From Leptospirillum sp. (lineage in GTDB: Bacteria; Nitrospirota; Leptospirillia; Leptospirillales; Leptospirillaceae), in assembly GCA_027323445.1 (NCBI GenBank), contig DAHWBS010000008.1, positions 1-44,552 on the forward strand: a DNA stretch of 44,552 nt. Direction: 5' to 3'. The stretch's first letter is position 1. Every line of letters starts with the position of its first letter. Under the pieces are notes generated by a model. It was not told where the DNA came from. It saw nothing but the letters and a program-made list of their open reading frames with translations, and did not search any database. Both the position numbers and the translations under genes were made by a program. Positions 1 through 44,552 of this stretch are shown in pieces.

Positions 1-87
1 GCTACCATAGCATGATCAATTCAATGTCGTCACCCCAAATGGGGGGCGCATAAGACAAAACATCCACTTTTACAGGAGTTTGAGAGC

Positions 88-741
88 ATGTCCAAGGAAA
101 TCACCCCAGGATGTCTGGCACTTGTACGCCACGGGCAAAGTCAGTGGAATCTTGAAAACCGCTTCACTGGCTGGGTCGATGTCGACATTACAAAGCTTGG
201 AGAGGAAGAGGCGAAAAGAGCAGGTAACCATCTCAGGGGGATCACTTTTTCCCGGGCATTTACCTCTGATTTGAAGCGGGCACAGAGAACGCTTCAGATC
301 ATTCTGGAAACCACCGGAAACATAGAGTTGCCGGTCATCAAAAATGAGGCCTTAAATGAGCGTCACTATGGAGATCTTCAGGGGCTCGACAAGGATGAAA
401 CCGCAAAAAAATATGGAAAAGAACAGGTTCACATCTGGAGAAGAAGCTTTGATGTCCCTCCTCCCGGCGGAGAAAGTTTAAAAATGACTCTGGAGCGGGT
501 TCTCCCCTACGTCGACAAAGAAATCATCCCCTGTCTCAAAAGAGGGGAAAATATTCTTGTCGTCGCCCATGGAAACAGCCTCCGCTCCATCGTCATGGTC
601 CTTGATCACCTGAACGAGGAAAAGGTGCTTGAGCTGAATATACCGACAGCCGTTCCCATCATCTACACATTCAAGCCAACCTCCAGTCCGCTCTCAGGCC
701 TCGGAGAGCTCACGGTTTCGGAGAAGATTACGAAAGAATGA
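88..741 (+). CDS. gpmA: 2,3-bisphosphoglycerate-dependent phosphoglycerate mutase
   Basis: Translation has the histidine phosphatase motif [22 protein letters not shown], plus [12 protein letters not shown] and [10 protein letters not shown]. Confidence 0.95.
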
Positions 742-845
742 GCGACAGCCATCACCGCATGAAGATTCTTGTCCTGATCATGAAAGCCATCATAGGTCTT
801 TTGGCCTTCGGGTTTGTCCTTAAATACTCGATTTCACAGATATAG
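738..845 (+). CDS. putative 35-aa single-span membrane protein ([35 protein letters not shown])
   Basis: ATG overlaps the gpmA stop (ATGA); hydrophobic core; followed by a strong terminator hairpin. Read by eye, not in the ORF track. Confidence 0.5.
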
Positions 846-885
846 AGAAGCTCAGCCAAAATGAGCCTCCGTTGCCCTGAAACAA

Positions 886-918
886 AAAAGGCCTGTCCTC
901 AAACCGGACAGGCCTTTT
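886..918. terminator. bidirectional intrinsic terminator
   Basis: Perfect inverted repeat AAAAGGCCTGTCC-tcaaacc-GGACAGGCCTTTT between convergent genes. Confidence 0.9.
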
Positions 919-939
919 AATAACACAATCAGATCCCTA

Positions 940-1437
940 TCAATGAAACAATGCGGCTCCATGGCTTGATGCACCCATGAAAAAAAGCATCGGGATAGAC
1001 AGCATCGTATTGACCCTTGATGCCAGAAAAGCCTTTCTTGCCGCTTTGGCCTTCTCTTCAGGCTGGGCTGGAACAAGACCTATGACCCTCTTCTGATTGG
1101 GCCAGATGATCCCCCATACGTTCAGCATCATGATGATTCCGAGCCAGGCACCCATGCCAATAACGGCCGCTCCCTTGTGCAGCATAAATGCATCACCCAG
1201 CATCCCTCTCTGTCCAAGGATTGAAAGTCCGAAAAGAACGGTCAGGAGTGCGGCCCAACGGAAGAAAAACAACGCGCGGGGGACAAGATGCTTGAACGCT
1301 TCGGCCTTGGCCTCGGGAGAGATGGCCTTCAGAAAGGGAACCTGAACAAAGTTGAAGTAATACAAAAGACCGACCCACATGATCCCTGCGAGGAAATGTC
1401 CCCATCGCATGATCAGTTCCGTTGCTACATGATCCAT
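940..1437 (-). CDS. multi-span membrane protein, urate hydroxylase PuuD N-terminal domain-like
   Basis: MRWGHFLAGIMWVGLLYYFNFVQVPF...; several hydrophobic segments typical of the PuuD-like membrane domain. Confidence 0.65.
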   Translation of the reverse strand: MDHVATELIMRWGHFLAGIMWVGLLYYFNFVQVPFLKAISPEAKAEAFKHLVPRALFFFRWAALLTVLFGLSILGQRGMLGDAFMLHKGAAVIGMGAWLGIIMMLNVWGIIWPNQKRVIGLVPAQPEEKAKAARKAFLASRVNTMLSIPMLFFMGASSHGAALFH

Positions 1438-1566
1438 AAGATCTCCTTTTAAATGAATTCAGCCGATGATTGATCAGCCATGAATAGCCAGTCCTGCGGT
1501 ATTATTGTATGATCGGGAGTCTGGGGGTTGATTTTTTCATGATCCAGGATATCCGTCGAAAAACAA

Positions 1567-1665
1567 TCAGGCGTTTACCAATGCCCGCACAACAAAGAAA
1601 AGAACACCCGTCAGGGCAAACCCTGCCAGTACCGTTCCCCATAAACTGTCTAGAGGATTTTTCAC
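1567..1665 (-). CDS. putative 32-aa small membrane protein (MKNPLDSLWGTVLAGFALTGVLFFVVRALVNA)
   Basis: GTG start preceded by a good SD (AAAGGAG, 5-nt spacing); single hydrophobic span. Below the ORF track length cutoff. Confidence 0.5.
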   Translation of the reverse strand: MKNPLDSLWGTVLAGFALTGVLFFVVRALVNA

Positions 1666-2195
1666 AATAGCTCCTTTCCCGAACAGCTATTTTCAAACAA
1701 CAGAAAACGCTCTCAAATTGATTCAAGATGCCAGAAGGAATTCTGTCATCTCCATTAGATTCGGCGAATCCGATTCTTTCGGCATTCATTATACCTGATC
1801 ATCTTCTATCTCCTCAAGCTCCGGCCCTTGGAAGGTCATACCCCTATTCAGCCGAAGTTGAGTCTTTCAACCTGATTGAGTATAGTTTTCATTAATGATA
1901 TTGAGATTTTCCCGGGACGGATCATCTCTGACAAAACAATCGAACCGTCGAAAAAGCACGGCGCGCAAAATTCAATTGATCACTTTCCTTAAACCGTTTA
2001 AACGGCCGCGAAGAGGTCGGCAGGATTTCACCTTCCTATGGATAGATAGGCTATCCCGAATCCAGTGTCGCCGATGGTGCCGATCTCGGCACCCAACAAG
2101 AGCAAGACGTCTACTGTCAGCCAACCGGAGGAGTGCATTTCGCGCTTCGACCTTTTCCCTGATCATTCACTGCACCTGCTTTGAAAGGAAAAGCC

Positions 2196-3299
2196 ATGGC
2201 CAACCAGAAAGCGCCAGCATCAAACACCTCCACACATGCCGTCACCTTCCCTGCCCAGGAGGAACAGAGGGCTGGATCAGCCACAGCAATAGCCCTGCTT
2301 GCGATCAGGTTCGTACAAGGCTGGATTTACTGGGGAGGAGGTTCCAGACGTTTCATCTACGCCCCCCAGAAGCTCAACCCGCATGCCGGCCACTGGATGG
2401 CCTACAAATTCCAGACGGCCATGCCTGGGGCCCTCCTGGGTACAGGTCACATCATTTCCTTCATGTTGCAGCACTTCAACATTCTCTACGCCCAACTGGT
2501 CATCTTCAGCGCAGTTGAGCTTCTGGACGGCGTGTTCCTGATGACCGGACTTCTTACCCGGTTCGCCGCCATGACCAGCGCACTTCTGGCCTTCGTGCTC
2601 ATGCTCCTTTTTGGTTGGCAGGGAGCGACCTGCATTGACGAGTGGACGATCGCCGCATCAAGCTTCGCCATGGGGGTGACACTCCTCCTTGCCGGTAGCG
2701 GGAGCTACTCCATCGACCGTCTCCTTCTGGCAAAAAATCCCCGATTGGCCGACAGGCCGTGGTTCCAATGGCTATCGGGAGCATTGCCGCTCCCTCTTTC
2801 GGAGAAGTCTTTCAAAAACCTGGGCTTGGCCCTGACCGGATTCACCATCGTGTTCGTAGTCTCCACCTACAGCTACTACAGGGGCTCCGTCTTCACTCCC
2901 TTTCACGGAGGCCCGGTCAGTGCGGCAAAACATCATGTCAGTCTCTCTCAAGCCACATTGAAAATCGACGGCACCGTGAGCGTCCGGCTTTATGTGGATG
3001 CCGGAACTCCAGCCGACCCCATGCACATCATTGACGCACGCCTTCTTGATCAGGGGGGCCACACAATCGAACGCTGGAACGGACGCGATCTCAGGATGCT
3101 GACAAAGGAGAAGTTCAAAAATATCTATGCCTACCAGAAAATCCTCCCTGCCAAAGCTTACGGCTTCCAGGGCGGAGTCGGAGCCAAGGCAACAGTCGTC
3201 CTGCCAGGCCAGAAACCTCTTCTATCTCCGGGACAAACCTACCGGATAGAGTTCACATCCATCAACGATCATCACTGGATTACTCCGGCCAGAGGGTAA
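2196..3299 (+). CDS. doxDA: thiosulfate:quinone oxidoreductase, fused DoxD/DoxA-type
   Basis: N-terminal DoxD-like membrane half (RFVQGWIYWGGGSRRFIYAP..., GWQGATCIDEWTIAAS) and C-terminal DoxA-like soluble half. Start at the ATG after AAAGGAAAAGCC; the ORF track start is 2181. Confidence 0.8.
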   Translation: MANQKAPASNTSTHAVTFPAQEEQRAGSATAIALLAIRFVQGWIYWGGGSRRFIYAPQKLNPHAGHWMAYKFQTAMPGALLGTGHIISFMLQHFNILYAQLVIFSAVELLDGVFLMTGLLTRFAAMTSALLAFVLMLLFGWQGATCIDEWTIAASSFAMGVTLLLAGSGSYSIDRLLLAKNPRLADRPWFQWLSGALPLPLSEKSFKNLGLALTGFTIVFVVSTYSYYRGSVFTPFHGGPVSAAKHHVSLSQATLKIDGTVSVRLYVDAGTPADPMHIIDARLLDQGGHTIERWNGRDLRMLTKEKFKNIYAYQKILPAKAYGFQGGVGAKATVVLPGQKPLLSPGQTYRIEFTSINDHHWITPARG

Positions 3300-3744
3300 T
3301 CCCCGGTCACAAAACATTTGTCGGGAGATGCATCCTGATCTAAAAATCAGGATACGTCTCCTCATCAATGAAAACGCTATCGCGGTTTCCATATCTTTTT
3401 TTCTCCAAAACAGTCCTGCACGATTTTCACAAACCAGAAAACGGGAAGAGAGCGCCTTCCCAATATTTGCCAATATGAACGGGTATCCCCATCTCGCTCA
3501 AGAGATAAGCGAGATCCCCTTTGCTCCAGCAACCCGGACAGATTATCTGCTCCTTGCACAGGCAAGCATAAACCTTGCCAAGAAGCCTATTTGGGTGCTA
3601 TGATCATTCTGTTGGGCCCATGTGCCCAGCGTTTTCACTTATGGTTTGTCGATTATTCAAGTCTTTTTGCGTGACCCTCCCAAATTGTTTTCAGCCTTTC
3701 GGCCGAAGATTCTACTCCCCAAATCATCAAACGTGGGGGTTGCT

Positions 3745-3836
3745 GAGAGGGATGGAGTCAATCCCTCTCTGTACACCGTCCGACGGAGAGCATTCTGGAC
3801 TTGAACGACTCGCCAGGAGGGGGTTTCCCCCCAACC
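3745..3836 (+). promoter_or_regulatory. structured 5' leader of the DEAD-box helicase gene
   Basis: Hairpins GAGAGGGAT-ggagtca-ATCCCTCTC (3745-3769) and GGGGG-TTT-CCCCC (3819-3831) in the non-coding leader. Confidence 0.5.
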
Positions 3837-3882
3837 GGGTCAGGAGTTTTCTGCGCCCAAAATCTCAGGAGGTATTCGTATC

Positions 3883-5286
3883 ATGTTCCAAAATCAATCC
3901 GTTGAGTCCAAATTGTCTTCTGTCAAAAATGTTGAGGCCGATGAGCCTGTCGATCAAGTCACTTTCGCCGATCTTGGTCTGGCTCCCGAAATATTGAAAG
4001 CCTTAAATGATATCGAGCATTTTGTTCCCACCCCGATTCAGGCCGCTACCATTCCACTGATCATCGAAGGACGGGACATACTCGGCATCGCCCGGACCGG
4101 AACCGGAAAAACCGGCGGATTTCTCCTTCCGGCACTTCACCGGATCTTCCAGACCAGAACGGCAAAACAGGGCTTTCGCGTTCTCATTCTTTCCCCAACA
4201 AGGGAGCTTGCGAACCAGACATTTTCTGCCGCCATGTCCTACTCCAAATATACCCGTTCACGACAGATCCTTCTCGTCGGCGGAACAGACCTCAGACGTC
4301 AGGAAATGTCGCTGAGAAAACCCTGGGATATCGCAGTTGTGACCCCGGGACGCCTTCTTGACCACCTTCGCCGGGGAAACATTAACCTTGCCCATATCTC
4401 CATGGTGATCATCGATGAAGCTGACCGGATGCTCGACATGGGCTTTTTTCCTGATATCCAGGCCATTGTTGCCGGTCTTCCCCAAGATCGACAGTCTCTT
4501 TTATTCTCGGCAACGCTTCCCCCGAGGATCCAGGAACTCGCGAGAGCCTTCCAGAGAGATGCCGCAATCGTTCGGTTGAACTCCAGCGAACCGTCATCAC
4601 CGCAGATCGAGCAGGAAATTGTCACGGTCTCCCATGGATCCCAGAAACTGGGCATTCTCAAAACGATTCTTGACTCGGTCAAGAACCATATAGGACAAAC
4701 AATTGTTTTCACCAGAACCAAGCGCGGGGCAGAAGAGCTCTCGATTTCACTAAGCGGAGAAGGATACTCCACCGACGCTCTTCATGGAGACAAGTCACAG
4801 CATGTCCGGAATCGCGTTCTTGCCAAGTTCAGGAAAGGTGACCTCAAGATTCTGGTCGCAACGGATGTGGCGGCACGGGGTCTCGACATCGAGGGAATCA
4901 CCCACGTCATCAACTATGACCTCCCGCAGACCGCCGAAGACTATGTACACAGGATCGGACGGACCGGACGGGCAGGCCGCACAGGAAAGGCCATTTCCTT
5001 CTATCACCCTGCCGATACGGACACGATGAGATCGATCGAGCGCATGACAGGCGAACCGATCCCCAGACATCCGCTGTCTGTTCCGCATCCAACATCCTAT
5101 CGTCCTAGAACCGGCTCCTCTTCTGGTCCGAGATCAGGATCAGGAAGACCCTCCTATGGGTCGGGCGGCGGATCTGACCGTTCTTCCAGAAATGGAGGCG
5201 GTGGACGTCGTACCACGGGTGGTGGATACCGCTCTTCCGGTCCATCATCGCACCAGTCATCGTCTTTCAGCAGAAAAGACCCCTGA
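3883..5286 (+). CDS. DEAD-box ATP-dependent RNA helicase, RhlE-like, with Gly/Ser/Arg-rich tail
   Basis: ARTGTGKTGGFLLP, SPTRELANQT, DEAD, SAT, HRIGRTGRAGRTG motifs; SD AGGAGG upstream. Confidence 0.95.
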   Translation: MFQNQSVESKLSSVKNVEADEPVDQVTFADLGLAPEILKALNDIEHFVPTPIQAATIPLIIEGRDILGIARTGTGKTGGFLLPALHRIFQTRTAKQGFRVLILSPTRELANQTFSAAMSYSKYTRSRQILLVGGTDLRRQEMSLRKPWDIAVVTPGRLLDHLRRGNINLAHISMVIIDEADRMLDMGFFPDIQAIVAGLPQDRQSLLFSATLPPRIQELARAFQRDAAIVRLNSSEPSSPQIEQEIVTVSHGSQKLGILKTILDSVKNHIGQTIVFTRTKRGAEELSISLSGEGYSTDALHGDKSQHVRNRVLAKFRKGDLKILVATDVAARGLDIEGITHVINYDLPQTAEDYVHRIGRTGRAGRTGKAISFYHPADTDTMRSIERMTGEPIPRHPLSVPHPTSYRPRTGSSSGPRSGSGRPSYGSGGGSDRSSRNGGGGRRTTGGGYRSSGPSSHQSSSFSRKDP

Positions 5287-5288
5287 AA

Positions 5289-6041
5289 TTGAGGCCAGAT
5301 CTGCCAATTATCGGTATCACGGCGGACTATGAGCCTCAACACAATGAAAACCATCCCCGGCATTTCCTTAAAGCCCCGTACGTTGACTCTGTACGGGAAG
5401 CCGGGGCACTGGTTGTCATATTGCCCTTCCAGTTTTTGGAAAAAGACCCGGCAGAAGACCTTTCGCAGTGGGACTTTCTCGACGGGATTCTGATTTCAGG
5501 ATCCGGTCCGGATATTCCCCCGTCTTTTTATGGAAAAGAGAAAGAAATCCAGAATAATGACTGGATGGTGAACGAGCGGGTTCTTTTTGAGCAGGCCCTG
5601 ATCAAAAAATCAGAGCTCGACAACACACCCTGTCTCGGAATCTGTAGCGGATTGCAGGCGTTGAATGTCTACAGGGGAGGATCACTTCTCCAGGATATCC
5701 CTTCCGCAAAAACATCCTTTCTGGACCACAAGTCCCCACACACCATTCATCTCAAAGCACAGTCACCCATCAAATGGCTTCCGGATGGAACGTATCAGGT
5801 CAACAGCTTCCATCATCAGGGGATCGATCGGCTTGGATCCGGTCTTGAGGTCTTTGCAAAAACATCCGATGGCATGGTCGAAGGCGTGATCGACCGGAGA
5901 CACCCCTTTCTGGTCGCGGTTCAGTGGCATCCGGAAAGACTGCTTTCGGGCGACCATCTGTCAAAGATGATCATCAACCAATTCGTTCAAAGCTGTACGA
6001 CCCGGAAGTCCCTGAAAAGAATCGGTCAGAGCCTGTCCTGA
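5289..6041 (+). CDS. gamma-glutamyl-gamma-aminobutyrate hydrolase family (peptidase C26 / class I glutamine amidotransferase-like)
   Basis: TTG start; LGICSGLQALNVYRGGSLLQDI, VNSFHHQGIDRLG, VAVQWHPE. Confidence 0.85.
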   Translation: MRPDLPIIGITADYEPQHNENHPRHFLKAPYVDSVREAGALVVILPFQFLEKDPAEDLSQWDFLDGILISGSGPDIPPSFYGKEKEIQNNDWMVNERVLFEQALIKKSELDNTPCLGICSGLQALNVYRGGSLLQDIPSAKTSFLDHKSPHTIHLKAQSPIKWLPDGTYQVNSFHHQGIDRLGSGLEVFAKTSDGMVEGVIDRRHPFLVAVQWHPERLLSGDHLSKMIINQFVQSCTTRKSLKRIGQSLS

Positions 6042-6044
6042 ACG

Positions 6045-6872
6045 TCAGGATCTTTCCCCGTGCTCGGCAAGCTTCTCGGAAACAGGATCCACCAGAACCA
6101 CATCACCCATTGGGCGTTTCAGCAGATTCTGTCCGATCCGCAAAAACCTCTCAACTCCGTCTGTTACAAAAAATCGCATTGTAGAATGTCGTTCCGGATG
6201 ATCTTTGACAAGATTCCTATTCGAGATCTCGAGGGCAAGTTCGTAGCCCGGATCGACAAAAGTCACATCCGGCAGAATCTTCTGGAGAACAGGAAGAAGG
6301 GGCGGGTAATGGGTGCACCCCAGAATCACCGTATCGACACTTTTCCACTTCGTCAGAAAAGGCGCCAGATACTCCATTGAAACAGCCTCGGCAACCGCCC
6401 CGGAAACCCAACCCTCCTCAACGAGCGGTGCAAATAGCGGACATGGCTGGGCAAAGACCCTGATTGCCGGATCAATTCCGGAAATCAGCCGGGGATACGC
6501 GTTCGATCGGATCGTCCCTTCCGTTGCCAGAACTCCGATCGACCCTGAGCGGGTCAGTGCCGACGCAACCCTCGCACCGGCCTCAAGAACCCCAAGTGTC
6601 GGGATTGGCCTGACCTCTTCGGAAAACTCAACAAAGGCCTGGCTCGACACTGTAAAACAGGCGGCAATAATCAGATCGGGCTTCATCTCTGCCAAAAACC
6701 GGGCATCTTCCCTGGCAAATCGGACAATGGTCTCTCTCGATTTCGTCCCGTAAGGAAAACGCGCCGTATCACCAAGATAGGTCACCGAAGTACCGGGAAA
6801 GCGTTCGAGAAAATGCTTCAGAACGGAAAGACCACCCATTCCGGAGTCAAAAAAAGCAATCCCGCCGCTCAC
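6045..6872 (-). CDS. murI: glutamate racemase
   Basis: AFFDSGMGGLSVLKH, YLGDTARFPYGTKS, ILGCTHYPPL. Confidence 0.95.
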   Translation of the reverse strand: MSGGIAFFDSGMGGLSVLKHFLERFPGTSVTYLGDTARFPYGTKSRETIVRFAREDARFLAEMKPDLIIAACFTVSSQAFVEFSEEVRPIPTLGVLEAGARVASALTRSGSIGVLATEGTIRSNAYPRLISGIDPAIRVFAQPCPLFAPLVEEGWVSGAVAEAVSMEYLAPFLTKWKSVDTVILGCTHYPPLLPVLQKILPDVTFVDPGYELALEISNRNLVKDHPERHSTMRFFVTDGVERFLRIGQNLLKRPMGDVVLVDPVSEKLAEHGERS

Positions 6873-7906
6873 AGCGACCAGCTTTTTGAGGCTTCCCTCA
6901 TGGAAAGTATCTGATTCAGACGGTTTGCGGCCTCTGCCTTGCGTTTTTCAAACCAGACCTTTTTCTCCACTGAAAGAATCTCAAGTTGCTCCATCATCTG
7001 TCTTGCAAGATCTTCACTTTTCATCCCCAAAAGACCGTCACAAGTCGCAAGAAGAGATCTCTCCACCGATACGTTCAACGGGAAATGATCCCTGAGACCT
7101 GCCATCCTGAAATCATCGCTCAAGAGAAGCCCTTTAAACCCCAGCCGTTTTCTGAGAAGTGTTTCGGAAATCTCGACAGATAAAGTCGCAGGCCAGTCCG
7201 GATCGATCTCCGGATACAAAACGTGAGCGGTCATCAAAGCCGGTATGCCCCATGAGATGGCCCGACTGAAAGGGTGAATTTCCCGTTTCTCAAGAACATC
7301 CATGGGAGCGGATACAACAGGCAGGGCAAAATGAGAGTCGAGATGGGTATCTCCATGGCCTGGAAAGTGTTTTCCGCAAGGGATCACTCCACCCAGGGAA
7401 AGGCCTTGGGAAAAACTCATGGCGTAACAAAAAGCCATCTCCGGATCGGAGGAAAAAGAACGATCTCCGATCACAGGGTTATCCGGATTTGAGTCAACGT
7501 CAAAAACAGGAGCAAAATCCATGTCGATATCAAGGGATGCAAGGGCCCGACCCAACTCATAGCCTGCCTTGAAAAGACCCGGAACTCCACCTGTCCGGGA
7601 AAGATCTCTCATGGGCGGAAGACTGGGAACACCCTCATGGAGGCGCGCAACCCTCCCACCCTCCTGATCGATTGCCAGAATCACCGGAGCAGGCGCCAGA
7701 ACTCCACGGATCTCCCTGATCAGGCTCCGAAGCCTTTGAAGGGAGTTGGGGGAAGAGGGAGAATCAATATTTTCCGAAAACAGAACGACGCCGGAAGGCC
7801 TCAGATCTTCCAGGAAAATTCGGTCGGCAGCGCTTAGGTCCAGACCAGGAAGACTCACCCAGAGAAAGACTCCGGGACCATCATCGAATGCCCCCCGGAG
7901 ACTCAA
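6869..7906 (-). CDS. nagZ: beta-N-acetylhexosaminidase (GH3)
   Basis: IDQEGGRVARL, CGKHFPGHGDTHLDSH, LLSDDFRMAGL. Confidence 0.93.
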   Translation of the reverse strand: MSLRGAFDDGPGVFLWVSLPGLDLSAADRIFLEDLRPSGVVLFSENIDSPSSPNSLQRLRSLIREIRGVLAPAPVILAIDQEGGRVARLHEGVPSLPPMRDLSRTGGVPGLFKAGYELGRALASLDIDMDFAPVFDVDSNPDNPVIGDRSFSSDPEMAFCYAMSFSQGLSLGGVIPCGKHFPGHGDTHLDSHFALPVVSAPMDVLEKREIHPFSRAISWGIPALMTAHVLYPEIDPDWPATLSVEISETLLRKRLGFKGLLLSDDFRMAGLRDHFPLNVSVERSLLATCDGLLGMKSEDLARQMMEQLEILSVEKKVWFEKRKAEAANRLNQILSMREASKSWSL

Positions 7907-8511
7907 GAAACACCGCCCAGAAGCAACTTGAGCTTTGGAATCATGTCCATAACCGCCCTTGCCCTGTGGGAGATTGCATTTTTGACCGAGGCAGGAAGAA
8001 TCCCAAAAGTAACCTGATACTTCTCCGGAATAAAGAGAGGGTCATATCCGAATCCGCCCTCACCGAGAAGACCTTTCGTCATTCGCCCTTCGATCACTCC
8101 TTCCGATGTTGCCAGAAGCTTCCCGCTCCCCCCTTCGACAAGAACAAGGACCGACCGGAATCGGGCCGACCTGTTCTCCACACCCTTGAGCTCTTTCAGG
8201 AGTGCATGGCAGTTTTCAAGCGACGTGGCCTCCGGTCCTGAAAAACGGGCGGAGATGATTCCCGGAAGCCCTCCAAGGGCATCGACCTCAAGGCCGGAAT
8301 CATCTCCCAAAATCCATCCGTTCAGATGGGGTGCAACAGCGCGAGCCTTGATAAGCGCATTTTCAAGGTAGGAGTTTCCGTTTTCAGGGGGAAAATTCGT
8401 GTCGGGCGGAGCGGGTAAAAGTGCCCACTCCGGACCGAAAAGAGTCCCAAGCTCCGACAGTTTGTGAAGATTGGCCGTAGCAACCGTAATGACGGGACGA
8501 TTTGACATCAC
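7903..8511 (-). CDS. rdgB: RdgB/HAM1 family non-canonical purine NTP pyrophosphatase
   Basis: [52 protein letters not shown]. Confidence 0.93.
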
Positions 8512-9299
8512 GCATTCCGGGTATCATTGGCCAGAGGCTCCGGAAAACGGAATATCTCCTGCTGGGCCTTGATGATCTGTGCGATACCGGATTCCCCGAG
8601 TGCCAGCAGGCTGTCCAGCTCTTTTTTGGAAAAGGGCTTCTCTTCCGCCGTTCCCTGAATTTCCACAAAGGCTCCCTTGCCGGTCATGACGATATTCATA
8701 TCCGTCTCCGCACCGCTGTCTTCCAGATAGCAAAGGTCGAGACGGGGATCCCCCTCCACGACACCCACAGAAACCGCTCCAAGGTAATCGGATACCGGCC
8801 ACTGGGTTATGAGCCCTGCCTTCATAAGCTGGGAAAAGGCCAGACACATTGCGACAAAACCTCCATTGATCGAAGCGGTCCTGGTCCCACCATCGGCCTG
8901 AAGAACGTCGCAGTCCACGGTGAGTGTCCGCTGGCCAATCCGGGAGGGAATCACTACAGAACGCAGGCTTCTTCCCACAAGACGCTGGATCTCCTGGGTT
9001 CGACCAGTCTGCTTGCCTCTTGCGGCCTCCCGGGAATTTCTTTCATGGGTTGCACGCGGGAGCATTCCGTATTCGGCGGTGACCCAGCCTTTCCCCTGAT
9101 CTTTTAAAAATGGGGGAACCCGTTCCTCGACGCTCACCGTGCAAAGGACCCGGGTCTGCCCCATTTCCACAAGAACGGAACCCTCTGCATACAGGTTTAC
9201 CCCTGGGGTCATTTTCAACAGTCTCAATTCATCATTTCTGCGTCCGTCAGGACGTGGCATCGACATGGGCATTCCCCTGATTCGTAAGATTGTTACCAA
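8508..9299 (-). CDS. rph: ribonuclease PH
   Basis: [79 protein letters not shown]; start probably internal to the ORF. Confidence 0.95.
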
Positions 9300-9524
9300 T
9301 GGATTCTATCCGGTTGGACCGAGAACCTCCGCGAACCACCATCCTACACTCGAGACGGAAGCATTGCCAAGGGATCGATCCGCCCTTCCTCCTCCTGCCT
9401 TATGCGGTATGATCAGGCTTTAGCCATGGGGAGAACAGGGGGAATTTGAGTTTTATGTCAACACCTGGGCGAAATACGATAATGCAGGCACCGAACCGGT
9501 ACTGCTGGAATGGGGAGAAAACCG

Positions 9525-9719
9525 ATGAATCCAAACGACGATATCGCCAACGCACGAGACCCCGATTTACGTGCTTCGCTTGCCGCTATGCAGCGTGCCG
9601 CCCTTCTGGCCAGACAAACAGCTATACAAACCGATACGGGCATTGTCATCATTCAAAATGGGCAATTGGTTCATCTTTCAGCGCAAGAACTGCGGAAGAA
9701 CGTTGAGAACAAAAAGTAG
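9525..9719 (+). CDS. small conserved-looking hypothetical protein
   Basis: MNPNDDIANARDPDLRASLAAMQRAALLARQTAIQTDTGIVIIQNGQLVHLSAQELRKNVENKK; immediately precedes an HsdM-like remnant; SD GGGGAG. Confidence 0.55.
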   Translation: MNPNDDIANARDPDLRASLAAMQRAALLARQTAIQTDTGIVIIQNGQLVHLSAQELRKNVENKK

Positions 9720-9721
9720 AT

Positions 9722-9835
9722 ATGCCTCAACTCGACCAAAAACAACTGGGCAACACCCTCTGGGCATCGCCGACCAACTGAGCGGAGCGATGAGCGCCGA
9801 CAATTTTCGTGATTGCATGCCGTCCTGGCCAAGCC
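9722..9835 (+). pseudogene. frameshifted N-terminal remnant of a type I restriction-modification methyltransferase (HsdM-like)
   Basis: MPQLDQKQLGNTLWA in one frame continues as GIADQLSGAMSADNFRDCM in another; resembles the HsdM N-terminal pattern TLW.IADQLRGAMNADDFRDYM, then degenerates. Confidence 0.6.
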
Positions 9836-10236
9836 ACTTGAGTTCCACCAGTTGATTTCTGAGGTATCTGGGATTGGCAACCGTTTCGACGCCATCCAGG
9901 ATGGCAATGGTCATGAGCTCGCTCAGGCCCCACTCAAAAGCGCCTATCTCTGGTCCACACTCTCGCTGTACGGATTCTATTTCTAGAGTGACGGAGGAGG
10001 GAAATCCTGAAAGTGCTGTAAATTTCATCCCGAGAAGGGATATGGACATCCTCAACCTTATTGCCGTATAAGACATCTTTGGCATATAATGTGTAAGTGA
10101 AATCCATGGGAGCTTTTCTTGACTTCGCCGGCCACCAAAAAAGCACGGCAGAATATCTGGTGTTTGCCTTTTTCGTGAATTCCTGGCTCCTCTTCGATCC
10201 CCTCAAACAGACCTAACAAGGACCCCAGAAAAACTC

Positions 10237-12201
10237 ATGATCAGTCTTGTCAATCTTTCAAAACACTATCCGACTCGTACTCTCTTCGACAATCTCTCCC
10301 TAAAAATCAGTCTCCGGGAACGAATGGCCATTGTTGGTCCAAACGGAGCCGGAAAGTCTTCTCTTTTGAAGATGATTGCAGGACAGCTGGAGCCCGACTC
10401 CGGTCAAGTCATCCTCCCTGTCTCCGCCAGAATCGGCTATCTTCCCCAGGACCTTGAAATTGTATCGGATCGGACAGCGGTCGGAGAGGTTGTGGGAGGA
10501 GATGCGACCCTCATGGAGGTCGAGGATGAAATGAAACGCATCGAAACCAGGCTCTCGGACCAGGATTTCCAGAATGACCCGGGGTATCAAAAGATGCTTG
10601 TCCGCTATGGGGATTTACAAACCCGCTTCGGAGCCCTTGGAGGATTCGAACAGGAAGCTCGCGCCAGAAAAATTCTCAACGGACTGAATTTTTCCAGCCG
10701 GCAGATGGATATGCGGGTCGAAGAGCTTTCCGGCGGATGGCGCATGCGGGTTGCCCTGGCCAAAACGCTCATTACCGAACCGGACATTCTTCTTCTTGAT
10801 GAGCCCACCAATCATCTGGACATTCCCTCCATCGAATGGCTGGAAGGATTTCTCAACGAGTTTTCCGGATCGGTCCTCCTGATTTCCCATGACAGAACGT
10901 TCATGAACAATGTCGTCAACGGTGTCATCGAGCTCTCAAGCGGTCGAGCGACCGTTTACGCAGGCCATTATGACCATTACATCGAAGAAAAGGCTTCCCG
11001 TCAGGAAGCTCTTGAAACCGCCTACGAACGCCAACAGGGAGAAATTGCCCGAATCGAATCCTTTGTGGAACGATTCCGGGCAAAGGCATCCAAGGCTACA
11101 CAGGCCCAGTCCCGCCTCAAGGCCCTTGAAAAAATGGAGCGGATCGAGCTTGACTCCCAGGAGAAAACCGTCAAGTTCAAGTTTCCACAGCCACAGCGCT
11201 CAGGTAATATTGTCGTTTCCCTGAAAGGGGTAACAAAGGGATTCGAGGGACGGACCATTATTCCATCCCTGGACCTTGTCATTCACAGAAGTGTCAAGGT
11301 TGCCCTTGTAGGACCAAACGGAGCCGGAAAATCAACCCTGTTGCGAATGCTCGCCGGAGTAATGCATCCGGACCAGGGGTCGATCATCCCCGGAGCGAAT
11401 GTCACAATCACCTACTTTGCACAACACCAGCTCGAAACACTCGACCCGCACCATACGGTTCTTGAGTCCATGGAATCCCAGGCTCCGGACTCCGAAACAC
11501 AGACCAAGATACGGAGCCTTCTTGGAGCATTCCTCTTCCGAAAGGATGAAGTGACCAAAAAGGTCGGAGTTCTTTCCGGCGGAGAAAAAAGCCGTCTGGC
11601 ACTTGCAAGGATGCTTCTGGTGCCGGCAAACTTCATACTTCTCGATGAACCGACCAACCATCTTGATATCGCCTCCCGGGAATGTCTTGAGTTCGCCCTT
11701 CAGTCCTACGGAGGAACACTCATATTCATTACCCATGACAGACATCTCATCGAAACGGTCGCAACGGACATCATCGAGGTTCTTCCCGGCAAGGTCACCC
11801 CTCTGTGGAACACCCCCTACGAAGCCTATGTTGCCAAAAGACGCGCAGAATCCGGTGGGCAACAAATGCCCCCCAGTCTGACAAGAGAATCCGATCAACC
11901 AGGCAAAGACACGATCGCCAAAAGCGGCCAAGTGCAAAAAGCACCGGCAAAAAACAGTTCAAACAACCACGAGCGGGATCTCATGAAGATCCGGTTATCC
12001 CGGATCGAGCAAGAAATGGAATCGATTACCCAGAAGATCACCTCCCTTGAGGAGGAAATCGCATCCCGTGTTTCCGGACAAATGGACTACAAAACCAAAA
12101 GCGATATTAAAAAAATAGAGATCAAAATCAATGAGTCCAGAAAATCACTTGATGCGCTGACGCTGGAGTGGGACAAGCTTGCCGAAATAATCTCTCGATA
12201 A
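10237..12201 (+). CDS. ABC-F family ATP-binding protein (Uup/YheS-like)
   Basis: Two Walker A motifs ([22 protein letters not shown]), two signature motifs, [12 protein letters not shown] twice, C-terminal coiled coil. Confidence 0.95.
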
Positions 12202-12223
12202 ATACATCACATGGAGAACTGAC

Positions 12224-13117
12224 ATGTCCCTGAACCAAAAAAACGAGGCCTCCACCACTCAAGCGCCTGTCGTTGTCTTTTACCACCAAGAGTGCTCCGA
12301 CGGGTTTGGGGCCGCCCTTTCGGCATGGCTTAAATATGCGGACAAAACCCCAATCACCCTCACTCCGTTGTCTTACGGAGACACACTTCCCGCTCTTCCG
12401 ACCGCTTCCGATGTCTATATTCTCGATTTTTCACTTCCAGTCGACGTTTTTCTCGAACTCCGGAAAAACAACTTCAGGGTTTCCATGATCGACCATCATC
12501 AGACCGCCCAGGAACATTACGGACAATTCTTTGCAGGCGATAGGGATATCATCTTCGACATGAACCACTCTGGAGCCGCCCTGGCCTGGCTTCACTTTCA
12601 CCCGGGCACAAAAGTGCCCGCCCTTATCCGCTATATTGAGGACAAGGACCTTTGGACATGGAAACTCCCCGGAAGTCTCGAAATCAACTCGGCGCTGGCC
12701 TCCCACCCGATGGATTTCGCCCTCTGGAACCGATTTCTTGTCGAGCTTGAAAACAGTCCTCCTGAAGAAACCGGTCTCTACAAGGAAGGCTCGGCCATCT
12801 TGAGATATCAGGAAAGGCTCCTGGGGCAGGCGATCAAGAATACCGGAACAATGGGGAGACTGGATCAGGGGGAGGAAGGATTTTTCGTCAACAGCCCAAT
12901 TTTAAACTCTGAAATCGGTGGAAGGGCCAAAACATTCAGCAATATGGTCGGAATATGGTCCGTCAAGCCTGATGGTCGGGTCTCGTACAGCCTGAGGTCG
13001 AGCGATGGAGGTCCCGATGTCGCCAGAATCGCCCAACGCTTTGGCGGCGGCGGACATAAAAGGGCAGCAGGATTCATCGTTGACCAAATTGTTCACACAC
13101 CGCTCCCTCCCAAATAA
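12224..13117 (+). CDS. DHH/DHHA1 family phosphoesterase
   Basis: HQECSDGFGAA, DHHQTAQEHYGQ, C-terminal FGGGGHKRAAGF. Confidence 0.85.
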   Translation: MSLNQKNEASTTQAPVVVFYHQECSDGFGAALSAWLKYADKTPITLTPLSYGDTLPALPTASDVYILDFSLPVDVFLELRKNNFRVSMIDHHQTAQEHYGQFFAGDRDIIFDMNHSGAALAWLHFHPGTKVPALIRYIEDKDLWTWKLPGSLEINSALASHPMDFALWNRFLVELENSPPEETGLYKEGSAILRYQERLLGQAIKNTGTMGRLDQGEEGFFVNSPILNSEIGGRAKTFSNMVGIWSVKPDGRVSYSLRSSDGGPDVARIAQRFGGGGHKRAAGFIVDQIVHTPLPPK

Positions 13118-13118
13118 A

Positions 13119-13142
13119 AACGGGGGGCATTGCCCCCCGTTC
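13119..13142. terminator. intrinsic terminator-type hairpin
   Basis: AAAAACGGGGGGCATTGCCCCCCGTT between convergent genes. Confidence 0.8.
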
Positions 13143-13176
13143 ACTTAACTACAGATCTTCAGATCCTGAATCACAA

Positions 13177-13677
13177 TCATCCAACCTGAATTTCAACAAC
13201 CTTCGGCTTGGCTTCCGCCCTTTTCCCGATCCGGACATCCAGAATACCGTCACGCATCTGGGCTGAAACAGAAGCTCCGTCGGCATCATCCGGCATGACA
13301 AAAGACCGATAGAACTTTCCGGTAATCCGCTCAACCCGGTGATAGGTCTTTCCATCGCCTTCTTCCGTTTTCCGGGTGCGTTCTCCGGATATGGACAGAA
13401 CACCGCTTTCGATTACAACCTTCACGGCTTCCTTCTTCACATCAGGAAGCTCTGCAATAACGTGATAGGCAGCCTCGTCCTCTGCGATATCCACCACCGG
13501 CGCCCAGTCAGCCACAGCCGCCTCGGACTTTTTCAACTCTCCATTTTCTCTGCGTTCGAACGGCCGACCAAAGACCGGGGTCAAACGACGTCCAAGTGCT
13601 TCCAGTTCCCTGACAGGATCCCAACGAAGAGTGCCATTTAGCGTGTTCATCTCAAACCTCCAAATCCTGACGGCCAA
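13177..13677 (-). CDS. Hsp20/alpha-crystallin family small heat shock protein
   Basis: WAPVVDIAEDEAAYHVIAELPDVKKEAVKVVIESGVLSISGERTRK; probable start at MNTLNGTL (~13650). Confidence 0.93.
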   Translation of the reverse strand: MAVRIWRFEMNTLNGTLRWDPVRELEALGRRLTPVFGRPFERRENGELKKSEAAVADWAPVVDIAEDEAAYHVIAELPDVKKEAVKVVIESGVLSISGERTRKTEEGDGKTYHRVERITGKFYRSFVMPDDADGASVSAQMRDGILDVRIGKRAEAKPKVVEIQVG

Positions 13678-13741
13678 GAAACCTGACCGAAGTTCATAAC
13701 TTATAGGGGCAACCAGCTTATCTGCCCTCCACCTTCGGGGA

Positions 13742-14608
13742 TTATCCCCCTTTCTCTTTCACCCCTATTATATCCCCTCTTTTTATTCTGTCAAGTATTA
13801 TGTCAATACTGAATCCGCCATCCCCTCCAAAATGGGAGGTCACATCCCAGATTCCCCCTATGTTTTTCATCCCTTCCTCTCCCAGACAGAGGTCCCCGAA
13901 ACGGGTCCGGATCAGATGAAGGATATTATATCCAAGCCCCGACAGGATTTTACGGATCTCCCGGTTTTTACCTTCGCAAAGGGTGATATCGATCCAGGTT
14001 GTTCTCTCATTGGCTTTCGCGACCTTGACCGTGGGAGCCAGAAAGCCCCACGGTCTGCCCGCATCCCCTTTTGTGACAAGCTCCAGATCTTTCTCTTTCA
14101 TGGCCGGCCTGACCTGAACACGGTACGTTCGGGGAATCTCGAATGCGGGGTCCAGAAGAGGCGAAAGCTCCCCTGGACGACTTGTCAGCAATATCAGCCC
14201 GGAAGAAGCCATATCAAGCCTTCCCAGTGGAGTAATTTTTCCAGAAAACCCGTTTCCCCAAGGGCTTTTCTCAATCAGTCGACCGATTTCCCGATCTTTT
14301 CTTTCCGGATCCTGGCCGACAAGAATTCCCCTCGGCTTGTTCATGGCCAGAACCAGGTAGGGCGCAGGTGAAATTCTTTTACCATCGAGACTGATATCAG
14401 GGAACCCCCCAATAGGCGCCGAAAAAACAAGATCCGGAGAAGACAGAACTTGCCCATGCCAGGAAATCCGGCCATTCCTGATCATCCTGAGTGTTTCCTG
14501 ACGCGAGGCAATTCCTGTTTTTGAAAACCATCGGTCAATCGTATGAGAGATATTTTGGGGTGCGGATTTTGGTCGATCCACAGGAAAGCCCTTTCTGTAA
14601 TAGTTCAT
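13742..14608 (-). CDS. RsuA/RluB family pseudouridine synthase
   Basis: S4-like N-terminus (RWFSKTGIASRQETLRMIRNGRI), MNKPRGILV, LGRLDMASSGLILLT, EGKNREIRKIL. Confidence 0.9.
   Translation of the reverse strand: MNYYRKGFPVDRPKSAPQNISHTIDRWFSKTGIASRQETLRMIRNGRISWHGQVLSSPDLVFSAPIGGFPDISLDGKRISPAPYLVLAMNKPRGILVGQDPERKDREIGRLIEKSPWGNGFSGKITPLGRLDMASSGLILLTSRPGELSPLLDPAFEIPRTYRVQVRPAMKEKDLELVTKGDAGRPWGFLAPTVKVAKANERTTWIDITLCEGKNREIRKILSGLGYNILHLIRTRFGDLCLGEEGMKNIGGIWDVTSHFGGDGGFSIDIILDRIKRGDIIGVKEKGG
13767..13794 (-). promoter_or_regulatory. near-consensus sigma-70 promoter for the hsp20 gene
   Basis: Minus strand TTGACA - 16 nt - TATAAT, inside the 3' end of the upstream pseudouridine synthase CDS. 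Confidence 0.75.
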
Positions 14609-14810
14609 TCATTTTTAATTAATCCTCTAAAAAAGCTGAAAAAGCTTGTTTTCAGTCAAATACGTCAAATTTCCCTTTGAATCAAAATGCAGATCTGATG
14701 ATCTCGTTTTTTCTTGACCAGACTCAATCGATCACTTTATAATAGAAAAACCTAAGAGATAAAATTTGGAATTCCCTCTGGAATTCGTTTGATAAACCGA
14801 AAGGACCATC

Positions 14811-15425
14811 ATGAACTGGCTAATCACTCAATCCGTGTCTTGGTGTATCGGAGCACACCTTCTGGCGTCATCTGTGCCCTATCAGGCAACTATTACAAAA
14901 ATAGCCTGCACCCATCATGTAAATCCGACTCTGGTTGCCGCCATCATAGAAAAAGAATCGGGATTTCATCGGCGGAAGAAGCGAGTCGAGCCTTCCATTC
15001 ACGATGTTTCAAGGGGGCTTATGCAGATCACTCTTGGAACGGCCAGGATGATGGGGTTTCGGGGGAATCCCGAAAGACTCTACTCTCCAGTCGTGAACAT
15101 TCACTACGGAGTTCGCTATCTGGCCTATCTGCTGAAACGCTACCCGTCGGGGGAAGATGCGATTGCTGCCTACAATGACGGCCGCCCGCACTTTAAGCGG
15201 GGGCATTATGCAAACTCACGTGGGGGATATTCCGTACAGCGTTATGTCAGCGATGTCCTCAGAAACACCAAAAATCTCATGATCGCATCCGTTAACAGCT
15301 GGGACTTCGAGAACCATCTGGGATTTATGGGAGAACGATCTCCCTCATTGAACTCCCGCTGGCTTCTGGCCGACATTGGGCTTTCCAGGAATAACAGTCT
15401 TGGGAACCACAGGACGGGATTTTAG
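14811..15425 (+). CDS. SLT-type lytic transglycosylase
   Basis: VNPTLVAAIIEKESGFH, SRGLMQITLGTARMMGF, VNIHYGVRYLAYLL, AIAAYNDG. Confidence 0.88.
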   Translation: MNWLITQSVSWCIGAHLLASSVPYQATITKIACTHHVNPTLVAAIIEKESGFHRRKKRVEPSIHDVSRGLMQITLGTARMMGFRGNPERLYSPVVNIHYGVRYLAYLLKRYPSGEDAIAAYNDGRPHFKRGHYANSRGGYSVQRYVSDVLRNTKNLMIASVNSWDFENHLGFMGERSPSLNSRWLLADIGLSRNNSLGNHRTGF

Positions 15426-15704
15426 GTGAGTGTTCCGATACTTGAAATAAGCACCAGCGTTGGCAATAAAGGCATCGACGCTGGACTCCATCTTCCGGTG
15501 CTCCATCGATTCATAAAAAAGGACAAGCCCTGAAAGAATCACCGCCCCACCGAGCGTCAGAGCGACAACCGACCTGATTTGATGGCGTATACCAAGCCCC
15601 AGAACGAGCGACACGATCCCCAAAGCGATCACTAAAGTCGCAAGGCTTAAAAACAAAAGCATTGTCATTTTTACTCCCTTCTTCATTGGGTGATAAACCC
15701 GCAA
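15345..15704 (-). CDS. hypothetical membrane protein (two predicted spans)
   Basis: Hydrophobic segments MTMLLFLSLATLVIALGIVSLVLGLG and VVALTLGGAVILSGLVLFY; overlaps the 3' end of the opposite-strand SLT gene. Confidence 0.55.
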   Translation of the reverse strand: MRVYHPMKKGVKMTMLLFLSLATLVIALGIVSLVLGLGIRHQIRSVVALTLGGAVILSGLVLFYESMEHRKMESSVDAFIANAGAYFKYRNTHLKSRPVVPKTVIPGKPNVGQKPAGVQ

Positions 15705-15758
15705 TTCCCACTTCGTCCAATCTAGCGCGTTAATCCTGCATTAGCAAGGGCAAAGTGA

Positions 15759-17180
15759 TCAGAGCAACCGTTCCAAAGCCTCCTTTACAACAAGATTCAG
15801 CTGCTGGCCCCCCAAAGACACAGCTCCCTGCCGCTGGATAAAAACCCTGACCATAACACGCCTGACCGGCAAGGAAAGCAAGAGTTCAGCCATTGGCTCC
15901 CTCGACAGGGTTTCCAAAAGCGGATCCCAGACCAGAAGACCACTTTTATGAAAGTCCGCCGGATTTTCTGGCCGAGTGTCCCTTGAAGCAATATCGATTC
16001 TCAAATCACCATCAGGCAACTCCAGAAGATGAGAAAGCCCTTCTTCCCGAAGCTTGACCGAAGACTCATCGGGGAAGAGCGACTGGACCTTCCCTGGGCG
16101 CCACTCGGACTCATAGACCAGCTCCCACTGTTTTTTTCTTGAAAGGAAGGATGTCCATTTTTCTCCCAGATGCTTTTTCATGGGGTTACTCTCTCTTCGC
16201 CACAACCGGACCGACTCGATGAGAGAATGATCTGTAAGAGAGAGATATCCCTCCAGATCATCCAGAGGATTTCCCAAACCCAAAAGATCGACCGTCTCCC
16301 CCAGCAACCCTGAGAGATCCATGTCAAAAAGCCTGGTCGTCCGATGGAAATAGATCTGCTGATACATGAAAGAGCGGATGACCAGAAACATCTCAAGGGC
16401 ACCGATACCCGACCGATGAAAAGAAAGGGTTTTTTCCTGAAAACGGGTATAGAAAAGAATTCGGTCAAGATCAACCGGACCGATCGAAACGCCACACATA
16501 TATGAGTCCCGTAAAACATAATCCAGGTTATCTACCGTAAAAAGCCCGGAAAACAACGGTTTCAGTGTCTTGATAAAATCCGGTGGCTCAGGAATCGAAA
16601 GGTCCTGGAGGCTTCCTTTCCCGACAAGATAGGCAATCCAGTCGGCAGACAATTTTTCTTCATCCGCGAATCGTCCTGAAGGAGACCGGTCAAGATTTTC
16701 GATCACTACCCTCATCGGTCCCCGGATAATCTCCTGGCTGATGCGCTCATGGGAGATTCCGAATCGCGCCTTGAGAACATGATCATCATAAAAATGGCAA
16801 AAAGGACCATGGCCGCTGTCATGAAAGAGAGCCGATATCCGGAGAAGCGACTCGAACAGTGACGGTGAAAGAGCGCCGGGAAAGCTTTCATTGAACCCCG
16901 GATAAAGATGGGCCGCAAATCGACCGGCGATGTGCATCGCGCCGATCGAGTGGACAAATCGGCTATGTTCTGCAGAAGGAAAGACGAGCCTTGCGCTTTG
17001 GAGCTGCAGGATTGAGCGAAGGCGCTGTATCCAGTCAGAATCGATCAGGTCTTTTTCAGAAGAGCGATCCGGACGGACCGATTTGGACACAAAGGGAATA
17101 TACCCGTGTATAGGGTCAGAGAAAAGAGAAATACCCGAAAGGGGAGAAAGATTCGGGCGGAGGTTATCGTTTTTGGACAT
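15759..17180 (-). CDS. HD-domain phosphohydrolase (SAMHD1/dGTPase-like)
   Basis: DPIHGYI, QLQSARLVFPSAEHSRFVHSIGAMHIAGRF, ALFHDSGHGPFCH. Confidence 0.88.
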   Translation of the reverse strand: MSKNDNLRPNLSPLSGISLFSDPIHGYIPFVSKSVRPDRSSEKDLIDSDWIQRLRSILQLQSARLVFPSAEHSRFVHSIGAMHIAGRFAAHLYPGFNESFPGALSPSLFESLLRISALFHDSGHGPFCHFYDDHVLKARFGISHERISQEIIRGPMRVVIENLDRSPSGRFADEEKLSADWIAYLVGKGSLQDLSIPEPPDFIKTLKPLFSGLFTVDNLDYVLRDSYMCGVSIGPVDLDRILFYTRFQEKTLSFHRSGIGALEMFLVIRSFMYQQIYFHRTTRLFDMDLSGLLGETVDLLGLGNPLDDLEGYLSLTDHSLIESVRLWRRESNPMKKHLGEKWTSFLSRKKQWELVYESEWRPGKVQSLFPDESSVKLREEGLSHLLELPDGDLRIDIASRDTRPENPADFHKSGLLVWDPLLETLSREPMAELLLSLPVRRVMVRVFIQRQGAVSLGGQQLNLVVKEALERLL

Positions 17181-17196
17181 AAACCTCCCCGGGTCC

Positions 17197-17574
17197 GTGA
17201 AAGATGTTCATAAGCCGAGTTCTGTCATACCTCCCCCGAAAGGGAAGCAGGGTGACCATTACTCTAGGCGCAAGATTACCCTTGCGCTCAAGCGACCTTA
17301 CCCGGGAGCATAGACCGGGCCAATCTTATCCCTTGCGGGAGCGCCCCCCTATTTGGTCTTGCACCAGGCGGGGTTTACCATGCCGTCCCTGTCACCAGGT
17401 CCGCGGTGAGCTCTTACCTCGCCTTTTCACCCTTACCCGGACGAATCCGGGCGGTATTTTTTCTGTGGCACTTTCCTTCCCGTCACCGGGACTGGGAGTT
17501 ACCCAGCGCCTCGCCCTTTGGTGCTCGGACTTTCCTCCCGGACGAATCCGGGCGGCCACCTGAACATCTTTCAC
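17197..17574 (-). ncRNA. rnpB: RNase P RNA, bacterial A-type
   Basis: Minus strand contains GAGGAAAGTCCGAGCACC, GTAAGGGTGAAAAGG...GTAAGAGCTCACCGCG, GGTAAACCCCG and ACAGAACTCGGCTTATG; 14-bp P1 helix GTGAAAGATGTTCA/TGAACATCTTTCAC. Confidence 0.95.
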
Positions 17575-17600
17575 TGGACCCGGAGAAGAAGTCCGGGGAA

Positions 17601-18005
17601 TTACCGGGAAGAGACTGGCTGGTCAAGGGCCATGTTGGCCAGCGCATCCGCTCGTTTGTTTTGCTCCCGTGGTACATGCTCAAAAGAAATCCGGTCAAAG
17701 CGACCGGAGAGCTCCCTGACTTTCTGATACAGGGGAAAGAGGCCGGGACTTTTAACCTTGTAGCGCCCTGTTACCTGCCGGATCACAAGCTCGGAATCTG
17801 CCCGGACAACCACTTGCCGGATGCCCATATCGATGGCTGCAGAAAGCCCCGCGACCATCGCTTCATATTCGGCGACATTGTTTGTCCCGTCAGGAAGCCT
17901 CTTTCCCGCCTCCCCGACACACTTTCCTAGCTCATCCACAAGCGTCCATCCGAAAGAAGACGGGCCAGGATTTCCCCTGGAAGCGCCATCGCAATAAAGG
18001 ATCAA
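17601..18005 (-). CDS. rnhA: ribonuclease HI family protein
   Basis: LYCDGASRGNPGPSSFG, NNVAEYEAMVAGL, RADSELVIRQVTGRYKVK, HVPREQNKRADALAN; start probably TTG at ~18005 (ORF track 18053). Confidence 0.9.
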   Translation of the reverse strand: MILYCDGASRGNPGPSSFGWTLVDELGKCVGEAGKRLPDGTNNVAEYEAMVAGLSAAIDMGIRQVVVRADSELVIRQVTGRYKVKSPGLFPLYQKVRELSGRFDRISFEHVPREQNKRADALANMALDQPVSSR

Positions 18006-18739
18006 GACACCTTCCCATCCTCGATATAGAGCCAGCGCTGGCAATATTGACAACTCATGATCTGTTTTCTTTTCTTCACTTCAGTGACGGTCCTTGGGGG
18101 AAGGGTAATCCGGCATGACTCGCAGGCGCCATCAATCACGCGAGTGATCACCTGGCCATTTTTCTGGGAAGACCTGAGACGCTGATAAGTTTCAAGAAGA
18201 TCCTCGTCAAACCCCTCTTCAAGATCTTTTCTGGATTGTTCAATCTCTTCGATCCGCAGCTTTCGCTCTTCGCTTTCTCCGGAAACCCGATTCAACTCTT
18301 CCCGGTACCATTCTTTTTTACGGGCAAGCTCTTCTTCCAGTAACTCAATCTTTTTTGCCAGACTGGCCTGTGCTTCCAGGTTGGCAATGATCTCTTCCTC
18401 CATCCGGTCCTTTTCATCCCGGCGAAACTCCGCTTCGGACAAAAAGGCCTGAATATCGCGGGCATGCTTTAAGTCCTTCTGTCTTTTCTTGCCTTCCAGA
18501 AGAAGCATTTCCGTATCTTTCAGATCCATCTCTATTTTTTGGTGGCTAACCTCCAGACCGCGTAATTCTTCCTTCGAGCTGTCGAGGCTTTTCTCAAGGG
18601 ACTCAAGATGAGCCTTTTCCGTTTCAATGGCAGCCATAGCAATTTCTGTCTGGGCTCGTAGCCTTTGTCCTTCGAGGTCCATGGATTGCAAACGATAGAT
18701 CAGAGACAATGTCTCTTGGAGTGACTGGTCCCCTGACAA
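18002..18739 (-). CDS. coiled-coil protein with C-terminal C4 zinc ribbon (CT398/YbgI-like)
   Basis: Long coiled coil, then ACESCRITLPPRTVTEVKKRKQIMSCQYCQRWLY. Confidence 0.85.
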   Translation of the reverse strand: MSGDQSLQETLSLIYRLQSMDLEGQRLRAQTEIAMAAIETEKAHLESLEKSLDSSKEELRGLEVSHQKIEMDLKDTEMLLLEGKKRQKDLKHARDIQAFLSEAEFRRDEKDRMEEEIIANLEAQASLAKKIELLEEELARKKEWYREELNRVSGESEERKLRIEEIEQSRKDLEEGFDEDLLETYQRLRSSQKNGQVITRVIDGACESCRITLPPRTVTEVKKRKQIMSCQYCQRWLYIEDGKVS

Positions 18740-18780
18740 CCGACCCCCTTTCCCGAACCTCCGGGCGATGATTTATTATA

Positions 18781-18856
18781 TGGTGGGCCCACCAGGACTC
18801 GAACCTGGAACCAACCGGTTATGAGCCGGTAGCTCTGCCCATTGAGCTATAGGCCC
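18781..18856 (-). tRNA. tRNA with CAU anticodon (elongator Met or lysidine-modified Ile2)
   Basis: GGGCCTATAGCTCAATGGGCAGAGCTACCGGCTCATAACCGGTTGGTTCCAGGTTCGAGTCCTGGTGGGCCCACCA folds as a cloverleaf; CCA encoded; lacks initiator features. Confidence 0.95.
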
Positions 18857-18866
18857 CCGCTTATCC

Positions 18867-20669
18867 CTACCAGTCAACAAAACTCTTAAGTTGCTTGCTT
18901 CTGGCGGGATGTCGAAGCTTTCTCAGCGCTTTTGCTTCAATTTGCCGGATTCTTTCCCGGGTTACATCAAAGTCCTGACCGACCTCCTCAAGGGTATGAT
19001 CCGTTGACTCGCCAATTCCGAACCTTAAACGTATAACTCTTTCCTCGCGATCAGTCAAGGTTCCGAGCGCCTTTCCAATTTTCCTGACCAGATCATACCG
19101 GACAGCAGAATCAATTGGTGAGATCGACTTCTTGTCCTCGATGAAATCCCCGAGATGGCTATCTTCCTCCTCGCCGATCGGAGTTTCAAGAGATATGGGC
19201 TCCCTTGCGATTTTCAAGACTCTCCTGACCTTCTCGACGGGCATTTGCATTTCCTTGGCAAGCTCTTCCGGAAGGGGCTCACGGCCATATTGCTGAACAA
19301 GCTGTCTTGTCGTCCGGATCAGTTTGTTGATCGTCTCTATCATGTGGACAGGGATACGGATCGTTCTCGCCTGATCAGCGATGGCTCTTGTAATGGCTTG
19401 CCTGATCCACCATGTCGCATAGGTGGAGAACTTGAACCCTCTCCGGTACTCGAACTTGTCGACAGCTTTCATTAAACCGATATTGCCTTCCTGAATCAGG
19501 TCCAGAAACTGCAATCCCCTGTTCGTGTAGCGCTTGGCGATGGAGACGACAAGACGCAAATTGGCCTTGATCAACTCGGCCTTGGCTTCCCGAACCTTCT
19601 CTTCGCCAATTTCCAGCTGCTTGGCCCTTTCCCCGATCTCGTCCGCAGACAAAAGAGCATCGGCCTCGGCCCTTCTCACCTTCTCGAGTGACTCCCGGTA
19701 GCGCAAAAAAAGCTCCTGACGATCGGAAGCGGCGAATCGTTCGGGCACAACACCATCCGATCCCATCGATTCAATTGCCTTGAGAATTTCTTCCTTCGGA
19801 ACGGCAAGTTTGCGTCGGGCCTGATCCATCTGGCGGGTTGACTGCTCAATGAGTGCAACCACTTCATGCAGCTGGCGAATCATGAGGTCCACCTGCTTTC
19901 GATGAAGCTTCATCTCCATGATCAGTTCAACGATATCGGACTTCACCTTGTTGATCTGGTCGCGACCGGCCTTTCGGCGGGAAGAGGTCTTCGGGAGGGA
20001 ATGCCAATTTTCTGCCAGTTCGTTCATCTTGGAAAAGTGTCCGGCCAGCTTTTCCGACTGAAGCATGAACTGATCCCGGGCTTCCCTGACGGCAGACGAG
20101 GTTTCTCCCTCCTCTGAGTCATCGGACTCTTCTTCCTCAAAAACATCGACGATTTCCCTGATTCCGACCACACCAGTCTCAAAGCGCTCCCTCAACAAAA
20201 GGATCGTCTTTATGGTGAAGGGCATTCCAAAAAGAATGCCGGAGACTTCCTTCTGACCTTCTTCAATCCGCTGGGCAATCGCAATCTCCCCCTCTCTCGT
20301 CAAAAGAGGGACCGCTCCCATTTCCTTCAGATAAAGCCGAACAGGATCATCAATCTTGGAAAGAGCTCCCGGAGTCATGTCCATGCCCTCGTCGGGATCT
20401 TCATCACTTTCCACGATGGCGTGGGGGTCAACCTCCTCAAAACCTTCCTCATCGTCGGAATCGACATCCCCGAAGGCACCAGCCCCTCCATCTTCCTCGA
20501 CGATATCGATATTCATGTCTCCGAAATAACTCATCAAATGATCCAGCTGATCTGATCCTATCGCCTCCGGGGGAAGGACATTGTTCAACTCATCATAAGT
20601 GAGATATCCCCTCTCCTTGCCGAGACTGATCAGGTCTTTCATTTCATTCAGTTTTTCGCCTTTGCTCAT
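18867..20669 (-). CDS. rpoD: RNA polymerase sigma factor RpoD (sigma-70)
   Basis: Region 1.1, [58 protein letters not shown]-terminal [21 protein letters not shown]. Confidence 0.98.
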
Positions 20670-20816
20670 TCCACCCCTCTTAATATCCGATCTTCAGGAT
20701 TGATCTCTAAAGGAACCTAACCAAATAAAGCACTCGAAGGAAAGCGACTCAAGAAAAATTTTAAAAATATCCAGAAAAAGGTCCTCACCTGATTCATCAA
20801 ATCCTGTCTGGAACCT

Positions 20817-22499
20817 TCAGACAAGCCGCAAGCTCGGGCCGCCACGTTTTCGGGCCTGAAGACCAAGGCGCCGAACCATCGATACAAGATCTCCCAAACG
20901 CTCGTCCCGCCCTTCCTTTCCCGGAGGAAGAGCCATCCAGGAAGCGATAAGGGCTGGTGATCCGGAGATCAGCTGCTGTATTTCAAGCGGAGAAGTCTGG
21001 TGTTTTTCCCAGAGACTTCCCAGAATATCCAGATAGTCTTTCCTCTCCAGAAATGAAAAATCTCCCAGAGACAAAACTTCGGAGGGATGGGGATCACATC
21101 CATCTCCCCACAGCCTGAACAACTCTACAAGAAGATTCTGTTCCTTGAGCTCCCCGTTTGTCGTTCGGGACTTTCGTTCGTCTCCCGGAGGGGGAAGCGG
21201 AGTCTTTCGGTCCCCTCCCTGAAGGATCCTCAACGCAAGAAGACTTTTGTCAATGCCAAAAATACCGGCTCCCATCGAGAGGAGATGATCCTGCTCCAGA
21301 GGATCAGGAACCCGCCTTACAAGAACCTCGAAGCCGGAAAGAATCTCTTCCCGACCCTCTTTTGAGAGATCAAGGGCCTGCTTCATCTGTTCAACAACGT
21401 AGGACGAAAGAAGGGGGGCGGACGATATCTTTCCCATGACCGTTTCAAGCCCGTCTCTTCGGATCCACTCATCAGGATCGAGTCCATCCGGAATCCCGGC
21501 AGCACGCACCGAAAGTCTGGAATCAAAAACCGTTTTCTCAAGAAGGCGTGCCATCGCATCCCTCCCGGCACGATCTCCGTCAAACATCAAAACCACTTCA
21601 TCAACCAATCGGGAAAGGTGGATCAAGTGGGACGATGTCAGCGCCGTCCCCAGCGGAGCGACAACATTGGTCAGGCCACACTCCGACAGGACAATCACAT
21701 CGAAGTAGCCCTCCACTACAACAGCCCGGCGGGTCTTTTCCAGTGACTCCCTCGCCTGATCCAGACCGAAAAGAACATCTTTTTTACGGTAGAAGACATG
21801 CTCGGGAGAGTTCATATACTTTGGTCCGGAACCATCAGCAAGGATCCTTCCGCCAAAAGCAACCGTCGCCCCGTTCTCGGTCCGGATGGGAATAATCAGC
21901 CGGCCGTTCATGAAGTCTCTCGATCCACCACCTCTCATCGGTCGAATGAGACCAAAAAATTCCATCTCTCTCAACCGTTCAGGGCTGGCTTCGCGAAGCA
22001 GTGGAAACGGACCGGAGGGAGAGAATCCCAAGCCGAAACGCTCCGAAGTTTTTTTGGAGATTTGACGTTTTTCGAAAAGATATTCCCTGGCAGGTCCTCC
22101 GTCAGGAGAAAAAAGGGATTTACGATACTGGGCCTCAAACTCTCGATAAAGCCCCAGGCAAACCTTCCTTCGGTCAGCCATCTCAGAGGATCCCGCCCGA
22201 TCAGGAGGCTGGATACCGGCCCGGTCCCCAAGAAATTGCAGCGCTTCGGAAAAGCTCTTGTGCTCGAGACGCTCAACGAAGCGAAAAACATCCCCCCCTG
22301 ACTGGCAGCCGAAACAGTAAAAAAGCTGCCTTTCCGGATCAATCTGAAAAGATGGGGTTTTTTCCTCATGAAAAGGGCACAAAGCTACCCAGACACGGCC
22401 CCTCTTACGTAGCGAAAGACGCCCTCCCGCTATCTCAAGGAGATCCGATGCCTTCCGAACTTTTTCAAGGTAATCCTTCCGGTCAGAAAAATCTCCCAG
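20817..22499 (-). CDS. dnaG: DNA primase
   Basis: CPFHEEKTPSF...YCFGCQSGGDVF (CHC2 zinc finger), RLIIPIRTENGATVAFGGRIL, VVEGYFDVI, MFDGDRAGRDA. Conserved N-terminus (LEKVRKASDLLEIAGGRLSLRKRGRVWVAL) extends past the ORF-track TTG at 22382; upstream start unclear (CTG at 22499 used here). Confidence 0.9.
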   Translation of the reverse strand: MGDFSDRKDYLEKVRKASDLLEIAGGRLSLRKRGRVWVALCPFHEEKTPSFQIDPERQLFYCFGCQSGGDVFRFVERLEHKSFSEALQFLGDRAGIQPPDRAGSSEMADRRKVCLGLYREFEAQYRKSLFSPDGGPAREYLFEKRQISKKTSERFGLGFSPSGPFPLLREASPERLREMEFFGLIRPMRGGGSRDFMNGRLIIPIRTENGATVAFGGRILADGSGPKYMNSPEHVFYRKKDVLFGLDQARESLEKTRRAVVVEGYFDVIVLSECGLTNVVAPLGTALTSSHLIHLSRLVDEVVLMFDGDRAGRDAMARLLEKTVFDSRLSVRAAGIPDGLDPDEWIRRDGLETVMGKISSAPLLSSYVVEQMKQALDLSKEGREEILSGFEVLVRRVPDPLEQDHLLSMGAGIFGIDKSLLALRILQGGDRKTPLPPPGDERKSRTTNGELKEQNLLVELFRLWGDGCDPHPSEVLSLGDFSFLERKDYLDILGSLWEKHQTSPLEIQQLISGSPALIASWMALPPGKEGRDERLGDLVSMVRRLGLQARKRGGPSLRLV

Positions 22500-22508
22500 A
22501 ACCGTAGC

Positions 22509-22967
22509 TTACCCCCCCAGCAACGCTTTCACCTTTTGACTCACAACCCGGTTGTCTGCACGTCCCATGGTTCTCGGAGTCAACCACTTCATGACGGAAC
22601 CCATTTCCTTCGCCGACGCTGCTTGAGTCTCCCGTATCGCCTCAGCGATCAAGGCATCAATCTGATCATTCGATAGCGGTTCGGGCATGAACTCCCGGAC
22701 AATCACCATTTCGGCCTTCTCTTTTTCCACAAGATCTTCACGGCCACCTATCGTAAACTGGGCAACAGACTCTTCCATCTTCCGAAGCATCCCCGAGAGA
22801 AGATCGACGATTTCATCCTCTGTCAGCTGGGCATCGCGGCCCTTCTCAATCGCCTTGTTCTTGATCTGGGACATCACCATCCGGAGAATGGACAACCGCT
22901 CCTTCTGACCAGAACGCAGGCTGTCCTTGATATCCGACTGGATTCTTTCAAAAAGAGCTACCGGCAT
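22509..22967 (-). CDS. yqeY: GatB/YqeY domain protein
   Basis: LFERIQSDIKDSLRSGQKERLSILRMVMSQIKN, FMPEPLSNDQIDALI, MGSVMKWL; rpsU-yqeY-dnaG order. Confidence 0.95.
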   Translation of the reverse strand: MPVALFERIQSDIKDSLRSGQKERLSILRMVMSQIKNKAIEKGRDAQLTEDEIVDLLSGMLRKMEESVAQFTIGGREDLVEKEKAEMVIVREFMPEPLSNDQIDALIAEAIRETQAASAKEMGSVMKWLTPRTMGRADNRVVSQKVKALLGG

Positions 22968-22970
22968 CAG

Positions 22971-23168
22971 TTACCGAACCGCCATACGGGCACGCTTCAA
23001 AGCTTTCTTTCGGGCAGAAAGGGCTTTTTTCTTCAGACGCACGCTTGGCTTTTCATAGTGCTCCCTTTTCTTGATCTCGGAAAGGATTCCGGCTTTCTCG
23101 CACTGCTTTTTAAATCGCTTCAACGCACTCTCAAAAGACTCATTTTCCTTGATACGAACACCTGTCAT
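22971..23168 (-). CDS. rpsU: 30S ribosomal protein S21
   Basis: [45 protein letters not shown]. Confidence 0.95.
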
Positions 23169-23490
23169 ACACTCTCCTTCGTTTTTATCTGGTCTTGATT
23201 TCTAAAAAATGGACATTTGTTTAGTTTAACGCTTGGAAGGACTTCTGTCAAAGAGAGAGCAGCTAGAGAGAACGACCGGAGCTTTTTGGGGAAAACATCC
23301 GGATCACAGCAGCCGGACACCGGGCAGAACGGTCCGTCATTCGTCCAGACTTTCATCTCAATCCCAAAAAAGACTATGGGATCAGTGGATTTTAACCATT
23401 CCGGATTTCTCTCCCCATAGTTTTCATGAGCGAAAAGAACACTGGACCTATTTTTTCCAATGAATTATTGTCCTCAAGAGTCCAGGGGAT

Positions 23491-23519
23491 TTGCGAAATC
23501 TTTTCTTGTCTGGTAGCAT
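23491..23519 (+). promoter_or_regulatory. candidate sigma-70 promoter upstream of the HU gene
   Basis: TTGCGA - 17 nt - TAGCAT. Confidence 0.35.
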
Positions 23520-23654
23520 CGCACCGATATGCCGGTAATATCACAGGAAGCATGGGCTTCAGAACGGCATAAACAGGCCCCATCCCTACCGGGGTTCACC
23601 TTACATGAGCCATCATCCATAAGATGAGATCTCATCCGAACAAAGGAGCCTTCC

Positions 23655-23954
23655 ATGGCCAAGTCCACCATGACCAAGTCCGACCTGATCGATGCTATCG
23701 CAGCCAAAAGCCCTACATTGACCAAAAAAGCTGTTGGTGAAGTGGTAGATCATCTGTTCAAGACCGTTACGGAAAGTGTTGCCAAAGGGAATGAAGTCAG
23801 TGTTGTCGGATTCGGGAAGTTTCATTCAGTCAAGAGAAAAGCACGCATGGGCAGAAACCCTGCAACGGGTGCAGCCATCAAGATCGCAGCAACAACTTCT
23901 CCACGTTTTTCGGCCGGGAAAGCCTTCAAGGACGCAGTCGCAAAAAAGAAGTAA
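23655..23954 (+). CDS. HU family DNA-binding protein
   Basis: MTKSDLIDAIAAKSPTLTKKAVGEVVDHLF...VVGFGKFHSVKRKARMGRNPATGAAIKI. Confidence 0.95.
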   Translation: MAKSTMTKSDLIDAIAAKSPTLTKKAVGEVVDHLFKTVTESVAKGNEVSVVGFGKFHSVKRKARMGRNPATGAAIKIAATTSPRFSAGKAFKDAVAKKK

Positions 23955-23972
23955 TCATTCTAACGTCATCAT

Positions 23973-24013
23973 AACGCCATCGGGCCTCCCAGCCGGGGTC
24001 CGATGGTGTTTCT
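23973..24013. terminator. intrinsic terminator after the HU gene
   Basis: AACGCCATCGGGCC...GGTCCGATGGTGTTTCTTT stem-loop. Confidence 0.7.
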
Positions 24014-24069
24014 TTCCCTTCGCTGTCAACAGGAAATTTCCTCTAAAAACTCCGATCCCCTCTCCAGCC

Positions 24070-24426
24070 CTATCCAGGCGGCCAGGAAAAAGGCCTTCCT
24101 CCCAGAAGATGCAAATGAAGATGAGCGACTGTCTGTCCTCCGTCATTGCCTGTATTGATCACAATCCGGAAACCGTCCTCAACAAGATTCGCCTCCCTTG
24201 CCGCCTGCACGGAAAGATCCATCACCTTTCCCCACTCGTCGGACTGACCATCGGCAGACCATGAAACCATATCTTTCGCATGGCGCCGGGGAATCACCAG
24301 GAGGTGCACAGGTGCTTTTGGAGCAATATCCCTGATCACAATGGCCGAATCGTTTTGACAAACAGCGGTCACAGGAATCTCGCCACGGACCATTTTACAA
24401 AACAGACAATCAGCTTCCACTGGCAT
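24070..24426 (-). CDS. HIT family (histidine triad) protein
   Basis: CLFCKMVRGEIPVTAV, VIPRRHAKDM, VAHLHLHLLGGR; start at MPVEADCLFC. Confidence 0.93.
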   Translation of the reverse strand: MPVEADCLFCKMVRGEIPVTAVCQNDSAIVIRDIAPKAPVHLLVIPRRHAKDMVSWSADGQSDEWGKVMDLSVQAAREANLVEDGFRIVINTGNDGGQTVAHLHLHLLGGRPFSWPPG

Positions 24427-25084
24427 TTTTCTTCTTCTCCCGCGAGGCTTTTTCCAACAAACCTCCTTTTCCTGTCCGACTATCAAGAACCCTCATCACT
24501 TCATCAAAAGAAACATGGCTTTTTTCCATGGCAACCCTGACATGAAAAAGAAGATCGGCCCACTCCCCCCGAAGGGCCCCTTCATTGTCGGCCTTGACCA
24601 TCTCCACCAAAACCTCACAGGCTTCTTCCACGACTTTTCTGGCCGATTTTTCGGGAGGGGCCTGCAGGAGAGAAGCCACATAGGATCCATCCGGAGAAGC
24701 CTCCCATCGTGCTTTAACCGTTTTGCCAAGATTCGCCCATACTTCAAACCCTGGTCGAAAATTCTCAAAGCTGGCCGTATCAAAACAACTTTCAAGACCG
24801 GTATGGCAAGTCGGCCCCAACGGAGATGTGAGAAGCAGGATCGCATCTCCATCGCAATCGACTCTCAGATCCTCCAGAAGAAGTCCGTTTCCGGAAGTCT
24901 CACCCTTTTCCCACAGTCGATTCCGGCTTCTGCTCCAGAATACGACCCGTCGTCTTGCAAGCGTTTCCCGAAGAGACTCTTCATTCATGTATCCCAGCAT
25001 CAAAACCCGACCAGTCGACTGGTCCTGCACAATAGCCGGAAGAAGACCATCCGGAGGAAAAAGGATCTTGGGCATCATCGACAC
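24410..25084 (-). CDS. hisIE: bifunctional phosphoribosyl-AMP cyclohydrolase / phosphoribosyl-ATP pyrophosphatase
   Basis: VQDQSTGRVLMLGYMNEESLRETL, DCDGDAILL, GPTCHTG; then SYVASLLQAPPEKSARKVVEEACEV. Confidence 0.93.
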   Translation of the reverse strand: MSMMPKILFPPDGLLPAIVQDQSTGRVLMLGYMNEESLRETLARRRVVFWSRSRNRLWEKGETSGNGLLLEDLRVDCDGDAILLLTSPLGPTCHTGLESCFDTASFENFRPGFEVWANLGKTVKARWEASPDGSYVASLLQAPPEKSARKVVEEACEVLVEMVKADNEGALRGEWADLLFHVRVAMEKSHVSFDEVMRVLDSRTGKGGLLEKASREKKKNASGS

Positions 25085-25872
25085 TCACCAGACAAATTGA
25101 GCGTTTCAGCCGAATCGGGCAAAGGACGGACCAGAGCTCCCTTCCCGGACAGATACCGCTTCAGGTCCGGAAGAGAAACCTCTCCGAAGTGAAAAAGGCT
25201 TGCGGCAAGTGCCGCGTCGGCACCGGCCTCGAATGCCTGGTAAAAATCCTCCATCCTGCCCGCTCCACCACTTGCAATGATCGGAACATTCACTCTTTGG
25301 GAAATGGTCCTGATCAGATCCAGATCATACCCGGACTTCGTTCCGTCACGATCGATCGCTGTCAGGAGAATCTCACCAGCACCCTTTGATACGCCCAAAG
25401 AAATCCAGTCAAGCACATCAACCCCGGTATCGCGTGTACCACCATGGGTATAGACCCGATAGCCTGCTCCCTGTTTTTTGGCATCTACCGCAAGAACGAC
25501 ACACTGGCTGCCAAAACGTCGGGCACAGTCCGACAGGAGATCGGGATCGGAAATCGCCGCCGAGTTGACGGAAACCTTGTCGGCACCGGCCAACAGAAGC
25601 CTTCTCATGTCCTCGGCCTGGCGAACACCTCCTCCGACCGTAAGAGGGAGAAAAACTTTCGCGGCGGTCCGGTGAACAACGTCCCAAAGGGCTTCCCTGT
25701 CCTCAAGAGTTGCCGTAATATCCAGAAGGCAGATCTCGTCCGCTCCCATTCGGTCATAGAGGGAAGCAATCTCGACAGGATCCCCCGCATCTCTCAGATC
25801 GGAGAACATAACCCCCTTGACCACTCTTCCCGCCTTCATGTCCAGGCATGGAATGATTCGTTTCAGGAGCAC
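25075..25872 (-). CDS. hisF: imidazole glycerol phosphate synthase subunit HisF
   Basis: LKRIIPCLDMKAGRVVKGVMF, LTVGGGVR, SGGAGRMEDF. Confidence 0.97.
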   Translation of the reverse strand: MLLKRIIPCLDMKAGRVVKGVMFSDLRDAGDPVEIASLYDRMGADEICLLDITATLEDREALWDVVHRTAAKVFLPLTVGGGVRQAEDMRRLLLAGADKVSVNSAAISDPDLLSDCARRFGSQCVVLAVDAKKQGAGYRVYTHGGTRDTGVDVLDWISLGVSKGAGEILLTAIDRDGTKSGYDLDLIRTISQRVNVPIIASGGAGRMEDFYQAFEAGADAALAASLFHFGEVSLPDLKRYLSGKGALVRPLPDSAETLNLSGECR

Positions 25873-26597
25873 TTCGGACTCCTTCCCTTCAGGATCGAAA
25901 GGGCTTCAGAAAGATCCATGTCCCCTGTATACAGGGCCCGGCCGACGATCGCACCATCAATTCCTCTTTCCCTCAACTGCTGGAGATCCATCAGGGACGT
26001 GACCCCGCCGCTTGCGATGACGGGAACGCGGACCGAATGCTTGACCTCTTCTGTCCGCTCAAAGTTTGGCCCGGACAAAAGTCCGTCCCTGGAAATGTCC
26101 GTATAGACAAATCCCCGGACACCTTCCTCCACCAGACGAACCATAACCTCAAGCGGATCGCGGGTATCAACGGACAACCAGCCTCTCAGTGCGATAGCAC
26201 CGTCTTTGACATCAACGCCCACATAAAAACAGTCCTGGTGGCGCTCTACCATTTTTTTCAGGAAAAAGGGATCCGTCAGGGCAGAGGTCCCCAAAATCAG
26301 TCGGGAAACACCCGCGTCAAGGTAATTTTGTGCAATCTCCGGAGACCGGATACCGCCACCGGTCTGGACAAAGCCATCAAAGGCCCTGACAATGGACGAA
26401 ATGATTCCGATATTGACAGGACTTCCCTCTCTGGCACCATCAAGGTCCACCACATGGAGGTGAGTCGCTCCGGCCGATTTGAACTGGGAAGCCATCTGGA
26501 CAGGATCTTCCGCGTAGACCGTTTCCTTCGAAAAATCCCCCTGGGTCAAGCGGACAACATGTCCGTTCCTGATATCAATTGCTGGATAAAGCTTCAT
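25863..26597 (-). CDS. hisA: ProFAR isomerase
   Basis: LYPAIDIRNGHVVRLTQGDF, VDLDGAREG, QTGGGIRS, SGGVTSL. Confidence 0.97.
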   Translation of the reverse strand: MKLYPAIDIRNGHVVRLTQGDFSKETVYAEDPVQMASQFKSAGATHLHVVDLDGAREGSPVNIGIISSIVRAFDGFVQTGGGIRSPEIAQNYLDAGVSRLILGTSALTDPFFLKKMVERHQDCFYVGVDVKDGAIALRGWLSVDTRDPLEVMVRLVEEGVRGFVYTDISRDGLLSGPNFERTEEVKHSVRVPVIASGGVTSLMDLQQLRERGIDGAIVGRALYTGDMDLSEALSILKGRSPKCS

Positions 26598-27231
26598 TTT
26601 TCACCTTTTGGCATTGGGCAAAATGACTCAGGATTGCAAGGCCTGCGCTTTGGCTTTTTTCAGGATGAAACTGAACGCCAAAAACGGAACCGTTTGCAAC
26701 GACCGAAGTGAATTTTCCCTGATAATCGGTTACCCCTGCAATATCATCCTCTTTTTTGGCTACCACATGAAAAGAGTGAACGAAATATGCATCAAAATGG
26801 TCCGGCAAACCCTTCAGAAGGGTGATTTCCTTTTTTTTCTCAACCTGATTCCATCCCATATGGGGAACTTTCCCCTTCAGGGGATCGAAGCCGACAACCG
26901 ATCCCTGAAAAACACCCAGTCCCCTGTAATGCCCAAACTCAAAGCTTTCGTCAAAGAGAAGTTGCATTCCCAGGCAAATACCCAAAAAAGGCTTTCCAGA
27001 TGCAACCCAGTCGAGAATAATCCTGTCAAAACCTCTTGCAACAAGGCTTTCCATTCCCTGTGCAAACGCCCCCACTCCCGGAAGAACAAGATGTGTCGCC
27101 TTTTCCGGAAGTGACCCGGATGAAACCATCTTCACCTCATGTCCGGAGCACTCAAGGGCCTTGGAGACGGAAAACAGGTTCCCCATTCCATAATCGAGAA
27201 CAGCTGTCAGAGCTTTCTTCTCCGGATTCAT
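26575..27231 (-). CDS. hisH: imidazole glycerol phosphate synthase subunit HisH
   Basis: VLDYGMGNLFSV, LPGVGAF, LGICLGMQLLF, VFGVQFHPEKSQ. Confidence 0.97.
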   Translation of the reverse strand: MNPEKKALTAVLDYGMGNLFSVSKALECSGHEVKMVSSGSLPEKATHLVLPGVGAFAQGMESLVARGFDRIILDWVASGKPFLGICLGMQLLFDESFEFGHYRGLGVFQGSVVGFDPLKGKVPHMGWNQVEKKKEITLLKGLPDHFDAYFVHSFHVVAKKEDDIAGVTDYQGKFTSVVANGSVFGVQFHPEKSQSAGLAILSHFAQCQKVKNEALSSN

Positions 27232-27846
27232 CTAGAGGATCCCTTTGGTCGAGGGAACGTGTTTTTGTCGGGGATCGATTGCCACAGCCATTTGCAAACA
27301 TCTGGCAAAAGCCTTGAAGATCGACTCGATCTTGTGGTGGAGATTCCTGCCGTAAAGAATTCGGCCATGTATCGTAGAACGTGACGCTACCGCGACCGCC
27401 TGAAAAAAATCCATGATCAAGTCCGGATCCATGTTCCCCACCCGCTCACCCCGTTCAAACGGCAGGTCCCATACCAGATACGGACGCCCTGAAAGATCGA
27501 TGACGACATGCGCCAATGATTCATCAAGGGGCGTAAAAAAATGGCCGAAACGGGCAATCCCGACCCGGTCACCAAGACACCGGTCGATGAGCTCTCCAAA
27601 AACAAGCCCTGCGTCCTCAACCGTATGATGGAGGTCCACGTCAAGATCGCCCTTCACAGACATTTCAATATCCATATGTCCGTGACGAGCAATCTGGTCG
27701 ATCATATGATCGAGGAAGGGTATGCCCGTATCAACACGGGAGGTGCCTGAACCATCGAGGTTCAGGGAGGCGACAATCTGTGTCTCCCTTGTCTTTCTTT
27801 CAAGAGAAAACGTTCTGTTGCCAAACGCTCCTGCTTTCGTACTCAT
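27232..27846 (-). CDS. hisB: imidazoleglycerol-phosphate dehydratase
   Basis: RKTRETQIVASLNLDGSG, TGIPFLDHMIDQIARHG, DLHHTVEDAGL, LHHKIESIFKAFARCL. Confidence 0.97.
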   Translation of the reverse strand: MSTKAGAFGNRTFSLERKTRETQIVASLNLDGSGTSRVDTGIPFLDHMIDQIARHGHMDIEMSVKGDLDVDLHHTVEDAGLVFGELIDRCLGDRVGIARFGHFFTPLDESLAHVVIDLSGRPYLVWDLPFERGERVGNMDPDLIMDFFQAVAVASRSTIHGRILYGRNLHHKIESIFKAFARCLQMAVAIDPRQKHVPSTKGIL

Positions 27847-28925
27847 GACCTTGCCCCTTCAGAAAAATGTCCCAGGATAATACCCAGCTTTTGAATGTCC
27901 TCATTCGAGGTGACAGCGATACGAATACAGTCCGACAAAAAAGGGTGATGCGATGATACGTCCCGGACCAGTATCCCCTTTTCCAGAAGTTTTGGAAAAA
28001 CAGCAGGCATTGTTCCCGGCCAAAGTCTGACAAGAAGAAAGTTTGCCCGGGAAGGAAAAACCAGGAGTCCCGGAATCGATGAAAGCTCTTTCTCCACTTT
28101 TTCCCGAACAAGAACAACCCTTGCGGCCGAATCCAGGAGGAGGTCGAAATGATCCCGGATCAAGAAAAGGGCCGCCTCCTGGGTCAGGGAGTTCAGATTG
28201 TAGGGAAGCCGGATTTTTTCAATCTCGCCAATCACCGTTTCTTTTGCCAGAAGGACACCCAGGCGAATGGCTGCCAGGCCCATTTTGGAAAATGTCCTCA
28301 GCACAAGAAGATTATCCTGGTCCTTCTGGATACTCAAAGAACTTTCTTTATGGTACGGGAAATACGCTTCATCTACCAGAAGGGAAAACCCCCTGCTCCG
28401 GGCCATCTGAAGAAGAAGTGCCAGTTCCTCGAGAGAGCAGGCCCTCCCCGTAGGATTATTGGGGGAGGCCACAACAAGGATACCCGGAACGTCCTGTCGG
28501 GACATCACCTTTTCGATCGCTTCGAGGTCAATGGCCAGATCCGGCGTCATGTCGACAGGAATAAAGACCTTTCCCGCAACATGGGCAATAACCTCATACA
28601 TGGAAAACGACGGGACAGGACAGATCACCGGCCCCCTGGTTGCAAGAAAAAGATTCAGGATGATCTCGTCGGATCCGTTTCCCAGATGGATTGTCCCTTT
28701 CGGAACTCCCCAAAGTTCCGAAAGGACCTTCACCAGTTCACTTGCCCTGTGATCAGGGTAGCGGTTGAGAGAAATCCTGGACAATCTGGCAAACAGGGCG
28801 TTTTTCACCTCGGGAGAGAGGAGAAAGGGGCCTTCCATTGCATCAAGGCCGGAGAAAGGAAAAGGAGGATCTGCAAAAAAAGAACTTTCCATGGCCCGGA
28901 TATCGTCCCGGATCCAGGAATTCAT
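27843..28925 (-). CDS. hisC: histidinol-phosphate aminotransferase
   Basis: LNRYPDHRASELVKVLSELWGV, LGNGSDEIILNLFLA, SPNNPTGR, VDEAYFPY, RTFSKMGLAAIRLG. Confidence 0.95.
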   Translation of the reverse strand: MNSWIRDDIRAMESSFFADPPFPFSGLDAMEGPFLLSPEVKNALFARLSRISLNRYPDHRASELVKVLSELWGVPKGTIHLGNGSDEIILNLFLATRGPVICPVPSFSMYEVIAHVAGKVFIPVDMTPDLAIDLEAIEKVMSRQDVPGILVVASPNNPTGRACSLEELALLLQMARSRGFSLLVDEAYFPYHKESSLSIQKDQDNLLVLRTFSKMGLAAIRLGVLLAKETVIGEIEKIRLPYNLNSLTQEAALFLIRDHFDLLLDSAARVVLVREKVEKELSSIPGLLVFPSRANFLLVRLWPGTMPAVFPKLLEKGILVRDVSSHHPFLSDCIRIAVTSNEDIQKLGIILGHFSEGARS

Positions 28926-30277
28926 CAGATGATCTCTTTTCCGTTCAACTCCGACCTCTGAAGAGCCGACCTTGCATGGCCTTCAAGACCTTCAAGCCGC
29001 GCAAGCACTGCGGTCATCCGGACAATGGCCTCCTGCTCTTCCCGGCTCCCGAATCCTCTGATAAGGCTTGTGCGTTTCAGAAAAGTCTCAACCGACACGG
29101 GAGATGAAAAACGGGCGGAACCTGAAGTGGGAAGCACATGGCTTGGACCATACATGTAGTCACCAAAGACCTCTGCACTGCTTTCCCCGATAAAGATCGC
29201 TCCCGCATGGGACAGCAGGGGAACAAGGGACATCGGCTCCTTCACATGGAGCTCAAGGTGTTCCGGAGCAATCTGGTCGGATATCCTTAAAGCCTCATCC
29301 ATCCCCCCCACAACCAGAAGATATCCATAACGGGAGATCGACTCGGTCGCAATAGTCGACCGCGGAAGCGTCCTGAGCATTTCGTCCATCTCTCGCGCCG
29401 TCTCCCTTGCCAGAAGGATCGAGTCGGTGAGAAGAATCGCCGATGATCGGGTATCGTGCTCAGCCTGGGCCAGGAGATCCGCGGCAACCCATCGCGGGTT
29501 GGCGGTCTTGTCTGCAATAATAACGACCTCTGTAGGACCGGCAATCATGTCGATATCCACAAGACCGAAAACCTGGCGTTTGGCCTCTGCCACAAAACGG
29601 TTTCCCGGGCCAACGATCTTGTCCACACGCAAGATACTCTCTGTTCCAAAAGCAAGGGCGCCAATCGCCTGAACGCCTCCGACACCAATCACCTCCGTCA
29701 CGCCGGACAGGTGAAAAGCCGCAAGGATTGAGGCCGGAACCTGTCCATTTCTGGCAGGTGTCACACCGACAAGATTCTTCACCCCTGCTACTTTTGCGAC
29801 AAGAGCTGTCATCAAAACGGTTGAAGGATAGGCTGCAGTTCCTCCCGGAACATAGATACCCACCCGATCGAGTGGAGTCAGGCGAAAGCCGGCCTCTCCG
29901 GGAGCCGGAAGGTGATCGTGCAACAGGGCCAAGGCGGAGATGTGATAGTCACAAATTCTTTTTTTAGCCTCCTGAAAAGCCTCCCGGGCCGTTGAAGGAA
30001 GACTGTTCCAGGCCGCTGGAAGTTGCTCCGGATCAATCGAAAAGGAGTTCTCATCCCCGGAAAAACCGTCAAGAGACCTTGCCCACTTCAAAACGCCCGC
30101 ATCCCCTTTCATCCGGACATCCAACAGGATTTTCCGGACAGCTTCCCTGACTTCCTGTGCATCCGCATCTTCCGAACGCTCAAAAATCGGGCGAAGGAGT
30201 TCGTCCGATTCAATTTTTGAGCCGGGAGAAAATATTCGGCTGTTTGCGGAAAAAACGGATGGATCACTCATTGACAA
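28925..30277 (-). CDS. hisD: histidinol dehydrogenase
   Basis: [68 protein letters not shown]. Confidence 0.97.
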
Positions 30278-30310
30278 AAAGACTCCTCAAAGATTGGGAC
30301 ATCGATCGGA

Positions 30311-31006
30311 TCAGGAAGAAATGACTGGATCTTTTGGAACATGCGGGGCGATTCGCTCAAGAAAGGACCGGATCGCCTGATTCCTCTGCGGCCATGCCGC
30401 CCGGCTAACAATAATCCTTCCGGTCGAGACAAGAATCTCATCAACAATTTCGAGATGATTCTCCCGAATCGTTTTCCCCGTGGCAACAAGATCCACGATA
30501 CGATCCGACAGTCCCACCTTCGGAGCAAGCTCAAGCGATCCATGAAGCTTCAGAATTTCGACAGAAACGCCCCTCGACACATAATATTTTTCCGCAAGGC
30601 GGGGATATTTTGTTGCGACCCGAATCGGACGACCGAGAGGTGGAGGACCTTCCTGCCCAAGAGGTGCGGCCACGACCAGACGGCAAAGCCCGATCTTCAG
30701 ATCCAGCGGTTCAAGAACCGCCCTGTCTTCCTCCAGGATCAGGTCCAGCCCGACAACCCCCATCTGCGCACCACCATACTCAACATATGACAGGACATCG
30801 GATCCTCTCACCATCAGGATTTCCAGGCTCCCGTCCTCCGACAGAAAAGTCAGCTTCCGGCTCCCCGGAGAAAAACCGGGGAAACGGTAACCGGACTGTT
30901 CCAGTATCTCCATCGTGTCGGTCAGGAGCTTGCCTTTCGCCAAGGCAAGGGATAGTGCGGCCGATCCCCTTCCAGAAGGTTTCGAAACTATTTCTGGTTG
31001 AATCAA
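30311..31006 (-). CDS. hisG: ATP phosphoribosyltransferase, short form
   Basis: LSLALAKGKLLTDTMEILEQSGY, VRGSDVLSYVEYGGAQMGVVG, RVATKYPRLAEKYY, GLSDRIVDLVATGKTIREN. The ORF track start (31159) overlaps murA; TTG at 31006 is a plausible start. Confidence 0.92.
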   Translation of the reverse strand: MIQPEIVSKPSGRGSAALSLALAKGKLLTDTMEILEQSGYRFPGFSPGSRKLTFLSEDGSLEILMVRGSDVLSYVEYGGAQMGVVGLDLILEEDRAVLEPLDLKIGLCRLVVAAPLGQEGPPPLGRPIRVATKYPRLAEKYYVSRGVSVEILKLHGSLELAPKVGLSDRIVDLVATGKTIRENHLEIVDEILVSTGRIIVSRAAWPQRNQAIRSFLERIAPHVPKDPVISS

Positions 31007-31022
31007 TGAAATACCATCTTTA

Positions 31023-32297
31023 TCAAACCTCTTCACTTTCGCGCCAGATTTTCCCACCGACACTCGATAACTTTTCTTCGATCCTCTCATATCCCCGATC
31101 AATATGGTAGACCCGCTGGACAGTCGTCTCTCCATGAGCCACAAGCCCTGCAAGAACAAGTCCTGCCGAGGCCCGAAGATCCGAAGCCATCACACAGGCC
31201 CCCTCGAGGGAGCATTCGCCCCTGACAAAAGCATGGGAGCCCCTGACTTCTATGTTGGCCCCCATCCGATTCATTTCCATCACATGGGTGAATCGGCTTT
31301 CAAAAACCGTTTCAATCAGCGTCGACGGACCGGTTGAGGTCGCCATCAACGGAAGGATCTGTGCCTGCATATCCGTGGGGAATCCGGGGTAAGGATCCGT
31401 CATCACCGTCGAACCACGGGGAGAAACGATTCTGGAAAGAGTGATCCGGTCCCCTGTTATACCGATTTCCGCACCCATCTCTTCAAGAGTTGCGAGAATC
31501 GATGACATCTGTTCCGGGAGCACTCCCGAAACAGAAAGAGGATCTCCCATAAGAGCTCCCGCCACAAGAAAGGTTCCCGCCTCAATCCTGTCGAACATCA
31601 CCTCGTAGCTGGCATCATTGAGCCCGGAGACTCCCGTTATTTCGAGAATGGACGATCCGATCCCGGTTATTTTGGCTCCCCTTGCCACCAGGCAATTGGC
31701 AAGATCCGCAATCTCCGGCTCCTGTGCAGCATTTGAGATTCTGGTTGTTCCCGAAGCGAGCACCGCCGCCATAAGAATATTTTCCGTCCCTGTCACCGTT
31801 GGGTAGGACAGGTGAATATCACACCCCACAAGTCCATCGGTTGAGGCATCAATATAACCATGATCAATCGAGATACGGGCTCCCATTTTCTGAAGAGCAT
31901 GCAGGTGCAGGTCGACCGGACGAGCCCCGATCAGGCATCCCCCCGGAAGAGAAACCCGGGCTCTTTTCCGTCTGGCCAGAAGAGGACCAAGACAAAGGAT
32001 AGAGGCTCTCATGACGCGGACAAGTTCATACGGCGCTTCGGTCGGAGAAAGATCAATCTCGCAAAAGGAGACAGATCCTGTCCATGCTGGCTGGGGAAAA
32101 ACGGGATCGACCCGGATTCCAAGCTGGGATAACAATTTTATAGCGGTCGTGATATCTCTCAGGTGGGGAATATTGCCGATTCTGAGGTTTCCACCCAGCA
32201 ATGTGGAAAACAAAATGGGCAAAGCCGCATTTTTGGAGCCGGAAACAGAAATCGTCCCGTTTAATAATTGTCGACCCTCAATACGGAACCGGTCCAA
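31023..32297 (-). CDS. murA: UDP-N-acetylglucosamine 1-carboxyvinyltransferase
   Basis: VSGSKNAALPILFSTLL, LPGGCLIGARPVDLHL, GFPTDMQAQ, DLRASAGLVLAGL. Confidence 0.97.
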   Translation of the reverse strand: MDRFRIEGRQLLNGTISVSGSKNAALPILFSTLLGGNLRIGNIPHLRDITTAIKLLSQLGIRVDPVFPQPAWTGSVSFCEIDLSPTEAPYELVRVMRASILCLGPLLARRKRARVSLPGGCLIGARPVDLHLHALQKMGARISIDHGYIDASTDGLVGCDIHLSYPTVTGTENILMAAVLASGTTRISNAAQEPEIADLANCLVARGAKITGIGSSILEITGVSGLNDASYEVMFDRIEAGTFLVAGALMGDPLSVSGVLPEQMSSILATLEEMGAEIGITGDRITLSRIVSPRGSTVMTDPYPGFPTDMQAQILPLMATSTGPSTLIETVFESRFTHVMEMNRMGANIEVRGSHAFVRGECSLEGACVMASDLRASAGLVLAGLVAHGETTVQRVYHIDRGYERIEEKLSSVGGKIWRESEEV

Positions 32298-32300
32298 TTT

Positions 32301-33191
32301 TTACCCTTTCCTTTTCCAGATCACAACCCGTCCATGCCCTGACCAATCGGATACGATCTCAGCCGGAGCAAATCCTTCCAGAAGACCGAAGGGGCCGGAT
32401 TGTTCAAAAGCCCATCGTTGCCCGGCCCCGATTTCCATGACCAAAAGACCACCAGAGGCGACCCTTGAAGAAATCTTCGGACCCAGAATCTGTCGATAGC
32501 AGTCCAGTCCGTCCGCACCGCCATCCAGAGCCCGATGAGGTTCGTAGTTTCGAACCTCGTCCATGAGTCCGTCGATTTCTCCAGAAGCTATGTAGGGTGG
32601 ATTGGAAACAAGCAGGTCAAAAGAAAGTCCTGGCAAAAGCGAGTCATCCCAATGTCCCGCCAGCAGGCTCAAACGGGACGAAAGAGACAGTTTTTCCCTG
32701 TTCTCAAGCATGCATCGAATCGGAGCCGGCTCAATATCGACAGCCACGCCCCTCGCCTCAGGGAAAAGCAACAGAAGAGAGCAGATGAGGGCACCCGATC
32801 CCCCTCCAAGTTCGAGAATGTTTTGGGGTGGACAAGATTGGGTCCGGGAAAACACCTGCTCAACCAGAATTTCTGTCTCCGGCCTCGGGATCAAGACACC
32901 GGGACAAACAGAAAAAACAGTCCCGAAAAAAGGCACCTCACCGGTAATCAGGTGAAACGGCTCCCGATTTCTGCGTCTTTGAACCCATTCAGCATAGCGG
33001 TCGGCCAAGTCCGGAGACAATGGTCCGGGTCCATTAATGACAACAGCCCCTGCGCTTCCCAAAAGCGATGCCATCAAACCTCTTGCCTCCCGATCGGGAG
33101 CGTCCTCAAGGTCCAGAAGCATGCGGGATCCCCAGGACAGCCAGGAGTCAACCGTTACGGGGCGCTCATGGCCAGAAGGATGCTCTAGCAC
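32301..33191 (-). CDS. prmC: peptide chain release factor N5-glutamine methyltransferase
   Basis: IPRPETEILVEQV, ILELGGGSGALICSLLL, DLLVSNPPYIASGEI. Confidence 0.95.
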   Translation of the reverse strand: MLEHPSGHERPVTVDSWLSWGSRMLLDLEDAPDREARGLMASLLGSAGAVVINGPGPLSPDLADRYAEWVQRRRNREPFHLITGEVPFFGTVFSVCPGVLIPRPETEILVEQVFSRTQSCPPQNILELGGGSGALICSLLLLFPEARGVAVDIEPAPIRCMLENREKLSLSSRLSLLAGHWDDSLLPGLSFDLLVSNPPYIASGEIDGLMDEVRNYEPHRALDGGADGLDCYRQILGPKISSRVASGGLLVMEIGAGQRWAFEQSGPFGLLEGFAPAEIVSDWSGHGRVVIWKRKG

Positions 33192-33252
33192 GAACGCCCC
33201 CTTTTAAAAAGACAGACGGACTCATCAGACATAAAAGAGCAGGGGGAAACTT

Positions 33253-34338
33253 TCAGCCAAACTGCTCGATCTCCCGGGCCCGCTCCTGTGCTCTGAGGGC
33301 TCCTATAAAGGGATCGATCTCTCCCTCCATCACCTGATCCAGCTGATAGAGCGTCAGTCCTATCCTGTGATCGGTCACACGATTCTGTGGGAAATTATAG
33401 GTGCGGATCCGCTCGGAACGATCTCCGCTCCCGACCTGACTTTTGCGGTCAGATGCGATGATCTCGTTCTGGCGGCTCATCTCCCGCTCAAGAAGACGTG
33501 ACCTAAGAACCTTCATTGCCTTGGCGCGATTTTTCAGCTGGGAACGCTCGTCCTGACAGGAAACCACAATATTGCTGGGTATATGGGTAATGCGAACAGC
33601 CGAGTAAGTCGTATTGACGCTCTGACCTCCGGCGGAGGAAGCACAAAACGTATCGATTCTCAAATCCTTGGCATCAACCTGTACATCCACTTCATCGGCT
33701 TCCGGCATGACCGCGACCGTAACCGTTGAGGTATGGATCCGGCCACCGGCCTCGGTTACCGGTACCCTTTGGACGCGGTGGACACCGCTTTCAAACTTGA
33801 GCAAACTGTACGCACCTCGGCCCTGAACATGAATGACGATCTCTTTTGAGCCGCCGATTTCGGTATCGTTCGTTTCCATGATTTCAGCTTTCAGACGATG
33901 GCGATCCATAAACCTCATATAGAGGCGCCCAAGCTCGCGGGCAAAAAGACCCGCCTCATCTCCTCCGGCACCCGCCCGGATCTCGAGGTAAAGATTTTTC
34001 TGGTCAAAAGGATCCGGAGGAAAAATCGAGTCCAGAAGCTTTCCCTCAAGAGAGGTAATTTCCCGGGAAATCCGCTCTTCTTCCGCCCCTATGAGGTCCG
34101 ACATGGAGGGATCGCTCCGGATCTCGTCAAGATCCGAGCGCTCTTTTTCCATCTGGCAAAAACGCTCATAAGCCTCGACAATCGAAGAAAGTTCCGACTG
34201 GTCCTTGGCAAGCTTCATGTAGAGGGTATGATCCTTCGAAACAGAAGGATCCGCCATCTTCCCGGTAATCTCCCTGTAGCGCTCGATCATTGCTTCAATA
34301 CGGGGACGGACCTTCTCGATCATGCCAGAGGGTGGCAA
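33253..34338 (-). CDS. prfA: peptide chain release factor 1
   Basis: EIRAGAGGDEAGLFARELGRLY, GVHRVQRVPVTEAGGRIHTSTVTVAVMPE, SSAGGQSVNTTYSAVRITHIPS. Confidence 0.98.
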   Translation of the reverse strand: MPPSGMIEKVRPRIEAMIERYREITGKMADPSVSKDHTLYMKLAKDQSELSSIVEAYERFCQMEKERSDLDEIRSDPSMSDLIGAEEERISREITSLEGKLLDSIFPPDPFDQKNLYLEIRAGAGGDEAGLFARELGRLYMRFMDRHRLKAEIMETNDTEIGGSKEIVIHVQGRGAYSLLKFESGVHRVQRVPVTEAGGRIHTSTVTVAVMPEADEVDVQVDAKDLRIDTFCASSAGGQSVNTTYSAVRITHIPSNIVVSCQDERSQLKNRAKAMKVLRSRLLEREMSRQNEIIASDRKSQVGSGDRSERIRTYNFPQNRVTDHRIGLTLYQLDQVMEGEIDPFIGALRAQERAREIEQFG

Positions 34339-34359
34339 TACAGATCCCTTCTTTTCAGA

Positions 34360-34566
34360 TTACTTGCCAGCCGGACGATATCTCTTGTTGAAGCGGTCAA
34401 CACGACCTTCAGCATCGATGATTTTCATTGTCCCGGTAAAGAACGGATGGCAGAGATTGCAAATTTCGATTTTCAGATCGCCAATAGTGTTTCTTGTCTC
34501 GAATGTGTTTCCACATGCGCAACTGACCGTAGCCACTTCATATTCGGGATGGATTCCTGTCTTCAT
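34360..34566 (-). CDS. rpmE: 50S ribosomal protein L31 (zinc-binding C+ type)
   Basis: [27 protein letters not shown]...[12 protein letters not shown]. Confidence 0.96.
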
Positions 34567-34618
34567 GAGTTTCTCCTAAAAAGATTGATGATTTTTAATG
34601 GACAATGAAAGCGGATCA

Positions 34619-35896
34619 CTACCCCTTCATCATCCGTTCCAGAAATTCTTTGTTTCCCTTGGTTCCCTTCATGTTCCCCAACAGGTATTCCATATCATCC
34701 TGGGGATTGTTGGAGTTCAATGCCTTACGCAAGATCCACATCTTGTTGAGTTCGTCCTTGTCAAGGAGAAGTTCTTCCTTTCTGGTTCCGGATCGTGTGG
34801 GATCAATCGCCGGAAAGATCCTCCGGTCAGCAAGATGGCGGTCAAGGTGAAGCTCCATATTACCCGTTCCCTTGAACTCCTCAAAGATGACATCATCCAT
34901 TCGGCTTCCAGTGTCGACAAGAGCCGTTGCGATAATAGTGATGCTCCCGCCTTCCTCAATATTTCTGGCGGATCCAAAAAACCGTTTCGGACGCTGAAGG
35001 GCGTTGGAGTCAAGACCGCCTGACAGGACTTTCCCGGACGGAGGAGCCACTGTGTTAAAAGCCCTGGCAAGACGGGTAATGCTATCCAGGAGGATCACCA
35101 CATCCTTTTGCGACTCCGCCAGGCGCTTGGCTTTTTCAAGAACCATTTCTGCAACCTGAATATGTCTTTGCGGCGGTTCATCAAAGGTACTGCTGACAAC
35201 CTCTCCCTTGACCTGGCGCAACATGTCTGTCACCTCTTCCGGTCGCTCGTCGATCAGGAGAACAATCAGGACAATCTCCGGATGATTCCTTGCGATAGCC
35301 TTCGCGATTCCCTGAAGCAAAACGGTTTTTCCCGTACGGGGGGGAGCCACAATCAAACCACGCTGACCCTTTCCGATGGGAGTGGCCAGATCCATAACCC
35401 TCATCGACAGATCATCCGGTGTCGTTTCGAGCCGAATACGCTCCATCGGATAAAGCGGAGTCAGGTTGTCGAAAAGAATCTTCTCCCGACCGGTATCCGA
35501 ATCCTCGAGGTTGACCTTCTCCACCTTGAGCATCGCAAAGTATCGCTCACCTTCCTTGGGAGGACGAATCTGCCCCCAAACCGTATCGCCGGTCCGAAGA
35601 TTGAAACGACGGATTTGCGAGGGAGAGACATAAATGTCATCCGGCCCGGGAAGATAATTATAAAGTGGAGAACGGAGAAAACCAAAACCGTCCTGAAGGA
35701 TCTCCAGGACCCCTTCACCGTAGATTGTTCCATTTTTCTCGGCTTGCGCCTGCAGAAGAGCGAAAATCAGATCCTGTTTCCGGAGATTGACCGCGCCTTC
35801 GATATGGAGTTCCTTGGCGAGATCCGTCAAATCGGCAATGCTTTTTTCTTTTAGTTCCGCAAGATTCATGAATGCCTCTCGCCTGTCAGAGCTCAA
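34619..35896 (-). CDS. rho: transcription termination factor Rho
   Basis: [64 protein letters not shown]. Confidence 0.98.
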
Positions 35897-36368
35897 CGTT
35901 AAGCTTCCTTACATTTAACAGACGTCAGATCGGGTGATGGTTGTCCAGCGACGGCCGATAGAAAACGGGCATCGCCGATCTAAAACCGATAAATCCATTA
36001 GAAACATGGATATCGGCACACAAGTCCAAAAAACCTGAGGATACCCTGGCTTCGGGTGGTCACCGGAATACGACAGAAACTTCCTGAAATCTGTTCTTTC
36101 AACAGAAGGTCTGGTTGGTCATCTTGGGCAACTTCTCAGAATTTTTTGAGGGATATGGGAATGTTCCTATATCAAAGTGGACCCGGAATCAGGGGGAAAT
36201 TTGGGTTAAAAACCTCGAAACAATACTCTACCAACCGTTTCAGGAGAAAATGACCTAAGAATACTTCTGGGAAAATTACAGGAACAAGTGCCCCATGTCA
36301 AGAGATCCTGAGCAGGGAGACAGAAGACAAGTCAACTGCCTCCACTGTTCAAAGGAACTCAATCTATA

Positions 36369-36923
36369 TTACTTGGCGCTCAGGTTCAAAAGCTCTGGCT
36401 TCAGATTTCCGGCAGCCTCTTCCTTGACGGGCTGTTTGGAAACCCAGCTGGCGCTTCCGCCAACGCAATCCATATCACTTCCGCAACCAAGGCTTCTCTC
36501 ATAAATAGCAGCTTCCCATGCTTGCTTTTCGGTGATCTGTCCGGCACTGACAAAACCCACCATGGCGGGCTGGAGTGGGGAGCCATTGGAAATGACCCAA
36601 AACATTTCGCCCACTGTCCTGACCTGTTCAAACTGCTTGTTGGTGAAATTGCGGGGAGCAGGATCCATTCCGGCAGCGCCAGGTCCGTTTCCATCACCAG
36701 CAACACCATGACATGTATAACAAGTACCGGCACCATTGAAAACATCCTTGCCCTTCGCAATTGCATCAGCAGTCACGGGGAAAGGGGGGTTCATTGCCTT
36801 GGCAGCGGCAAGCTGATCAGCTGGAACACGGGGTTTCAAGATGTCGAGTTCACCAGCAAATGCCTGAGCTGAAGCGAAACCGATCACGGCTGCACCCATA
36901 ACAGCCATTGTCCAAATCCTCAT
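36369..36923 (-). CDS. periplasmic c-type cytochrome
   Basis: Signal peptide MRIWTMAVMGAAVIGFASAQAFA and a single CYTCHG heme motif. Confidence 0.9.
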   Translation of the reverse strand: MRIWTMAVMGAAVIGFASAQAFAGELDILKPRVPADQLAAAKAMNPPFPVTADAIAKGKDVFNGAGTCYTCHGVAGDGNGPGAAGMDPAPRNFTNKQFEQVRTVGEMFWVISNGSPLQPAMVGFVSAGQITEKQAWEAAIYERSLGCGSDMDCVGGSASWVSKQPVKEEAAGNLKPELLNLSAK

Positions 36924-37277
36924 GAATTGAGCCCTCCAAAAAATAATAGTGGTAGAATGTCACCCTAATGGTCCGATTGAAACATGAGCCGACATCTCAT
37001 AACCCTACAAAGAACACCCTGCCCTCACCAAAAAAACAGGTCCGGGCAGACCATCCCTACAAGGACATGGCTAATGGCACATATTTTCGTCAGGATCCCA
37101 GAACATTCAACCATTCCCTCAAGTTGATGTCAAGCGTTCTTATCACATCACGTCCTTGCAAAGAGGATACTTGTTGGCACAGACACCATTTCCCTCTTGC
37201 TGGCACTATGGGGGAGAAGTGATTACCTCAAGAAATAAAGAAGGAAGTTCAGAACAAAATTAAAGAGGCAGGGAGAG

Positions 37278-38198
37278 ATGATAACAACCTATTTCGTCAA
37301 AGAATCGCTTTTCCATGATTCGGGGCCGGGACACCCTGAATCTGCCGGGAGAGCAAGAGCGCTCAACATGCTTTTTATTGAAATGGAAAAAGAGGGGCTT
37401 ACCCGAAGTCATGAAACAACACCTGCCCAGAACCTTTCCCTTTTCCGACTGGCTCATGATCCGGACTACATTGACTTTCTCGAACGTCCGGGAAAAACGC
37501 TTCCGTTTCATCTCGACCCGGATACATCTTTTTCCCCCGGATCGCTCGAGGCCATGAAGGGGCTTTCCGGAGCAATCTCCATGATGAACAGGGAAATGAA
37601 CTCTTCCCGGTCCGCTTTTCTTCTGGCAAGACCGCCCGGGCATCACGCCAGACGAGCGGCCGGGATGGGTTTTTGTCTTGTGAATACCATAGCCACGCAG
37701 GCCCTTGACCTTCTGAGGGAGGATCCGACACGCAGGATTGCCGTCTTCGATTTTGATGTCCACCACGGAAACGGTACTGAAGAGATTCTGGGGGGAACAC
37801 CCGGGATCCTCTATATCAGCACCCACCAGTATCCATTTTATCCTGGCACAGGAAACGGACAGGGAAATCATATCGGCCCAATGGGCGATGGAATCCTGAA
37901 TATCCCCTTGCCCGAAGGAACCGATGACGATGATTATTACAGGGCCTTCGAGTCCTTCATCCTTCCAAGACTCACCCTGTTCAAACCAAATGTTTTGCTT
38001 GTTTCAGCCGGCTTTGACGGCCATCGGGACGATCCTCTCGGGGGCTTCCTGCTGACAGAAAAAACCTATCGGCATATAGGAAAACGGCTTTCTTCGATTT
38101 TTTCATCCGTTTTTATTGTCTCGATCCTTGAAGGAGGGTATAATCTGGAAGCCTTGACAAAAAGCGTCAGATCTTACATGGAAGGACTGAACAGTTGA
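37278..38198 (+). CDS. histone deacetylase-like (AcuC/AphA family) amidohydrolase
   Basis: GPGHPESAGRARAL, LARPPGHHARRAAGMGFCLVNTIA, DFDVHHGNGTEEIL, SAGFDGHRDDPLGG. Confidence 0.95.
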   Translation: MITTYFVKESLFHDSGPGHPESAGRARALNMLFIEMEKEGLTRSHETTPAQNLSLFRLAHDPDYIDFLERPGKTLPFHLDPDTSFSPGSLEAMKGLSGAISMMNREMNSSRSAFLLARPPGHHARRAAGMGFCLVNTIATQALDLLREDPTRRIAVFDFDVHHGNGTEEILGGTPGILYISTHQYPFYPGTGNGQGNHIGPMGDGILNIPLPEGTDDDDYYRAFESFILPRLTLFKPNVLLVSAGFDGHRDDPLGGFLLTEKTYRHIGKRLSSIFSSVFIVSILEGGYNLEALTKSVRSYMEGLNS

Positions 38199-38665
38199 CC
38201 ACGACAAACCCGTCCGGCCCCCACGACTTCGCACACATCCTTCAGGCAACACTACAAGGATGGAGGATCATCGCAAACACCATTCCCTTGCTCAGGAAGG
38301 ATCTTCCCGGCGCTCCGGGAGAATGGTGCTTCAAACCCAGAGAAGAAGACAGTGCCGGAATCCGAACACTTCTTTCCCATTGGGACCAGATGGAAGAAGA
38401 CCTCCTCCCCTTGCTGGCATCGGCCAATCCTCTCCTCGGGGGTGAAATGCGGGAACTGTTGCGCATTGTAAGAGCAAAAATTCTCTTCAACGAGCGCAAC
38501 CACCATTTTGTGGGTTATGCTCTGGCCAACGACCCGACCGGACAAGGCAGCCGATCCCGATTTACCGAATCCATGGAACGGACCATCGCCCATATCGACA
38601 AAAGACTCTCGGAAACACTTTCATCCTCATCAACACCGCCGAATGACAAGAGGCCATCACCTTGA
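38195..38665 (+). CDS. hypothetical protein
   Basis: Open frame overlapping the HDAC-like gene stop; no recognised family. Confidence 0.65.
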   Translation: MTTTNPSGPHDFAHILQATLQGWRIIANTIPLLRKDLPGAPGEWCFKPREEDSAGIRTLLSHWDQMEEDLLPLLASANPLLGGEMRELLRIVRAKILFNERNHHFVGYALANDPTGQGSRSRFTESMERTIAHIDKRLSETLSSSSTPPNDKRPSP

Positions 38666-39117
38666 ACGACCAGGACCATCCATCCCACCCGGAACATCAA
38701 AGCACTCTGACCAATCCACAAGTCCTGTCAGGAATTTGCGATGCCTGCGGGAAAGTGGGCGTCGACCTTTACAAGGTGAGCCTGGGAAAAGACTTTTTCA
38801 ACCGTACCTATGATCGCTTGTCCCACACGGAAGACCTTCATCCCAAATGGTTCTGCTCCCCCTGCTCCCTTGAAAAAGGCTATCAGCGGGATGTCAGGAA
38901 TATTCATCAGGAGCTTGAAAAGCTCCTGGCAAATGATTCATCACTACTGTCCGAAGAAAAAACACTCCTTCAGGCGATCAGCCATGTCGAAAAAATAGAA
39001 TCCTATGTTAAAAAGGGGAGGAAAATTCATCTACTCCTTCCCCCCAGGGAAGTGGGACTTCTCCTCATAGAACTTCAGCAAGCTCTTTCAGCAAGGTTTC
39101 CGTCAGAAAACTCCTAA
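38662..39117 (+). CDS. hypothetical protein with putative 4-Cys zinc site
   Basis: GICDACGKVGVDLYKVSLGK...HPKWFCSPCSLEKGYQRD; overlaps the preceding gene by 4 nt. Confidence 0.65.
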   Translation: MNDQDHPSHPEHQSTLTNPQVLSGICDACGKVGVDLYKVSLGKDFFNRTYDRLSHTEDLHPKWFCSPCSLEKGYQRDVRNIHQELEKLLANDSSLLSEEKTLLQAISHVEKIESYVKKGRKIHLLLPPREVGLLLIELQQALSARFPSENS

Positions 39118-39143
39118 CATTAAACCCAGAGAGAGGCTTTTGC

Positions 39144-40160
39144 ATGGATCAGGGAGACAAATCCACCATCCGCACCAAAACACCAACGGAAATCATTCTG
39201 GCAACACCAGGACTTTCCCCTGAACTCAAACAGAAACTTCTCCCGATCATCTCCGCCCTGACCAGAGGCGGGAAAATCATGTCCTCCCTCATCGCAAGGG
39301 GACCTCTTCTTGGCATAACCGGCTCCGCCGGAAAAGAAAACGTCCAGGGCGAAGAGGTTCAGACCCTTGACAGAATAGGACAGGACACGTTCTGCCGGGT
39401 TCTGGAAGAAACCCAAAAAGTCCGGGAACTTCTCTCCGAAGAGGAACCTCTTCCGACCTTTTTCCCGGAATCCGATCCCGATGGGCTTCTGGTCGCCATG
39501 GACCCCCTCGACGGATCCTCAAATATCTCTGTCAATGCTTCGATCGGGTCGATCTTTGCCGTCTTCCGCCGATCGAAAACAACCGGGAAAGAGAATCTGT
39601 TTGGCGGAGACGACAGGGAGCTTGTTGCCGGAGCCTATATTCTCTATAGCGCTTCAACCTCTTTTGTGATGGCCATCGATCAAAAAACCTATCTCTTCAC
39701 AATGGACCCTTCATTTGGAGGAGAGTTTCTCGGAACGGGAGAACCGCTCCACTTTCCGGCGGGCGGGAAGATTTACAGCACAAATGAATCGTATTTTCCG
39801 CTTTGGGAGAAAAGGATCCAGGACTATATTCTCTGGGTCAAGTCAGAAAGACAGCCTGTCATGACAAGCCGTTACATCGGCGCACTCGTGGGGGACCTTC
39901 ACCGAAATCTCCTCAAGGGCGGAATCTATCTCTACCCGGCGGAAGGAGTTCCGGGAAAAGGACACGGAAAGCTCCGTCTTCTCTATGAAGCTTATCCCAT
40001 GGCCCTGATCTGCCAGTTCGCCGGAGGGATCGCCACCGACGGAATCAGGAGCATTCTGTCGATCAAGCCGGGATCCGACCTGCATGCAAGGGTCCCGCTC
40101 ATAGCCGGACCGATGGATCTGGTTTCGGAATTTCACAAAAAAACAGGGAACCCGCTCTGA
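39144..40160 (+). CDS. fbp: class 1 fructose-1,6-bisphosphatase
   Basis: DPLDGSSNISVNASIGSIFAVFR, YIGALVGDLHRNLLKGGIYLYPA, RLLYEAYPMALI. Confidence 0.97.
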   Translation: MDQGDKSTIRTKTPTEIILATPGLSPELKQKLLPIISALTRGGKIMSSLIARGPLLGITGSAGKENVQGEEVQTLDRIGQDTFCRVLEETQKVRELLSEEEPLPTFFPESDPDGLLVAMDPLDGSSNISVNASIGSIFAVFRRSKTTGKENLFGGDDRELVAGAYILYSASTSFVMAIDQKTYLFTMDPSFGGEFLGTGEPLHFPAGGKIYSTNESYFPLWEKRIQDYILWVKSERQPVMTSRYIGALVGDLHRNLLKGGIYLYPAEGVPGKGHGKLRLLYEAYPMALICQFAGGIATDGIRSILSIKPGSDLHARVPLIAGPMDLVSEFHKKTGNPL

Positions 40161-40164
40161 TCAC

Positions 40165-40848
40165 TCAGAGATGGATACCAAGAGTAACGGGAACAAAAAA
40201 GAACGGATTGCCTCCCTGGGACAATCCGCCCGGGGAAAACAGCGTGACATAGTCGACCTCAACCTCCACAAAAGAAATATTCACCCCAAGCCCCACATCA
40301 AGATAGGCTGAGGAGGCCGTCCCCGAGAATGCGTTTGTAACGCCAAGACCGCTCAGAGCTCCTCCTCCGTCAATCGCCAGATAGAGGTAGCATGTCTGAC
40401 TGCCCAGAAGTTTCAGAACGGTTCCGAGGGTCACCTCACCGACCTGAAAGGATCTCCTCCCGATTTGCCCGGGAAAGTCCTCAATGCCCAGCATCAGACG
40501 AAAGCCTATGTCCTGATTGATCCAGCTGTTGACAGAAAATCCCCCCTCATAGCCATTGCGGACAAAGGAATCGATTCTGGGACTCTCTGGAGAAACCGCT
40601 ACACCGAAAATATCATTGAGCGTTGGAACAGTGATTCCGCCATAAAGAGTCACACCTACTCCATTGAAAGAGGGAGAGCTATCTGCTGAAGGAGGTGGAG
40701 GGCAGGCATCAGTGATCCATTGCCAGCTCGTCGTGGGAGGATACCCCACCTCCTCGTCGGCCAATGGATCACAGCCGTCTCCATAAGCTCCGGAAGCTCC
40801 TCCGTATAGCAACAGGAAACAGACCATGAAGAAGGTGGCAACCCGCAT
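40165..40848 (-). CDS. hypothetical secreted / outer-membrane beta-barrel-like protein
   Basis: Signal peptide MRVATFFMVCFLLLYGGASGAYGD; alternating pattern, aromatic residues and Gly in the C-terminal half; ORF track start 40974. Confidence 0.6.
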   Translation of the reverse strand: MRVATFFMVCFLLLYGGASGAYGDGCDPLADEEVGYPPTTSWQWITDACPPPPSADSSPSFNGVGVTLYGGITVPTLNDIFGVAVSPESPRIDSFVRNGYEGGFSVNSWINQDIGFRLMLGIEDFPGQIGRRSFQVGEVTLGTVLKLLGSQTCYLYLAIDGGGALSGLGVTNAFSGTASSAYLDVGLGVNISFVEVEVDYVTLFSPGGLSQGGNPFFFVPVTLGIHL

Positions 40849-41071
40849 GAACTCTCCAAAACCTAAGCGCTTTGTGATGATTGCCCCCTTTTGGACTACG
40901 GACCAGGAAGGGGAGTGCGAGGACAGGATCCGCAGAAAAACTTCAGGAAAGAGGGTGATTTCCTGTTTTGTCATCTGATCTTGATTATCAAGTCATAATG
41001 GTGTGAGAATCTGATGTTGACAGAAGACGAAAAATCATCCTGCGGATAGTCCGCAGTTCAAGGAGAACAAA

Positions 41072-41269
41072 ATGTCAGAAAATCACTCAGCCCATCAAGC
41101 CAATTCTGCTTTACACCCGGTTCAATCCATCATCGTTGAATGCGAACTCTGTGATGCCCCGCAGATCATTCTTTCGGATCGATCCGATGGCGTCATGATC
41201 TGCCGAAGCTGCCGGGAAGAAATTGCCCGGGACGATTTCCACGTATCAGTCGATTCCCGTATCGGCTGA
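41072..41269 (+). CDS. small 4-Cys zinc-ribbon-like protein
   Basis: CELCDAPQIILSDRSDGVMICRSCREEI; SD AAGGAGAA upstream. Confidence 0.65.
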   Translation: MSENHSAHQANSALHPVQSIIVECELCDAPQIILSDRSDGVMICRSCREEIARDDFHVSVDSRIG

Positions 41270-41282
41270 TATCATTCCACCC

Positions 41283-41305
41283 AGTCTGTTTGGCACAAAC
41301 AGACT
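41283..41305. terminator. stem-loop between convergent genes
   Basis: AGTCTGTTT-ggcac-AAACAGACT perfect inverted repeat; no clear T tract. Confidence 0.5.
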
Positions 41306-41321
41306 ATCCATCATGCCCCGA

Positions 41322-42809
41322 TCATGAGTGGAGACGATAAGCCAGAAGCCGCGGACGAGTCATCTCTTCCATGGCATAGGCAACGCCCTCCCACCCTTTC
41401 CCCGACTCCTTCACACCTCCATATGGCCAGTGATCGAGCCGGAATGTCGGGATTTCGTTTACAAGGACCCCCCCCACTTCAATCTCCCCGGCCATCAGGA
41501 TCCCTCTCTCCAGGGAACCGGTCATGATAGCGGCCTGAATACCGAATCGTGAATGATTGACCCTTTTAATGGCTTCGTCTGGGGAATCAAAGGGATTTAC
41601 CGTCACGACCGGTCCAAAAATCTCTTCTTGCTCAATGGGATCATCCGCATCTGTCCCGCTCAGGATAACCGGGTGCAACATAGCCCCTGAGCGTTTCACG
41701 GGAAGAGAAGCAATCGCTCCTCTCGACAGGGCCGACAAGACTTTCTCATGAACCCGCCGGGCATGGGCTTCTGAAATCAGGGGGCCCATCAGCGTTGTTT
41801 GCTCTGCAGGGTCTCCGACTCCACCTTCTTTCTCCATCTTCCGGACCCGATTCACAAAGCTTTCCAGAAACCTGTCGTACCTTGATCGCTCGACCAGAAT
41901 ACGCTGAATCGAGATGCAGACCTGACCGGAGTAGGCAAATGCTCCGGCCATCAGACGGTCGACGAGCCCTTCTTCCTCCGCATCCTTTAAAACGATGACC
42001 GCCGCATTGCCCCCAAGCTCCAGAAGAACCTGCTTTCTGGGAACCCTCTCCCGCAAAGACCAGCCGACCTCCGACGATCCGGTAAACGAAACCACCGGAA
42101 TTTGCGGAGCATCGACCAGCGACAGAGTCTCCGGAATATCACAGGGAACAATAGAAAGGGCTTCTGGAGGAAGTCCAGCCGATAGAAGGATCTTTCCCAG
42201 CGCAAGGGCCGAAAGAGCTCCCTTCGGAGCTGGCTTTACAACGACAGGACAGCCCGAGGCCAAGGCCGGGGCCACTTTATGGGCCAGAAGGTTCAGGGGA
42301 AAGTTGTAGGGCGTAATGGCCAGAACCGGACCGATTGGCACCCTTTCGACCATGCCGGTCATCCGGACTCCCTGTGGAACAATATCCCCAGGAATCAGCT
42401 GATTACCAAAATCCGCCGCCAGCCGTGATGCCAGAAGAAATGTCGTGGCAGCGCGATCAACTTCAAATCGTGCGGCAGAGATCGGTTTGCCGACTTCACA
42501 AACGAGAAGATTCGCAAGGGCTTCACGATTAGCTTCCAGAAGTCTTGCTGTTTCCGAAAGAACAAGAGATCGACGGTGGCGCGTCATCGAACCCATTACC
42601 CTGGAAGCCATTGGAAGCCCTTCCAGAACGAGCTCTATGGTCTGGCTGTCTCCAAGGGCATAGCGCCATGGTCCATGACCATCCGGCCCCGGAATCATGC
42701 CGGTCATCGGAACTCCGATTTCCTGCTTTTGGCCGCTGTCCCATCTACCCCACAAAAGATAGGGGAAATGCCCATCTTTTTTTTCTGGTAAAACCGACAT
42801 CATATTCAC
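41322..42809 (-). CDS. NAD(P)-dependent aldehyde dehydrogenase (possibly GAPN/lactaldehyde-type)
   Basis: ITPYNFPLNLLAHKVAPALASGCPVVVKPA, LELGGNAAVIV, GQVCISIQRILV, EEIFGPVV. Confidence 0.93.
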   Translation of the reverse strand: MNMMSVLPEKKDGHFPYLLWGRWDSGQKQEIGVPMTGMIPGPDGHGPWRYALGDSQTIELVLEGLPMASRVMGSMTRHRRSLVLSETARLLEANREALANLLVCEVGKPISAARFEVDRAATTFLLASRLAADFGNQLIPGDIVPQGVRMTGMVERVPIGPVLAITPYNFPLNLLAHKVAPALASGCPVVVKPAPKGALSALALGKILLSAGLPPEALSIVPCDIPETLSLVDAPQIPVVSFTGSSEVGWSLRERVPRKQVLLELGGNAAVIVLKDAEEEGLVDRLMAGAFAYSGQVCISIQRILVERSRYDRFLESFVNRVRKMEKEGGVGDPAEQTTLMGPLISEAHARRVHEKVLSALSRGAIASLPVKRSGAMLHPVILSGTDADDPIEQEEIFGPVVTVNPFDSPDEAIKRVNHSRFGIQAAIMTGSLERGILMAGEIEVGGVLVNEIPTFRLDHWPYGGVKESGKGWEGVAYAMEEMTRPRLLAYRLHS

Positions 42810-43045
42810 TTCTCCCGATTTTCCGGACCCGAACCATCAAAATGACTCCTCGAAGGGCCCCTGATGATTGTGATAGACTACGCCCGCCAGAAAACTTCTG
42901 CTTCCCACTAAACAAGAATACGCCGAAAAGGATTCTGGTCGCCACTTTGTTCTGTAACTCATACTTCAGGACACAAATACCCTCCTCTTGTTCCCGGCCA
43001 GGAGGGCTCTTACAAAGAGTCAGGATCTATACAGGAGAAACAGGC

Positions 43046-44278
43046 TTGAGACATCAGGTTCGTTTTGTCTGGAACACCAGGAAATGTTCCGTTACCTTGC
43101 GTTCATTCCGTGGATTATTCCAGACCGTCTTTGGGCTTTTCCTTGTCGTATCACTTGCAGCATTTATGGTTCCCGTTCCCAAGGACAACAAACACTTTTT
43201 GACACTTCCCCTGCCACCGGGAAGACATCTTGACGACCATCTGCTCTTCGCCTCAAGAGACGGACAGAGATTTCTCTTCTTTAACCCGGATGGGCCAGCC
43301 GTCCTTCACTTGTTCAAGATTGACCGTCCGATGGGATCACCCTATTTTTTCCATGAACAATGGACCGACCTTCCCATTCCCTCACCGGAAACACTCTCCA
43401 GAATCAGTGCAATGGCCCTTGGAAATCACCTCGCCTACCTGTCGGGACTCAACCCGTCAGGAGAACCGATTCTCAGGGTCCTGAACCTCTCACCCAACCA
43501 GAGGCACATTACAGGGTATACGGATTTCATGCCCAAAAGTGGCCGGACCCCCATCAGGGAGCTGACACTCGACAAAGCAAATGAGACACTCTGGATCACC
43601 TTCAACAACGGAGAAGTCTTAAACGGACACAGTCTCCTTTTGACCCCCGGAACGATTCTTTCTTCCTCACCGCTTGAAGCTCTGACCGAACATCTGCTAA
43701 AAGGGTCTCCCGAGGGTCCCGAAACACTGCCAGCCATTAGAAGAAGTCGCATCCAAAACAATGATTGCCTGTCCTGCAGGCTGTTTATTCTCACACGCGA
43801 GCGGCCGGACGGGAAAACGGTCCCCAACCTTCCGATCAGAACCCCTGTTCCCGTTGACAGCTCGATGGGCATGATTCCTATTGGACTGACCGGGGCTCTT
43901 TTTGCGGGAGATCCGTCGATTGTCTGCCAGATCCCCTCGAGGGAAGTCTCAACGAAGATTGGTCCCTGCCACCAGGTTGATACCGCCACACTTCCGTCAG
44001 ACGGCATCCTTTCAGGAACACGAGAGACCTTTCTTCTCCATTTAAAAAGGAGATCGGACTGGACTCTAGCAACCATCAACCGGACTTATCTTGAAGATGC
44101 CATCTCACACAGACGTCCTCTTGCGAGAGATTTTCCGACCTCCCTGCTCTTGAAAGAGGCCGTCATCAACCGATTTCCCGACAATGCACATCCCATTCCC
44201 GGGTTCTGGGCAACAGACCAAAAAAAGCTGGCCATTTTTGGCCATCGACATCTTTATATTCTTTTCTATGACCGCTAA
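43046..44278 (+). CDS. hypothetical protein with one N-terminal membrane span
   Basis: TTG start 8 nt after SD AGGAG; hydrophobic TVFGLFLVVSLAAFMVP. The longer ORF from 42545 is antisense to the aldehyde dehydrogenase gene. Confidence 0.65.
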   Translation: MRHQVRFVWNTRKCSVTLRSFRGLFQTVFGLFLVVSLAAFMVPVPKDNKHFLTLPLPPGRHLDDHLLFASRDGQRFLFFNPDGPAVLHLFKIDRPMGSPYFFHEQWTDLPIPSPETLSRISAMALGNHLAYLSGLNPSGEPILRVLNLSPNQRHITGYTDFMPKSGRTPIRELTLDKANETLWITFNNGEVLNGHSLLLTPGTILSSSPLEALTEHLLKGSPEGPETLPAIRRSRIQNNDCLSCRLFILTRERPDGKTVPNLPIRTPVPVDSSMGMIPIGLTGALFAGDPSIVCQIPSREVSTKIGPCHQVDTATLPSDGILSGTRETFLLHLKRRSDWTLATINRTYLEDAISHRRPLARDFPTSLLLKEAVINRFPDNAHPIPGFWATDQKKLAIFGHRHLYILFYDR

Positions 44279-44295
44279 AGAGTCAAACCTCCTTC

Positions 44296-44332
44296 AGGAC
44301 AGCTCTTTCCGATCAATAGAAAGGACTGTCCT
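44296..44332 (+). terminator. intrinsic terminator-like hairpin
   Basis: AGGACAGCTCTTTC-n9-GAAAGGACTGTCCT followed by T-rich gtttcgtccttctttttt. Confidence 0.65.
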
Positions 44333-44382
44333 GTTTCGTCCTTCTTTTTTCGCCTGTTGACTTCCTCCCCTCCATAAACAAA

Positions 44383-44470
44383 GAAAACTCCCGACCTCGC
44401 GGTCCAGGCTTCCTGGTTCACAGGGAGTCGCTCCCGTCCCGGCTTTAGGCCGGAACGGGAAGTCTGACAT
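44383..44470 (-). ncRNA. candidate right-end omega-RNA (reRNA) of the TnpB element
   Basis: Minus strand GCCGGGACGGGAGCGACTCCCTGTGAACCAGGAAGCCTGGACCGCGAGGTCGGGAGTTTTC resembles IS605-type right-end GTGAACCAxGAAGCC + terminal hairpin structures. Confidence 0.6.
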
Positions 44471-44552
44471 TCCCTCCGCAGGCACATCCCGCCAGCCCGG
44501 CGGTGAGTATCTTCTTGGACGCATTCATGTCCGGTCGTGGGTCGTCTCGCAC
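44445..44552 (-). mobile_element. tnpB: C-terminal end of an IS200/IS605-family TnpB (OrfB), truncated by the window edge
   Basis: Minus strand VRDDPRPDMNASKKILTAGLAGCACGGNVRLPVPA* matches the typical TnpB C-terminal pattern (NAAxNILxAGLAxxACGxxVR). Confidence 0.8.

Follow-up and report, generated by a model that had tools for sequence, protein, structure and literature searches.

Where does translation of the DNA primase gene dnaG begin in this genome of a Leptospirillum-type iron oxidiser? In the window, by which we mean the whole analysed stretch of 44,552 nucleotides, dnaG lies on the minus strand directly behind yqeY, and the initial annotation had claimed that it has no canonical start codon upstream of its conserved N-terminus. 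The coordinates and letters given there for the yqeY–dnaG junction are correct on re-reading of the sequence, and the claim is borne out: between the yqeY stop codon (22511–22509) and a TTG at 22382–22380, the dnaG frame contains no ATG, GTG or TTG. Read along the minus strand, the junction consists of a G7 tract (22518–22512), TAA (22511–22509), GCT, ACG (22505–22503), GTT, CTG (22499–22497) and GGA GAT. The features that bear on the start are listed below, with negative positions counted in codons before the conserved residues CPFH.

22509–22967, minus strand: yqeY, the upstream gene (Pfam PF09424, 146 bits)
22512–22518, minus strand: G7 tract within the final codons of yqeY, a proposed Shine-Dalgarno sequence (pairs with the 16S tail ACCUCCUU at −10.2 kcal/mol)
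22509–22511, minus strand: TAA, which ends yqeY and lies 3 nt upstream of the ACG
22503–22505, minus strand: ACG, proposed start codon of dnaG (position −42 in 7/7 genomes, 6 nt past G7; ATG in the sister genus)
22497–22499, minus strand: CTG, rival start codon (−40 here, −39 in other genera; 12 nt from the G7 tract)
22380–22382, minus strand: TTG, first canonical codon, rejected as start (CTT in L082, CTG in L083; costs 41 residues)
20817–22505, minus strand: dnaG (DNA primase), from ACG to stop, 562 aa (TIGR01391, Pfam and PDB matches)
22463–22520, minus strand: 58-nt stretch identical in three species of the window's genus, the longest identical run of the aligned region

The frame downstream of the yqeY stop encodes a full DnaG with zinc ribbon and Toprim domains, above the curated cut-off. 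The NCBIfam model TIGR01391 matches with 344 bits (cut-off 283.6) from residue 10, counted from the ACG, and the Pfam domains are Zn_ribbon_DnaG (also from residue 10), DNAG_N and Toprim. In alignments with the solved structures 2au3 and 1d0q, DnaG residues 13 and 11 onward pair with chain residues 7 and 8, respectively. This is the only dnaG match in the genome. Among 98 scorable DnaG loci, 90 have a canonical start 30–60 codons before CPFH, and the remaining eight are this genome and six relatives, one of which was fetched twice. The missing canonical start is therefore more than chance.

The seven genomes concerned belong to four genera. We refer to the genus of the window as g1 (three genomes), to the three further genera with the ACG as g2, g3 and g4 (four genomes together) and to a sister genus as g5. 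In all seven, ATG, GTG and TTG are absent from the conserved N-terminus of dnaG.

A sequencing or assembly error hiding a normal start has to be considered, since the window comes from a fragmented draft (1.51 Mb, 109 contigs, 73% complete). Two further g1 genomes were compared, one of them a complete chromosome in a single 2.56-Mb contig. The three separate g1 assemblies share an identical run of 58 nt (−15 to +42 relative to the ACG) that includes the G7 tract; the four genomes of g2–g4 likewise lack the start. We reject an error at this junction, which is the most improbable of the explanations considered here. Elsewhere in the g1 alignment, coding identity is mostly 0.6–0.9 per 60 nt. The first 14 codons of dnaG are all identical, whereas over the remainder of the gene 42% of comparable codons are; a further dnaG window likewise scores 14/14 in these three genomes. 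Conservation at the dnaG start is thus strong but not unique, and indicates extra conservation at the DNA level in one genus. A second identical stretch of 38 nt lies inside dnaG from +405 (about 22063–22100, minus strand) in the three g1 species and may be the other 14/14 window.

The initial annotation had proposed an alignment of the junction with related genomes. In the four genomes of g2–g4 (about 51% protein identity) a canonical start is absent as well, and an ACG is retained exactly 42 codons before CPFH in 7/7 genomes of g1–g4. The position is thus kept across about 50% protein divergence. No other near-cognate codon occupies one common position across the seven genomes. The first canonical codons, on the other hand, are scattered, lying at −1, −3, −11, −13 or −17. 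This distribution bears on the view that a shortened DnaG is made from the first canonical codon, here TTG 22382, which is also the first codon acceptable to a standard gene finder. The two congeners have CTT and CTG in place of the TTG, and the region upstream of CPFH keeps protein homology across genera. The earlier estimate that a start at the TTG would delete about 40 conserved residues holds: 41 are lost, the majority of which align with DnaG zinc domains of solved structure. We reject the truncated form as very improbable.

The main rival is translation from the nearby CTG (22499–22497), which follows the ACG at a distance of two or three codons, depending on the genus. A CTG occurs near this place in 7/7 genomes, the resulting N-terminus would be of normal length, and in Escherichia coli CUG outperforms ACG as a non-canonical start. 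However, its position shifts by one codon, from −40 in g1 to −39 in g2–g4, and it lies 12–15 nt from the Shine-Dalgarno match, compared with about 5–6 nt for the ACG. The pair of codons that separates ACG from CTG differs among g2–g4 by third-position changes only, at few sites, and so varies as if translated. The CTG is therefore an unlikely start, less likely than the ACG.

The initial annotation had also raised readthrough of the UAA, which would yield a YqeY–DnaG fusion. The two genes do share one frame in g1, but agreement of frames is expected by chance in one case in three, and in g2, g3 and g4 the frames do not match. Joining by a frameshift fares no better: slippage at the G7 tract cannot bypass the TAA, which sits downstream of it in the dnaG frame. 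As a conserved mechanism, readthrough is rejected, and we regard fusion by either route as highly improbable.

The ACG is well placed for ribosome binding. The predicted Shine-Dalgarno duplex upstream of it has an energy of −10.2 kcal/mol in g1, −6.5 kcal/mol in g2 and g3 and −7.3 kcal/mol in g4, and in each case a near-cognate codon at a conserved position stands at a proper distance from the match. An altered 16S tail was considered and ruled out, the tail of the complete congener genome being the normal CACCTCCTT. The stop codon of yqeY precedes the ACG by 3 nt in g1 and by 1 nt in g2–g4, so that stop and start lie within a few nucleotides of each other in all four genera. Termination–reinitiation coupling, another option raised by the initial annotation, would be compatible with these intergenic distances. 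We found no conserved RNA structure at the yqeY–dnaG junction; the folds differ between genera.

The absence of a canonical start, the retention of ACG at one position, the Shine-Dalgarno match and the adjacent yqeY stop together indicate that dnaG in the window and in its g1–g4 relatives is likely to be translated from ACG 22505–22503. Non-canonical initiation at this codon, one of several possibilities listed at the outset, is thus strongly supported by comparison of sequences.

The sister genus suggests how the ACG came about. In g5 the gene begins ATG GCG GAT GAA TGG, which resembles the ACG GCT GAT of g4, and the yqeY stop lies tens of nucleotides (about 48–110) before the ATG. In a DnaG tree the seven ACG genomes form one clade (support 100/97) beside the ATG genus (100/100). 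Because the ACG clade is monophyletic beside a genus with ATG, the ACG would most simply have arisen once from a canonical start and been kept since, and the seven genomes probably stem from one event. The tight junction and the ACG occur together, a pattern that amounts to one evolutionary contrast, between g1–g4 and g5.

A mechanism can be proposed for initiation at the ACG. A ribosome ending yqeY would re-initiate at the adjacent ACG, or a 30S subunit would bind there, and the ordinary initiator tRNA would pair near-cognately with the codon, mismatched at its second base, and insert formyl-methionine. Initiation would therefore be weak, tied to translation of yqeY and subject to repression by initiation factor IF3. 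IF3 represses rare start codons, and regulatory use of this effect is possible (PMC5472188); excess IF3 reduces re-initiation (PMC2268962). Second-position mismatches are strongly disfavoured by IF3 in vitro (PMC10158994), and the ACG is therefore expected to be a weak start.

Two other ways of decoding the ACG were considered. An initiator tRNA variant carrying the anticodon CGU was rejected, there being no CGT variant among the 21 genomes searched; the initiator loop pattern CTCATAA is present in 19 of these 21, and two gave no match in the pattern search. The sequence GGGCTCCTAACCC at G002:C59:682-694 matches the loop pattern with a changed base, probably by chance. Alternatively, the dnaG mRNA might be edited from ACG to AUG. 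Nothing in the sequence suggests this, and we know of no editing of this type in bacterial mRNA. ACG is the codon that plant chloroplasts edit to AUG (PMC9845219), but we hold editing here to be highly improbable, on a par with the fusion of YqeY to DnaG.

Initiation by the ordinary initiator tRNA at the ACG can be considered in relation to the neighbouring genes, which follow one another on one strand in the order rpsU–yqeY–dnaG–rpoD, the gene order of a macromolecular-synthesis operon. The outer genes are:

22971–23168, minus strand: rpsU (ribosomal protein S21), first gene of the operon (Pfam PF01165)
18867–20669, minus strand: rpoD, last gene of the macromolecular-synthesis operon (Pfam sigma-70 regions 1.1–4)

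A promoter-like site precedes rpsU at 23251–23223, and such sites are no commoner here than in shuffled sequences. A tRNA-Met gene lies directly past rpoD (18781–18856, minus strand). In E. coli primase is needed in few copies, and a weak start would fit a low-copy protein whose gene shares an operon with those of S21 and sigma-70. Primase would thereby be kept scarce relative to these two products, a dosage effect of the kind suggested in the initial annotation. For this weak, coupled and IF3-sensitive control of primase dosage we see the case as evenly balanced. The macromolecular-synthesis operon rpsU–dnaG–rpoD is known from E. coli (PMC10931766), with the same three genes in the same order as here. 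Here, by contrast, yqeY lies between rpsU and dnaG, and the latter has no canonical start.

To place dnaG among the other genes of these organisms, start codons were screened in 0.8 Mb of the complete congener against about 0.9 Mb of one g2 genome, using 480 non-overlapping homologous pairs and looking for conserved homology upstream of any canonical start. The screen requires at least six aligned upstream residues and extends over roughly one third of the genome, and its result is a lower bound. Most matches in a first screen came from frames antisense to or overlapping neighbouring genes; an overlap filter and visual inspection removed them. Three genes were left after inspection: dnaG (ACG), infC (ATC) and csrA (ATT). 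Because only these stood out among 480 pairs, the genomes are not generally lax in their choice of start; few genes have rare ones. The gene infC, whose rare start is known (PMC5472188), serves as a positive control; its start is ATC in g1–g3 and ATT in g4 and g5 (L117–L122, L103–L116). In the printed stretch, the infC start region of G005 (g3) is identical to that of G001 (g1) and unlike that of its congener G004 (L121, L122), and G005 may hold a contaminating contig.

Within the family csrA, which lies outside the window, starts with ATT at 17 of 20 loci, which include L181–L184, L188, L189 and L200 in g1–g4 and L186 and others in g5; two loci have ATG (L185, L187) and one has ATA (L196). 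The 23 csrA loci from other Nitrospirota have ATG (19), GTG (3) or TTG (1). It is conceivable, though we put it forward tentatively and think it rather doubtful, that IF3 controls a group of key genes, infC (AUC/AUU), csrA (AUU) and dnaG (ACG), through their start codons. If so, levels of primase and of CsrA, a global regulator, would track initiation fidelity, that is, the state of the translation machinery.

To our knowledge, natural bacterial genes that start at ACG are almost unreported, and we found nothing direct in the literature on bacterial ACG starts or on Leptospirillum dnaG. An analysis of 61,358 ancestral AUG starts lists switches only to GUG, UUG, CUG and AUU (PMC5622118); being built on annotated starts, it may have been unable to reveal ACG. 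The closest parallels to dnaG are found elsewhere. Like dnaG, infC (AUU/AUC, with IF3 autoregulation) is essential and combines a rare start with a good Shine-Dalgarno sequence that has been long retained, but its codon deviates at the third position and controls IF3 itself, whereas that of dnaG deviates at the second position in a replication gene right behind another gene. The sigR gene of Streptomyces (GTC; PMC5472188) shares with dnaG a rare start that is conserved in the genus and invisible to standard gene finders. It differs in that the GTC start was proved by mutation and is IF3-repressed, and in that sigR is not a replication gene, whereas the ACG start of dnaG is proposed from sequence comparison. 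Known termination–reinitiation systems (PMC2268962) resemble yqeY–dnaG in having stop and start 1–3 nt apart and a Shine-Dalgarno sequence within the upstream gene; those cases involve AUG or designed codons with matching initiator tRNAs, whereas coupling of yqeY and dnaG is putative.

One practical consequence is that gene finders cut the DnaG of these genomes short. The dnaG ACG offers a natural site for testing IF3 discrimination, translational coupling and primase dosage, and the AUU start of csrA in the same family suggests that there are further such genes. Retention of ACG by an essential replication gene in four genera would mean that selection can favour a start codon mismatched at its second position.
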